Program-made: the position numbers and the translations under genes
Shown here: piece by piece, positions 1 through 60,944 of the stretch
How positions within the stretch are numbered: position 1 is the stretch's first letter
Layout of the letters: every line of letters begins with the position of its first letter
The notes under the pieces: model-generated
What the model saw: only the letters and a program-made list of their open reading frames with translations
Database searches by the model: none
Told to the model about the DNA's origin: nothing
NCBI GenBank assembly: GCA_024694055.1
Contig: JAILKC010000063.1
Span: 1 to 60,944, forward strand
Origin: Lachnospiraceae bacterium
Lineage (GTDB): Bacteria; Bacillota; Clostridia; Lachnospirales; Lachnospiraceae
Direction: 5' to 3'
DNA: 60,944 nucleotides

Positions 1-4
1 GTTG

Positions 5-33
5 TTGACACGCAAAATTGTATGGAGTATATT
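5..33 (+). promoter_or_regulatory. SigA-type promoter of the GntR/ABC operon
   Basis: TTGACA (5-10), 17-nt spacer, TATATT (28-33). Confidence 0.8.
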
Positions 34-60
34 AAGTGTACTAGATGTTCTAGTACACTT
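34..60. promoter_or_regulatory. Inverted-repeat operator, probably for the downstream GntR/YtrA-type regulator
   Basis: Perfect 11-bp inverted repeat AAGTGTACTAG-ATGTT-CTAGTACACTT immediately after the -10 box. Confidence 0.75.
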
Positions 61-85
61 ATTTTTTTGTGAAAGGAGGCACCGG

Positions 86-460
86 ATGCTGATAAACATC
101 GATTATCAGGACAAAAGACCGATATATGAGCAGGTATTTGAAAAGCTGCAGAACCTGATAGTAAAGGGTGTATTGACGGAGAATGATAAGATACCGTCGG
201 TGAGAAACATGGCGATAGAACTGTCCATCAACCCCAATACTATACAGCGCGCATATCAGGAACTGGAGCGGGAAGGCTATATATATACGGTCAAGGGAAG
301 GGGAAATTTCGTATCCGGCAGACAGCAATGGCAGAGCGATAAGATTGGCAGATGTATGAGTGTGCTGCAGGATGCGGCAGCGGAGCTGTATCATCTCGGT
401 GTGGACAGAGACAGTATAGTATCCCGCATAGACGAAAGGATAGAGGAGGAGAAAAAATGA
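86..460 (+). CDS. GntR family transcriptional regulator, YtrA-like (short, no effector domain)
   Basis: N-terminal wHTH 'PIYEQVFEKLQNLIVKGVLTENDKIPSVRNMAIELSINPNTIQRAYQELEREGYIYTVKGRGNFV'; AAAGGAGG upstream of ATG at 86. Confidence 0.9.
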   Translation: MLINIDYQDKRPIYEQVFEKLQNLIVKGVLTENDKIPSVRNMAIELSINPNTIQRAYQELEREGYIYTVKGRGNFVSGRQQWQSDKIGRCMSVLQDAAAELYHLGVDRDSIVSRIDERIEEEKK

Positions 461-1359
461 TCGAAATACGCAGTTTGACCAAGAAATTCGATGATTTCTG
501 TGCAGTCAACGGTATATCGGCTGACATAGAAGAAGGTCATGTTTTTGGTCTGGTCGGTACTAACGGAGCAGGTAAGAGTACACTTCTTAGAATGATCTCG
601 GGAGTCCTTAAGCCTGACGGAGGCCAGGTGCTTATAGACGGAATGGATGTATATGAGAATCCTGAAGCCAAGAAGAACATATTTTACATATCGGATGAGC
701 AATACTTTTTTGCAAATTATACACCGGATGATATGAAGGATTTCTATAAAGGAATATATGAAGGCTTTGATGAGAGCAGATTCGTTGACCTGATGGAGAA
801 ATTCGGACTGGGCAAAAACAGAAGGATCAGTACTTTTTCCAAGGGAATGAAGAAGCAGCTCTCAGTCATACTGGGGGTATGTGCCAATACGAAGTATCTC
901 TTATGTGATGAGACCTTTGATGGCCTTGATCCTGTCATGAGGCAGGCGGTTAAAAAGATATTCATAGCCGAACTTGAAGACAGAGCCATGACACCCATCA
1001 TCGCATCACACAACTTAAGAGAACTTGAGGATATATGCGATCATGTGGGACTGCTTCATCAGGGAGGCATACTGTTCTCCAAGGATCTTGACGAGATGAA
1101 GCTGGGTATACACAGACTTCAGTGTGTATTCGGCTCGGATGAGGATAAGACTGCATTCTTAAGCAAACTTGATGTGATGAGCCATGAGGAAAGAGGATCT
1201 TTACATACCATCACGGTAAGAGGAAGCAGGGAATCGCTTGAATCCATGTTGGCAGGAACTAATATGATATTTGCAGAGATTCTGCCGTTATCTCTTGAAG
1301 AGATATTTATCAGTGAAACGGAGGTGGTCGGATATGACATCAAGAACATTATCGCTTGA
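457..1359 (+). CDS. ABC transporter ATP-binding protein
   Basis: Walker A 'GTNGAGKST'; signature-like 'FSKGMKKQLS'; Walker B 'LLCDETFDGLD'; ATGA overlap with upstream gene. Confidence 0.9.
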   Translation: MIEIRSLTKKFDDFCAVNGISADIEEGHVFGLVGTNGAGKSTLLRMISGVLKPDGGQVLIDGMDVYENPEAKKNIFYISDEQYFFANYTPDDMKDFYKGIYEGFDESRFVDLMEKFGLGKNRRISTFSKGMKKQLSVILGVCANTKYLLCDETFDGLDPVMRQAVKKIFIAELEDRAMTPIIASHNLRELEDICDHVGLLHQGGILFSKDLDEMKLGIHRLQCVFGSDEDKTAFLSKLDVMSHEERGSLHTITVRGSRESLESMLAGTNMIFAEILPLSLEEIFISETEVVGYDIKNIIA

Positions 1360-3616
1360 GCTGTTTAAGGGTGAGTGCAAGCGCAAACTGTGGTTGTATC
1401 TGTTGACTGCAATAGCGGCGCTTATGGTACCGGGCGGATTGCTCATGACCATAGACAGATATTATCTGTGGGGCATGACCAAGCGTGGTATCGCGCAGAA
1501 TCTGCGTGGTATAGTCGGCATCGGAAGTTATGGGGTTCTGTTCATAATAGTGAGTGTTGTATACGCATCGATTAGTATGGCGTATATGTTCTCACGCTCA
1601 AAGGTTGATCTGTACCACAGTCTCCCGATAAAGAAAAAGAATATGTTTTTTGTCAGATTCTTATCTGCATTTATACCCTTTGTCATTATTGACACATTTA
1701 CGACGGTGCTCGAGACACTGGTCATAATGGTTAAGGGGCTAAAAGGCTTAGGGGTAATTGAGATCATATGGAATACATATATCTATTCTTTACTGGTCTT
1801 TACTCTGGGATTCTGCATTATGAGCATAGCCTTGTCCATATCAGGAAATCTTTTGATAGGAGAGCTCATCGGCATAGGTTTGCTTGTGGGATGGCCGATC
1901 ATAGAAGAGGTCTTTAACTGGTACAGAAATTACTGTTTCCAGACCGGAGCCAATTATCTTAATACTTATGAATTCTCATGGTGGAAGTTTTTACTGTCGC
2001 CTGTGGGAGCATGCGATAAGCTCGATAAACTGATTCTGGCTGAACCCTTAAGAGTATTACTTCTTGTGGCTGAAGTAGCAGTACTTTTTATATTGTCCGT
2101 TTGGCTTTATACGATAAGACCGTCAGAATGCACCGGCAAAGCATTGTGTTATGACTTCCTGCAGCCTGTGATACGTATTCCGATAGTGATCATGGCGGCA
2201 CTTACCGGCGGAATATATATAGTGTTCGTATCAGGCAATTTCATGACAGCAGGCTGGTACTGGTCGGTATTTATCATAATAGGTGTGTTGACACACATTA
2301 TAATGACCGCTGTTCTTAAGATGGATATCAAGAAGGTATTTAAGGAATGGCCGCAGCTTATCATATCCATGGTATTGGCCGCCGTTATAGCTTTATTCTA
2401 TCTGTATGATCTCTCGGGATATGACAGATATATTCCCGATGAAAACAAGGTCAAAGCCACTTCCATAGTACTGGGCAGCATAGAGAGTGAACCCAGTGTA
2501 TATGATATAGATAATGACTTTGGTGATATGAACATCGAATATGCGGACAGAACAAAATATGTTCTTGATAGGATGAATGTCGGTGATGATCATGCGATCA
2601 GACAACTTGCGCAGATAGGTATCAATAATCTTGACCCTGACCGCTCTGTTTTTAAGAGACAGGAAAAACAGCGTGAACTTAACAACATGAGTTATGAAGA
2701 GTGGGTCGATAAGTATGGTATGGATACTGAGAACTATGAGTATGTCACTGTCAAATATGAACTGAACAATGGTCATATGGTATATCGAAGTTATAATCTT
2801 CCTTTGGATGAAGGCTATGCGCCTATAGAGGCTGTATTTAACAGAACCGAATATAAGGATGCGATATATCAGGCAGATGAGTATATAGGCAAGAATCTGA
2901 TAGACAGAATAGAAATCAAGGATGCCGTCTACAATACGGTATTTAAGATGACAGGAACCGACATCGATGAATTCCTCAAGGTATATTATGAAGATCTTAT
3001 GAATCTTACACTTAATGATCTTGCGACACAGTATCCGATATACAGGCTTTCATCTGTGCGTAATGATGAAGAATACAGCTATATGGATCTGCTTGGAGGA
3101 TATTATCTGTATCCGAATTTTGACCGCACACTTGCGTTCCTTAAGAACAAGGGAATGACTGTTGATAAGGATCCCAATGAGATTGAGGTTGCAAGGATCG
3201 ATCATATGGATATCACGGATTATTCGTGGTCCAGTGAAAAAGAAAGAAAGAGTGAGATAAGCGTAAACGGTTACAGTGAGTCAAGTTCATATGCTACTAC
3301 GGCACAGTATGAAGAGCCTACACATGTCAATTATGTATCCGGAATAGATGATGATATCATAGGACAGATCGCAGACGTTGGTGTAATAGATGGATTTGCA
3401 TATGTGAACAGCATATTGAAGCCTTATGAAGCAGGTTTAGATATCTTCGTAACATATCAGACGGAAAAGGGATATATGAATAACTTCTATCTTGTTATAC
3501 CAAAAGGAAAGATGCCGCAGAAGTTGATGGATGATCTTAAAACGGCATATGATGAGCGCGATACTGAAGGTATGAACTATTACAGTACATATACTGAGGG
3601 TGCGATCATAGACTGA
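1334..3616 (+). CDS. ABC-2-like permease with multiple N-terminal TM helices and a large C-terminal soluble domain
   Basis: Hydrophobic N-terminal half, long hydrophilic C-terminal region; overlaps ATPase gene. Confidence 0.75.
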   Translation: MTSRTLSLELFKGECKRKLWLYLLTAIAALMVPGGLLMTIDRYYLWGMTKRGIAQNLRGIVGIGSYGVLFIIVSVVYASISMAYMFSRSKVDLYHSLPIKKKNMFFVRFLSAFIPFVIIDTFTTVLETLVIMVKGLKGLGVIEIIWNTYIYSLLVFTLGFCIMSIALSISGNLLIGELIGIGLLVGWPIIEEVFNWYRNYCFQTGANYLNTYEFSWWKFLLSPVGACDKLDKLILAEPLRVLLLVAEVAVLFILSVWLYTIRPSECTGKALCYDFLQPVIRIPIVIMAALTGGIYIVFVSGNFMTAGWYWSVFIIIGVLTHIIMTAVLKMDIKKVFKEWPQLIISMVLAAVIALFYLYDLSGYDRYIPDENKVKATSIVLGSIESEPSVYDIDNDFGDMNIEYADRTKYVLDRMNVGDDHAIRQLAQIGINNLDPDRSVFKRQEKQRELNNMSYEEWVDKYGMDTENYEYVTVKYELNNGHMVYRSYNLPLDEGYAPIEAVFNRTEYKDAIYQADEYIGKNLIDRIEIKDAVYNTVFKMTGTDIDEFLKVYYEDLMNLTLNDLATQYPIYRLSSVRNDEEYSYMDLLGGYYLYPNFDRTLAFLKNKGMTVDKDPNEIEVARIDHMDITDYSWSSEKERKSEISVNGYSESSSYATTAQYEEPTHVNYVSGIDDDIIGQIADVGVIDGFAYVNSILKPYEAGLDIFVTYQTEKGYMNNFYLVIPKGKMPQKLMDDLKTAYDERDTEGMNYYSTYTEGAIID

Positions 3617-3653
3617 TGACCGAGGAATAAATCCATAACACATCATTTTATAG

Positions 3654-3686
3654 GGCCTGAGATTGTATAAAGTCTCAGGCCTTTTT
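3654..3686 (+). terminator. Rho-independent terminator
   Basis: GGCCTGAGA-N10-TCTCAGGCC followed by TTTTT. Confidence 0.85.
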
Positions 3687-3714
3687 ACGTTTTAGCCTGT
3701 TAAGATCAATCCTG

Positions 3715-3743
3715 TTGTCTTGAGAATACAGTAAGGGTATAAT
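3715..3743 (+). promoter_or_regulatory. Promoter of the STAS-kinase gene
   Basis: TTGTCT-N17-TATAAT. Confidence 0.6.
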
Positions 3744-3798
3744 ATTTGATGTATATGTTTCAAAAGGATATGCGCAGATTAAGTAAAGGAGATACGAT

Positions 3799-4962
3799 AT
3801 GAGATCATGGACAGACAGCAACAATACAGTTATTGCTCTGCAGGGCAGGATCGATTCTACCAATGCCCATGAGATTGAAAGTGAGATCCTTAATATACTC
3901 AAAGAAAATGATGACAAAGCTCCCGTATTCGACATGTCGGATCTGTCATATATTTCAAGTGCAGGGCTAAGAGTCCTTATGAAGGTAGCGAAGCTGACTG
4001 ACAGCAAGCTGAGTCTTACAGAAGTGTCGCCGGAAGTATACGACATATTGGACGTGACGGGCTTCACGGAACTTTTCAAAGTAAGGAAAAAGATGAGGGA
4101 GATATCCGTGGATGATCTTCAAGTGATAGGCAAGGGATTCTACGGAACCGTATACAGAATAGATTCGGATACGATCGTCAAAGTTTATGACTCGCCCGAT
4201 GCCATACATATGATAGAGAATGAGAAGAAGATGGCAAAGATGGCATTTTTAAAGGGTGTACCCACTGCCATCTCCTTTGATATCGTAAAGGTGGGCAACA
4301 GTTACGGTTCGGTGTTCGAGCTGCTTAATGCCAAGACTTTCAATGATCTTTTGATAGATGACCCCGATAAGTTTGATGAGATACTTGAAAAATATGTGAT
4401 ACTGATCAAGCAGGTTCACTCAACGGAAGCTGAGCGAGGCGAACTTCCAGCGGCCAAAGATATCTTCTTTGATTATCTTGATGCCATTGAAGACTATGTA
4501 AGTGACGATTTAAAAGATGGTTTACATAATTTGATAGAATCCTATGAAGAAGACTGTCATCTGATCCATGGTGATTTTCAGATGAAGAATGTTATGCTCA
4601 CTGATGATGAGCCGATGCTTATCGATATGGATACGCTTGCGACAGGACAGCCTGTATTTGATCTTCAGGGATTATATGTTACATATCAGGCGTTCAAGGA
4701 AGATGAACCGGACAACACATTGAATTTTTTAGGTATCACCGGGCAGATGAGCGACAGGATATGGCAGAGGATCTTAAGTCTGTATTACGATACGGAATAT
4801 GATAATATACCTGAAAAGACAATGAATGAGATACGTATTCTTGCTTATATACGTTTCCTGTATATCATAGTTGTCTCTGATTTAAAGAACTGTGAGCTGG
4901 GCAAATTACGTATCCGCCACTGCGTTGAACATCTTACGGATCTTATAAAGAACTGCAAATAA
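3799..4962 (+). CDS. STAS (anti-sigma factor antagonist-like) domain fused to an aminoglycoside/choline kinase-like phosphotransferase domain
   Basis: N-term STAS 'FDMSDLSYISSAGLRVLMKVA'; C-term kinase motifs 'LIHGDFQMKNVML' and 'LIDMDTL'. Confidence 0.8.
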   Translation: MRSWTDSNNTVIALQGRIDSTNAHEIESEILNILKENDDKAPVFDMSDLSYISSAGLRVLMKVAKLTDSKLSLTEVSPEVYDILDVTGFTELFKVRKKMREISVDDLQVIGKGFYGTVYRIDSDTIVKVYDSPDAIHMIENEKKMAKMAFLKGVPTAISFDIVKVGNSYGSVFELLNAKTFNDLLIDDPDKFDEILEKYVILIKQVHSTEAERGELPAAKDIFFDYLDAIEDYVSDDLKDGLHNLIESYEEDCHLIHGDFQMKNVMLTDDEPMLIDMDTLATGQPVFDLQGLYVTYQAFKEDEPDNTLNFLGITGQMSDRIWQRILSLYYDTEYDNIPEKTMNEIRILAYIRFLYIIVVSDLKNCELGKLRIRHCVEHLTDLIKNCK

Positions 4963-4984
4963 TAAAACACGGAGAATTGACACA

Positions 4985-6223
4985 ATGAACAAAAGCGATG
5001 TAATGGAACTTAAGAAAAGATACAAAAAGGAGTCGTGCACCATAAGACGTATGGCAGGGTGTTATGTGGATGCCAATAAGAACAAGGTTCTTAAACTGAA
5101 TGAAGATTTCCTCAATATGAGAGAAGAAGAATTCTATAAATTCATGGATATTCCAAAAAAAACGATGACCGGTGCGATAGGCAATAATATTTTGGAACTT
5201 GATTTTCCTACAGAGGAAGAACAGCCCGGAGGAAAGCAGCATTTCCTTTATGGACTCAGAGCGTCCGCGCTTGATAATGAAGATCTTCTCGACAGATTAT
5301 ATGATCTGATCATAGATGGATACAATTACGTGGGCAATTATCTAATCCTTGTGTTCCACGATGTATATGACGTGATGGCCAAGACTTCAGATAATATCAA
5401 GACCGGTGAATCCGATGAAGTATATGATTATCTTTTGGTTTCTGTTTGCCCGGTTGCTCTGTCAAAAGCGGGTTTGGGATACAGACAGGAGGAGAACAGG
5501 ATCGCTGCACGTATCAGAGACTGGGTAGTCGGAGTTCCGGATCTTGGATTCCTGTTCCCGGCGTTTGATAACAGAAGTGCCGATCTTCACAGAGTTGATT
5601 ATTTTATAAGAGATGCCAAAGATTCTCATCCTGAATTTGTGGCAGATGTGCTCGGATGCGGACCCAAGAAGACTGCGGCTGAACAGCGCAAGGTCTTTTC
5701 TGCCATAGTTAAGCGAGCTTATGCAGGAGCAGAAGAGGAAAGTGAAGAGGCGCTCATTGGTATACAGGAAAGTTTAAATAACCGTATCGAAGCGGAAGAA
5801 GCCATGGGCGGAACCGGCATCAGTGTCACCCTTGATGCCTCCACAATAGAGGAGGTTCTTGATGAAAACGGTATAGAAGGCGAACCTGCTCGTATTATAA
5901 AAGAAGTCGTGCTTGAGGAATTTGCAGACGAGCTTCCGCCTGCCGCCAATCTTATTGATAATAAGGCATTGGAAAAGAGTGCGAAAGAACGTGAAAAGAA
6001 AGAACTGGTAAAAGAGGTTGCTTCTCTGAAAACAGAGATCAAGCGCATGGAAGCTGAGAATATCTCCGGCGATGACGTTAAGACCTATGATGTGGTTGTT
6101 CGCGTAAAACCTGAGAAGGCACTGCAGATTCGTTCGCAGGTGATCGGCGATAAGAAATGCCTTGTTATTCCCATGGATGATAACGAGAATGTCAATGTCA
6201 ATGGTGTTAATACCAAATTATGA
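4985..6223 (+). CDS. DUF4317 family protein
   Basis: N-terminus 'MNKSDVMELKKRYKKESCTIRRMAGCYVDANKNK' resembles DUF4317 family; 412 aa. Confidence 0.7.
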   Translation: MNKSDVMELKKRYKKESCTIRRMAGCYVDANKNKVLKLNEDFLNMREEEFYKFMDIPKKTMTGAIGNNILELDFPTEEEQPGGKQHFLYGLRASALDNEDLLDRLYDLIIDGYNYVGNYLILVFHDVYDVMAKTSDNIKTGESDEVYDYLLVSVCPVALSKAGLGYRQEENRIAARIRDWVVGVPDLGFLFPAFDNRSADLHRVDYFIRDAKDSHPEFVADVLGCGPKKTAAEQRKVFSAIVKRAYAGAEEESEEALIGIQESLNNRIEAEEAMGGTGISVTLDASTIEEVLDENGIEGEPARIIKEVVLEEFADELPPAANLIDNKALEKSAKEREKKELVKEVASLKTEIKRMEAENISGDDVKTYDVVVRVKPEKALQIRSQVIGDKKCLVIPMDDNENVNVNGVNTKL

Positions 6224-6232
6224 TTTTAAACC

Positions 6233-8116
6233 ATGATCGCTTCTGATTTTGATATTAAAGAAGAACTGAATAAGCTCCCCAAATCACCGGGTGTATACAT
6301 CATGCATGACAAAAATGATGATGTGATATATGTTGGTAAGGCCGTTAATCTGTATAGCAGAGTACGGTCTTATTTTCGTGAGAATGTGGGCAGGGGACCG
6401 TGGATCGACAGGATGATAAGCTTAATAGCTTATTTTGAATATATTGTAACGGATTCGGAACTCGAAGCACTTGTACTTGAGAACAATCTGATCAAGGAAC
6501 ATCATCCCAAGTACAACACCATGCTTGTGGATGACAAGACTTATCCATATATCAAGGTGACGAATGAGGACTATCCAAAGATTGTTTTTTCGAGAGCCGT
6601 AAAAAAAGACAGATCCAGGTATTTCGGCCCATATACATCAGCGGCCGCCGTTAAGGACACCATTGAACTGATCAACAAGTTATACAAGTTGAGAACCTGT
6701 AATAACAGGGTCAGTGACGGCAAAAAGACCGTGGACAGACCTTGTCTTAATCATCATATAGGTCAATGCATGGCTCCGTGTCAGGGTAATATCCCCAAAG
6801 AAGAGTATCAGAAAAGAGTGGAAAAAGCGGTGGATTTCCTAAACGGTAACTATTCTCCGGTTATTACCATGCTTGAAAATGATATGGCACAGGCCTCAGA
6901 ATCTCTCGATTTTGAGAAGGCCGCATCACTGCGTGATCTTTTGCATAATGTTAAGCAGATAGCACAAAAGCAGAAAATAGAGAATTCCGACGGAGAGGAT
7001 CGTGATATAGTCGGCATCTGTCATATGGCTACGGATGCAGTAGTTCAGGTGTTCTTTATCCGTGGCGGAAGGATGATAGGGAGAGAGCACTTTTTTTTGA
7101 AGACAAGTGAAGAATCGACGCCCGGGGAGATAACGGACTGCTTTATCAAACAGTATTATGCAGGAACACCCTATATTCCCAAGGAAATATATCTTAAAGA
7201 AGAGCCTTCGGAGATCGAACTGATCGAAAACTGGCTCAGTGACAGGAAGGGTTCCAGGGTACACTTTGTGATTCCCAAGATAGGACAGAAGGCAAAACTG
7301 GTTGCACTTGCCGCATCCAATGCCTCGCTCATTCTCGAAAAAGATAAGGAACGTATAAAGAGAGAACATGGTCGTACAATAGGAGCCGTAAAGGAGATAG
7401 AAGATGTACTGGGCATAAATGGATTGTCCAGAATGGAGGCTTTTGACATATCCAATATATCGGGTTTTGAGAATGTCGGATCCATGGTGGTGTTCGAAGA
7501 TGGAAGACCCAAACGCAGTGATTATCGTAAGTTTAAGATAAAGACGGTGGCGGGGCCTGATGATTATGCTTGTATGCGGGAAGTATTGACCAGAAGATTC
7601 ACGCACGGCATGGAAGAAAAGAAAGAACTCGAGAGCAGAGGTGAAGATACGGACTTCGGAAGCTTCACCAGATTTCCGGATGTTATACTCATGGACGGAG
7701 GAAAGGGTCAGGTGGGTATTGCGCTTGAGGTACTTGATGAACTCGGATTGAATATTCCTGTATGCGGAATGGTCAAGGATGATAATCACAGAACCAGAGG
7801 CCTGTATTATGATAATGTCGAACTTCCGATAGATCGGCGCGGAGAGGGCTTTAAACTGATCACGAGAATACAGGATGAGGCTCACAGATTTGCGATCACA
7901 TACCACAGAAGCTTAAGAGCCAAGGATCAGGTCAGATCTGTCCTTGATGAGATACCGGGCATAGGGCCGAGCAGACGAAAGGCTCTTATGATGGCATTTG
8001 ACAGTATAGATGATATAAGACAGGCATCCGTCGAATCATTGAGTCGGGTGAATGGGATACCTGTGAAGGAAGCGGAGATAATATATTCATTTTTCCATGG
8101 TGATATGGTAGAATAA
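6233..8116 (+). CDS. uvrC: Excinuclease ABC subunit C
   Basis: GIY-YIG start 'LPKSPGVYIMHDKNDDVIYVGKAVNLYSRVRSYF'; UvrC core 'FDISNISG'; C-terminal HhH. Confidence 0.97.
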   Translation: MIASDFDIKEELNKLPKSPGVYIMHDKNDDVIYVGKAVNLYSRVRSYFRENVGRGPWIDRMISLIAYFEYIVTDSELEALVLENNLIKEHHPKYNTMLVDDKTYPYIKVTNEDYPKIVFSRAVKKDRSRYFGPYTSAAAVKDTIELINKLYKLRTCNNRVSDGKKTVDRPCLNHHIGQCMAPCQGNIPKEEYQKRVEKAVDFLNGNYSPVITMLENDMAQASESLDFEKAASLRDLLHNVKQIAQKQKIENSDGEDRDIVGICHMATDAVVQVFFIRGGRMIGREHFFLKTSEESTPGEITDCFIKQYYAGTPYIPKEIYLKEEPSEIELIENWLSDRKGSRVHFVIPKIGQKAKLVALAASNASLILEKDKERIKREHGRTIGAVKEIEDVLGINGLSRMEAFDISNISGFENVGSMVVFEDGRPKRSDYRKFKIKTVAGPDDYACMREVLTRRFTHGMEEKKELESRGEDTDFGSFTRFPDVILMDGGKGQVGIALEVLDELGLNIPVCGMVKDDNHRTRGLYYDNVELPIDRRGEGFKLITRIQDEAHRFAITYHRSLRAKDQVRSVLDEIPGIGPSRRKALMMAFDSIDDIRQASVESLSRVNGIPVKEAEIIYSFFHGDMVE

Positions 8117-8188
8117 CAGAGACGTCCAGGAGATGTGAGATGCACCTGTATATGGCATCCGCGCGTATAATTTGAGCAGGAGATTACA

Positions 8189-9130
8189 ATGGCAAGTGTT
8201 AAATTAGCAGAGATAATCGAACATGGCAAGCTGGAGAATCTTACCCCGGAGATAGATATCAGGAAGATTAAGATCATTCAGCCGGATATCAACAGACCGG
8301 CGTTACAGCTGGCAGGGTATTTTGAGCATTATGAGTCTACCAGACTGCAGATCATAGGATATGTGGAATATACGTATATGGAGAGTCTGCCGGTCAAGAG
8401 ACAGAAAGAGATATACGAGCAGTTATTATCTTATCCGACTCCCGGAATTGTATTCTGCAGAGAGCTTAAGCCCAATGACCTGTTTAAGAAGACGGCTGTC
8501 AAGCATGGAGTTCCGTTGCTTATGACCAAGAAAGCCACGTCGGCATTTACTGCCGAGATCATCAGGTGGCTTAATGTTAAGCTTGCTCCCATGATCTCCG
8601 TACATGGAGTGTTGGTGGATGTGTTTGGTGAAGGATTGCTGATCACGGGTGAGAGCGGAATAGGTAAGTCAGAGGCGGCTTTGGAACTTATCAAGAGAGG
8701 ACACCGTCTTGTTACTGATGACGTGGTGGAGATACGTAAGGTGTCCGACGAGACTCTTATCGGTACGGCACCGGATATCACCAAGCATTTCATAGAGCTT
8801 CGTGGTATCGGAATAGTGGATGTTAAGAGTTTGTTCGGTGTATCGAGTGTCAAAGAGTCACAGGGTATCGATCTTGTCATCAGACTTGAAGAGTGGAACA
8901 AGGACAAGGATTATGACAGACTTGGGCTTGAAGAAGAATATATAGAATATCTTGGCAACAGAGTGGTATGTCACAATATTCCCATCAGACCCGGACGTAA
9001 TCTTTCTATCATATGTGAATCTGCGGCTATCAACCACAGACAGAAGAAGATGGGATATAATGCCGCACAGGCTTTGTATGAGAGAGTGCAGAAGTCGCTT
9101 GCTCAGAAGCGTGAAGAAGAAGACGAATAA
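8189..9130 (+). CDS. hprK: HPr kinase/phosphorylase
   Basis: P-loop 'GESGIGKSE'; 'RGIGIVDVKSLFG'; 'IPIRPGRN'. Confidence 0.96.
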   Translation: MASVKLAEIIEHGKLENLTPEIDIRKIKIIQPDINRPALQLAGYFEHYESTRLQIIGYVEYTYMESLPVKRQKEIYEQLLSYPTPGIVFCRELKPNDLFKKTAVKHGVPLLMTKKATSAFTAEIIRWLNVKLAPMISVHGVLVDVFGEGLLITGESGIGKSEAALELIKRGHRLVTDDVVEIRKVSDETLIGTAPDITKHFIELRGIGIVDVKSLFGVSSVKESQGIDLVIRLEEWNKDKDYDRLGLEEEYIEYLGNRVVCHNIPIRPGRNLSIICESAAINHRQKKMGYNAAQALYERVQKSLAQKREEEDE

Positions 9131-9144
9131 GGATGGAGAATCAC

Positions 9145-10083
9145 ATGAGTAAGGTGGTATTTGGCGTTGACGTTGGCGGTACAACGGTAAAAATGGGATA
9201 TTTCGATCTGGATGGCAATGTTCTCGATAAGTGGGAGATCCCTACGAGAACAGAGGACAATGGTGCAGGTATCATTCCTGATATAGCAGGAAGCATATTG
9301 GACAAGCTTGCTCAGAGTGGTATTGATAAATCTGATGTGGCCGGTATCGGCATAGGTATTCCGGGTCCGGTCAAATCGGACGGAACTGTTCCCGTAGCTG
9401 TCAATCTCGGATGGAAGGATATTAATGTTAATATAGAATTATCAAAGCTTACGGGGCTTGAAGTAAAGGCGGCCAATGATGCCAATGTAGCTGCGCTCGG
9501 AGAGATGTGGCGCGGTGGTGGACAGGGTTATTCAGATGTCGTAGCCGTTACTCTCGGTACAGGAGTTGGCGGCGGTATAATCATAGGAGGCAGGATAGTA
9601 AGCGGATCGACAGGTGCAGGAGGAGAGATCGGACACATCCATCTTGAAGATAATGAGACTGAAGCCTGCGGATGTAAGGGACATGGCTGTCTCGAGCAGT
9701 ATGCGTCAGCCACGGGTATTGTCAGGATTGCCCGTAAAAAGCTCGCAGATTCCGATAAGGCCAGCGTCTTAAGAGAAGGCGAAGTATCTGCCAAAACCGT
9801 ATGGGATGCGGTCAAGGAAGGTGATGACCTTGCAGTGGAAGTAGCGCATATATATGGAGAGTATCTTGGTAAAGGGCTTGCTGCGGTTGCTGATGTAGTC
9901 AATCCGGAGGTGTTTGTTATCGGTGGCGGAGTATCCAAGGCAGGAAAAGTTGTTATAGATTATATGGAGCCGTATTTTGAGAAATATGTATTCCCCGGTG
10001 CCAAAGGAGCAAAGTTTGCTTTGGCAAAGCTTGGCAATGATGCGGGAATCTACGGCGCAGCAAAGCTTGTACTTGGAGAATAA
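9145..10083 (+). CDS. glk: ROK family glucokinase
   Basis: 'GVDVGGTTVKMG'; ROK zinc motif 'CGCKGHGCLEQYAS'. Confidence 0.9.
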   Translation: MSKVVFGVDVGGTTVKMGYFDLDGNVLDKWEIPTRTEDNGAGIIPDIAGSILDKLAQSGIDKSDVAGIGIGIPGPVKSDGTVPVAVNLGWKDINVNIELSKLTGLEVKAANDANVAALGEMWRGGGQGYSDVVAVTLGTGVGGGIIIGGRIVSGSTGAGGEIGHIHLEDNETEACGCKGHGCLEQYASATGIVRIARKKLADSDKASVLREGEVSAKTVWDAVKEGDDLAVEVAHIYGEYLGKGLAAVADVVNPEVFVIGGGVSKAGKVVIDYMEPYFEKYVFPGAKGAKFALAKLGNDAGIYGAAKLVLGE

Positions 10084-10100
10084 TACAAGATCATCTGATT

Positions 10101-11021
10101 ATGTGGAATGAAATAGCAGACAAGAGATTAGCAGAGCTCATCCCTGAGAACAGAGTGCTTAGGGATGAGCCTATGTATAAGCACACGACTTTCAAGGTGG
10201 GAGGTCCGGCGACTGTATATGTGACAGTGAACGATGAAGACGAACTGATTCGTTTGCTTGATGCAATGAGAGATACGGGAGCGGACTGTTTTATTATAGG
10301 GCATGGAAGCAACATCCTTGTGTCAGATAAAGGATATGATGGTCTTATGATAGAAACCGTCAATATGTCGTCTGAGTGCAAAGTCGAGGGTAACAGTATA
10401 CGTGCGGGAGCCGGCATGATGCTGGGACATCTGGCCATAACGGCCAGAGATAACAGCCTAGCAGGGCTTGAGTTTGCTGCGGGTATACCGGGTACCGTAG
10501 GCGGAGCGGTATATATGAATGCCGGAGCATACGGCGGAGAGATCAAGGATGTGATCAGACTTGCCGGAGTCTATGACAGAGAAACCGGTAAGGTATTCGA
10601 ACTTACAGGAGAAGAACTTAATCTTTCATACAGGCACAGTGTTATCAAGGAGCGCGGTTATGTAGTCCTGTATGCGGTATTTGATCTTATACCCGGTGAT
10701 CGTAAAGAGATAGAAGTAAAGATAAACGATTATAACTGCAGACGAAGAGAGAAGCAGCCTCTGGAATATCCTTCGGCAGGTTCGACGTTCAAAAGACCCG
10801 AAGGATTTTTTGCAGGAGCGCTTATTCAGGAGAGCGGGCTCAAGGGATACAGTGTCGGAGATGCCAAGGTGTCTGATAAACACGCAGGCTTTGTCATTAA
10901 TAAGGGGCATGCGACAGCTACGGATATATATTGTCTGATACGTGAGGTCAGAGAGAAAGTATATGCTGACACAGGTGTCATGTTGGAACCGGAAGTGGAA
11001 CTGATAGGAGATTTCGCATAA
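10101..11021 (+). CDS. murB: UDP-N-acetylmuramate dehydrogenase
   Basis: 'MYKHTTFKVGGPA'; 'GHGSNILVSDKG'; 'PSAGSTFKRPEGFFAGALIQESGLKG'. Confidence 0.96.
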   Translation: MWNEIADKRLAELIPENRVLRDEPMYKHTTFKVGGPATVYVTVNDEDELIRLLDAMRDTGADCFIIGHGSNILVSDKGYDGLMIETVNMSSECKVEGNSIRAGAGMMLGHLAITARDNSLAGLEFAAGIPGTVGGAVYMNAGAYGGEIKDVIRLAGVYDRETGKVFELTGEELNLSYRHSVIKERGYVVLYAVFDLIPGDRKEIEVKINDYNCRRREKQPLEYPSAGSTFKRPEGFFAGALIQESGLKGYSVGDAKVSDKHAGFVINKGHATATDIYCLIREVREKVYADTGVMLEPEVELIGDFA

Positions 11022-11040
11022 TGCGATCCGGAGGGGTATC

Positions 11041-11904
11041 ATGAGATTTGTTGTTGTGACCGGAATGAGTGGTGGTGGCAAACGAACCGCCATGAAGATG
11101 CTTGAGGATATCGGATTTTATTGTGTGGACAATCTTCCGATACCACTTATTGACAAGTTTGTGGAACTTATAGCCACGCCCAACAGTGAGATCCAGAAGG
11201 TTGCCCTTGGACTGGATGTAAGGGCCGATCAGAATTTTGCCGATGCCTCCAGGGCGCTTAAGAACCTGAGAGAGAACGGATATATATATGACATAGTCTT
11301 TATGGACGCAAGTGATGCCACTCTGGTGAAGCGTTACAAGGAGAGCCGAAGGATACATCCGCTTGCAGTTGCTCCGGATAATCGTATCGAAGACGGTATC
11401 AGGAGAGAGCGCAAGATACTTGAAGAGATAAAGAGTGAGGCGGACTATGTTTTTGACACATCGAATCTTCTCACACGCACGCTGAAGGAAGAATTGGACA
11501 AGATATTTGTAACCGGAGGAAGTTATAACAGCCTCTTGGTCAACATTTTGTCATTTGGATTCAAGAATGGAATCCCGGCTGATGCGGACATGGTCTTTGA
11601 CGTGAGATTTCTTCCCAATCCATTTTATATTGACGAGCTTAAGCATCTTACCGGCAAGGACAAAGCGGTCAGAGATTATGTTATGTCTTTTGATGAAGCG
11701 GGTACGTTCCTTAATAAGCTTGTTGATATGTTGGAGTTTCTGATTCCTTCATACGTGAAAGAAGGTAAGCATCAGCTTGTTATCGCCATAGGCTGCACGG
11801 GTGGTCAGCACAGATCCGTGACTCTGGCAAATGAGTTATATGACAGAATGAAAAATAAGGGCGACTACGGGCTGTCGGTCGACCATAGGGATACGAAGGA
11901 CTGA
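11041..11904 (+). CDS. rapZ: RapZ/YvcJ family nucleotide-binding protein
   Basis: 'MRFVVVTGMSGGGKRTAMKMLEDIGFYCVDNLPIPL'; 'IAIGCTGGQHRSVTLANEL'. Confidence 0.93.
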   Translation: MRFVVVTGMSGGGKRTAMKMLEDIGFYCVDNLPIPLIDKFVELIATPNSEIQKVALGLDVRADQNFADASRALKNLRENGYIYDIVFMDASDATLVKRYKESRRIHPLAVAPDNRIEDGIRRERKILEEIKSEADYVFDTSNLLTRTLKEELDKIFVTGGSYNSLLVNILSFGFKNGIPADADMVFDVRFLPNPFYIDELKHLTGKDKAVRDYVMSFDEAGTFLNKLVDMLEFLIPSYVKEGKHQLVIAIGCTGGQHRSVTLANELYDRMKNKGDYGLSVDHRDTKD

Positions 11905-11907
11905 CAT

Positions 11908-12816
11908 ATGTCATTTTCAGCGATTGTAAAAGAAGAGATGAGCGAAGTGATAAGCAGTGCCAGACATTGTCAATTGGCAGAGCTTGCGGCGCTTTTTGAG
12001 TTTTCTGTGGATGTCGGGCAGACCGTAAACGGTCATTTTTTTATTGATATACTGACTGACAGTGAGCCCGTAAATAAGAAATTCTTCGCATTATTAAAAA
12101 AGACGTACGGGATAGGTTCGAAGAAGGAGCTTGATAAAACCGATATACGCCCGGTGCTTGAAGGATTACGGCTTTTAAAAAACGGTGAACTTGGAAAATC
12201 TCTGGGTGAACCTGTGCACGGTGTGCTTCTTAAGCAGTCATGTTGCAGGCGGGCCTTTTTAAGAGGCGCTTATCTCTGCGCAGGATCCATGAGCGACCCG
12301 AAGAGAAGCTATCATCTGGAGATCGTATGTGACAACGCCATTCAGACGGCGCAGCTTATTGATGTGATCCGAAGTTTTGATCTGGATGCAAGGAGTACGA
12401 GACGTAAAGATAAGTACATAGTATATCTTAAGGAAAGTTCGGCCATAGTTGATTTTTTGGGAGTCTGTGAAGCACACGTTGCTTTGATGGAGATGGAGAA
12501 TGACAGAATAGTCAAGGAAGTTCGTAATTCGGTCAACAGAAGAGTTAATTGTGAAGCGGCCAATATCACCAAAACTGTTAATGCGGCAGCCAGACAGATA
12601 GAGGATATAGAATATTTAAGAGATCACCATGGATTGGATCGACTTCCTCCCGCGCTTAAGGAGATGGCACAGGTAAGACTGGAGAATCCGGATGCGACTT
12701 TGCCGGAACTCGGGAAGGCATTTGAGCCGCCGCTTGGCAAGAGCGGAGTCAATCATCGACTCAGAAAGTTGAGTGAGCTTGCAGCAGATGAACGGGTCAA
12801 ACATGGTGATTTATGA
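11908..12816 (+). CDS. whiA: DNA-binding protein WhiA
   Basis: 'RRAFLRGAYLCAGSMSDPKRSYHLEIV'; 'NRRVNCEAANITKTVNAAARQIEDI'; C-term HTH. Confidence 0.95.
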   Translation: MSFSAIVKEEMSEVISSARHCQLAELAALFEFSVDVGQTVNGHFFIDILTDSEPVNKKFFALLKKTYGIGSKKELDKTDIRPVLEGLRLLKNGELGKSLGEPVHGVLLKQSCCRRAFLRGAYLCAGSMSDPKRSYHLEIVCDNAIQTAQLIDVIRSFDLDARSTRRKDKYIVYLKESSAIVDFLGVCEAHVALMEMENDRIVKEVRNSVNRRVNCEAANITKTVNAAARQIEDIEYLRDHHGLDRLPPALKEMAQVRLENPDATLPELGKAFEPPLGKSGVNHRLRKLSELAADERVKHGDL

Positions 12817-12860
12817 CAAATAAAGTTCAAAAAACGCCATAAATATGTAGTTCTTTGTCA

Positions 12861-12889
12861 TTGAAAGTGGTGAGTGGCTACATTATAAT
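12861..12889 (+). promoter_or_regulatory. Promoter upstream of the Crh-like gene
   Basis: TTGAAA-N17-TATAAT. Confidence 0.65.
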
Positions 12890-12943
12890 GGTGGTGTTTA
12901 TGATTGGAATAGTCTGATTTAATATCGGACAGAGGAGTGGAGT

Positions 12944-13198
12944 ATGATTAAAAAGGAGATCACCATTAAGTTGGAGAATGGTCTGGAAGCAAGACCTGTT
13001 GCCATGCTCGTACAGGTAGCGAGTCAGTATGACAGCACAATATATCTTGAGACTGAAGGCAAGAGAGTCAATGCCAAGAGCATCATGGGTATGATGAGTC
13101 TTGGACTGGATGCAGGAGAGAAAATAGTAGCTACTGCGGAAGGAACTGATGAAGAAGCAGCCATAGAAGGAATAGATAATTATCTTAGTGGAAGATGA
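12944..13198 (+). CDS. HPr-family protein lacking the catalytic His15 (Crh-like)
   Basis: 'NGLEARPVAMLVQVAS' has E at position 15; 'NAKSIMGMMSLG' keeps Ser46; follows whiA. Confidence 0.85.
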   Translation: MIKKEITIKLENGLEARPVAMLVQVASQYDSTIYLETEGKRVNAKSIMGMMSLGLDAGEKIVATAEGTDEEAAIEGIDNYLSGR

Positions 13199-13204
13199 TG
13201 TGAT

Positions 13205-14122
13205 ATGAGACAGAACGGTGATATCAGAAAACTGCTTTTTGTATACAATCCTGCTTCGGGCAGAGGCCAGATCAGGAGCAGGCTTTTTGATATGATCGAT
13301 GTTTTTGTCAAAAACGGATATCAGGTGATCGCGTATCCGACGCAGTGCAGCGGAGATGCCAGACGCGTTGTGAAAGAGCGAGAGGATGATATCGCCATGG
13401 TGGTATGCAGTGGAGGCGACGGGACTTTGGACGAGGTAGTCTCCGGTATGATGGAGAGCGGGACATGTATTCCGATAGGCTATGTTCCCTCAGGCAGTAC
13501 CAATGATTTCGCTAAAAGTTTGGGACTGCCCCATTCATTCAAGAAAGCCACGACGGCTGCCATGGAGGGCAGAGAATTTCCCTGCGACATCGGACAGTTC
13601 AACGATGACTATTTTGTATATGTTGCTGCTTTTGGAATGTTCACGGATGTTTCGTATGATACGGATCAGCACATGAAGAATCTGCTTGGTCATGCGGCTT
13701 ATATAATAGAAGGAGCCAAGAGGCTGCCCATAGTTGAATCCTATCACTTTCATATAGAATATACGGATGAGAATGATGATGTCGTGGAGCTGGATGATGA
13801 TTATCTGCTTGGTATGGTGACCAATTCCACGTCAGTGGGAGGTTTCAAGAATATCACAGGCAAGAGGATATTGCTGGATGACGGAGTGTTTGAGGTCACT
13901 CTTATAAGAAAACCGCTTAATCCCATGGATCTTATAATAATATCCGATGCTATTGACGGTAGGACCCAGGATCAGGGTCTTATAGTTCAGTTTAAGGCCA
14001 AGAAAGCATCTTTTGTCACGGAAAGTCCGGTGGCGTGGGCGCTTGACGGGGAATATGGCGGAGAGTTTTTAAGAGCGGATATGACCAATCTTAAACATGC
14101 AGTATCGATCATGGTTCCCTGA
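13205..14122 (+). CDS. YegS/DgkB-type lipid (diacylglycerol) kinase family protein
   Basis: 'FVYNPASGRGQ'; 'VVCSGGDGTLDEVVSGM'; 'GYVPSGSTNDFAKSLGLP'. Confidence 0.9.
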   Translation: MRQNGDIRKLLFVYNPASGRGQIRSRLFDMIDVFVKNGYQVIAYPTQCSGDARRVVKEREDDIAMVVCSGGDGTLDEVVSGMMESGTCIPIGYVPSGSTNDFAKSLGLPHSFKKATTAAMEGREFPCDIGQFNDDYFVYVAAFGMFTDVSYDTDQHMKNLLGHAAYIIEGAKRLPIVESYHFHIEYTDENDDVVELDDDYLLGMVTNSTSVGGFKNITGKRILLDDGVFEVTLIRKPLNPMDLIIISDAIDGRTQDQGLIVQFKAKKASFVTESPVAWALDGEYGGEFLRADMTNLKHAVSIMVP

Positions 14123-14257
14123 TCTTGATAAAAGCGCTATATTTTTATTTCTTTTTGTACTGTATTGTTATATAATGTAGACGTTCGATTTGGCTAACCG
14201 TGAGAATACAGCGGATGCGGGGCCAATTCACGTAATAAAATCAACGGAGGTATTAAT

Positions 14258-15226
14258 ATGTCATTAGTTACAACAACCGAAATGTTTAAAAAGGCATATG
14301 ACGGCGGTTACGCAGTAGGCGCATTCAATGTCAATAACATGGAGATCGTACAGGGCATCACTGAGGCAGCCGGCGAGCTTAACAGCCCGGTTATTCTTCA
14401 GGTTTCGAAGGGTGCTCGTGCTTATGCCAATCACACATATCTTGTAAAGTTGGTAGAGGCAGCAGTTGAGGAGAATCCTCAGATCCCCATAGCTTTACAT
14501 CTTGATCACGGTGATACTTTTGAACTGTGTAAGAGCTGTATCGACGGTGGATTTACTTCAGTTATGATCGATGCTTCTTCAAAGTCTTTTGAGGACAACA
14601 TCGCTCTTACCAAGCAGGTAGTTGAGTATGCTCACGCTCATGGTGTAGTGGTAGAGGCTGAGCTTGGTACTCTTGCAGGTATAGAGGACGAGGTAGTTGT
14701 AGAGGCAGGTAAGGAAGCTTATACACGTCCTGAAGAAGTTGAAGAGTTCGTAGACAAGACAGGTTGTGATTCACTTGCGATCGCTATAGGTACATCACAT
14801 GGTGCTTACAAGTTCACAGCTGCACAGTGCACAAGAAACGCTGACGGAATCCTTGTTCCGCCTCCGCTTAGATTCGACGTTCTCGAAGAGTGCATTAAGA
14901 GACTTCCCGGTTTCCCGATCGTTCTTCATGGTTCTTCATCAGTTCCGCAGGAGTTCGTTAAGATGGTTAACCAGTATGGCGGTAACATGCCCGATGCAGT
15001 AGGTATCCCTGAGGAACAGTTACGTCAGGCAGCTAAGCTTGCTGTATGTAAGATCAATATCGATTCAGATATCCGTCTTGCTATGACAGGTAACATCCGC
15101 AAGTACTTTGCAGAGCATCCCGATCATTTCGATCCTCGTCAGTATCTTAAGCCCGCTCGTCAGGCTGTTAAAGATATGGTTGCTCACAAGATCGTTAACG
15201 TTCTTGGTTCAGATGGCAAGGCTTGA
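14258..15226 (+). CDS. fba: Class II fructose-bisphosphate aldolase
   Basis: 'AVGAFNVNNMEIVQGI'; 'HLDHGDTFELCKSCIDGGFTSVMIDAS'; 'VLHGSSSVP'. Confidence 0.95.
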   Translation: MSLVTTTEMFKKAYDGGYAVGAFNVNNMEIVQGITEAAGELNSPVILQVSKGARAYANHTYLVKLVEAAVEENPQIPIALHLDHGDTFELCKSCIDGGFTSVMIDASSKSFEDNIALTKQVVEYAHAHGVVVEAELGTLAGIEDEVVVEAGKEAYTRPEEVEEFVDKTGCDSLAIAIGTSHGAYKFTAAQCTRNADGILVPPPLRFDVLEECIKRLPGFPIVLHGSSSVPQEFVKMVNQYGGNMPDAVGIPEEQLRQAAKLAVCKINIDSDIRLAMTGNIRKYFAEHPDHFDPRQYLKPARQAVKDMVAHKIVNVLGSDGKA

Positions 15227-15252
15227 TAGTGAATATATCAGAATGAATTACC

Positions 15253-15282
15253 GGCCGGTCCGATTTCGGGCCGGCCTTTTTG
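15253..15282 (+). terminator. Rho-independent terminator after fba
   Basis: GGCCGGTCCGA-TT-TCGGGCCGGCC stem followed by T-run. Confidence 0.85.
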
Positions 15283-15403
15283 TTAATATTTTGTTCATAA
15301 TTAGTTTTCACTTTTTTCAAAAGGTTTCCTCAATTTGGACATTTTTGAATATTATACTAATCTCATAAGTTGATAGAAACAAAGAAAACTTTTTCATAAT
15401 AAA

Positions 15404-15426
15404 TGCCAAGTACCGAGTACTTGGCA
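15404..15426. repeat. Perfect hairpin TGCCAAGTAC-CGA-GTACTTGGCA
   Basis: 10-bp perfect inverted repeat with 3-nt loop in an intergenic region. Confidence 0.85.
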
Positions 15427-15447
15427 TCCTCCCTTTAATATTGAGAT

Positions 15448-15473
15448 GAAGCTGTGGCAGACACCACAGCTTC
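15448..15473. repeat. Perfect hairpin GAAGCTGTGG-N6-CCACAGCTTC
   Basis: 10-bp perfect inverted repeat, 21 bp after the previous hairpin. Confidence 0.85.
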
Positions 15474-15613
15474 TTTCATTGTAATCCTCCAATATGGCAA
15501 GATACCGTCATACAAGGCAGGGTTACGGACGATGTTCATCCGGATAAAAGCTATTCATCTGTCAGTAAACACCTTCCTTGTATATGCTGACTGAGAATTC
15601 AGAGAGACAAGAC

Positions 15614-16003
15614 TCAGCTTTGACGGTCAAAGAGCTTTTCGTAGTGCCCCAATCGCTGTATGAACTGAAGATCTTCGTTAGGAAAGAACTTCTGAGTGAG
15701 AGACAGTTCTGTGACATAATTGATCAGGAACTGCACACATTTGTATATATGACGGTCGGTATGAAGATCATCATATGTGACATTTTCGTTAAACAGATCG
15801 GCCACGTCGATATTGAATATGGACGCCATGGCTATCAGTTCAATGGATGTCGGAGCACTCTCGTTGCTTTCATAACGTGAAATGGTAGCGGGACTGACAC
15901 CCAACAGAATAGCAAGCCCCTCTTGAGTGAGCCGGTTGGCTTTTCTGTACGCGCAGATATTATCTGCGACCTTTTGATTTTTCTCTTTTTCCTCATCTTT
16001 CAC
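15614..16003 (-). CDS. XRE-family helix-turn-helix transcriptional regulator
   Basis: 'VADNICAYRKANRLTQEGLAILLGVSPATISRYESNESAPTSIELIAMASIFNIDVADLF'; AAGGAGGGG SD on minus strand. Confidence 0.9.
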   Translation of the reverse strand: MKDEEKEKNQKVADNICAYRKANRLTQEGLAILLGVSPATISRYESNESAPTSIELIAMASIFNIDVADLFNENVTYDDLHTDRHIYKCVQFLINYVTELSLTQKFFPNEDLQFIQRLGHYEKLFDRQS

Positions 16004-16378
16004 GATTCCCCTCCTTAATTAAGTAAGTATGATTATGACTGCTTCAAGCTTCCGGCTAACAGCGTGTGTTGGCAGTTACCATGCTGTTTATATTTTTGAC
16101 AGGAAACCTGACGACATAAGTATACACGCTGGAAAGGGATATGTTTTTCAATTATGCACAACTTCTTGCATATATGAAAAAAATGCATTTTTGTTAAAAT
16201 CGACGAAACATCAGTTTTTGCTTTTTAGATAAAATTGCACAAAAAAATGACAATTCGCTATAGATTAATTTGCCATTTTCTATTAAAATATTAATTGACG
16301 TGTTTTCGGGATACGTTTTCTGAGGAAAAAGCACAGAGTAGCATTGTGCAATATTACGAATCAATGGGAGAAGTAAGC

Positions 16379-17467
16379 ATGGTTTCTAATCAGGTATTAC
16401 AGAGCACCATAGACGGACTTAAGAGCATAGCCAGGATTGAAGTATGTATAGTCGATGTAGACGGCAAGGTGATAGCTACATCGGATCCTTCGCTGGAACA
16501 GTATGGTCCGCAAGCAGTTGAATTTGTGAATTCACCTGCCGACAGTCAGGAATTGTCCGGTTGCCATTTCTTTAAAGTGATAGACGAAGGACAGCTTGAG
16601 TATATTTTGGTAGTGAGCGGATCGGGAGAAGATATATATACTCTCGGTAAGATGGCGGCATTCCAGATTCAGGGTCTTATGACGGCATATAAGGAGAGAT
16701 TTGACAGGGATAACTTTATAAAGAATCTTCTCCTGGACAATCTTTTGCTTGTAGATATATTCAGCAGGGCAAAGAAACTTCATATTCAGCCTGAGGTCAG
16801 AAGAGTGGTCATCACGATCGAGAGTGATGCAGAGAAGGCAGGCAGAGTCCTCGAACTTATGCGCACCGGTTATGGTACGAATAATAAGGACTTTATTACT
16901 GCCGTTGATGAGAACAATGTCATCATAGTCAAGGATCTTGATACACCTGAGAAGGAAGAAGACATACAGAGATATTGTATGGGATATATGGATATGCTTG
17001 AGCGCGGCGGCATAAGCGGCGTGAGAATAGCATACGGAACCGTAGTAGGAGAGCTTAAGGAAGTCAGTCATTCGTATAAAGAAGCGAAGATGGCTCTCGA
17101 TGTAGGCAAGATATTCTTTGATGACAGATCCATAATCGCATACAGTGAACTTGGAATAGGGCGCCTGATATATCAGCTTCCGATTCCTTTATGCAAGCTC
17201 TTTATCAAGGAGATATTTGACGGACAGGGTCCTGATGATTTTGATGAAGAGACTCTTATGACCATAAGTAAGTTCTTCGAGAACAGCCTGAATGTATCCG
17301 AGACATCGAGACAGCTCTTTATCCACAGAAATACGCTCGTATATCGTCTGGATAAGCTTCAAAAAGCAACGGGCCTTGATATAAGAGTGTTTGAAGATGC
17401 CATTACATTTAAGATCGCATTAATGGTAGTCAAGTATATGAATTATATGGAGACCATGGGATATTAG
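16379..17467 (+). CDS. CdaR/PucR-type transcriptional regulator (sugar-diacid recognition-like N-terminus, PucR HTH C-terminus)
   Basis: 'IEVCIVDVDGKVIATSDPSL'; C-term 'NVSETSRQLFIHRNTLVYRLDKLQKATGLDIRVFEDAITFKIALMV'; ATG at 16379 has a GGGAG SD. Confidence 0.85.
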   Translation: MVSNQVLQSTIDGLKSIARIEVCIVDVDGKVIATSDPSLEQYGPQAVEFVNSPADSQELSGCHFFKVIDEGQLEYILVVSGSGEDIYTLGKMAAFQIQGLMTAYKERFDRDNFIKNLLLDNLLLVDIFSRAKKLHIQPEVRRVVITIESDAEKAGRVLELMRTGYGTNNKDFITAVDENNVIIVKDLDTPEKEEDIQRYCMGYMDMLERGGISGVRIAYGTVVGELKEVSHSYKEAKMALDVGKIFFDDRSIIAYSELGIGRLIYQLPIPLCKLFIKEIFDGQGPDDFDEETLMTISKFFENSLNVSETSRQLFIHRNTLVYRLDKLQKATGLDIRVFEDAITFKIALMVVKYMNYMETMGY

Positions 17468-17530
17468 TGAGGCGGTTTTAGTCAGATACTGATTTTGTAT
17501 CATATAGAACAATATATAAGGAGAGAAACT

Positions 17531-18268
17531 TTGGCACTGGGTAAAAAGAAGAAACAAAGAGTAATAGCGGAAGATGATCTTATCGTATTTGATAATGTTA
17601 CCAAAATATACGAGGATAATGGATCACTCGCGCTCAATGGAATAAGTCTGACGATCAAAAGAGGAGACTTTGTGTTCATAGTCGGAGATAGCGGATCCGG
17701 CAAGTCCACTCTTATCAAACTGTTGCTTAGGGAACTTACACCTACATCCGGAGAATTGTATGTGAACGGTATCAACCTAAGCAAGCTAAGACACAGACAG
17801 GTTCCCAAATACAGAAGGAATCTCGGCGTAGTGTTCCAGGATTTCCGCCTGCTTAAGGATCGTAATGTTTATGAGAATGTTGCTTTTGCACAGAGAATAG
17901 TTCAGACCCCCAACAGGCTGATCAAGCGTAATGTACCTGCCATTTTGTCAATAGTCGGTCTGGCGGGCAAGTATAAGGCGCGTCCCAAGCAGCTTTCGGG
18001 TGGAGAACAGCAGAGAGTGGCTTTGGCAAGGGCACTTATTAATAAGCCGCCGATACTTATCTGTGACGAGCCTACAGGTAACCTTGATCCCCGCAATTCA
18101 TGGGAGATCATGAAACTGCTTGAACAGATCAATAATCGCGGTACGACGATAGTTGTCGTTACACATAACAGAGAGATAGTCAATGAGATGCAGAAGCGTG
18201 TCGTGACTATGAAGAAAGGCGTTATAGTCAGCGACGAGGAGAAAGGAGGCTATATCGATGAGAATTAG
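17531..18268 (+). CDS. ftsE: Cell division ATP-binding protein FtsE (start ambiguous: TTG at 17531 has the best SD; ORF opens at 17495)
   Basis: 'GDSGSGKSTLIKLL'; 'LSGGEQQRVALARAL'; 'ILICDEPTGNLDP'; adjacent ftsX. Confidence 0.94.
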   Translation: MALGKKKKQRVIAEDDLIVFDNVTKIYEDNGSLALNGISLTIKRGDFVFIVGDSGSGKSTLIKLLLRELTPTSGELYVNGINLSKLRHRQVPKYRRNLGVVFQDFRLLKDRNVYENVAFAQRIVQTPNRLIKRNVPAILSIVGLAGKYKARPKQLSGGEQQRVALARALINKPPILICDEPTGNLDPRNSWEIMKLLEQINNRGTTIVVVTHNREIVNEMQKRVVTMKKGVIVSDEEKGGYIDEN

Positions 18269-19154
18269 TACCTTTTTCTATACTCTCAGACAGGGAGTGC
18301 GTAATATGTTCAGGAACGCGTGGTTCTCTATGGCGTCCATAGCGACGATCGCGTCATGTCTTCTGCTATTTGGAATATTCTATTCGGTTGTGACCAATTT
18401 TACCAATATTGTCAAGAATGCCGAGGCAGGTGTTGCAGTCACGGTTTTTTTTGATGAAGGTTTAACGGATGAGGAGAAGCAGCAGATCGGTGAATTTATT
18501 CTCGCCAGAGATGAGGTGTCCAAGATCAACTTTGTAAATGCCGATGATGCATGGAACAGTTTCAAGGAAGAGTATCTCGGTGAGTATGCTGACGGCTTTA
18601 CCGAGAATCCTTTGGAAGATTCCGAGCATTACGAGATATATATGAAGGATATCTCTATGCAGACCAATCTTGTCAAATATCTTGAGACGCTTCCGGGAGT
18701 AAGCCATATCAACAGTTCCCAGCAGACGGCCGATGCTCTTACAGGCGCCAACAAACTTATCAGCTACATATCGGTGGGTATCATAGGCATTCTGCTTGCT
18801 GTATCGGTTTTCCTTATCAGCAACACAGTTATGATAGGTATCTCCGTGCGAAGAGAAGAGATAGGCATCATGAAGTATATCGGCGCTACGGATTTCTTCG
18901 TCAGAGCTCCTTTCGTTGTAGAGGGTCTTATCATCGGAGTGATCGGAGCAGCCATACCGCTTGCCATTATTTACTTCATATATATCAAAGCCATGGCCAT
19001 CATAATGGAGAGATTCTCTGTTATAGGTTCGATACTGCAATTCCTTCCGGTTGAGACGGTATTTGCAACTCTTATTCCGGTATCTTTGGGAATCGGAGCG
19101 GGAATCGGTCTTGTGGGCAGTTTTATGACGGTCAGAAAGCATCTAAGGGTCTGA
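18258..19154 (+). CDS. ftsX: Cell division protein FtsX
   Basis: 'YTLRQGVRNMFRNAWFSMASIATIASCLLLFG'; 4-TM architecture; overlaps ftsE. Confidence 0.94.
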   Translation: MRISTFFYTLRQGVRNMFRNAWFSMASIATIASCLLLFGIFYSVVTNFTNIVKNAEAGVAVTVFFDEGLTDEEKQQIGEFILARDEVSKINFVNADDAWNSFKEEYLGEYADGFTENPLEDSEHYEIYMKDISMQTNLVKYLETLPGVSHINSSQQTADALTGANKLISYISVGIIGILLAVSVFLISNTVMIGISVRREEIGIMKYIGATDFFVRAPFVVEGLIIGVIGAAIPLAIIYFIYIKAMAIIMERFSVIGSILQFLPVETVFATLIPVSLGIGAGIGLVGSFMTVRKHLRV

Positions 19155-19160
19155 TTATCG

Positions 19161-20390
19161 ATGTATTCAAAAAAAAGAGGACTTCTAAGTGCATTAATGC
19201 TTGTAATCTTCCTGGGTTCCATAGCGAACACAGGCTTACAGGTGCGCGCCGATACCGAGAGCCTGCAGCAGAGTATCAAAGAAAAGCAGGCTGAATTGGA
19301 GACGGCTGAAAAAGAGAAAAAGCAGCTTCAAGGTAATATCTCCAATGTCAAAAAGATGGTTGCCGAGCTTGAAAAGGCCAAAGACGATCTTGAAGAATAT
19401 GTTACGGAGCTTGACGCCGATCTTACTGATATTGAAGCAAGGATTGAAGATCTTAAGCATCTTATAGCCGATAAGGAACAGGAGATAGAAGAAGCGACAG
19501 CCGATCTCAACGAAGCGGAAGAGATACAGCATGAACAGTATGAGAGCATGAAGAAACGTATCAAGTTCATGTATGAAAGAGGAGATTCGTTTTATCTTGA
19601 TATGATCTTTTCTGCAGGATCATTCGCGGAGATGTTAAACAAAGCGGATTATGCCGAGATGCTGTCGGAATATGACACGCGTAAGCTTGAAGAATACAAG
19701 GAAACCTGTGAATACATAGCAGCCTGTAAGGCTGACCTTGAGGCAGATATGGAAGTACTCGAGGAAGCCAAGGCTCAGGTAGATGCCGAACAGGAGAATC
19801 TCAAGGAACTCATTGATGAGAAGAACGATCAGATAAGTGCCACCGTGTATGATATCAACAACAAAGAGGCAGCGATCAAAGAACTTGAGGCAGATTTGGC
19901 GGCACAAACTGCAGCGATCCAGAGCATAGAGCAGGCTATAGCAGAAGAGAGAAGAAAGCTTGCAGAAGAGAGCGGCAGGGTCCTTACATATGATGGCGGT
20001 ATGTTCAAGTGGCCGGCGCCGTCATATACGAGAATATCGGATGATTACGGTAATCGTATCCATCCCATCCTGGGTGTGCAGCAGTTCCATAACGGTGTGG
20101 ATATGGCAGCACCTTCCGGTTCTCCGATACTTGCGGCGTATGACGGAGAAGTCGTGGCGGCGGATTATAATGCCTCCATGGGCAATTATGTCATGATAGA
20201 TCACGGAGACAGCCTATATACGATATATATGCATGCATCGGCGCTGTATGTCTCAAAAGGGGATATTGTCGGTAAGGGTCAGAAGATAGCGGCTGTAGGT
20301 TCGACGGGCCGTTCTACGGGTAATCATCTGCATTTTTCAGTTCGTAAGGATGGTTCGTATGTAAGTCCGTGGAATTATCTGTCCAACTAG
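19161..20390 (+). CDS. Coiled-coil M23 peptidase (EnvC-like murein hydrolase)
   Basis: Signal-like N-term, long coiled coil, M23 'FHNGVDMAAPSGSPILAAYDGEVV...GNHLHFSVRKDG'. Confidence 0.92.
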   Translation: MYSKKRGLLSALMLVIFLGSIANTGLQVRADTESLQQSIKEKQAELETAEKEKKQLQGNISNVKKMVAELEKAKDDLEEYVTELDADLTDIEARIEDLKHLIADKEQEIEEATADLNEAEEIQHEQYESMKKRIKFMYERGDSFYLDMIFSAGSFAEMLNKADYAEMLSEYDTRKLEEYKETCEYIAACKADLEADMEVLEEAKAQVDAEQENLKELIDEKNDQISATVYDINNKEAAIKELEADLAAQTAAIQSIEQAIAEERRKLAEESGRVLTYDGGMFKWPAPSYTRISDDYGNRIHPILGVQQFHNGVDMAAPSGSPILAAYDGEVVAADYNASMGNYVMIDHGDSLYTIYMHASALYVSKGDIVGKGQKIAAVGSTGRSTGNHLHFSVRKDGSYVSPWNYLSN

Positions 20391-20429
20391 TTTGACAAAA
20401 TATTATATATAACTGCGGAGTTTTTCATA

Positions 20430-21680
20430 ATGGAAGAGAATAATAACAATAAAAAGAGCGGGTTTATGACCGGACTGATACTGGGCTTTGTTCTTGCTGC
20501 AGGTGTGGTTGTCATTCTGCTCATTCTGTGGAGAGGCGCTTATAAGAGGCTTCTTAGTAATGGAGCAACGGTCAATGGTTCATATGGTTTCACCGGTGAG
20601 CTTGTCAATGACAAGATGGTAAGCAAACTCAGAACTTTGGAGTATTTGGTAGACAAATACTATCTTAATGAATACACCGTCGAAGACATGAGAGAGGGCG
20701 TATACGAAGGACTGATAGATTCGCTCGGAGACAGATACGGCGAGTACTATACCAAGGAAGAACTCAAGGAAGCCAAGGAAAAATCCAGCGGTACCTTCGG
20801 CGGTATCGGAGCATATATAGGATATGATCAGAACAATAACTGCTGTGTAATAGCAGGTACATTTACTGATTCTCCGGCGGAGAAGGCAGGTCTCAGAGAA
20901 GGAGATCTGATATATATGGTAGATGGCGAGGATGTAAGCGCCATGGATACCAATGAGGTGGTTAGCCGTGTCAGGGGACCTGAAGGTTCGACGGTTCATA
21001 TGTCGCTTGTCAGACAGGGATCCGATGATCTTATCGAAGTTGATATCGTCAGGGAGCAGATAGAGAGTGACACCGTATACTCTGAGATGTTGGAGGATAA
21101 TATAGGGTATATCCAGATAGAAGAATTTGACACGGTGACTTTTGAACAATTCGTGGATGCGCTTGCTGTATTAAAAGGTCAGGGTGCAAAGGGTATCATA
21201 ATAGATGTGAGAAGTAATCCCGGCGGTAATCTGGATACAGCCTGTGATATAGCAAGATATATCATACCTGAAGGTATCATATGTTACACGGTGGACAAAT
21301 ATGATAACAGAATAGACTATACATCCGATGGAGAGCATGAGTTGGAACTGCCTTTGGTCATGCTTGTGAACGGATATTCTGCAAGTGCGTCGGAGATACT
21401 TACGGGAGCGGCCAAAGATCATGGCAAGGCAAGAGTTGTGGGATCGACCACATACGGAAAGGGAATAGTACAGACTATAGTTCCCATAGATGATGGTTCT
21501 GCCGTAAAGCTGACGACATGTGCATATTATACTCCCAGCGGAGTGTGCATACACGGCACCGGTATAGAACCGGATGTAGCGGTGGATTTCAACAGCGATG
21601 AATACTACAATGAAGGCAAAGACAACCAGCTTGATGCGGCCGTTGAAGAGATGCATAAATTGTGGGAAGAAACCAAGTAG
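20430..21680 (+). CDS. S41 family C-terminal processing peptidase (CtpA/CtpB-like)
   Basis: TM anchor, PDZ 'GLREGDLIYMVDGEDVS', S41 'GYSASASEILTGAAKDHGKARVVGSTTYGKGIVQ'. Confidence 0.93.
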   Translation: MEENNNNKKSGFMTGLILGFVLAAGVVVILLILWRGAYKRLLSNGATVNGSYGFTGELVNDKMVSKLRTLEYLVDKYYLNEYTVEDMREGVYEGLIDSLGDRYGEYYTKEELKEAKEKSSGTFGGIGAYIGYDQNNNCCVIAGTFTDSPAEKAGLREGDLIYMVDGEDVSAMDTNEVVSRVRGPEGSTVHMSLVRQGSDDLIEVDIVREQIESDTVYSEMLEDNIGYIQIEEFDTVTFEQFVDALAVLKGQGAKGIIIDVRSNPGGNLDTACDIARYIIPEGIICYTVDKYDNRIDYTSDGEHELELPLVMLVNGYSASASEILTGAAKDHGKARVVGSTTYGKGIVQTIVPIDDGSAVKLTTCAYYTPSGVCIHGTGIEPDVAVDFNSDEYYNEGKDNQLDAAVEEMHKLWEETK

Positions 21681-21757
21681 ACTTTTGGTGATTATACTTG
21701 AAAATGATCTGAAAGTCGTGTCATAATGATGCTAGGTGCAGGTTGGAGGTAGAGACT

Positions 21758-23752
21758 ATGTTCAGACTCAGACCCAATAAAGCAGGCGATAATGATAAGC
21801 TGGTTTCCTGGATTGAATCCGGGGAGGATCTTTGTGTCGTCAAAAAGAGCGACGCGAAAAAGAGTGAATTGGACTGTGTCGGAGCCGAGTTGATTTCTGA
21901 TTTCGTTGGCGGATCGACCGATGATGCTGTTATTCCGGAAGATGAGATCATAAAAGAGATCATAGCAAGGAATCGCTTAAGATATGCTTTCCAGCCTATT
22001 GTGGATGCATCCACGGGAGAGGTATTCGGTTATGAGGCATTGATGAGAGCTGATGTGGGTATCAATGTATCTCCGATGACTATCCTTGACTATGCCACGC
22101 GTAAGAAAAAGCTTTATGATATAGAGAAACTCACGATCTTTAATACCATGGAATTCTTTGAAAAAAACAAGGAATTGATGGAAGGAAAGAAGATCTTTAT
22201 CAACAGTATTCCCGGATACCAATTGAATAAGAAAGATTATGCGGAATTTCTCGAGAAATATGGTTCATATTTCAAGGATGTTGTATTGGAGATCACGGAG
22301 AATACCGAATTCAAGGATAAGGAACTGAGTGTTCTTCTGGATCGCAGCAGCAGTGCCGGATTTGAACTTGCGATTGATGACTATGGCACAGGCTATTCGA
22401 ATACGTCGAGTCTTTTAAGTTATCTTCCGACATATCTTAAGATAGACAGACTTCTGATCTCTAATATACATGAGGACAATAAGAAGCAGCATTTTGTCAA
22501 GAGTATAATAGAGTTTGCGGACAATTATGGTGTCAGAACGCTTGCAGAAGGTGTAGAGAATGCAGCCGAACTTCAGATGGTCATCGATCTTGGCGTGGAT
22601 CTGATACAGGGATTCTACACTGCCAAACCGTCATATGACATCATCACTGAGATAGATGAAGATATTAAGGCAGAGATCATAACAGCTTCCGTTAAGGGTA
22701 ACAATACGGAGCCCCGCAAGGTCTATGCGGTTAATGGAGAACCAGAGCTGCCTATCATGAGGCTTTCACTTGAGAAATATACGGGTATCCTGATAGGATC
22801 CGAGGAGTTCACTTTGGTGGGCAATACCAGATATTCGGCAGAGATGTCCATTAAGATCAAGGATGGTACAAAGTGCAGACTTACCCTTCGAGATGTGTTT
22901 GTAGAGAGTATACAGGCACTCCCGTGTATAGAACTCGGAATCGGAAGTGAAGTTACTCTGGTGCTTGAAGGTTACAGCAGATTGAATAAATACGGCATCA
23001 TGGTACCGGAGAGCAGTAAGCTCATTATAGAGGGTGACGGTAATCTTCAGATCAGATCAATGGGCGTGTCAAGTTATGCCATAGGCAATATGTGGAAGTC
23101 GAGTGTGGGAGATATCACATGGCGCGGTACGGGATCGCTGGATATTCTTGTAGAAGCCGAGGAAGGTATAGGCATAGGTGGCGGCAGGTTTGGTGATGGC
23201 TGCGGAGTTAATCTTTTGGCAGGCATAGTAAGAATTGAGCCGGCATGCGGTAAAGCGATCGCGATAGGTGCAGTTGACGGAGATCCGATGATACTCATAA
23301 GTGATTGTAAGCTCCAGCTTGATGTCAAGGTGGAGAAGGGTATAGGTATAGGATGTCTGGAAGGTACACAGAATACCAGGATCAAGAGGGCCAACCTCAA
23401 TATACTCTGTGCAGGTAATACGATCGGTGCCATCGGTACGATCGAGGAGGCAGAAGGATCCATCAGCGTAGAGAACAGCGAGATATCCATGCTTTCCAAC
23501 GGACAGCAGCTCTATCTTATTGGCGGTAAGGCCGGTGATCTTAGTATAGTGTTCCTGGATTCATTTATAGATATAAGAGGAGAAGGCAATAGTGTTCTTG
23601 CCATAGGTACCAAGGACATGAAGGCCGGCATCAATTCAAGGCAGACAGTATGTAATGTTAAGCTGGCTTCAGGTACTCCGCTTGTATATGGCGCCGCTTC
23701 CGAGAATATTACTTTCTGGGGCGGACTACAGAGAGTCAGCGTGAATGAATAG
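21758..23752 (+). CDS. EAL-domain cyclic-di-GMP phosphodiesterase with C-terminal repetitive, beta-solenoid-like region
   Basis: 'EALMRAD', 'LEITENTEF', 'AIDDYGTGYSN', 'LKIDR', 'LAEGVEN', 'IQGFYTAKP'; about 330-aa Gly/Ile-rich C-term with recurring 'AIGIG'-type repeats. Confidence 0.88.
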   Translation: MFRLRPNKAGDNDKLVSWIESGEDLCVVKKSDAKKSELDCVGAELISDFVGGSTDDAVIPEDEIIKEIIARNRLRYAFQPIVDASTGEVFGYEALMRADVGINVSPMTILDYATRKKKLYDIEKLTIFNTMEFFEKNKELMEGKKIFINSIPGYQLNKKDYAEFLEKYGSYFKDVVLEITENTEFKDKELSVLLDRSSSAGFELAIDDYGTGYSNTSSLLSYLPTYLKIDRLLISNIHEDNKKQHFVKSIIEFADNYGVRTLAEGVENAAELQMVIDLGVDLIQGFYTAKPSYDIITEIDEDIKAEIITASVKGNNTEPRKVYAVNGEPELPIMRLSLEKYTGILIGSEEFTLVGNTRYSAEMSIKIKDGTKCRLTLRDVFVESIQALPCIELGIGSEVTLVLEGYSRLNKYGIMVPESSKLIIEGDGNLQIRSMGVSSYAIGNMWKSSVGDITWRGTGSLDILVEAEEGIGIGGGRFGDGCGVNLLAGIVRIEPACGKAIAIGAVDGDPMILISDCKLQLDVKVEKGIGIGCLEGTQNTRIKRANLNILCAGNTIGAIGTIEEAEGSISVENSEISMLSNGQQLYLIGGKAGDLSIVFLDSFIDIRGEGNSVLAIGTKDMKAGINSRQTVCNVKLASGTPLVYGAASENITFWGGLQRVSVNE

Positions 23753-23755
23753 AAT

Positions 23756-26700
23756 ATGTATCAGCTTGTAGTAGTTATTCAGTATATCAGCATAATTATC
23801 CTTCTTGTAGAGAGTTGGATCGTATTTGTCAATTGGAAAGGCACCTCGCATTCTTTTCTGTTTTTGGCATGCATAGCGACTTTGATCAATAATATAGGAT
23901 ATCTGATGGAACTGAGTGCTGCTACGGAGAATGAGTATTTCCATGCAGTTTGTTTTTCTTATGTCGGAAGAGCATGGATAGTCTATTCCATCTTCAGGTT
24001 TATTACTGATTTCATAGGTATCAAGATCCCCAAATTTGCAGTGATCATAGCGGGTGCGGTCAATGTTCTGACAAGTGTTATCGTAGCCACTACAAGAAAG
24101 ACCGGTCTGTATTATTCCCATATCAGTTTCAGCATACGCAATAAATTTCCCGTTCTTAATCATGACAACGGAATATGGCATCACATCTGGAATACATGGC
24201 TTGTGATGTATGTTCTTGCTGCGACCCTTATACTCTTTTTGGCTATTCGCAAAGAGAAAAAAGAGGTTGCCAGAAAGCGTCTTAAGATGGTATTTATGGC
24301 TGTGCTCACTCAGGGTATTTTTCTGTGCGTGCAGCTGACAGGTCTGCTTCCGATCACCAAATTTTATGATGTGACAATGTTAAGTTTTCCTGTGGCAGCT
24401 GTTTTTATGCTCATAGCCATACTGCGTTACAGTCTGTTGGATTCGGGCTCGCTTGCCAAGGATTACGTTGTAGATAAGCTGTCAGAAGCCATACTGATGG
24501 TGGATGATGATAAGTCCATAAGCTATTTTAACCAACCTGCACTTTCTTTATTTCCAAGGATCAAACTCGAAGAAAAGGCAATAGTTGAGGCCCTTGGCAA
24601 TGCGGTTAAGGATGGAGAACCGATAGGGATCAACAGACGTATATACACCGTAGAGGCTAACCTTTTAAGTAATAACAAAATGGTTGCCGGGACGATTTAT
24701 TCGCTTACGGATGATACCGATCATTACCGTTACCTTGAGGAACTTGAGGAACAAAAGAAGAAGGCCGATGAGGCCAACAGAGCCAAATCATCTTTCCTTG
24801 CCAATATGTCACATGAGATACGAACACCTATCAATGCGGTACTCGGAATGGACGAGATGATACTCAGAGAGAGTGAGGAAAAGAGTATCCGATCTTATGC
24901 CAGAGATATAAAGATCGCAGGCAAGACGCTGCTTTCACTTGTCAATGATATCCTGGATTTTTCAAAGATCGAAGAAGGGAAGATGGAGATACTTCCTACA
25001 CAGTATGAGTTGTCTTCCGTGATCAATGATCTTATCAATATGATCCGATCAAAAGCGGAGAAAAAAGGGCTTAAGGTGGAACTGGACGTTGATCCGGAAG
25101 TTCCGCATATATTGTACGGAGATGAGATAAGAATAAAACAGGTTATCACCAATCTGTTGACTAATGCAGTCAAATACACTCATCAGGGAAAGGTGACATT
25201 ACAGTTTGGGTTTAATAAGCTGTCTGAGAAGCAGATCCTTTTATCAGTGAAAGTATCCGATACGGGTATAGGAATAAAAGAAGAGGACATGGAGAAACTG
25301 TTCTCTCCTTTTTCAAGGATTGATGAGAAGAAAAACCGGTCGGTTGAGGGAACCGGTTTGGGTATGAGCATTGTCAGACAGTTACTTGATCTGATGGATA
25401 GTAAACTCGAAGTTAAGAGTGTATACGGAGAGGGCTCCGAGTTTTCGTTTGAGATAAAGCAGGATGTGATCCGGTGGGATCCGATGGGTGATATGACGGC
25501 ACGATTTACGACTGAAGAGGTTGAGACCGATGCCTATCAGGAACTTTTCCATGCACCGGATGCACATATTCTTGTAGTAGATGACACAGAGGTCAATCTT
25601 ACCGTATTCCAGAATTTGTTAAAAAAGACGGAAGCGGATATAGATGTGGCTATTTCCGGCAGAACGGCGCTGGCAATGGCAGCTGCCAAGCAGTATGATG
25701 TGATATTTATCGATCATATGATGCCGGATATGGATGGAATAGAGACACTTAACAGGCTGAAGGAAAACAGTGAGTATCAGGCTGTATATATCGCACTTAC
25801 CGCCAATGCCGTATCGGGTGCAAGAGAGATGTATCTGGAAGCCGGATTTGCGGATTATATGTCCAAGCCCATAGACGGCAGTAAGTTGGAGAAGATGGTA
25901 AGGAAGTATATTCCAAAAGATAAGATACTTTCTGTTTCAGTGTCTTCCCCCAAAACCAATAATGCTGCCTTGTTATCTGCCGGTGAGAATAAGATACTTG
26001 TTGTGGATGATGATGAGGTTATTTGTGCTGCGGCCAATCAGATATTGGGCGCTGACTTTAACGTTATAAGTTGCAATGACGGTAAGAGTGCACTGAGCGT
26101 AGCCAGAAAGGAACATCCGGAACTTATACTGCTTGATATTAACCTGGGAGGGGTTACCGGATTTGAAGTTCTTCAGATGCTTAAGGAAGATACGACGGTT
26201 CGTGACATACCTGTTATGTTCATAACGGCAGATGAAGACAGAGAAAAAGAAAGCCTCGGACTTAAGAACGGTGCCCTTGATTTTATCAGAAAACCCTTTA
26301 TTCCGGAAGTCCTTCTGCAGAGAAGCAAACGTATCATAAGTTTGTACAGATTCCAGAATGATCTTAAGGGTGAAGTCAGAAAGCAGTCAAGAAGAGCCGA
26401 GAGACTTACCAAAGAGATGATGGTGGCTTTGTCACACACCGTTGATGCCAAAGATCACTATACGAAGGGTCATTCTGAGAGAGTAGCAACATATGCAGCC
26501 GAGATAGGCAGACGTATGGGTAAGAGTCCGGATGAACAGGTTAAGCTTTATGAGATAGGGCTGTTGCATGATATAGGCAAGATCGGTATTCCGGAGGAGA
26601 TCATAAATAAGACATCGAGACTTACGGATGAGGAATTTGCCAAGATCAAAGAACATACGGTGATCGGAAATAATATATTAAGAGATATTACTGATATGCC

Positions 26701-27664
26701 GGAACTGTGTTTCGGATCCAGATCACATCATGAGAGATACGACGGCAGTGGTTATCCGGATGGACTTAAGGGGGATGCTATCCCTGAGATCGCAAGGATC
26801 ATATGTATTGCGGATTGTTATGATGCCATGACAAGTACGCGTACATATTCAGAACCCAAACCTCAGCAGAAAGTAAGAGATGAGATCGTAAGATGCAGTG
26901 GCTCGCAGTTCGATCCTGTTATTGCGCAGATCATGCTTGCAATGATTGATGAAGATACCGAGTACAGGATGAATGAACGTGGCTCTGACAAGAGCATCTG
27001 GAAGGGTTATGCACAGTTCTGGGAGACGGACCTAGTAAGGAATGAGACTGTGTCATCTGATGAAGGAAAAGAGGATGAAGCAGTTCCGGATTGGCTTAAT
27101 GAAGTACCTGAATTGGATATCGGCAGCGGAATAGCCAATTGTGGTTCCGGCGAAAGTTTCCTGTCTGTTCTTAAAGTGTTCCATCAGACAGCAGAACAAA
27201 AAGCGGCTGAGATCAGGCAGCTTTATGACGAAGGTGATATAGAGAATTACACCATAAAAGTACATGCACTTAAGAGTTCGGCTCGTATTATAGGAGCAGC
27301 TGATCTGTCGGATAAGGCCAAGCAGCTTGAGGCAGCAGGCAAATCAGGCGACTTGGATTATATTCATACCAATACGGCACAACTCTTAGAGGACTATATA
27401 GAACTTGATTCCAGGCTTAAAGCGTTGGATACTGATGACAAGGATCTGGAAGAATTGTCCGAAGCCATGCGAAAAGAAGCATTTCAGACGATAGGGGAGA
27501 TAGCAGACAGTATGGATTTTGGCATGATGGAGCAGGTTCTTAACGATGTAAAGGGATACAGATTATCTGAAGAAGATAGAGGTAATGTTAAGAAGATCGA
27601 AGAGATGCTCATGCAACTTGATTGGGATGGCATAATTGAAGTTGTGAAAGGAGTAACGCAATGA
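23756..27664 (+). CDS. Giant hybrid histidine kinase: 7TM - PAS-like - HisKA - HATPase - REC - REC - HD-GYP - Hpt
   Basis: 'FLANMSHEIRTPINAVLGMDEM'; 'GTGLGMSIVRQLLDLM'; RECs 'ILVVDDTEVN' and 'ILVVDDDEVI'; 'LLHDIGKIGIPEEI...HHERYDGSGYP'; 'VHALKSSARIIGA'. Confidence 0.93.
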   Translation: MYQLVVVIQYISIIILLVESWIVFVNWKGTSHSFLFLACIATLINNIGYLMELSAATENEYFHAVCFSYVGRAWIVYSIFRFITDFIGIKIPKFAVIIAGAVNVLTSVIVATTRKTGLYYSHISFSIRNKFPVLNHDNGIWHHIWNTWLVMYVLAATLILFLAIRKEKKEVARKRLKMVFMAVLTQGIFLCVQLTGLLPITKFYDVTMLSFPVAAVFMLIAILRYSLLDSGSLAKDYVVDKLSEAILMVDDDKSISYFNQPALSLFPRIKLEEKAIVEALGNAVKDGEPIGINRRIYTVEANLLSNNKMVAGTIYSLTDDTDHYRYLEELEEQKKKADEANRAKSSFLANMSHEIRTPINAVLGMDEMILRESEEKSIRSYARDIKIAGKTLLSLVNDILDFSKIEEGKMEILPTQYELSSVINDLINMIRSKAEKKGLKVELDVDPEVPHILYGDEIRIKQVITNLLTNAVKYTHQGKVTLQFGFNKLSEKQILLSVKVSDTGIGIKEEDMEKLFSPFSRIDEKKNRSVEGTGLGMSIVRQLLDLMDSKLEVKSVYGEGSEFSFEIKQDVIRWDPMGDMTARFTTEEVETDAYQELFHAPDAHILVVDDTEVNLTVFQNLLKKTEADIDVAISGRTALAMAAAKQYDVIFIDHMMPDMDGIETLNRLKENSEYQAVYIALTANAVSGAREMYLEAGFADYMSKPIDGSKLEKMVRKYIPKDKILSVSVSSPKTNNAALLSAGENKILVVDDDEVICAAANQILGADFNVISCNDGKSALSVARKEHPELILLDINLGGVTGFEVLQMLKEDTTVRDIPVMFITADEDREKESLGLKNGALDFIRKPFIPEVLLQRSKRIISLYRFQNDLKGEVRKQSRRAERLTKEMMVALSHTVDAKDHYTKGHSERVATYAAEIGRRMGKSPDEQVKLYEIGLLHDIGKIGIPEEIINKTSRLTDEEFAKIKEHTVIGNNILRDITDMPELCFGSRSHHERYDGSGYPDGLKGDAIPEIARIICIADCYDAMTSTRTYSEPKPQQKVRDEIVRCSGSQFDPVIAQIMLAMIDEDTEYRMNERGSDKSIWKGYAQFWETDLVRNETVSSDEGKEDEAVPDWLNEVPELDIGSGIANCGSGESFLSVLKVFHQTAEQKAAEIRQLYDEGDIENYTIKVHALKSSARIIGAADLSDKAKQLEAAGKSGDLDYIHTNTAQLLEDYIELDSRLKALDTDDKDLEELSEAMRKEAFQTIGEIADSMDFGMMEQVLNDVKGYRLSEEDRGNVKKIEEMLMQLDWDGIIEVVKGVTQ

Positions 27665-28425
27665 GTTATCAGGATATAGACGGAGGGAAGGTACTTGTAG
27701 TAAGTGCCACGGACAGTTTTTTGGCGAAGAGTCTTGTGTCCAAGCTTGAGACCAATGGAATCGCTTCCGCTTTTTCCCACGGTGATATTAAAGATCTGGA
27801 TAAATACAGAAATGAGATCGAACTTATAGTTCTGTTCTTGAGTGAGGACATGGAGGAAATGGTGGATACACTTGTGTATCTTAAGGACTTTGCAAGTGAT
27901 GCCGATCGCAAATTCATTCTTATAGGAGATTCTGCTGAGCATGATATTGCGACCAAGACCATTTCCGCAACGTTGATTTTGGATTGGTTTAAGCGTCCCC
28001 TTGTTATGGATGATCTTTTAAAGTGCATTAACAGATATATGGAGGAGAACACGGGTGAGAACAGGAAAAAGACTGTGCTCATAGTTGATGATGACATTAC
28101 ATACATGCGCACCGTATATGAATGGCTTAAGGATGATTATCATGTCGGCATGGCTTCGAGCGGAGTGCAGGCCATAAGCTACCTTGCAAGGAACAAAGCG
28201 GATCTGGTGCTTTTGGATTATGAAATGCCGATCGCAAACGGGCCCCAGGTTCTGCAGATGCTTAAGAGTGATTCAGAGACAGGTCATATTCCGGTAATGT
28301 TTTTGACAGGGCACAGTGATAAGGAAAGTGTGCTTTCCGTTGTCGGCCTGAATCCGGCAGATTATCTGCTTAAGACCATAGACAAGGCCAATCTGCTGAA
28401 GAAACTGAAGGATTTCTTCGGCTGA
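27661..28425 (+). CDS. Response regulator with degenerate N-terminal REC and canonical C-terminal REC
   Basis: C-term 'VLIVDDDITYMRTVYEWL...LVLLDYEMPIANGPQVL...VMFLTGHSD'; N-term 'VLVVSATDSFLAKSL' lacks acidic pocket; 4-bp overlap with upstream kinase. Confidence 0.85.
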   Translation: MSYQDIDGGKVLVVSATDSFLAKSLVSKLETNGIASAFSHGDIKDLDKYRNEIELIVLFLSEDMEEMVDTLVYLKDFASDADRKFILIGDSAEHDIATKTISATLILDWFKRPLVMDDLLKCINRYMEENTGENRKKTVLIVDDDITYMRTVYEWLKDDYHVGMASSGVQAISYLARNKADLVLLDYEMPIANGPQVLQMLKSDSETGHIPVMFLTGHSDKESVLSVVGLNPADYLLKTIDKANLLKKLKDFFG

Positions 28426-28430
28426 TGTGG

Positions 28431-28459
28431 TTGCATTTTGTTGGTAGAAGTGTTAATCT
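28431..28459 (+). promoter_or_regulatory. Candidate promoter of the ABC-F leader
   Basis: TTGCAT-N17-TAATCT. Confidence 0.5.
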
Positions 28460-28656
28460 ATGAGAAATCAAAGAAAGGCACACATATAGTGTGTGGGTGA
28501 GGAAATGAAGATAAGATAATCAGATTTGGTGAACGCGGACTTAGAATTGTGGCCTGAAAGGGTCTGTTTGTGTATGCCGAATTGGATTATCGTATTCATT
28601 TTGAAGTCGCCTGTTAAGGATGCTTTTCGGCATATCGTGTCTTCATTTGTACGTGT

Positions 28657-28688
28657 AATCTGCTTTCGGTATGAAGCAGATTTTTTTA
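28657..28688 (+). terminator. Intrinsic terminator in the ABC-F 5' leader (attenuator-like)
   Basis: AATCTGCTT-N8-AAGCAGATT perfect 9-bp stem then TTTTT, about 70 nt before the ABC-F start. Confidence 0.8.
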
Positions 28689-28759
28689 TTGGAAATTTGA
28701 TTCCATAAAAATGCTTTACAGGTATGCGCACATACAATAACGGAGATGAGGTGATGTAT

Positions 28760-30298
28760 ATGGCACAGATACAAGTGAATGATCTGACATTTTCTTATGA
28801 CGGAAATGCCGATGATGTTCTTAAGGATGTGACATTCAATATTGATACGGATTGGAAACTGGGACTTATAGGCAGAAATGGAAAGGGCAAGACTACTTTG
28901 CTGAATCTTTTGATGGGACGTTATGAATATCGTGGCAGTATCAAGACAGACACACGATTTGATTATTTCCCATATCAGGTGTCGGAATCTGATCTTACGC
29001 AGAATACCGCGGATCTTTTTGAGAAATGGAAACCGCAGATTGAACTTTGGCAGGTGTTGATTCAGATGAGCGATCTTAAGATGGATCCGGAATGTCTGTA
29101 TCGTCCTTTTGGAACGCTAAGTTTCGGAGAACGCACCAGACTCATGCTTGCAGTGTTGTTCGCAGCAGATAACGAATTTCTCCTGATCGATGAGCCAACC
29201 AATCATCTGGATAGCAGGGCACGTGATATCGTGAAAGATTATCTTGTTTCAAAAAAAGGTTTTATTCTTGTTTCACATGACAGAGATCTTCTTGATGGTG
29301 TATGTGATCACGTTCTTGTACTGAATCGTTCATCAATAGAGGTTCAGACAGGTAACTTTTCATCCTGGTGGGAGAACAAGGAGAAGAAAGATGCTTTTTC
29401 TCAGGCCGAAAATGAGAAGCATCTTAAAGAAATTGGAAAGCTGAGGGTAGCTGTCGACAGAAGCAGCAGATGGGCAGAGAAAAACGAGAATACAAAGATC
29501 GGATTTGATCCGATTAAAGAGCCGGAAAGAAATATTTCTACCAGATCATATATAGGTGCCAAGACTAAGAAGATGCAGGCACGTGTAAAATCTTATGAGA
29601 AGAGGATCGGTCGTGAGATTGAAGAGAAAGAAGGCTTGCTTCAGGATATCGAGAAGGTGTCTGAACTTAAGTTGGAACCACTGAGATTCCACAAGGAGGT
29701 ACTTGTCAATGCATATGATATGTCGCTACGGTATGACGGTGTTTCTGAGGAATTGTTCTCCGGATTACGTTTTCAGGTAAAAAGGGGCGATAGAATAATT
29801 CTTTCGGGTGATAACGGATGTGGAAAATCGAGTGTACTAAAGGCAATACTTAAGAAACTGAATTATGGTGATTATGCCAAAGGATCCGGATTGCTCATAT
29901 CCGGTGATCTTGATGTATCATCCGGCATGAAAATATCGTATGTCAATCAGGATACATCATTTTTATCCGGCTCTCTTCGAAAACTCTGTGAGACCCAAGG
30001 CCTTAATGAAAGCCTGTTTCTTGCGGTACTAAGACAGCTTGATATTGGGAGGGAGCAGTTTGCAAAGAACATGGAGGATTTTTCCGAGGGTCAAAAAAAG
30101 AAAGTCCTGATAGCAGCGAGCCTGGTTACACCTGCGCATCTGTATATATGGGATGAACCGCTCAATTATATCGATGTATTCTCGCGGATGCAGATTGAAA
30201 AACTAATCTTGAAGTATGAGCCTACAATGCTGTTGGTCGAACATGATATCAGATTCCAGGAAAAAGTGGGAACAGATATTGTAAATATTTGCATTTAG
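28760..30298 (+). CDS. ABC-F family ATPase, Lsa-like (antibiotic-resistance ribosomal protection type)
   Basis: Two ABC domains: 'LGLIGRNGKGKTTLLNLLMG'/'LSFGERTRLMLA'/'LLIDEPTNHLDS' and 'LSGDNGCGKSSVLKA'/'FSEGQKKKVLIA'/'YIWDEPLNYIDV'; no TM; N-term 'NIDTDWKLGLIGRNGKGKTT' resembles Lsa group. Confidence 0.88.
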   Translation: MAQIQVNDLTFSYDGNADDVLKDVTFNIDTDWKLGLIGRNGKGKTTLLNLLMGRYEYRGSIKTDTRFDYFPYQVSESDLTQNTADLFEKWKPQIELWQVLIQMSDLKMDPECLYRPFGTLSFGERTRLMLAVLFAADNEFLLIDEPTNHLDSRARDIVKDYLVSKKGFILVSHDRDLLDGVCDHVLVLNRSSIEVQTGNFSSWWENKEKKDAFSQAENEKHLKEIGKLRVAVDRSSRWAEKNENTKIGFDPIKEPERNISTRSYIGAKTKKMQARVKSYEKRIGREIEEKEGLLQDIEKVSELKLEPLRFHKEVLVNAYDMSLRYDGVSEELFSGLRFQVKRGDRIILSGDNGCGKSSVLKAILKKLNYGDYAKGSGLLISGDLDVSSGMKISYVNQDTSFLSGSLRKLCETQGLNESLFLAVLRQLDIGREQFAKNMEDFSEGQKKKVLIAASLVTPAHLYIWDEPLNYIDVFSRMQIEKLILKYEPTMLLVEHDIRFQEKVGTDIVNICI

Positions 30299-30367
30299 AG
30301 TGTATGATACAATCAATATCAGGCCTTTAAGTATTTTTATGTATATAGATAATGAGATGATGAGACA

Positions 30368-31072
30368 ATGACACGAATTGCAGTATGTGATGATGAGGAG
30401 AAGATTCGCAGGGATATAGCCACTAAGGCAGGAAAGGCTATATCCTTTGCCGAGATCAGTCTTTTTGAAAATGGACAGGTACTTGTCGACAGTTTCAAAA
30501 AGGCTTCTTTTGATATTGTTCTTTTGGATATTGATATGCCTGAGATAAACGGACTTGATGTCGCCGGGCTTATACAGAATGCAGTTCCTAAACCTCTGAT
30601 CATTTTTGTCACAAGTCATGATGAACTGGTTTATGACAGCCTTAGATTTCATCCCTTTGGATTTGTAAGGAAGACTCATCTTGAGGAAGAACTGGACCGG
30701 GTGTTTGCAGATGCGGTAGCAGAGATGAATTCCAGAGAGAAGAGTATTTCAGTTCATACTGCCCGGGGCGATGTGAGACTAAGGCTTAAAGATGTACTGT
30801 ACTTTGAAGCAGATGGAAACTACATTAAGGTTTTTGTGAAGGATGAGTCAGATGAAGCCACGTACAGATTCAGAGACACCATGCAGGCTTTGGAAGCGAC
30901 ACTTGTGTCTGATGGTTTTGTGCGTGTTCATAAGGGCTTTTTGGTAAATAGTGAGGCAGTGAAGATATTTAATTCTGATAAATGTATTTTGACAAATGAT
31001 ATGGAAGTCCCCGTAGGACGTTCATTTTGCGATGAAGCCCGCAGAGAATTCATGAGGAGCACGATTAAGTGA
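30368..31072 (+). CDS. LytTR-family response regulator
   Basis: REC 'RIAVCDDEEKIRRDI...VLLDIDMPEINGLDVAGLI'; LytTR 'LKDVLYFEADGNYIKVF...FVRVHKGFLVNSEAVK'. Confidence 0.92.
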   Translation: MTRIAVCDDEEKIRRDIATKAGKAISFAEISLFENGQVLVDSFKKASFDIVLLDIDMPEINGLDVAGLIQNAVPKPLIIFVTSHDELVYDSLRFHPFGFVRKTHLEEELDRVFADAVAEMNSREKSISVHTARGDVRLRLKDVLYFEADGNYIKVFVKDESDEATYRFRDTMQALEATLVSDGFVRVHKGFLVNSEAVKIFNSDKCILTNDMEVPVGRSFCDEARREFMRSTIK

Positions 31073-31827
31073 TCGGAAGAAATAGGAAAACTGAGGCACA
31101 GTACGAAGAACTCCTTCAGAAATATGACAGACTTTATGCAATGCATTCCGAACTGGAGTTTCAGATGAAGGAAATAAAAGCCAACACGGACAGTATCAGG
31201 GAGCAGGATGAGGAAATCCGAAAGCTTCACGAAAACATACGGGCCATAAAGCATGATATGAAAAATCATCTTATGGTCACACTTTCATACCTGAATGATA
31301 ATGATCATGAGTCGGCGAAGCAGTACATTTCGCAGATATTAAATAAGTTGAATGCAGTTCACAGTTACATAGAAACAGGAAACTCATTGCTCAATCACAT
31401 ACTGAATGAGAAACTGAGTCTTGCCCGTGATAAGGGAATTGATATTAAGGCAGAGGTTGAGAATCTGGAGTTTAGGAATATGGAAAGCGTAGATTTTTCC
31501 GCGCTTTTAACAAATCTTCTTGATAATGCGATTGAGGCAAGTGTTGAGGAGATAGAGATAACTCAAGAAAAAAAGGCTTCCGGCTTTAATCCCGAACTGA
31601 CAGTTTCCATATCAAAACGGCGTGAATATGAAACTATTGTAGTAAAAAACAAAGTGTCAATATCTGTACTGGAAAGTAATCCTGAGCTTAAAACCTCCAA
31701 GGAAGATAAGGAAAATCACGGCAGAGGAGTAGCCCAGATAAGACAGATCACAGAGAGATATAACGGAATGTGCGACTTTTATGAAGAAGACGGATTCTTT
31801 GTTGCATGTGCGTTTATCCCTGTATAG
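31069..31827 (+). CDS. GHKL-domain sensor kinase, no apparent membrane domain (GTG start)
   Basis: 'IRAIKHDMKNHLMVTLSYL'; 'LLTNLLDNAIEAS'; 'KENHGRGVAQIRQITERYNG'; 4-bp overlap with RR. Confidence 0.85.
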   Translation: MIGRNRKTEAQYEELLQKYDRLYAMHSELEFQMKEIKANTDSIREQDEEIRKLHENIRAIKHDMKNHLMVTLSYLNDNDHESAKQYISQILNKLNAVHSYIETGNSLLNHILNEKLSLARDKGIDIKAEVENLEFRNMESVDFSALLTNLLDNAIEASVEEIEITQEKKASGFNPELTVSISKRREYETIVVKNKVSISVLESNPELKTSKEDKENHGRGVAQIRQITERYNGMCDFYEEDGFFVACAFIPV

Positions 31828-31842
31828 TACCGTTCATCCCAC

Positions 31843-31871
31843 ATCCCTTGTAAAGAGAAATTACAAGGGAT
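31843..31871 (+). terminator. Hairpin between GHKL kinase and ABC operon, possible terminator/attenuator
   Basis: ATCCCTTGTAA-N7-TTACAAGGGAT perfect 11-bp stem; T-rich tract (TATTCTTGTTTTT) downstream. Confidence 0.6.
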
Positions 31872-31892
31872 ATTCTTGTTTTTGAGATCGAT

Positions 31893-32789
31893 ATGATTAA
31901 TTTTGAAAATGTATCCAAATTCATACTGGAAGATATTTCCTTCAATCTTCCCAAGGGCGAAGTGGTCGGTCTTATCGGTGCAAGCGGTACGGGCAAGACA
32001 ACTCTTGTAAAGCTTGCAGCCGGGATCCTTAAGCCGGAGCATGGGAGAGTGAGCGTGCTTGGAAAGAATCCTGTATTGAATCGTGGGAAATATTCCACAA
32101 GAGTTGGTGTATTCATGACCGGAATACCCGTGCTTTCCGAAAGTGATTCAGCTCTAAACGGAATAGGAATCCTTGCCAAAATGTATGATATTCCGGAATT
32201 GGAATTTCAAAAGCGATATGATGAACTGTCACAGCTTTTTGGGTTCAGGACTTATGAAAGAGAGAGGCTTAAGGAACTGTCAGTTGGTCAGAGGAGAAGG
32301 ATAGAGCTGGCAGCTACATTTATTCCGGAACCGGAACTTCTTCTTTTGGACGAACCGGAGATTGGGTTGGATGAAGAGGCAAAGCAGACTTTGGAAGAAG
32401 TGATTAAGGAAAGGGCAGAACGTGGTATGACCGTTCTGATCACATCTCACGATCTACAGAGTATTTCCAATCTCAGTACGAGAATTATGATTCTGTCCCC
32501 GAACAGTGGGAAGCATAGCGGAATGATATTCTACGGAACTGAAGATGTGCTGCGACACAGATTTCTTCCTGTCAATCGTATGACAATAAAATACGAAGGC
32601 AGTATACCCATGGTGGATGATCTGCCTCTTGTAAAGTACAGCCTTACGCATGATGAATTTATCTGCGAGTATGATGAAAGATATGTTTCGTCGTCGGAGA
32701 TACTGACGGTTATTATGAAACATACCAGGGTTACAGATATCAAAATTAAGAAACCAGACCTCGAACAGATTATTTTAAGAGAAAGATGA
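31893..32789 (+). CDS. ABC transporter ATP-binding protein
   Basis: 'GLIGASGTGKTTLVKLAAG'; 'LSVGQRRRIELAATF'; 'LLLLDEPEIGLDEEA'. Confidence 0.9.
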   Translation: MINFENVSKFILEDISFNLPKGEVVGLIGASGTGKTTLVKLAAGILKPEHGRVSVLGKNPVLNRGKYSTRVGVFMTGIPVLSESDSALNGIGILAKMYDIPELEFQKRYDELSQLFGFRTYERERLKELSVGQRRRIELAATFIPEPELLLLDEPEIGLDEEAKQTLEEVIKERAERGMTVLITSHDLQSISNLSTRIMILSPNSGKHSGMIFYGTEDVLRHRFLPVNRMTIKYEGSIPMVDDLPLVKYSLTHDEFICEYDERYVSSSEILTVIMKHTRVTDIKIKKPDLEQIILRER

Positions 32790-32808
32790 GTCTCAATGTG
32801 GAGGAAAA

Positions 32809-33798
32809 ATGAGTTTCATTGAAGTAAGTAACATCAGTAAAACCTATAAGATCAGTAAGCGGAAAAGCGGAGTTCCCGGGATGCTCGCAAATCTGTTTGT
32901 GCCCAAATACGAGAATAAGGAAGCTGTTAAGAATGTCAGCTTCAGCATAGAAAAGGGTGAGATGGTCGGTTTTGTAGGCCCAAATGGAGCCGGAAAGTCA
33001 ACCACCATCAAGATGCTTTCGGGTATCCTGTATCCTGATACCGGAGAGATAAATGTGTCCGGGCTTATTCCATATAAACAGCGCAAAGAATATGTGAGCA
33101 GGATTGGCGTAGTCTTTGGTCAGAAATCTCAGCTTCAGTGGGACCTGCCCGTAATAGACAGTTTTGAACTGTTAAAGGCCATTTACAGCATACCTGATGA
33201 TGTTTATAAGAAGAATCTTGACAGATATATGGAAATGCTGGATATGGATAAGTTTATCAAACAACCGGTAAGACAGCTTTCTCTTGGACAGAGGATGAGA
33301 GCGGATATTGCGGCGGCACTTTTACATTCTCCGGAGATAGTATTCTTTGACGAACCAACGATCGGTGTGGATGTTGTGGGTAAGGATGCAATCAGAAATT
33401 TTATAAAAGATCTGAATGCTGAGGATGGCGTGACAATGATATTTACTACCCACGATATGCAGGATATAGAGAAAACCTGTAACCGATTGGTGATAATAAG
33501 TGAAGGCTCAAAAATATATGATGGAACCTTGGATGGTGTGAGAAAGCTACACGGTTCTTCAAGGCAGTTGGATGTGTACTTCATGAATGATTCTGAGGTG
33601 GCAGAGATCCCCGATGTGGAGATTGTAGAAGTGGATAAGAGACACAGTCAGTTTATCTTTGACGGTAAGAAGGTACATATAAATGACCTTATGAGCCATC
33701 TGCTTGGAACCTATAATGTAAAAGATATTAATATTTCCGAGCCTGATATAGAGAGTATCATAAGAAAGATTTACAGCAGAGAGAAGGTGGCGGGATGA
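32809..33798 (+). CDS. ABC-2-type transporter ATP-binding protein
   Basis: 'GFVGPNGAGKSTTIKMLSG'; 'LSLGQRMRADIAAALLH'; 'VFFDEPTIGVD'. Confidence 0.92.
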   Translation: MSFIEVSNISKTYKISKRKSGVPGMLANLFVPKYENKEAVKNVSFSIEKGEMVGFVGPNGAGKSTTIKMLSGILYPDTGEINVSGLIPYKQRKEYVSRIGVVFGQKSQLQWDLPVIDSFELLKAIYSIPDDVYKKNLDRYMEMLDMDKFIKQPVRQLSLGQRMRADIAAALLHSPEIVFFDEPTIGVDVVGKDAIRNFIKDLNAEDGVTMIFTTHDMQDIEKTCNRLVIISEGSKIYDGTLDGVRKLHGSSRQLDVYFMNDSEVAEIPDVEIVEVDKRHSQFIFDGKKVHINDLMSHLLGTYNVKDINISEPDIESIIRKIYSREKVAG

Positions 33799-34589
33799 GA
33801 TTATCAGCATACTATGCATATGCAAAGAAACAGTTTCTCTCAAGAAGCGCCTACAGATTTGATCATCTGATGGGGATTCTGTCGACTTGTCTTCAGTTTT
33901 TTATCTTTTACGAAATATACCGGACCCTTTACGGATCAAAGGAGAGTGTTGATGGTATTACAATGTCCATGATAACAACGAATTTCGTTCTGTCGCTTGG
34001 ACTCAGTGCCATTTTTTCACCGAATGATTATTTTGTACCGGGCAGGATCTGGGATGGAAGTATATCGACAGAACTTCTTCGCCCTATGAGCTTTAAGGGC
34101 AGAATGATAGCCGAAAATGTAGGTGATGCCTGCTTTAATCTTATATTCAAATTTATACCGGTTCTGCTGATAGCAATATTCACTACCGGAATGGAAAAGC
34201 CTGCAGGAATTGGAAACATGATCCTTTTTTTGATAAGCGCTATTCTGGGCTATGGAGTTCTTTGGACCATCAGTTTTCTGGTTCAGATGACGGCCTTCTG
34301 GCTTATAAATATCTGGAGTCTGATAACCATAAAGGATGTTTTTGTAAATGTCCTTTCAGGGATGATGATTCCTCTTTGGTTTATGCCGGACTGGATGGCA
34401 GGAGTTATAAAGTTTACACCATTTGCTTCAATATATTTCACTCCGGTTCAGATCTACCTCGGACAGCTCAGTATATCGGAGATAGTATTTAAATGTGGCG
34501 TTCAGCTTTTCTGGACGGTGATCATATATGCACTTGGAAATGTTCTCTGGAACAAGGGACAGAAGAAACTTGTGGTACAGGGAGGTTAG
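33795..34589 (+). CDS. ABC-2-type permease
   Basis: 6-TM-like protein; 4-bp overlap with ATPase gene. Confidence 0.85.
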   Translation: MRLSAYYAYAKKQFLSRSAYRFDHLMGILSTCLQFFIFYEIYRTLYGSKESVDGITMSMITTNFVLSLGLSAIFSPNDYFVPGRIWDGSISTELLRPMSFKGRMIAENVGDACFNLIFKFIPVLLIAIFTTGMEKPAGIGNMILFLISAILGYGVLWTISFLVQMTAFWLINIWSLITIKDVFVNVLSGMMIPLWFMPDWMAGVIKFTPFASIYFTPVQIYLGQLSISEIVFKCGVQLFWTVIIYALGNVLWNKGQKKLVVQGG

Positions 34590-34592
34590 GCT

Positions 34593-35399
34593 ATGAGAGA
34601 TACGATACATTTGGTGGCTGTTTACAGCAAGACAACAATGAGAGCCTGGTTCCAGTACAGAGTGGATGCCTTTCTCAAATCTCTGGCAGTATTCTTAAGA
34701 GAAGCAACCGGAATAATAGTAGTATTCTTCACTTTGCTGAAATTTGATACTCTTGGCGGATGGAATATATATGAAATGTTGTTCCTGTTCAGTATACTTT
34801 TTTTGACCTATGGAATAATGATCATATTCTTTACCGGACTCAGGGACTTTGGAAAGACAGTAAGAGACGGAAGTTTTGACAGGTTTCTGCTTCGCCCGAG
34901 AGGACTTCTGTTTCAGATCATATTTGTCAATTCGGACTGGTTTGCGGCTTTGGGACACGGTGGCCTGGGAATAGCACTTTTTCTGATTTCGGCCGGAAAA
35001 GCAGGTATAAATTGGAATGTGCAAAATGCTTTATATTATGTATTTACAATTGCCGGTGGCGTACTGATACAGGGAGCGATATTTCTTTTTATTGCAGTAC
35101 TGAATATTTACCTGCTTCAGACTGACAGTCTGAAGGAAATGCTATACTGGAACATGCGAAAGTTTGCCGGATATCCGATCAGCATATTCCATAAGATCAT
35201 TCAGACATTGATGATCTATGTAATGCCCTTTGCATTTGTGAATTATTTTCCTGCACAGTATCTTCTTCGAAAAGATGATATGAACAGTTATCCGGAAATC
35301 TTTATGTATATCACACCGATTGTCGGAATAGTGATGTATCTTGTGGCATATGCATTCTGGAGATTCTCGATCAGATATTATAAGAGTTCCGGAAACTAA
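34593..35399 (+). CDS. ABC-2-type permease
   Basis: 6-TM-like protein following first permease; 'FTGLRDFGKTVRDGSFDRFLLRPRG'. Confidence 0.85.
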   Translation: MRDTIHLVAVYSKTTMRAWFQYRVDAFLKSLAVFLREATGIIVVFFTLLKFDTLGGWNIYEMLFLFSILFLTYGIMIIFFTGLRDFGKTVRDGSFDRFLLRPRGLLFQIIFVNSDWFAALGHGGLGIALFLISAGKAGINWNVQNALYYVFTIAGGVLIQGAIFLFIAVLNIYLLQTDSLKEMLYWNMRKFAGYPISIFHKIIQTLMIYVMPFAFVNYFPAQYLLRKDDMNSYPEIFMYITPIVGIVMYLVAYAFWRFSIRYYKSSGN

Positions 35400-35443
35400 A
35401 TGCGTACAGGGGCCGGATAAGCATACGCCAATTGAGAAAAATG

Positions 35444-35457
35444 CGAACAAATGTTCA
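35444..35457. promoter_or_regulatory. LexA/DinR (SOS) box upstream of uvrBA
   Basis: CGAACAAATGTTCA, matches Gram-positive consensus CGAACRNRYGTTYC except last base. Confidence 0.75.
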
Positions 35458-35480
35458 GAAATGTATAGACGTAAGTCTCA

Positions 35481-35519
35481 AAGAATGGTACACTACAAGA
35501 TGTGTACCATTCTTGTTTT
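35481..35519 (+). terminator. Hairpin with T-rich tail (terminator) between ABC operon and uvrB
   Basis: AAGAATGGTACAC-N8-GTGTACCATTCTT perfect 13-bp stem then GTTTTG. Confidence 0.75.
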
Positions 35520-35538
35520 GTGAGGATTATATACGATA

Positions 35539-37515
35539 ATGAACTTTGAATTACACTCCGATTATAAACCTACAGGCGACCAGCCGCAGGCTATAAAGGA
35601 ATTAGTTGAGGGCTTCAAAGCGGGCAACCAGTTTGAGACCTTACTTGGCGTGACGGGATCGGGTAAGACGTTTACGATGGCGAATGTCATCGCACAGTTG
35701 CAGAAGCCAACACTCATAATCAGTCATAATAAGACTCTTGCAGGGCAGCTTTACTCGGAGATGAAGGAATTCTTCCCCAATAATGCCGTGGAGTACTTCG
35801 TGTCCTACTACGACTATTACCAACCGGAGGCGTATGTGCCGTCTTCGGATACATATATTGCCAAGGATTCGTCTGTTAATGATGAGATAGACAAGTTACG
35901 TCTGTCTGCTACGGCATCACTCACTGAGAGACGTGACGTGATAGTTGTGTCGAGTGTCAGTTGCATATATGGCCTGGGCAGTCCGGATGACTATAAAGAA
36001 TTGATAGTATCTCTTCGCCCGGGACAGACCAAAGACAGAGATCATGTTATCAGAGAACTGATAGACTTAAGATATGAACGCAATGACAATGATATTGAGC
36101 GCGCGACTTTCAGAGTCAGAGGAGATACTGTAGAGATATATCCGGCGCAGGGCGGGGACAGTCTCATAAGAGTAGAGTTTTTCGGAGATGAGATAGACAG
36201 GATATCTGAAGTGGATCCCATTACCGGGCGAATGAAGAACACTCTCGAGCATATTGCTATCTTTCCTGCTTCACATTATGTTATTCCGCCGGATAAGATC
36301 AATGCGGCTTGTGACAGAATAGAAGCGGAATTAAAAGAAAGAGTAGATTTTTTTAAGCATTCAGACAAGCTTATTGAAGCACAACGCATATCAGAGCGGA
36401 CCAATTTTGACCTGGAGATGTTAAGGGAGACCGGATTCTGTTCGGGCATAGAGAATTATTCCGCTCCCATGAGCGGTCGTAAGCCCGGTGAGAGACCAAT
36501 GTGTCTGCTGGATTATTTTGACGATTTTTTGCTCATTATAGATGAGAGCCACATTTCTGTGCCCCAGATCGGTGGAATGTATGCAGGTGACAGATCGAGG
36601 AAGACTACACTTGTCGATTATGGATTCAGACTGCCGTCGGCTCTTGACAACAGACCGTTAAGTTTTACGGAATTCGAGGATCATTTGGACCAGGTTCTTT
36701 TTGTTTCTGCAACGCCGGGAGAATACGAGGCGGAACACGAACTCCTGCGCGCTGAGCAGGTTATAAGACCTACAGGACTTCTGGATCCTGAAGTGTCTGT
36801 CAGACCTATAGCCGGACAGATAGATGACCTGATAAGTGAGATAAGAAAAGAGACAGCTAAGAAGGGCAAGGTCATGATCACGACTCTTACCAAGCATATG
36901 GCGGAAGATCTCACGGATTATCTTAAGGAAGTAGGCATCAGGGTTAAATATCTTCATTCGGATATAGATACACTTGAGAGAGCACAGATAATCAGAGACC
37001 TGAGACTGGACGTGTTCGATGTATTGATAGGTATCAATCTGTTAAGAGAAGGACTCGATATTCCTGAAGTTACGCTGGTGGCCATACTTGATGCTGATAA
37101 GGAGGGCTTCTTAAGATCCGAGACTTCGCTCATACAGACCATAGGACGTGCGGCACGTAACAGTGGCGGACATGTCATAATGTATGCGGACAACATGACC
37201 GATTCCATGAAGAAAGCTATCGGAGAGACTGACAGAAGACGTGGTATACAGCAGAGATACAATGAAGAGCACGGCATCACTCCGACTACCATACAGAAGG
37301 CGGTAAGGGAACTTATCAGCATCACCAAAGAGATCACCGGGGAAGAAGCGAAGTTTACCAAGGATCCGGAGAGTATGTCTGAAGGAGAGATAAAGAAATT
37401 GCTTGATAAGATGGAGAAGCAGATGCGTAAAGCGGCGGCGGAACTTGACTTTGAGACGGCAGCAGAATTAAGAGATAAGATTGTAGAACTTCGCGAGTAC
37501 GTAAAGAAGTACTGA
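35539..37515 (+). CDS. uvrB: Excinuclease ABC subunit B
   Basis: '[41 protein letters not shown]'; C-terminal UVR motif. Confidence 0.98.
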
Positions 37516-37551
37516 TTGTAGTTTATGAATGTAATGTACGGAGTATGATAT

Positions 37552-40401
37552 ATGGCTGATGTGATTAAGATTCGAGGTGCATATGAGCACAATCTGAAGG
37601 GTATAGATGTTGATATTCCGAGAGATAAATTTGTGGTACTGACAGGACTGTCAGGATCTGGCAAGTCTTCTCTGGCATTTGATACCATTTACGCTGAAGG
37701 GCAGCGAAGATATATGGAATCCATATCAAGCTACGCCAGACAGTTTTTGGGACAGATGGAGAAGCCCAATGTTGAATTGATAGAGGGACTTTCACCGGCT
37801 ATATCCATAGACCAGAAATCTACCAATCGCAACCCCAGATCCACCGTGGGAACGGTTACTGAGATATATGACTATCTCAGACTCCTGTATGCCCGTATAG
37901 GCATTCCGCATTGCCCAAAGTGTGGCAAACCCATATCCAAGCAGACAGTCGATCAGATGGTCGATCAGCTGATGACCATGGCTGAAGGTACCAAACTGCA
38001 GGTGCTGGCGCCTGTTGTCAGAGGCAAAAAGGGACGACATGAGAAAGTGATAGAGAGTGCCAGAAAGAGCGGATTTGTAAGAGTCAGAGTGGATGGTAAT
38101 ATCTACGATCTTTCAGAAGATATCGAACTTGATAAGAATATCAAGCACAATATTGAGATCATTGTAGACAGGGCGGTGATCAGAGAAGGGTCACAGTCTC
38201 GACTGGCAGACTCTTTGGAAAGTGCACTGTCTCTCAGCGAAGGACTGGTCGAGATAGATGTGGTGGAAGGAGATACACTTACTTTTTCTGACAGTCTGGC
38301 CTGCCCCGATTGTGGGATAAGTGTGAGCGAGATAGAGCCAAGGAGTTTCTCTTTTAACAATCCTTACGGTGCATGTCCTGAATGTGCAGGACTTGGTTAT
38401 AATATGGAATTTGACCCGGAGCTGCTTATTCCTGACAGATCATTGAGCATCAGTGAAGGAGCCATATCGTGTACCGGATGGCAGTCGAGCAATAAGCCGG
38501 GCAGTTTTACACATGCACTTTTGGAGGCATTATCAAAGGCGTATAAGTTTTCTTTGGATACTCCTTTTGAGAAGATATCGGCGCCTGTTCAGGATATGCT
38601 CATATACGGAACGGGATCCAAGGAAGTTATAGTTCACTATGAAGGACAGAGAGGTGTCGGAGATTACCCGATGGTCTTCGAAGGGCTTATCCGCAATATG
38701 ATGCGCAGATACCGGGAGACTTTTTCCGACAGTATGAAACAGGAATATGAGGAACTGATGAGTATCACTCCATGTACGGCATGTAACGGTATGAGACTTA
38801 AGGCTGATTCGCTTGCCGTGACTATATCGGACAGGAATATATATGAGATTACCACTATGCCTATAAAGGAACTTCAGGATTTCCTTCTTGGACTTAAGCT
38901 CAGTGAGACGGAGAAGCTTATCGGCAAACAGGTATTAAAAGAGATCAATGCCAGAGTTGGTTTCCTGGTGGATGTCGGACTCGAGTACCTTACGCTTGCA
39001 AGAGGGGCATCTACTCTGTCGGGAGGTGAAGCTCAGCGAATCAGGTTGGCTACACAGATCGGCTCGGGACTTGTGGGTGTATGTTATATATTGGATGAGC
39101 CAAGTATCGGCCTGCACCAGAGGGACAATGATAAATTGCTCAATACCCTTAAGCATCTAAGAGACCTGGGCAATACCCTCATAGTGGTTGAGCACGATGA
39201 AGATACCATGAGAGCGGCTGACTGCATAGTAGATATCGGACCGGGTGCAGGAAGTCATGGCGGAGAGGTGGTTGCCGTCGGAACAGCCGAGGAGATCATG
39301 AAGTCGGACAGGTCCATCACAGGTCAGTATTTAAGTGGCAGGCTAAAAATAGATGTTCCGGATAAGAGATGCAAGCCGACAGGATTTATTAAGGTTCGTG
39401 GAGCAAGAGAGAATAATCTTAAAGGTATAGATGTGGATATTCCGCTCGGAGTTATGACATGTGTGACCGGAGTATCGGGTTCGGGCAAGAGTTCGCTTGT
39501 CAATGAGATATTGTATAAGAGTCTGGCTAAGAAGCTTAACAGAGCCAGGACTATTGCCGGAAAGCATGACGGAATAGACGGAACTGAGCAGCTGGATAAG
39601 ATAATAGCCATTGACCAGTCGCCGATCGGAAGGACTCCCAGGTCCAACCCTGCGACTTACACAGGGATGTTTGATCTGATAAGAGATCTTTATGCGGAGA
39701 CTGCTGACGCCAAAGCGCGAGGATACAGCAAGGGGAGATTTTCTTTTAATGTTAAAGGCGGGCGATGTGAGGCCTGTTCGGGTGACGGTATAGTCAAGAT
39801 AGAGATGCATTTCCTTCCTGATGTGTATGTGCCCTGTGAGGTGTGTAAAGGAAAGCGATACAACAGGGAGACGCTTGAGGTCAGATATAAGGGTAAGAGC
39901 ATATTTGATGTGCTTGATATGACTGTAGATGAAGCACTTGGATTCTTTGACAAGGTTCCGAAGATAAGAAATAAAGTTCAGACACTTTACGATGTGGGAC
40001 TTGGATATGTTAAACTCGGTCAGCCGTCCACCACTCTTTCGGGAGGTGAAGCACAGAGGATCAAACTTGCTTCGGAACTTAGCAGAAGATCGACGGGCAA
40101 TACCATCTATATATTGGATGAGCCGACGACGGGCCTTCATTTTGCTGATGTTGCCAAGCTTATAGAGATACTTAAAAAACTTGTAGAAGGCGGGAATACC
40201 GTAGTGGTCATTGAGCATAATCTCGATGTTATAAAAACCGCGGACTACATCATAGACTTAGGGCCTGAAGGCGGAGAAGGCGGAGGGACCATAGTTGCTA
40301 CAGGTACACCGGAGCAGGTTGCAAAGGTTAAGAAGTCATATACGGGACGTTATATAGACAATATACTAAAAAAAGAAAAGAACTCTAAAGAAAAAGCATA
40401 A
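37552..40401 (+). CDS. uvrA: Excinuclease ABC subunit A
   Basis: '[38 protein letters not shown]'; zinc-finger CxxC motifs; '[16 protein letters not shown]'. Confidence 0.98.
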
Positions 40402-40423
40402 ATCGACCGATAAGGTATATAGA

Positions 40424-40482
40424 ACGCATGGATGCATTTGCTGCGGGACGGAATCCCGAGATGCATCTGTGCGTATTTTTTG
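40424..40482 (+). terminator. Rho-independent terminator after uvrA
   Basis: ACGCATGGATGCAT...ATGCATCTGTGCGT imperfect stem with nested CGGGA/TCCCG, followed by T-run. Confidence 0.75.
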
Positions 40483-40569
40483 CCTTTTAAGGTTTACCTC
40501 TTTTCTATTGAGCGAGTTTTTAGTATAATAACTTGGTTAAGTAGTTTCTATTGAGAAAGAGGTAATGGC

Positions 40570-41562
40570 ATGCAAGGCACAGATATAGGAATCGATTTGG
40601 GAACGGCGAGCGTTCTGGTATATATAAGAGGTAAGGGCGTAGTACTCAAGGAGCCCTCAGTAGTAGCATTTGACGTAGACACACAGAAGATACTGGCCAT
40701 CGGAGAGGATGCCAGACTCATGATAGGACGTACACCGGGTAAGATCACGGCAGTAAGACCTTTGAGAGAGGGTGTTATATCCGATTACTCTGTTACAGAG
40801 AAGATGCTTAAGTACTTCATCCAGAAGGCAGTCGGCAGAAGAAGTTTAAGAAAGCCCAGAATAGCGGTATGTGTTCCAAGCGGAGTTACGGAAGTCGAGA
40901 AGAAGGCCGTTGAGGATGCGACATATCAGGCAGGCGCAAGAGACGTTAAGATCATAGAAGAGCCGATAGCGGCAGCTATAGGAGCGGGTATAGATATATC
41001 CAAGCCGTGTGGCAACATGATCGTTGATATAGGTGGCGGTACTACGGACATAGCCGTTATTTCATTGGGTAATTCCGTGGTCAGCACTTCGATCAAGGTG
41101 GCCGGAGATGATTTTGATGATGCGATCATCAGGCATATCCGTAAGAATTACAATATCCTCATCGGTGAGAGAATGGCTGAGGATATCAAGATCAATGTCG
41201 GATCTGCATATAAGAGAGCAGAGAAGACCTCGTACGAAGTAAAGGGACGAAATGTCCTTACAGGATTACCTGAGAAGCGTGTTATCACTTCGGATGATAT
41301 GGAGGTGGCGCTCAGGGAGCCCACAGGCAAGATCGTGGATGCGATACACAATGTACTTGAGATCACACCTCCGGAACTTGCAGCAGACATAGTAGATAAG
41401 GGAATTGTGCTGACAGGCGGCGGAAGTTTGTTAAGCGGACTTGAAGATCTTATACAGTCCAAGACGAACATCCCTACCATTACGGCAGAGGATCCCATGA
41501 AGGTTGTGGCTATCGGAACAGGAAGATTTGTGGAATTCCTCGCCGGTTACAGAGAAGATTAG
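40570..41562 (+). CDS. mbl: MreB/Mbl actin-like rod-shape-determining protein
   Basis: 'GIDLGTASVLVYIRGKGVVLKEPSVVAFD'; 'GNMIVDIGGGTTDIAVISLG'; next to flhO/flhP homologues. Confidence 0.92.
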   Translation: MQGTDIGIDLGTASVLVYIRGKGVVLKEPSVVAFDVDTQKILAIGEDARLMIGRTPGKITAVRPLREGVISDYSVTEKMLKYFIQKAVGRRSLRKPRIAVCVPSGVTEVEKKAVEDATYQAGARDVKIIEEPIAAAIGAGIDISKPCGNMIVDIGGGTTDIAVISLGNSVVSTSIKVAGDDFDDAIIRHIRKNYNILIGERMAEDIKINVGSAYKRAEKTSYEVKGRNVLTGLPEKRVITSDDMEVALREPTGKIVDAIHNVLEITPPELAADIVDKGIVLTGGGSLLSGLEDLIQSKTNIPTITAEDPMKVVAIGTGRFVEFLAGYRED

Positions 41563-41589
41563 CCGTAACGACTGACAGGAGAGAATTAT

Positions 41590-42363
41590 ATGGTTAAAGG
41601 CTTGTACACTGCTTATACAGGCATGATCAATGAGCAGAACAGAATGGATGTGTTGACCAACAATCTGGCCAATGTAGACACCAATGGTTTCAAGAAAGAA
41701 GGAGCCACCAGCCAGGCCTTTGATTCTCTTTTGGCGCTTAAGATAAAGGATGCTTCCGAGAATCCCAATCTTCCGAAGAACATTGGCATGGCCAATCTCG
41801 GTGTCAAGGTTGGAGAGAATTATACGGACTATTCTCAGGGCGCATTCAAAGTTACTGACAGGCCGTATGACGTTGCTTTGGCAGGCGACGGTTTCTTTAA
41901 TATCGAATACACCAATAAAGCCGGGGAAACCAGTACGATGTACTCAAGAGACGGAGCCTTTGTGATCAATACACAGGGTTATCTGGTCAACAAGGATGGA
42001 GACTATGTACTTGGTCAGAACGGACGTATCAAGCTTGATCCCACTCAGGATATTCAGATCGATAAGATGGGTAATATTTCGCAGAACGGTGCGAGAGTGG
42101 CTCAGATCAAGATCACGGATTTCACGGATTACAATTATATAGAACACTTCGGTGAGAACTATTATCGTACTGTAGAAGGTGCGACTGAGAAGCCGGCCGA
42201 AGCTACTTTTAATCAGGGTTATATTGAGACATCCAATGTACAGGTAGTTCAGGAGATGGTAGATATGATAGCCGTTTCCAGACAGTATGAGAGTAATCAG
42301 AGGATAATCACTACGATAGACGGTACTCTGCAGATTGCCTCACAGCAGTTAGGTAAGGTATAA
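41590..42363 (+). CDS. Flagellar hook-basal body rod protein (FlgF/FlgG family, FlhO-like)
   Basis: 'GLYTAYTGMINEQNRMDVLTNNLANVDTNGFKKE'; C-term 'NVQVVQEMVDMIAVSRQYESNQRII'. Confidence 0.92.
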   Translation: MVKGLYTAYTGMINEQNRMDVLTNNLANVDTNGFKKEGATSQAFDSLLALKIKDASENPNLPKNIGMANLGVKVGENYTDYSQGAFKVTDRPYDVALAGDGFFNIEYTNKAGETSTMYSRDGAFVINTQGYLVNKDGDYVLGQNGRIKLDPTQDIQIDKMGNISQNGARVAQIKITDFTDYNYIEHFGENYYRTVEGATEKPAEATFNQGYIETSNVQVVQEMVDMIAVSRQYESNQRIITTIDGTLQIASQQLGKV

Positions 42364-42383
42364 GCAGATAGATCGGAGGTATT

Positions 42384-43205
42384 ATGGTAAGATCTCTTTG
42401 GTCGGCAGCGACCGGAATGATAGCACAGCAGACTAATCTGGATACGATTGCCAACAATCTTTCCAATGTCAATTCAACAGGATACAAGACAGAGGTGGCT
42501 GAGTTTAAGTCACTTTTATATCAGACCATGCAGACTGAGACTACGACTGCCAATGGTGCACAGAAGCCAATAAGTGCACAGGTCGGACTCGGTGTACGTA
42601 ATTCATCGATCACGACTGTGTTTAAGCAGGGCTCATTGCTTGCATCGGAATCTGATACGGCTTTTGCCATAGAAGGAAAAGGACTCTTTGCGGTAAGGGG
42701 CGAGGATGGCGTCGTTAAATATACGAGAAACGGTGATTTCAGATTCAGCATGGGGCAGGGAAATACGATCGTTTTGTGTACGTCGGGAGGACTTCCCGTA
42801 CTGGATACCAATGGAAGGAACATTACCATCAATACCAATCAGTACGTTCCCAATAAGATCACTGTTGATGCCAACGGTAATCTCTGCTACCCTGATGCGA
42901 CCAACAATCCGCAGCCTATCGGGATCAAGATAGGTTTGTATCAGTTTAATAATCCATCGGGTCTTAAAAAGACGAGCGATACATTGTACATACCCACCGC
43001 AGCCAGTGGGACGGCCATGAATGAAGCCACCAACAATAATCTCGAGAAGAGCGTAATCAGACAGGGATACCTGGAAGGATCGGGAGTACAGGTAGTGGAT
43101 GAGATGGTCAACATGATCGTAGCCCAGCGTGCATACGAGATGAACAGTAAGGCCATCACCACCACAGATCAGATGATGGAGCTTGCTAACAATCTGAAGC
43201 GATAA
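42384..43205 (+). CDS. Flagellar hook-basal body rod protein (FlgG family, FlhP-like)
   Basis: 'SLWSAATGMIAQQTNLDTIANNLSNVNSTGYKTE'; C-term 'GVQVVDEMVNMIVAQRAYEMNSKAITTTDQMM'. Confidence 0.93.
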   Translation: MVRSLWSAATGMIAQQTNLDTIANNLSNVNSTGYKTEVAEFKSLLYQTMQTETTTANGAQKPISAQVGLGVRNSSITTVFKQGSLLASESDTAFAIEGKGLFAVRGEDGVVKYTRNGDFRFSMGQGNTIVLCTSGGLPVLDTNGRNITINTNQYVPNKITVDANGNLCYPDATNNPQPIGIKIGLYQFNNPSGLKKTSDTLYIPTAASGTAMNEATNNNLEKSVIRQGYLEGSGVQVVDEMVNMIVAQRAYEMNSKAITTTDQMMELANNLKR

Positions 43206-43226
43206 GCAGGATAATAGTATCAAGCC

Positions 43227-43242
43227 TGCATGCTAGCATGCA
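43227..43242. repeat. Perfect 16-bp palindrome TGCATGCTAGCATGCA
   Basis: Self-complementary 16-mer; flanks extend the stem with one bulged A (GCC...aGGC). Confidence 0.9.
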
Positions 43243-43354
43243 AGGCGCAGATAATATTAGACTGCAAGGTTCATGAGCGAAGCCGAAGGCGGAGCGAATG
43301 AAGCTTAGCTGCGAAGCAGCCTATCGCGTGGGATAGGTGGGATAGGAGCATAAT

Positions 43355-43759
43355 ATGAGCACAATAGACACCAGCAATATTACATCCATATATTCGGAAT
43401 ATGCGGCACAGACAGCCAAAGATGTTCAGGCAGATAAGTTAAAAAGTGTAGCCAAGGATGCCGGATCTGCAGCTACGGACAAGGAACTCATGGATGCCTG
43501 CAAGCAGTTTGAAGCATATTTCCTTGAGCAGGTTTTTAAACAGATGTCCAAGACTGTCAATATCGGCGGCACATTCAATGATCAGCCGACATCCAATCTT
43601 GTGGATTTCTTTAAGGATAATACCATTCAGGAACTTGCCACAAAATCCACAGAGACTAACAGTCTGGGACTGGCGCAGATGTTATATGAACAGATGAAAC
43701 GTAACGTGCAGGGTTCGGATATTCCTCCTGCAGTAGAGGTAAAGGATACAGAGGCTTAA
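43355..43759 (+). CDS. flgJ: Rod-binding protein, FlgJ N-terminal domain-like
   Basis: 'CKQFEAYFLEQVFKQMSKTV...DFFKDNTIQELATKSTETNSLGLAQMLYEQMKR'. Confidence 0.88.
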   Translation: MSTIDTSNITSIYSEYAAQTAKDVQADKLKSVAKDAGSAATDKELMDACKQFEAYFLEQVFKQMSKTVNIGGTFNDQPTSNLVDFFKDNTIQELATKSTETNSLGLAQMLYEQMKRNVQGSDIPPAVEVKDTEA

Positions 43760-43788
43760 CACACAAGACTCGTCTTGCCTTACATACA

Positions 43789-43817
43789 GAGGTCTTCCGT
43801 GAGGAAGGCCTCTTTTT
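43789..43817 (+). terminator. Rho-independent terminator after flgJ
   Basis: GAGGTCTTCC-GTGA-GGAAGGCCTC then TTTTT. Confidence 0.85.
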
Positions 43818-43865
43818 CTGTCCATATACTGGCTATAAACGATCATTTTTGCTACAATACACATT

Positions 43866-46103
43866 ATGGAAAAATATGAAGGATATATAGACCATTTTCT
43901 GTTTCAGAAAGAGGAAAATGGCTATGGAGTATTTGAACTGGATACGGAAGACGATGATATAATCTGTGTCGGATATTTTCCGGGGTTGGGACAGGGTGAG
44001 ACTGTCGAGGTGACGGGTGAATGGACCGTTCATCCGACCTATGGCCCGCAGCTTAAGTGCAGCGGCTGGAAGACGGTTGAACCGTCTGATATCGTGGATA
44101 TAGAACGGTATCTTGCATCAGGATCCATTAAGGGTGTCGGACCTACGATAGCCAAGCGTATTATCAAGAAATTCGGTAAAGAATCCCTTGCTATAATTGA
44201 AAAAGAGCCGGAGAGGCTTGTGGAAATCAAAGGCATAAGCGAGAGAATGGCCATGGATATTGCCACGCAGACCGCCAGACACAGAGACTTAAGAGACGCC
44301 ATAATGATGTTGGGTAAATACGGCATAAGCAATACGATGGCGCTTAAGCTCTATAATATCTATGGTGCGACGATATCAATAATCGTGACACACAACCCTT
44401 ATCAGCTGGCGGAGGATGTAGAGGGAATCGGTTTTAAAAAAGCTGATGAGATCGCGTCAAAAAGCGGGATAGCCTCTGATTCTCAGTACAGAGTTCAGAG
44501 TGGGATCAAATACGTTTTGAACTATGCGTCGGCAGACGGCCATACGTATGTCCCGATGGATGAACTGATATCTCGGGCTTATCAGCTTCTTGGGGTGTCA
44601 GAAGATATAATCAAAAGAGAGATCCCCAACCTCATAATAGACAAGCAGTTGATTGTTAAGACTGAAGACGGAACCGAAAATGTGTACAGCAATATGATGT
44701 ATTTTGAAGAACTCGGGTGCGCCCGTATGCTTCATGACCTAAATGACACCATATCCGGAGTTAAGGAAGATATAATAGCCGACAGAATATCGCAGACAGA
44801 AGCGGAACTTGGAATAGAACTCGATACACTTCAGAAAGAGGCAGTAAAAGGAGCGATACAAAACGGGGTGTTCATACTTACCGGAGGCCCGGGCACAGGT
44901 AAGACCACCACGATCAATGCCATGCTTAAGCTCTTTGAAGCAGACAGACTGAATATCATGCTGGCAGCGCCCACGGGCCGTGCAGCCAAGAGGATGACCG
45001 AGACCACGGGATATGAATCCAAAACGATACACAGACTTCTTGAACTGAACGGAGCGATAGCTGACGATGATAACGGTGCATCCCGTCGTATAAGATTTGA
45101 GAGAAATGAGACTAACCCGATCGAAGCGGATGTAGTGATAATCGATGAGACTTCCATGGTGGATATTCATCTGTTTTACGCGCTGTTAAAAGCATTGAAG
45201 CCGGGATGCAGACTGATAATGGTGGGAGATTATAATCAGCTTCCGAGTGTTGGACCGGGACAGGTACTTCATGATCTGATAGCTTCTAAATGCTTTGCCT
45301 GTGTGGAACTGGGCAAGATATTCAGACAGTCCGAACAGAGCGATATCGTGGTCAATGCGCATAAGATTAAAAACGGTATAGATATCGCACTTGACAATAA
45401 GAGCAGAGATTTCTTCTTTCTTGAAAGAAATGACACTGATGTCATATATAAACATATGGTTCAACTCATCACCGAAAAACTCCCTGGATATGTCGGAGCA
45501 TCGTCCATGCAGATACAGGTGCTTACGCCTACAAGGATAGGCGCGCTTGGTGTGGAGAAACTTAATAAGATACTTCAGAAATATATTAATCCGCCGTCGC
45601 ATGATAAAGCTGAATACACCTTCGGAGAAAATGTTTTCAGGGAAGGTGACAAGATAATGCAGACCAAGAATAATTACAATCTGCAGTGGGAGATCATCGG
45701 CAATTATGGTATTACCGCAGATTCAGGCACGGGAGTTTTTAACGGTGACATAGGGATAGTGACTGAGATCAACAGATCACTCCAATGCATCAGAGTTGAC
45801 TATGATGACGGCAAAAAGGTAGAATATCCATTCAGTGAATTGGATCAGCTTGAACTGGCATATGCCGTAACCATACATAAATCTCAGGGCAGCGAATATC
45901 CGGCGGTGGTCATGCCTTTGTTGGATGGGCCCAGACCGCTGCTTAACAGGAATCTGCTGTATACCGGAGTTACCAGAGCACAAAAATGCGTTACCATACT
46001 GGGGAGTCGTGGTACGCTGACGACCATGATACATAATGAAAGTGAGAACAGTCGTTACACGGGATTAACCGCACGTATAAGAGAAACAGAAGGAGGTTCA
46101 TGA
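43866..46103 (+). CDS. recD2: ATP-dependent RecD2-like DNA helicase
   Basis: HhH N-term; 'ILTGGPGTGKTTTINAMLKLF'; 'VIIDETSMVD'; 'YAVTIHKSQGSEYPAVVMPL'. Confidence 0.94.
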   Translation: MEKYEGYIDHFLFQKEENGYGVFELDTEDDDIICVGYFPGLGQGETVEVTGEWTVHPTYGPQLKCSGWKTVEPSDIVDIERYLASGSIKGVGPTIAKRIIKKFGKESLAIIEKEPERLVEIKGISERMAMDIATQTARHRDLRDAIMMLGKYGISNTMALKLYNIYGATISIIVTHNPYQLAEDVEGIGFKKADEIASKSGIASDSQYRVQSGIKYVLNYASADGHTYVPMDELISRAYQLLGVSEDIIKREIPNLIIDKQLIVKTEDGTENVYSNMMYFEELGCARMLHDLNDTISGVKEDIIADRISQTEAELGIELDTLQKEAVKGAIQNGVFILTGGPGTGKTTTINAMLKLFEADRLNIMLAAPTGRAAKRMTETTGYESKTIHRLLELNGAIADDDNGASRRIRFERNETNPIEADVVIIDETSMVDIHLFYALLKALKPGCRLIMVGDYNQLPSVGPGQVLHDLIASKCFACVELGKIFRQSEQSDIVVNAHKIKNGIDIALDNKSRDFFFLERNDTDVIYKHMVQLITEKLPGYVGASSMQIQVLTPTRIGALGVEKLNKILQKYINPPSHDKAEYTFGENVFREGDKIMQTKNNYNLQWEIIGNYGITADSGTGVFNGDIGIVTEINRSLQCIRVDYDDGKKVEYPFSELDQLELAYAVTIHKSQGSEYPAVVMPLLDGPRPLLNRNLLYTGVTRAQKCVTILGSRGTLTTMIHNESENSRYTGLTARIRETEGGS

Positions 46104-46804
46104 ATATACGTTGGTTGATTGATGCGGTATTTCCAAGGAGATGTGCCGTATGTGACGAAGTGATCGAAGGCGGGCGTCTTGTCTGTGACAGATGTGCGGC
46201 TACGATCAGACCCATCCGGGGTGACACCTGCATCAAATGCGGTAAACCATTAAAGGACTCTGAGAGACTGCATTGCTACGACTGCAGCAGAAAGATCCAT
46301 TATTACGACAGAGGATACGCTGTATTTGAATACGCGGATATCAAGCAGAGTCTGTACCGTTTTAAGTATGCAGGAAGGGCAGAGTATGCGGGATTCTATG
46401 CCACCATGACGAGTGAATACATAGGAGATGTATTGAAAAAATTAGGCGCTGAAGCGCTTATTCCCGTACCTATCCATAGAACAAGGTTGGCCAAGAGGGG
46501 ATATAATCAGGCAAAAGAGTACGCCAAAGAGCTGTCAAAGCATCTTGACATACCTGTATACAGCAAGCTGATAATTCGAAAGAAAGCCACGGTACCGCTT
46601 AAGAAATTGGCTGAAAACGAGCGGAAGAATAATCTAAAAAAGGCTTTTATAATTGCGTCAAATGTTGTAAAATTAAAGTCAATTATAATAGTTGATGACA
46701 TATATACTACCGGTGCCACGATTGATGAAGTGGCAAGGCTTTTTAAGGAAGCCGGAGTTGAACATATCTTTTTTGTTACAGTGGCTGTCGGCTCCGGATT
46801 GTAG
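46100..46804 (+). CDS. comF: ComF family protein (phosphoribosyltransferase-like)
   Basis: Zn-finger CxxC N-term; PRTase 'SIIIVDDIYTTGATIDEVARLFKEAG'. Confidence 0.92.
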   Translation: MNIRWLIDAVFPRRCAVCDEVIEGGRLVCDRCAATIRPIRGDTCIKCGKPLKDSERLHCYDCSRKIHYYDRGYAVFEYADIKQSLYRFKYAGRAEYAGFYATMTSEYIGDVLKKLGAEALIPVPIHRTRLAKRGYNQAKEYAKELSKHLDIPVYSKLIIRKKATVPLKKLAENERKNNLKKAFIIASNVVKLKSIIIVDDIYTTGATIDEVARLFKEAGVEHIFFVTVAVGSGL

Positions 46805-46822
46805 ACTAATGGAGGTTGGTGT

Positions 46823-47233
46823 ATGAATGTTCGTAATTGCAGAAGATGTAAGAGATTGTTCAATTATGTTGTAGGTCCCATTATTTGTCCTGCATGCAGA
46901 GATGAGATGGAGCAGGAGTTCCAGAAGGTTAAGAAATACGTTCAGGAACATGCACATTGTGATATCAGAACAGTATCGGAAGAGTGCGAAGTGGATCCCA
47001 ATCAGATCAGACAGTGGGTCAGAGAAGAGAGATTGGAATTTGCGGACGATTCGGCAGTAGGCCTCAATTGTGAGAGATGTGGAAGATCGATCAAGTCAGG
47101 TCGTTTCTGCGAGGCATGTAAGAAGGATATGGCCAATACATTCGGCAATTCTATCAAGCCGGCAACACCTGTGCAGCAGGCTCCTCAGAAGGATAAGAGA
47201 GAAAGCCCGAAGATGCGATTCCTTGATTCATAA
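46823..47233 (+). CDS. YvyF-like flagellar operon-associated zinc-finger protein
   Basis: 'NVRNCRRCKRLFNYVVGPIICPACRDEMEQEFQKVKKYVQEH'; downstream of comF as in Bacillus. Confidence 0.8.
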   Translation: MNVRNCRRCKRLFNYVVGPIICPACRDEMEQEFQKVKKYVQEHAHCDIRTVSEECEVDPNQIRQWVREERLEFADDSAVGLNCERCGRSIKSGRFCEACKKDMANTFGNSIKPATPVQQAPQKDKRESPKMRFLDS

Positions 47234-47273
47234 GGAACCGTGTGTCCGGATCACACAATAGACAGAGATTCAG

Positions 47274-47654
47274 ATGATTGATGAGAATAAGGTCATTCTT
47301 ATGACCAAGCTGGCTGCTTACGAGCAGGGCGAAGGTAAAAAGTACACATCGATAGCCGGATATTTCCGTACGGACTATGTAAGCTCATATCTGCTTGGCT
47401 CGATCATAGCCGGGACATTGGCTTTTGCAGCGGTTGTAGGCGTATATATATTCTATTCTTTTGAGACGATCATGGAGAATGTATACGAGACGGATTTCAT
47501 GGCGTTGGGCAAGAAAGTGGGCACCTACTACCTGGTGTTTATGGGGATATATCTGCTGCTTACATATATTCTTGCATTATACAGATACAGTAAAGCCAAG
47601 AGCAGCCTTAAGACTTATTACAATAATCTGAAGAAACTGGAGAAGAATTTTTAA
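47274..47654 (+). CDS. Small membrane protein of unknown function
   Basis: Two hydrophobic helices; SD-positioned ATG. Confidence 0.6.
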   Translation: MIDENKVILMTKLAAYEQGEGKKYTSIAGYFRTDYVSSYLLGSIIAGTLAFAAVVGVYIFYSFETIMENVYETDFMALGKKVGTYYLVFMGIYLLLTYILALYRYSKAKSSLKTYYNNLKKLEKNF

Positions 47655-47657
47655 TCT

Positions 47658-48773
47658 ATGTCAGGCTTTATTATCACCAGAGAACTGATCAAACGCATAT
47701 ATACCAAATATGACGCGTACATCAATCCTCTGCTTAAGTTTATATTCGCGCTCATTATCCTGTCTGTTGTTAACAGCAAGATAGGGTACATGGACAGATT
47801 GGACAATATCGCCATCGTATTGATAGCGGCTCTTTTGTGTTCTTTCATGCCTACACAGGTCATTGCGCTTATGACAGGTGTATTCATGATCCTGCACATG
47901 TATGCGCTGGCTTTGGAGTGTGCGTTGGTCTTTGGAGTACTTTTTTTTCTGATGTTCATCCTTTATGTCAGACTGGTGCCCAAGGAGACCATGGTAGTAT
48001 TGATCACTCCTGTACTGTATCTTCTTAAGATACCGTATGTGATGCCGGTGGCTGTGGGATTGTTCGGTGGACCGATGTCATTTGTTTCACTTGCGTTTGG
48101 AGTGGTGCTTGCCTGCTTTATAGAGTATGTACACAATAACGCGACGACGCTGACTTCGATGGAAGACGGCAATATAGTTGGCAGGATCACATTTGTTGTG
48201 GATGGGCTTTTGGGCAACAGAGCCATGCTCGCCATGATCATAGTCTTCAGTATCGTTCTTTTGCTGGTATATGTTTTGAGGCGCAGAGCAATAGATTACT
48301 CGTGGACATTGGCAGTGATCGCGGGCAGTATAGCTGAACTCGTACTGTTCCTTATATGCGACATCGCACTTAATCTTAATTATTCGCTCGGAGGTATCAT
48401 ATTTGGAAGCATTCTTGCCGCCGGCGTGGGATTGTTTTTACAGTTATTCTCATTCCATCTCGATTATAAGAGAGTTGAGAATGTTCAGTTTGAGGATGAT
48501 GACTATTATTACTATGTCAGAGCGGTGCCCAAGGTAAAGATGTCCGCAACTGACAGAAAGGTCAAAAAGGTTCAGCCCTCACAGTCAAGGCAGGCTTCCA
48601 GATCGACGCACAGTTCGCAGGCGGATCGTGCGGTCAGACATAGTGAAACAAGAAGTACGGCTTCGACAGCCAGAAGTATAAAAACTGAGCAGAATGCCGG
48701 AGCAACACCAGCAAAAGATAGTCAGAGGACAGTTCATACGGCCAACGGAGCTTCCAGAACCATCAACAGATAG
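47658..48773 (+). CDS. Polytopic membrane protein of unknown function with low-complexity cytosolic tail
   Basis: About 8-10 hydrophobic helices, then acidic/Tyr patch 'EDDDYYYYV' and Ser/Arg/Gln/Thr-rich tail. Confidence 0.65.
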   Translation: MSGFIITRELIKRIYTKYDAYINPLLKFIFALIILSVVNSKIGYMDRLDNIAIVLIAALLCSFMPTQVIALMTGVFMILHMYALALECALVFGVLFFLMFILYVRLVPKETMVVLITPVLYLLKIPYVMPVAVGLFGGPMSFVSLAFGVVLACFIEYVHNNATTLTSMEDGNIVGRITFVVDGLLGNRAMLAMIIVFSIVLLLVYVLRRRAIDYSWTLAVIAGSIAELVLFLICDIALNLNYSLGGIIFGSILAAGVGLFLQLFSFHLDYKRVENVQFEDDDYYYYVRAVPKVKMSATDRKVKKVQPSQSRQASRSTHSSQADRAVRHSETRSTASTARSIKTEQNAGATPAKDSQRTVHTANGASRTINR

Positions 48774-48808
48774 TATTAACCGGTTATATAAGACAGTAGA
48801 TTGTACAT

Positions 48809-49684
48809 ATGGAACAGATACGTGCATTTGCAGACAGATATCTAGTCAATCTGCACATACCATCAATTAAGATCACGGATATAGTCGAGATTCTCATTAT
48901 CTCATTTCTTGTCTATCACATAATGCTGTGGATCAAGAACACCAAGGCCTGGTCCCTTCTTAAGGGCGTGGCTCTTATTATGGTGTTCATTTTGCTTGCA
49001 GCGATATTTGAGATGAATACCATCATCTGGATAGTCAAAAATGTATTCTCCATAGCCATAATAGCGATCATAATAGTTCTTCAGCCGGAGCTTCGCAAAG
49101 CACTGGAAGAACTGGGACGCAAAAATATCCTGTCTTCAATATTCAATACCGGCAAGACTGAGACCGGTCTGTTTTCGGATGCGACGATCAGGGAGATTAC
49201 GAAAGCCTGTGTGGAGATGGGTAAGGTCAGGACAGGAGCACTTATCGTAGTCAGACAGACGGATAATCTCAATGAATACGAACAGACGGGCATAGCTGTT
49301 GATGCGATAGTTACCAATCAGCTCCTTATCAATATATTTGAGCACAACACGCCCCTTCATGACGGAGCGGTGATCATAGACGGAGACAGGATCACATCGG
49401 CCACGTGTTATCTTCCTCTGTCCGATAATATGATGCTGTCCAAGGAACTTGGAACAAGACACAGAGCAGGCGTGGGCATGTCAGAAGCCACTGACTCCAT
49501 GACTGTGATCGTATCCGAAGAGACGGGTGCCATAAGTGTGGCATATAAGGGAGAACTTACGAGAGGCCTCGGAGCGGAGGAGCTTGAGGTCAAACTTGAG
49601 AGTATACAGAATAAACAGACTGACGATAAGAAGAAGGGCCTGTGGAAGGGAAGAGGTATCAAGAATGAAGCAAAAGCTAACTGA
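48809..49684 (+). CDS. cdaA: Diadenylate cyclase CdaA (DAC domain)
   Basis: 'FEHNTPLHDGAVIIDGDRITSATCYLPLSDN...LGTRHRAGVGMSEATDSMTVIVSEETGAISVA'; three N-term TM helices. Confidence 0.96.
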   Translation: MEQIRAFADRYLVNLHIPSIKITDIVEILIISFLVYHIMLWIKNTKAWSLLKGVALIMVFILLAAIFEMNTIIWIVKNVFSIAIIAIIIVLQPELRKALEELGRKNILSSIFNTGKTETGLFSDATIREITKACVEMGKVRTGALIVVRQTDNLNEYEQTGIAVDAIVTNQLLINIFEHNTPLHDGAVIIDGDRITSATCYLPLSDNMMLSKELGTRHRAGVGMSEATDSMTVIVSEETGAISVAYKGELTRGLGAEELEVKLESIQNKQTDDKKKGLWKGRGIKNEAKAN

Positions 49685-50930
49685 TAACATGGGCCTCAAG
49701 ATACTGGCAGTCCTCTTCTCCATTGTATTGTGGCTCATTGCAATCAATATCACGGATCCTGTTACGCAGGACAGTTATAATGTCACCGTTCAGCTTCAGA
49801 ACCTTAACAGCCTGACGGCTTCCGGCAAATATGTCGAGATACTGGATGGAACAGACAGCATTCGGGTGACGGTAAGGGGAAGCAGAACTGTGCTTTCATC
49901 ATTCTCCGAGAAGAATATCGTTGCCACGGCTGATGTCAGCAAGATGAACTCTGATTCACAGGTGCCCATAGATTTAAGCACCACGCGAATCAGTGACAAA
50001 ATTGAGAGCATTAAGTCCGACAAGCAATTCGTGCAGTTAAGTGTTGAGAATGTGGGCAAACAACAGATACCCATCAGTGTCAAGGTACAGAATGAACCCA
50101 GTGATGGATACATACTCGGATCTGCTACGACAGCTCAGAACGTGGTCATAATATCCGGTCCGGAATCTTTGGTCAACAAGGTATCTTATGCTGCTGTTGA
50201 GATCAATGTGGATGGTGCGACCAGCGATGTCAATATATCTCTGCCAATACATCTGTATGATTCGGAAGATGATATAGTCGACAGTACCAAGATCACAATG
50301 AGCATGGGTGAAGTCAATACAACGGCTTCCGTACTTCAAACCAAACAGCTTCCGATCATCTGCGGAGTGACAGGCAGCATACTGGACGGTTATGCTCTTA
50401 CGGGACAGATCGTATGCGAGCCGGATACGATCACTGTGGCAGGCAGAAGTGCACAGGTCAAGAATCTTTCATCAATAGAGATATCCGATGCGATAGATGT
50501 CACCGGATATGACAACAGTGTCACCAAACAGATCGATATCAGGAATTACATACCGAGCGGACTTACGCTTGTAGGCGGCAATGAAGCAGGTATGATAAGC
50601 GTGACCGCATATATAGAGAAGGAAGTTGAGCGAGAGTTCTCCGTACCTATTAACAAGATCCATATAACCGGCACTCCGGAAGGATATTCTGCAGAACTCG
50701 CCGAACATGATGATTATGTGGATATCACCTTAAGGGGTCTGAGTTCGTTGCTTGACAGTGTTGATCCGGACAATATAGTCGGTATAGTGGATGTGGACAA
50801 GTTCATGAAGGATGAGAAGATTTCAGAACTGACAAGCGGCAATTACATGATGCAGGTTGAATTTACACTTCCTGACGGAATCAAGGCTGCAAAGGAATAC
50901 AGACTGAGAGTTAAGACAACGGAAGAATAA
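49665..50930 (+). CDS. cdaR: YbbR-domain protein CdaR (CdaA regulator)
   Basis: N-term TM 'NMGLKILAVLFSIVLWLIAINITDP'; repeated YbbR-like domains; between cdaA and glmM; overlaps cdaA. Confidence 0.9.
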   Translation: MKQKLTDNMGLKILAVLFSIVLWLIAINITDPVTQDSYNVTVQLQNLNSLTASGKYVEILDGTDSIRVTVRGSRTVLSSFSEKNIVATADVSKMNSDSQVPIDLSTTRISDKIESIKSDKQFVQLSVENVGKQQIPISVKVQNEPSDGYILGSATTAQNVVIISGPESLVNKVSYAAVEINVDGATSDVNISLPIHLYDSEDDIVDSTKITMSMGEVNTTASVLQTKQLPIICGVTGSILDGYALTGQIVCEPDTITVAGRSAQVKNLSSIEISDAIDVTGYDNSVTKQIDIRNYIPSGLTLVGGNEAGMISVTAYIEKEVEREFSVPINKIHITGTPEGYSAELAEHDDYVDITLRGLSSLLDSVDPDNIVGIVDVDKFMKDEKISELTSGNYMMQVEFTLPDGIKAAKEYRLRVKTTEE

Positions 50931-50948
50931 ATCGAAACGGAGAAGATT

Positions 50949-52298
50949 ATGTCAAGATTATTTGGAACTGACGGAGTCAGAGGAGTAGCCAATGAGGAAC
51001 TGACTATAGATCTGGCTATGAAACTCGGTCAGGCAGGAGCTTATGTTCTCACCAAGGAACATGCCCATAAGCCTACCATTATGGTGGGATGTGATACGAG
51101 AATATCGGGGGATATGCTTGCCAACGCGCTTATGGCCGGCGTGTGCAGTGTTGGAGCAAATGCGGTGTATGTGGGAGTTATGCCTACACCGGCAGTAGCA
51201 TATCTCACCAAGAAATACAAGGTAGATGCGGGCGTTGTGATATCTGCATCACACAATCCCGTGGAATTTAACGGTATCAAATTCTTTGACGGTAACGGAT
51301 ACAAGCTCTCAGATGAACTGGAAGATGAGATAGAGGCTCTGATAAAGAGCAATATGAAGGATATAGCCTTTCCTACAGGTGCTCAGGTCGGCAAGATCAA
51401 GTATCGTACGGACGCGAGAGAAGAGTATATCAATCACTCCATCAAGGCAGTTCCCATCGATCTGACGGGATACAAGGTTGTGGTGGATTGTGCAGAGGGA
51501 GCCAGCTATTATACTTCCGTGGAAGCTATCAAAGAACTGGGAGCCACGGTGATACCGATACACAATATGCCGGACGGCACGAATATCAATGCCAACTGCG
51601 GCTCGACTCACATGGAAGAGCTTAAAGCCAGGGTAGTATACGAAAAAGCCGATATCGGACTTGCCTTTGACGGTGATGCAGACAGGCTGTTGGCTGTGGA
51701 TGAGCTCGGTAATATAGTGGACGGCGATCAGATCATGGCCATCATCGGCAATCACATGAAGACTCAGGGCAATCTTAAGGGTGATACGATAGTAGTTACC
51801 GTGATGAGTAATCTTGGATTCACACTGATGGCCAAGGAGCGAGGAATCAATATTGAGACGACCAAGGTTGGTGACAGATATGTGCTTGAGCGCATGAGAG
51901 AGATTGATGCAAGCCTCGGTGGAGAGCAGTCGGGACACGTCATCTTCTTGGATGAGAACACTACAGGTGATGGATTGTTAAGCGCCCTTCATCTTTTACA
52001 GGTGTTGGTAGATACGGGCAAAAAACTTTCCGAACTGTCGAAGATCATGACTGTGCTTCCGCAGGCTTTGGTCAATGCGATGGTGCCCAATCATAAAAAA
52101 GAGAGTTATATGGACTATCCCGAGATCGCAGAGGCGATTGCCGCATTGGAGAACAAGTTCAAAGGTGAGGGAAGAGTGCTTATAAGACCTTCGGGCACGG
52201 AACCCAAAGTCAGGGTTATGATAGAGGGCAAAGATCAGGAAGAGATCACAAAGGATGCCAGGGAACTGGCTGAGCTGATTCAGAACACGATGCTTTAA
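50949..52298 (+). CDS. glmM: Phosphoglucosamine mutase
   Basis: '[16 protein letters not shown]'; '[16 protein letters not shown]'; '[15 protein letters not shown]'; '[16 protein letters not shown]'. Confidence 0.97.
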
Positions 52299-52389
52299 TG
52301 TGGCAATAGACAGAACAGGGCGTTCGTGATACAATAAATAACGGATAATTCGACGCATTAGCGCTGTCGATAAGGAGGTATATACAGGT

Positions 52390-52653
52390 ATGGTTAGTCA
52401 GAAGGTAGTGATCAAGAATCCAACTGGACTACATCTAAGACCTGCAGGCATCCTATGTAAGGAGGCCATGCAATTCAAATCACTTATTACATTTTCATTC
52501 AAGGAAACAACCGCCAATGCCAAGAGCGTACTGAGCGTCCTTGGGGCATGTGTTAAGTGTGGTGACGAGATCGAGATAGTATGTGACGGCGAGGATGAGG
52601 CTGATGCGCTAAAAGCATTGGTTACAGCCATAGAGAATGGTCTAGGAGAATAA
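52390..52653 (+). CDS. ptsH: HPr family phosphocarrier protein with intact His15 and Ser46
   Basis: 'NPTGLHLRPAGILCKEA' (His15); 'NAKSVLSVLGACVKCGDEIEI' (Ser46). Confidence 0.92.
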   Translation: MVSQKVVIKNPTGLHLRPAGILCKEAMQFKSLITFSFKETTANAKSVLSVLGACVKCGDEIEIVCDGEDEADALKALVTAIENGLGE

Positions 52654-52660
52654 AGATTGA

Positions 52661-52699
52661 GCCCACCTGCTCGCGGAGTATACAGCAGGTGGGCCTTTT
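52661..52699 (+). terminator. Rho-independent terminator after ptsH
   Basis: GCCCACCTGC...GCAGGTGGGC then CTTTTA. Confidence 0.8.
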
Positions 52700-52721
52700 A
52701 CTTTTTGTCTGGGAGGAAGAT

Positions 52722-54395
52722 ATGTTGAACTACAAGAGATACGAGAAAGCTCCGGTACTGAGTTTTCCCGAGAGAAAGTGGCCTGAGAGAGAGATTACGA
52801 AAGCACCTGTATGGTGCAGTGTGGACCTAAGAGACGGTAATCAGGCGCTTATAGATCCGATGCAGGTAGAGGAGAAGATAGAGTTCTTCAATTATCTGAT
52901 CAAGCTTGGCTTTAAGGAGATAGAGATAGGTTTTCCCTCCGCCAGTCAGATAGAGTTTGATTTTCTTCGTCAGCTTGTTGACCGCAAACTGATACCCGAT
53001 GATGTGTGGGTGCAGGTACTGGTACAGTGCCGCGAGGAACTGGTTGAGAGGACTTTTGAATCCATCGAAGGAATCAAGAACGTTATAGTACATATATACA
53101 ATTCGACTTCTACTCTTCAGAGGGAAGTTGTGTTCCACAAGAGCCGTGAGGAGATCATAGAGATCGCGATAGAAGGTACACGCATGGTAAAAAGACGTGC
53201 GGCTGAATTCCCGGGCAATATCAGACTTGAATATTCTCCGGAGAGTTTCACGGGTACAGAGATGGATTTTGCGCTTGAGATATGTACGGCCGTACAGCGT
53301 GAATGGGGCGCTACGAAGGAGAATCCCATCATCATCAATCTTCCTTCGACTGTGGAGACCAATACACCGAATGTATACGCCGATGAGATCGAGTGGATGA
53401 ATAACCACTTCGAGAACAGAGAGAGCATTATCTTAAGTGTGCATCCGCATAATGACAGAGGTACGGGAATTGCCAGCTGTGAGCTTGCTCTTTTGGCAGG
53501 GGCCGAGAGAGTTGAAGGAACACTTTTCGGTAACGGAGAAAGGACCGGTAATCTCGATATAATGGTCGTAGCATACAATATGTTCTCACAGGGTGTTGAT
53601 CCTGAACTTGCGATAGAGCATATCAATGAAGCCATAGAGATATATGAGAGATGTTGTAAGATCCCGATACATCCGAGACATCCGTATGCGGGCAAGCTTG
53701 TGTTTACAGCATTTTCGGGCAGCCATCAGGATGCCATCAATAAAGGTGTTCAGGCACTTAGGGAGAGCAGAAGTCCGATATGGAAGGTTCCGTATCTTCC
53801 GATAGATCCGGCCGACATCGGCAGGGAGTACGAACCGATAGTGCGTATCAACAGCCAGTCCGGCAAGGGCGGCGTGGCATTTATCATGGACACATACTTC
53901 GGTTACAAGCTTCCCAAGGCCATGCACAAAGAATTTGCCAATGTTATACAGGCACTTTCGGAGAAGCAGGGTGAGGTATCTCCGGAAGAGATCAATGCAG
54001 CTTTCAGAGCCGAATATATCGAGCGCAAAGAACCGCTTCATTTCTTAAAACTTAAGGTTGATGACCTCAGTGCAGGTGAAGATTCAAGCTTTGATACGCA
54101 TGTAGCGGTTACATATACCGAATATGGCAAAGAGAAGATAGCAGAGGGCGTAGGCAACGGTCCTATCGATGCCGTTAAGCGTGCCATATCCGAAGTGCTC
54201 AATCTTGATATCAAGATCCTGGATTACTCGGAGCATGCATTGCAGGCAGGATCAAATTCCAAGGCTGCGGCATATATACATCTGCTCGATGTCAATACCG
54301 GCAATGTTACTTATGGTGTGGGTGAGAGCAGTAATATTACAAGAGCTTCAGTCAGAGCGATATTCTCGGCAATAAACAGATTGAACTTAGTATAG
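52722..54395 (+). CDS. leuA: 2-isopropylmalate synthase (long LeuA form)
   Basis: 'RKWPEREITKAPVWCSVDLRDGNQALIDPM'; 'VHPHNDRGTGIASCELALLAGAERVEGTLFGNGERTGN'; LeuA dimer/allosteric C-term. Confidence 0.95.
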   Translation: MLNYKRYEKAPVLSFPERKWPEREITKAPVWCSVDLRDGNQALIDPMQVEEKIEFFNYLIKLGFKEIEIGFPSASQIEFDFLRQLVDRKLIPDDVWVQVLVQCREELVERTFESIEGIKNVIVHIYNSTSTLQREVVFHKSREEIIEIAIEGTRMVKRRAAEFPGNIRLEYSPESFTGTEMDFALEICTAVQREWGATKENPIIINLPSTVETNTPNVYADEIEWMNNHFENRESIILSVHPHNDRGTGIASCELALLAGAERVEGTLFGNGERTGNLDIMVVAYNMFSQGVDPELAIEHINEAIEIYERCCKIPIHPRHPYAGKLVFTAFSGSHQDAINKGVQALRESRSPIWKVPYLPIDPADIGREYEPIVRINSQSGKGGVAFIMDTYFGYKLPKAMHKEFANVIQALSEKQGEVSPEEINAAFRAEYIERKEPLHFLKLKVDDLSAGEDSSFDTHVAVTYTEYGKEKIAEGVGNGPIDAVKRAISEVLNLDIKILDYSEHALQAGSNSKAAAYIHLLDVNTGNVTYGVGESSNITRASVRAIFSAINRLNLV

Positions 54396-54430
54396 AGACA
54401 GAGATCAGAAGTGCTCGTCAGGAGGTGCGT

Positions 54431-55504
54431 ATGAAGAGAATCGGTATGTTAACAAGCGGCGGAGATTGTCAGGCATTGAATGCAGCCATGAGAGGAGTGG
54501 TCAAATCACTGCTTAACAGCGGACAGGATGTTGAGATCTACGGTTTCCTGAACGGATATAAGGGACTGATCTACGGCGATTTCAAGATGCTGACAGGTAA
54601 GGATTTCTCCGGAATACTTACGGTCGGCGGAACGATACTCGGGAGCAGCCGTACACCATTTAAGACCATAAAAGATCCTGATGAAAATGGCCTTAATAAG
54701 GTTGAAGCCATGAAGCAGAACTATCATAAGCTTCAGCTTGACTGTCTTGTAATTCTGGGAGGAAACGGTACACACAAGACTGCCAATCTCTTAAGACAGG
54801 AAGGACTTAATGTAGTTACCCTTCCCAAGACCATAGACAATGACTTATACGGAACCGACATGACTTTCGGATTCCAGAGTGCCGTAGACATAGCTACGGA
54901 TTGCATCGATTGCATACATACGACTGCAGCATCGCATGGACGTATATTCATAGTGGAAGTTATGGGACACAAGGTTGGATATCTGACATTGAATGCCGGC
55001 ATGGCAGGCGGAGCGGATATCATACTTATTCCTGAGATACCTTATGATATAGACAAGATAGTAGACGCAGTCAAGCAGCGTGAGAAGAACGGAAGCAAGT
55101 TCACGATAATAGCGGTTGCCGAAGGTGCGATCAGCAAGGAAGATGCTAAGCTTAGTAAAAAAGAATATCAGAAGAAGCTTGAAAAGAGAAAATATCCTTC
55201 TGTTTCATACGAAGTAGCGGCACAGATACTTGAGAAGACCGGACAGGAAGTCAGGGTTACGGTTCCCGGACACACTCAGAGAGGTGGAAGTCCCTGCCCT
55301 TATGACAGAGTGTTTGCAAGTCGTCTCGGTGCTGAAGCAGGCAAGCTTATACTTGCAGGTGAATACGGATTCATGGTCGGATATCGCAACAGAGAGATCG
55401 TTAAGGTGCCGTTAGAAGATGTAGCAGGTAAGCTTAAGATGCTTGATCCGGAATCTACCATCATCAAGGAAGCCAAGATGTTAGGCATAAGCTTTGGTGA
55501 CTGA
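54431..55504 (+). CDS. pfkA: 6-phosphofructokinase (group III-like)
   Basis: 'MLTSGGDCQALNAAMRGVV'; 'ILGGNGTHKTANLL'; 'PKTIDNDLYGTDMTFGF'; 'LNAGMAGGAD'; 'QRGGSPCPYDR'. Confidence 0.93.
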   Translation: MKRIGMLTSGGDCQALNAAMRGVVKSLLNSGQDVEIYGFLNGYKGLIYGDFKMLTGKDFSGILTVGGTILGSSRTPFKTIKDPDENGLNKVEAMKQNYHKLQLDCLVILGGNGTHKTANLLRQEGLNVVTLPKTIDNDLYGTDMTFGFQSAVDIATDCIDCIHTTAASHGRIFIVEVMGHKVGYLTLNAGMAGGADIILIPEIPYDIDKIVDAVKQREKNGSKFTIIAVAEGAISKEDAKLSKKEYQKKLEKRKYPSVSYEVAAQILEKTGQEVRVTVPGHTQRGGSPCPYDRVFASRLGAEAGKLILAGEYGFMVGYRNREIVKVPLEDVAGKLKMLDPESTIIKEAKMLGISFGD

Positions 55505-55532
55505 TTCATATTTTAGCCAGTGGAGTGACTAA

Positions 55533-57119
55533 ATGTCATATGTAGCTCTTTATCGTAAGTTTCGTCCTGACAATTTCGGCGATGTAAAAGGCCAGGATCA
55601 TATAGTTACGACATTAAAGAATCAAATACTGTCCGGAAGAATAGGCCATGCTTATCTTTTTTGCGGTACCAGAGGAACCGGTAAGACGACCATGGCCAAG
55701 CTGATGGCCAGGGCTGTTAACTGTGATAATCCCAAGGACGGCAATCCATGCGGTGAATGTGCCTCATGTAAGGCAATAGCTGCGGGAGCATCCATGAGCG
55801 TGGTGGAGATTGATGCGGCATCCAATAACGGTGTTGATAATGTCAGGGAGATAATCGATGAGGTTGCATTCCCTCCGGCAGATGCGAAATACCGTGTGTA
55901 CATAATCGATGAGGTACACATGCTCTCTCCCGGAGCATTTAATGCTTTGCTCAAGACGCTTGAAGAACCACCCTTGTACTGCATATTTATTTTGGCGACT
56001 ACAGACCCTCAGAAGATCCCTGTCACGATCCTGTCAAGATGTCAGAGGTATGACTTCAGACGTATCACCACTGATGTCATCGCGAACAGGCTTGAGGAAC
56101 TCACTGCCATAGAGAATGTGGGCGCTGAGCCCAGAGCCTTAAGATACATAGCCAAGGCGGCTGACGGCTCAATGCGCGACGCTTTAAGCCTGCTTGACCA
56201 GTGTATAGCATTTCATTACGGCGAGACGCTTACTCTTGATATGGCCCTTGATGTGCTTGGTGCCGTAGATTCGGAAGTGTTTAGCAATATGTATCGCAAG
56301 GTACTGGATCGAGATGTTATGGGATGCTTAAGTGTTCTGGACCGTGCCGTATCACAGGGAAGAGATCTTGTTCAGTTTGTCAATGATTTTATAGGTTACA
56401 TGCGTAATGTTCTCATAGTAACGAGTACTGAGAATCCATGGGATATTCTGGATGTTTCCGATGAAAACAGGCAGCGACTGTCTGAAGAAGCCGAAAGAAG
56501 CGATCTTACTGTTGTAATGCGATACATAAAAGTCTTTTCTTCTTTGGCCAATGAGATCAGATATTCAGCATCCAAAAGAATTTTAATAGAGACTGCACTT
56601 ATAAGATTATGTAAACCCGAAATGAAAACGGATCAGGCTGCACTTTTGGACAGGGTACGCGCACTGGAAGATAAGATCGCCAAGGGATTGGTGGTAGCAT
56701 CTGCCGCTCCGGCGATGGTGGACGGATCGACTTCAAAAGAACCTGTGAAGCCTGTGGAACTGCCCAAGGCTCTTCCGGAGGATGTGGAGTCGGTTGTTGA
56801 TAACTGGAGCAGAATGGTATCAGGTATGGAAGGTCTGCTTAAGACCATGTTAAAGGGTACTTATCCTTCCGTTACATCCGACAACAGACTTAAGATAGTA
56901 GCGTGCAACAAGCTTGCGGCGGACAAACTCTCAGAAGAAGGGACCGCAGCGGAACTTAAGGAAGTTTTGCAGAAATACACCGGAAAAGACATTGATTTTG
57001 TAACTGAATTTATGCCGGATGAAAGTACAAGAGAGGCTGTAAGCCCCAATTTACTGGCGCTTAAGAATATTAATGCAGATATAGAGACGGAGAATTTTGA
57101 GGAGGAGGACTATGTCTAA
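55533..57119 (+). CDS. dnaX: DNA polymerase III subunit gamma/tau
   Basis: 'YRKFRPDNFGDVKGQDHIVTTLKNQI'; 'FCGTRGTGKTTMAKLMARAVNC'; Zn CxxC; 'IIDEVHMLSPGAFNALLKTLEEPP'. Confidence 0.97.
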   Translation: MSYVALYRKFRPDNFGDVKGQDHIVTTLKNQILSGRIGHAYLFCGTRGTGKTTMAKLMARAVNCDNPKDGNPCGECASCKAIAAGASMSVVEIDAASNNGVDNVREIIDEVAFPPADAKYRVYIIDEVHMLSPGAFNALLKTLEEPPLYCIFILATTDPQKIPVTILSRCQRYDFRRITTDVIANRLEELTAIENVGAEPRALRYIAKAADGSMRDALSLLDQCIAFHYGETLTLDMALDVLGAVDSEVFSNMYRKVLDRDVMGCLSVLDRAVSQGRDLVQFVNDFIGYMRNVLIVTSTENPWDILDVSDENRQRLSEEAERSDLTVVMRYIKVFSSLANEIRYSASKRILIETALIRLCKPEMKTDQAALLDRVRALEDKIAKGLVVASAAPAMVDGSTSKEPVKPVELPKALPEDVESVVDNWSRMVSGMEGLLKTMLKGTYPSVTSDNRLKIVACNKLAADKLSEEGTAAELKEVLQKYTGKDIDFVTEFMPDESTREAVSPNLLALKNINADIETENFEEEDYV

Positions 57120-57456
57120 AAGAGGAGGATTTCCCGGTGGCGGTATGCCGGGTAATATGAATAATCTCATGAAGCAGGCGCAGCGCATGCAGCGTCAGAT
57201 GGAGGAGAACCAGAAGAATCTGGAGGCATCGGAGTATACGGCCAAGGCCGGTGGCGGTGCGGTTGAGGTGACCGTGACGGGTAAGAAGGAGATAAAAAGT
57301 CTTACGCTTTCTCCCGATGTAGTTGATCCTGATGATATAGAGATGCTGCAGGATCTTATCGTGGCTGCTATCAATGAAGCTTTTTCTCAGGTCGATTCGG
57401 CTTCGGGAGAGGCAATGAGTAAGCTTACCGGTGGTCTTGGAGGCCTTCCTTTTTAA
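57112..57456 (+). CDS. YbaB/EbfC family nucleoid-associated protein
   Basis: 'NMNNLMKQAQRMQRQMEENQKNLEASEYTAKAGGGAVEVTVTGKKEIKSLTLSPDVVDPDDIEMLQDLI'; between dnaX and recR. Confidence 0.94.
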   Translation: MSKRGGFPGGGMPGNMNNLMKQAQRMQRQMEENQKNLEASEYTAKAGGGAVEVTVTGKKEIKSLTLSPDVVDPDDIEMLQDLIVAAINEAFSQVDSASGEAMSKLTGGLGGLPF

Positions 57457-58055
57457 TGGAACTGTACAGCGGACCCATTAATAAATTAATAGAGGAGCTG
57501 GCGGCGCTGCCCGGTATAGGGGAGAAATCAGCCAGTCGCCTTGCTTTTCATCTTATCAACATGCCCAAAGGCAAGGTGGAGCGCCTGGCGCGTACCATAC
57601 TGGAGGCCAAGGAAAAGGTATGTTATTGCCGTGAGTGCTACACCCTTACGGATGAGGATATCTGTCCGGTGTGTGCCAATGAAAAAAGAGACCATTCTAC
57701 CATAATGGTGGTGGAGAACAGCAGAGATCTTGCGGCATATGAAAAGACCGGAAAGTATACGGGAGTATATCATGTTCTTCATGGAGCGATATCTCCGATG
57801 CTTGGCGTGGGCCCCGGGGATATTAAACTCAAGGAACTGATCGAGAGACTCTCATCGGACGAGATCAAAGAAGTCATCATCGCTACCAATTCAAGTCTTG
57901 AAGGAGAGACCACGGCGATGTATATCAATAAGCTTATTAAGCCGACGGGGATCAGGGTTACAAGAATAGCAAGCGGAGTACCGGTGGGCGGAGATCTTGA
58001 GTGTATAGATGAAGTTACGCTTTTAAGAGCACTTGAAGGAAGAACAGAACTGTAG
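57456..58055 (+). CDS. recR: Recombination mediator protein RecR
   Basis: 'LPGIGEKSASRLAFHLI'; Zn 'CRECYTLTDEDICPVC'; Toprim. Confidence 0.97.
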   Translation: MELYSGPINKLIEELAALPGIGEKSASRLAFHLINMPKGKVERLARTILEAKEKVCYCRECYTLTDEDICPVCANEKRDHSTIMVVENSRDLAAYEKTGKYTGVYHVLHGAISPMLGVGPGDIKLKELIERLSSDEIKEVIIATNSSLEGETTAMYINKLIKPTGIRVTRIASGVPVGGDLECIDEVTLLRALEGRTEL

Positions 58056-58076
58056 AAGTGAACAGGAGAGGACAAT

Positions 58077-59117
58077 ATGAGTATAGTAAAAAATGATTAC
58101 GGGATGACCAAGGATGGTAAAAAGATCACAAGCTACACACTAAAAGGCAGCAGAGGCATGAAAGCGATCGTGCTTGATTACGGTGCTATCCTTGACAGGA
58201 TATATGCGCCCGATCCGGATGGAAATGTTGTGGACGTAACATTAAGTAGTGGAAGTGCAGAGGAATATGCGGCTGATTCATTCTTCTTCGGCTCTACGGT
58301 GGGACCGAATGCCAATCGTATTGCCGGGGCATCATTTGAGATAGATGGTGTGACATATCACATGGATGTAAATGACGGAGAGAATAATCTTCATACATGC
58401 ATACCTGACGGACTTAACAGAAGGATGTGGGAAGCAAAGGAAGGTGACAACAGTGTCACATTCACAATTACACTTAAAGACGGTGAATACGGAATGCCCG
58501 GCAACAGAGTAATGAGTGTAACATATTCGCTTAACACTGATAATGAGCTGAAGATAGAATACAATGCAAGCAGTGATAAGAAGACTATCTTCAATATGAC
58601 CAATCACTCATACTTCAACCTAAGCGGACATAATTCTGGAACAGTGCTTGATCATGAGCTTACATTGCATGCATCCAATTACACGGAGATCTTGGATGGA
58701 GCGATCCCCAACGGCAATATAGTATCCGTGCTCGGTACTGTACTTGATTTCACCAAGTCCAAGAAGGTCGGCAGGGATATAGAAGCCGACAATGAGCAGA
58801 TGAAGCTTGTCAACGGATATGATTTCAATTATGTAGTGGATGGTCACGATGGTTCGGTAAAAGAGATCGCCATTTTGCATGATCCTGCATCAGGAAGGAC
58901 CATGAGAGTGTACTCGGATCTTCCGGGAGTACAGCTTTATTCCGGCAACTGGATAAAACATGCTCCGGGCAAGGACGGTGCGGTGTATGAGCAGAGATGT
59001 GGCCTGTGTCTTGAGACTCAGGATTATCCGGATTCGATCCATCATGACAATTTCCCTGATGTGGTGTATGGTCCGGGACGCGATTATCACACCGTGACCA
59101 TATATAAGTTTGAATAG
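58077..59117 (+). CDS. galM: Aldose 1-epimerase
   Basis: 'FFGSTVGPNANRIAGASFEIDGVTY'; 'MTNHSYFNLSGH'; 'GVQLYSGNW'; 'CLETQDYPDSIHH'. Confidence 0.93.
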   Translation: MSIVKNDYGMTKDGKKITSYTLKGSRGMKAIVLDYGAILDRIYAPDPDGNVVDVTLSSGSAEEYAADSFFFGSTVGPNANRIAGASFEIDGVTYHMDVNDGENNLHTCIPDGLNRRMWEAKEGDNSVTFTITLKDGEYGMPGNRVMSVTYSLNTDNELKIEYNASSDKKTIFNMTNHSYFNLSGHNSGTVLDHELTLHASNYTEILDGAIPNGNIVSVLGTVLDFTKSKKVGRDIEADNEQMKLVNGYDFNYVVDGHDGSVKEIAILHDPASGRTMRVYSDLPGVQLYSGNWIKHAPGKDGAVYEQRCGLCLETQDYPDSIHHDNFPDVVYGPGRDYHTVTIYKFE

Positions 59118-59134
59118 GCATTTTTATACGTACG

Positions 59135-60328
59135 ATGGCTGATTACAGAGATTTTCACGTTGTATCGGAAGAAGAGAATAACGAGAATAAGGGTAACTTT
59201 AGATTCCGCATCGTCAAGCATCGTCTTGCCGTCGGAATAAGGGTTATAATTGTCGCAGCGATTGTTGTATTGTTGGCAGCACTTATTGTGACCAGATACA
59301 GGAATCAGATTTATACGGGTATGACTGTGGTAAGTCACTGTGAAAAGATCAGCCTCGACAGCAATGCATATCTGAGGAATCAGGGAAGTATCATCACTTA
59401 CAGCAGAGACGGAATCAGTGCTTCCGATGGCGAGGGTAAGGTGCTGTGGAATCTCACATATGAGATGCAAAAGCCTATTGTTCACCAGACGGACGGAATA
59501 GTGGCAGTGTGTGATCATAACGGGCATATCATATATATGATCAATGCTTCCGGTAAGGTTACACAGATCGACACAAATCTTCCCATAAGGGATTTTGCGG
59601 TGGCCAAAGAGGAACGTTTGGCTGTTATACTTGAGGACGTGAACAATTCATGGGTCAATCTCTATGATTCGGCAGGTTCCAAGATTGTTGAGATCAAGGC
59701 GACCATGTCAAAGACCGGTTATCCGCTTGCGGTAGCTCTGTCCGGAGAAGTAATGGGCGTGTCGTATTTTTATGTGGACGGTGAGACCATGCGCAACAGT
59801 GTCACTTTCTACAATTTCGGCGGTATCGGTGAGAACACGACGGATCATATAGTCAGCAGTTATGACTATGCGGACGCTGTGGTACCTGTTATCGGTTTCA
59901 TGAGCAATGACACCTGCTTTGCACTTGCTGATAACAGACTCATGTTCTATGGCGGATCCAAGAAGCCTGTTAGCACATCGGATACATTGATCAACGAGAG
60001 CATAGTCGGAGCATATTACGGAGATACGGATATCGGCCTGGTATTCTATGATACTTCAGGTGAGCATAAATACAGGCTTGACATATATGATACGAGCGGT
60101 AAGAAGACAGTCAGCTATCCTTTTGACATAGATTTTAAGGATATAATCATTCATAAGGGGCAGATCTTCATATACAATGAAACCCAGTGTATCGTACTGG
60201 ATGAAAGCGGCAGGGAGAAATTCGAGGGAACGTTTGAGGACAAGGTATTAAGTGTCAGCACGACTGATTCAAATAAGAGGTACATCACTGTTACGAGAAC
60301 GGCCATCGAGACGATAAGTTTTGAATAG
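59135..60328 (+). CDS. Membrane-anchored beta-propeller-like protein (DUF5711-like)
   Basis: Single N-term TM, then recurring YDxSG/xxDxSG-type blades. Confidence 0.65.
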   Translation: MADYRDFHVVSEEENNENKGNFRFRIVKHRLAVGIRVIIVAAIVVLLAALIVTRYRNQIYTGMTVVSHCEKISLDSNAYLRNQGSIITYSRDGISASDGEGKVLWNLTYEMQKPIVHQTDGIVAVCDHNGHIIYMINASGKVTQIDTNLPIRDFAVAKEERLAVILEDVNNSWVNLYDSAGSKIVEIKATMSKTGYPLAVALSGEVMGVSYFYVDGETMRNSVTFYNFGGIGENTTDHIVSSYDYADAVVPVIGFMSNDTCFALADNRLMFYGGSKKPVSTSDTLINESIVGAYYGDTDIGLVFYDTSGEHKYRLDIYDTSGKKTVSYPFDIDFKDIIIHKGQIFIYNETQCIVLDESGREKFEGTFEDKVLSVSTTDSNKRYITVTRTAIETISFE

Positions 60329-60785
60329 TATAAATATTACATTTATAATAGGAATAGTTCTTATTCTTTTGGGGATAAGATTCGGATTTAAGATAGGTCT
60401 GACCAAGGGCCTTTCACATCTTATAGCACTGGTGGTAACGGTGATATCACTTGCATTGATCCTTATGCTTATGGCGAGCATACATGCGGGGAAGTCACGT
60501 AATACAGTTATAACAGTCATACTCATAGTTCTTTTAGGCACAATATACGGTGTTGTCAAGGTAGTTCTTAAATCGGCACGTAAAGCTTCTGAACTCCCCA
60601 TCCTGCATCTTGCGGACAAACTGGCAGGAATAATCGTGGGACTTTTATGGGTCGCCATAGTATATATGGTGATGATCACCTTATCCTACAGGGGGTGGCT
60701 TGGCTCCTTCGGAGAGATGGTCGTAAAAGACGTAGAAGAAAATGTCATTCTTTCCTTAATTAACAGTTACAATAAGTTGATCTGA
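60321..60785 (+). CDS. CvpA-like family membrane protein
   Basis: Four hydrophobic helices with short loops; 'GIRFGFKIGLTKGLSHLIALVVTVISLALILML'. Confidence 0.6.
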   Translation: MNSINITFIIGIVLILLGIRFGFKIGLTKGLSHLIALVVTVISLALILMLMASIHAGKSRNTVITVILIVLLGTIYGVVKVVLKSARKASELPILHLADKLAGIIVGLLWVAIVYMVMITLSYRGWLGSFGEMVVKDVEENVILSLINSYNKLI

Positions 60786-60843
60786 TTCGTATAAACATAT
60801 ATAAGATGACAATTAACATATGGAACAGATTGGAGGGCTACAT

Positions 60844-60944
60844 ATGGAACTTATCGGAAAGTTAAAAGAAAAAGTGGCAAAGGCCAAGACCAATGATGAG
60901 AAAAAGAAACTCATCGAAGAGGCGGGAATCCGCTTAAATACTGA
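60844..60944 (+). CDS. Start of a protein truncated by window end (unknown product)
   Basis: GGAGGG SD then ATG: MELIGKLKEKVAKAKTNDEKKKLIEEAGIRLNTE, open to the window end. Confidence 0.6.
   Translation, partial: MELIGKLKEKVAKAKTNDEKKKLIEEAGIRLNT

Follow-up and report, generated by a model that had tools for sequence, protein, structure and literature searches.

The window, the whole 60,944-nucleotide stretch of Lachnospiraceae DNA analysed here, carries on its forward strand an ABC-F gene preceded by a leader (28431-28687) that lies between it and an upstream response-regulator gene ending at 28425. The ABC-F protein scores 428.7 bits against the NCBIfam model for ribosomal protection-like ABC-F proteins (NF000355, cut-off 380), and among proteins of solved structure it is closest to Lsa(A) (7nhk, E 2.6e-105). 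The best-scoring model is that for Lsa (NF000167); because the score of 595.1 bits does not reach the curated cut-off of 750, we call the protein only "Lsa-like". The gene starts with ATG in the arrangement GAGGTGA-N5-ATG, and its Shine-Dalgarno (SD) sequence lies about 60 nt past the leader terminator, largely open in the fold of the window. Directly 3' of the gene (30368-34589) the translations read as a LytTR-type response regulator, a sensor kinase and ABC transporter genes, which could be co-transcribed with the ABC-F gene or form a separate peptide-sensing system. The features of the locus are as follows.

28431-28459, + strand: leader promoter (-35 TTGCAT 28431-28436, N17, -10 TAATCT 28454-28459, extended TG 28451-28452)
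28472-28500, + strand: uORF ribosome-binding site split by a hairpin (AGAAAGG 28472-28478, hairpin 28479-28493, GGTGA 28496-28500)
28505-28519, + strand: uORF ATG AAG ATA AGA TAA (MKIR*)
28515-28540, + strand: anti-antiterminator 5' strand, beginning inside the uORF and taking in its stop codon; pairs with 28566-28591
28551-28564, + strand: small hairpin (GGCC/GGTC) capping the anti-antiterminator
28566-28591, + strand: anti-antiterminator 3' strand, overlapping arm 1 of the antiterminator
28573-28608, + strand: antiterminator 5' strand (arm 1); pairs with 28639-28673
28626-28634, + strand: arm 2, TTCGGCATA, partner of 28573-28581; accessory, class A leaders only
28639-28673, + strand: antiterminator 3' strand (arm 3), including the terminator 5' half and loop
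28657-28687, + strand: intrinsic terminator (stem 28657-28682, 9-10 bp, 8-nt loop, T7 28681-28687)
28748-28754, + strand: SD of the ABC-F gene, GAGGTGA, mostly unpaired in folding
28760-30298, + strand: Lsa-like ABC-F gene, 512 aa, identified by NCBIfam and solved-structure matches

Homologous leaders were sought with nhmmer among 80 relatives from genome contigs together with those in 60 relative genomes. Matches to the leader were found at 71 loci, the window's own copy included, and at about 65 homologous Lachnospiraceae loci the match runs from promoter to terminator, with promoter, uORF, long-range pairings and terminator all kept. The covariance search over homologous leaders, which an earlier note on this DNA had named as a check, thus came out in favor of its proposal: terminator and uORF are conserved, and the helices covary. 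The distance from terminator to gene varies widely among homologs, often with inserted repeats, and for this reason we regard the leader as a unit selected for itself.

The promoter is too weak to be detected in a consensus scan. The TTGCAT-N17-TAATCT elements that had been proposed are nonetheless present in the sequence, and their position is conserved: a TTGnnn-N16-18-TAnnnT arrangement lies 5' of the uORF SD in 55 of 61 homologous leaders, compared to 3.4 expected from shuffled sequences, and the extended TGn occurs in 53 of the 61. Downstream follows a small hairpin, CACAC (28479-28483) with GTGTG (28489-28493), in which 91.8% of alignment cells are paired and three of the four outer pairs show changes on both sides among the homologous leaders. 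The CACACA/TGTGTG hairpin of the earlier note is therefore real and covarying, although its placement at about 28480-28497 was slightly off. Homologs share the pattern GAAAGG, hairpin, N1-3, GGTGA, 3-5 nt, ATG; from this sequence pattern we infer that the hairpin joins two halves of one SD, with a predicted match to the anti-SD. By reading, class C leaders lacking the hairpin (L165-L170, for example) have a contiguous GAGAGGTGA-like SD. GTG starts at 28489, 28491 and 28493, which overlap the hairpin, were considered and rejected, its sequence and length varying freely among homologs.

The four-codon uORF was read correctly in the earlier note, down to its exact coordinates, and every one of the 78 leaders in the covariance-model alignment keeps a short in-frame uORF (15 nt in 68, 12 nt in eight and 9 nt in two). 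Doubt had been cast on it by a seemingly short spacing between SD and ATG. The spacing is normal if the SD is GGTGA (28496-28500), 4 nt before the ATG, and the concern then disappears; the ABC-F gene has GAGGTGA as its own SD. The 78 leaders encode 26 different peptides, mostly of the form M-X-X-R (MKNR, MIIR, MINR, MKIR, MEIR). Arg is the final residue in 69 of 78, encoded by AGA in 59 and by CGA in ten; some uORFs end MXX* or MK*, with no Arg. Stop codons are exchanged as well (TAA 46, TAG 19, TGA 13). Whole-codon length differences, synonymous Arg codons and the exchange of stops argue for translation, and on these comparative grounds we consider MKIR* a genuine uORF.

The two pairings that form the switch, 28515-28540 with 28566-28591 and 28573-28608 with 28639-28673, had been missed in the earlier note. 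The anti-antiterminator comprises 24 pairs in a single register, with 95.7% of cells paired, a figure that falls to 31-44% when the strands are slid; given 49 leaders, RNAalifold predicts both this helix and the terminator unprompted. Cells with changes on both sides of a pair number 21 against 5.6 in shuffled alignments; for this helix alone, extra pair types do not exceed those of shuffles (457/500). A change of stop codon from TAA to TGA covaries with a change from ATTATC to ATCATC (A-U 41, G-C 7). The small tip hairpin is paired in 90.8% of cells, with both-side changes in three of four pairs. The terminator, also located in the earlier note, is conserved across homologous leaders, with 98.1% of cells paired and both-side changes in four of nine pairs. 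Taken together, the helices of the terminated state have 95.6% of cells paired and 52 double-change cells, compared to 12.3 in shuffles; those of the antiterminator state have 90.6% paired and 73 double-change cells, compared to 25.4. The antiterminator shares a strand with the anti-antiterminator, and its formation takes the terminator apart; several antiterminator core pairs are kept in 49/49 leaders. Arm 1 thus has up to three alternative partners, which is why it is the most invariant part of the leader and why changes in its partners are mostly G-U compatible.

Each of the 49 leaders was folded without constraint and again with a segment the size of a ribosome barred from pairing; these are equilibrium folds, and co-transcriptional kinetics lie outside their scope. 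In free folds the terminator exceeds a probability of 0.5 in 48 of 49 leaders and the anti-antiterminator forms in 47-48 of them. With a mask reaching +15 of codon 4 (through 28529) the antiterminator exceeds 0.5 in 29 of 49, and the terminator probability loses more than 0.3 in 30 leaders without rising in any; for the window leader it goes from 1.00 to 0.01. Under realistic ribosome footprints the terminator is below 0.5 in 28/49. When a control mask was placed over the SD hairpin, the loop of the helix or the linker downstream, the terminator was unaffected. A mask for an AUG-stalled ribosome removes the terminator in the window leader, but in only 8-11 of 49 homologs. The codon-4 mask is needed for 28-30 of the 49, the remainder not flipping in equilibrium folding; because the AUG-stall mask works in so few homologs, a stall late in the uORF fits better. 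Among 41 distant leaders a uORF mask lowers the terminator in 19 and an upstream control mask in none; half of these leaders do not flip, partly owing to crude terminator finding.

The 9-bp stem 28573-28581/28626-28634 had been described with exact coordinates, and 93.7% of its cells are paired in the 49 leaders. As the main switch it was rejected: it is conserved in class A only, absent from free folds and present in 18/49 masked folds, and so is accessory. Arm 2 repeats the sequence of the terminator loop and, in those 18 masked folds, captures arm 1; perhaps it serves to raise the induction threshold.

We consider it very probable that the leader is a uORF-dependent transcription attenuator of the ABC-F gene, freed by a drug-stalled ribosome. 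The conserved frame, the covarying helices and the folding masks support what the earlier note had proposed, a ribosome-mediated attenuator with a short leader ORF, and the leader's specific association with ABC-F genes speaks for it as well. Transcription would start near 28466, as judged from the -10 element, and a ribosome would load on the four-codon uORF. If it finishes and leaves, 28515-28540 would pair with 28566-28591; this anti-antiterminator would hide arm 1, allowing the terminator at 28657-28687 to form and transcription to stop before the ABC-F gene. A drug that arrests translation within the first few codons would leave the ribosome stalled on the uORF, covering 28515-28529; freed arm 1 would then pair with 28639-28673, including the terminator 5' half, and RNA polymerase would read through into the ABC-F gene. 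We infer the stalling on the uORF, the drugs that cause it and the protection afforded by the ABC-F protein. To judge from the type of gene downstream and from vmlR and cplR (PMC9226507, PMC10201436), the inducer may be a lincosamide, a streptogramin A or a pleuromutilin.

Three other explanations bear on the same features. The terminator might simply end the upstream two-component operon, with the ABC-F gene served by a plain promoter and the hairpins incidental. The response-regulator gene, ending at 28425, is near enough for its terminator to lie here, and by chance 2.3 T-rich, terminator-like sites are expected in 3.5 kb; the leader nevertheless has its own conserved promoter, and across two ABC-F families its alternative helices covary and its uORF keeps frame, which makes this explanation highly improbable. 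As for the working uORF, the earlier note had offered ATG 28574, reading through the terminator, as an alternative. Its frame is indeed open in the window through 28708, but 18 of 49 homologs carry an in-frame TAG at codon 4, some have an indel or no ATG at all (L084, L020), and there is no SD; we reject this candidate as next to impossible.

The leader might also sense something other than a drug, as a metabolite- or protein-binding switch or as an attenuator responding to arginine supply through its Arg codon. In favor of this are the high sequence conservation of class A arm 1 and the prevalence of AGA or CGA as last sense codon (the 69 of 78 leaders above). The alternative partners of arm 1, which vary together from one class to the next, account however for its conservation. 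No match to the leader was found in Rfam 15 at gathering score, weaker E-value matches being attributable to chance; this counts against such a switch, and identity with a known riboswitch or attenuator was rejected on the same ground. For an amino-acid attenuator, one codon of the amino acid would be few, and here there is a single Arg codon, which is missing from the leaders ending MXX* or MK*; moreover, the genes downstream are almost all ABC-F genes and none is arginine-related. A switch of this kind is very unlikely, and we retain the drug-responsive attenuator.

The closest parallel is vmlR of Bacillus subtilis, in which experiments showed that lincomycin-stalled ribosomes on the uORF MIN prevent the anti-antiterminator (PMC9226507). 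There, too, a very short uORF (Met-Ile-Asn; MDN, MDK and MRK in relatives) with the SD AGAAGGG lies within a first stem-loop acting as anti-antiterminator, with an alternative antiterminator and an intrinsic terminator before an ARE ABC-F gene (PMC9226507). All of these features recur here: a very short uORF with its own SD at the leader start (78/78), embedded with its stop codon in the anti-antiterminator helix; an antiterminator that, on comparative and computational evidence, is mutually exclusive with both anti-antiterminator and terminator; and an intrinsic terminator between uORF and ABC-F gene. The present leader differs in its usual M-X-X-Arg-stop, in the SD split by a covarying hairpin and, in class A, in the second, 9-bp capture arm. 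In vmlR, SL-4 hides the gene's SD, whereas no conserved hairpin covers the ABC-F SD here; the two leaders are compared by architecture rather than by sequence homology. The cplR leader of Clostridioides difficile likewise has a few-codon uORF (MR[I/M]) sequestered in a 5' hairpin and a terminator before a PLSA-type ABC-F gene, and combines transcription with translation attenuation (PMC10201436); it serves another ABC-F family, has another uORF consensus, and its terminator stem sequesters the gene's SD. Sequestration of the main gene's SD by a leader hairpin, a narrower feature of the vmlR and cplR kind, was not found in the window fold. The open SD and the varying distance from terminator to start lower only the claim that the leader type is identical to that of vmlR or cplR.

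A tetrapeptide uORF also precedes the Lsa-family gene lsaA, with the consensus MAGN rather than M-X-X-R (PMC10201436); the comparison is by consensus, Lsa(A) being only the nearest solved relative. Streptococcal msrD is described as an ABC-F gene under macrolide-dependent regulation, exerted by ribosomes that the drug stalls on a leader peptide (PMC10314930); the uORF here has 3-4 codons with variable residues. M-X-X-R is, by sequence, different from the published ABC-F uORF consensuses (MIN for vmlR, MK[L/Q] for vmlR2, MR[I/M] for cplR, MAGN for lsaA; PMC10201436), and we found no description of an M-X-X-R attenuator in Lachnospiraceae in the open-access literature. The leader appears to work as vmlR does; what is notable is its spread across the family and over unrelated ABC-F genes.

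In order to follow this spread, covariance models (R1, then R2) were built on uORF and helix only, without the gene. Within the family, 53 of the 397 genomes and 50 of the 334 genera have a match; of 391 genomes sampled across the class, 11 contain the element, only three of them outside Lachnospiraceae. The matches inspected extend to E 0.01, and nearly all of them stand before ABC-F genes. These are Lsa-like or belong to a second type (ABCF2) about 22% identical to the Lsa-like one, with a third type seen once (L152). Many ABC-F homologs have no recognised leader, 39 Lsa-like loci being unclassified by a loose pattern. In class B leaders arm 1 is TACGCTTAA, not TATGCCGAA, and the loop of the terminator is TTGCGTATGC, not TTCGGTATG, with pairing kept; arm 2 has no counterpart in class B (both by reading). 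The regular expressions that assign arm classes are loose (L053 and L177 were misassigned), and the loci cited here are those checked by eye: ABCF2 genes with class A arms at L118, L120, L129, L130 and L135, and Lsa-like genes with class B arms at L092, L093, L128, L133, L163 and L172. Arm class and gene family are thus not strictly linked; either leaders moved between genes or arms changed in parallel.

These data can be read as a portable, family-wide antibiotic-sensing RNA module: an M-X-X-R uORF switch outside Rfam that has spread across Lachnospiraceae and come to precede at least two divergent ABC-F families and, now and then, genes of other kinds (DJ-1/PfpI, a P-loop/GNAT fusion). From class to class its alternative arms differ in a coordinated way, and a structural hairpin splits its SD. 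For this wider reading we judge the balance to be even. We regard the leader as a new family-wide attenuator RNA absent from Rfam 15. The covariance model defines it as an RNA family and ties ABC-F genes, in a bacterial family dominant in rumen and gut, to putative induction by drugs; such inducible resistance would escape gene-presence screens and inducer-free growth tests. Because the leader is found independently of the gene, the model points to uncharacterised ABC-F groups and other genes that likely answer ribosome-targeting drugs, and if the portable-module reading is true the leader could be used to find unknown resistance genes. The conserved Arg-stop with variable codons 2 and 3 provides a natural data set on ribosome stalling at first codons, a question raised in PMC10201436.

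The ABCF2 proteins (about 519 aa; L118, L120, L122-L127, L129-L132, L139, L140 and L143:2541-4100) have Uup, Lmo0919 and VmlR as nearest solved relatives; the incomplete copies scanned missed all NCBIfam resistance cut-offs. Judged from its leader, the gene suggests inducible resistance. Class C leaders (L160, L165-L170, L173, L175) have tripeptide-type uORFs (MRR*, MKR*, MIR*, MRK*) and a second terminator downstream; because the stem spanning the uORF ends in CUCUCUUUUU, this helix may itself be an intrinsic terminator.

Departures from the usual arrangement were seen at several loci. At L055 (2781-3012) the leader lacks the terminator 3' half, and its ABC-F gene is probably expressed constitutively. 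Leaders stand before an ABC-F gene broken by an internal deletion (L134), before a transposase (L136) and with no ABC-F gene nearby (L153/L179); they are perhaps remnants of lost genes. At L137/L141 (G344:C112, 74249-74349) a leader with uORF MIF*, its terminator and antiterminator arms seemingly intact, precedes a 192-aa DJ-1/PfpI gene downstream of rplQ. A class C leader at L175/L178 (G243:C17, 3882-3992) precedes a fusion gene of P-loop kinase-like and GNAT-like acetyltransferase parts; its P-loop part has a relative behind the ABCF2 gene of L143, adjoining an MFS transporter. Finally, L151 (G724:C19:2724-2832), from a genome in a different family of the same class, combines a strong leader match at E 4.8e-9 with an ABCF2 gene 70% identical, and leader and gene there were likely acquired by horizontal transfer.
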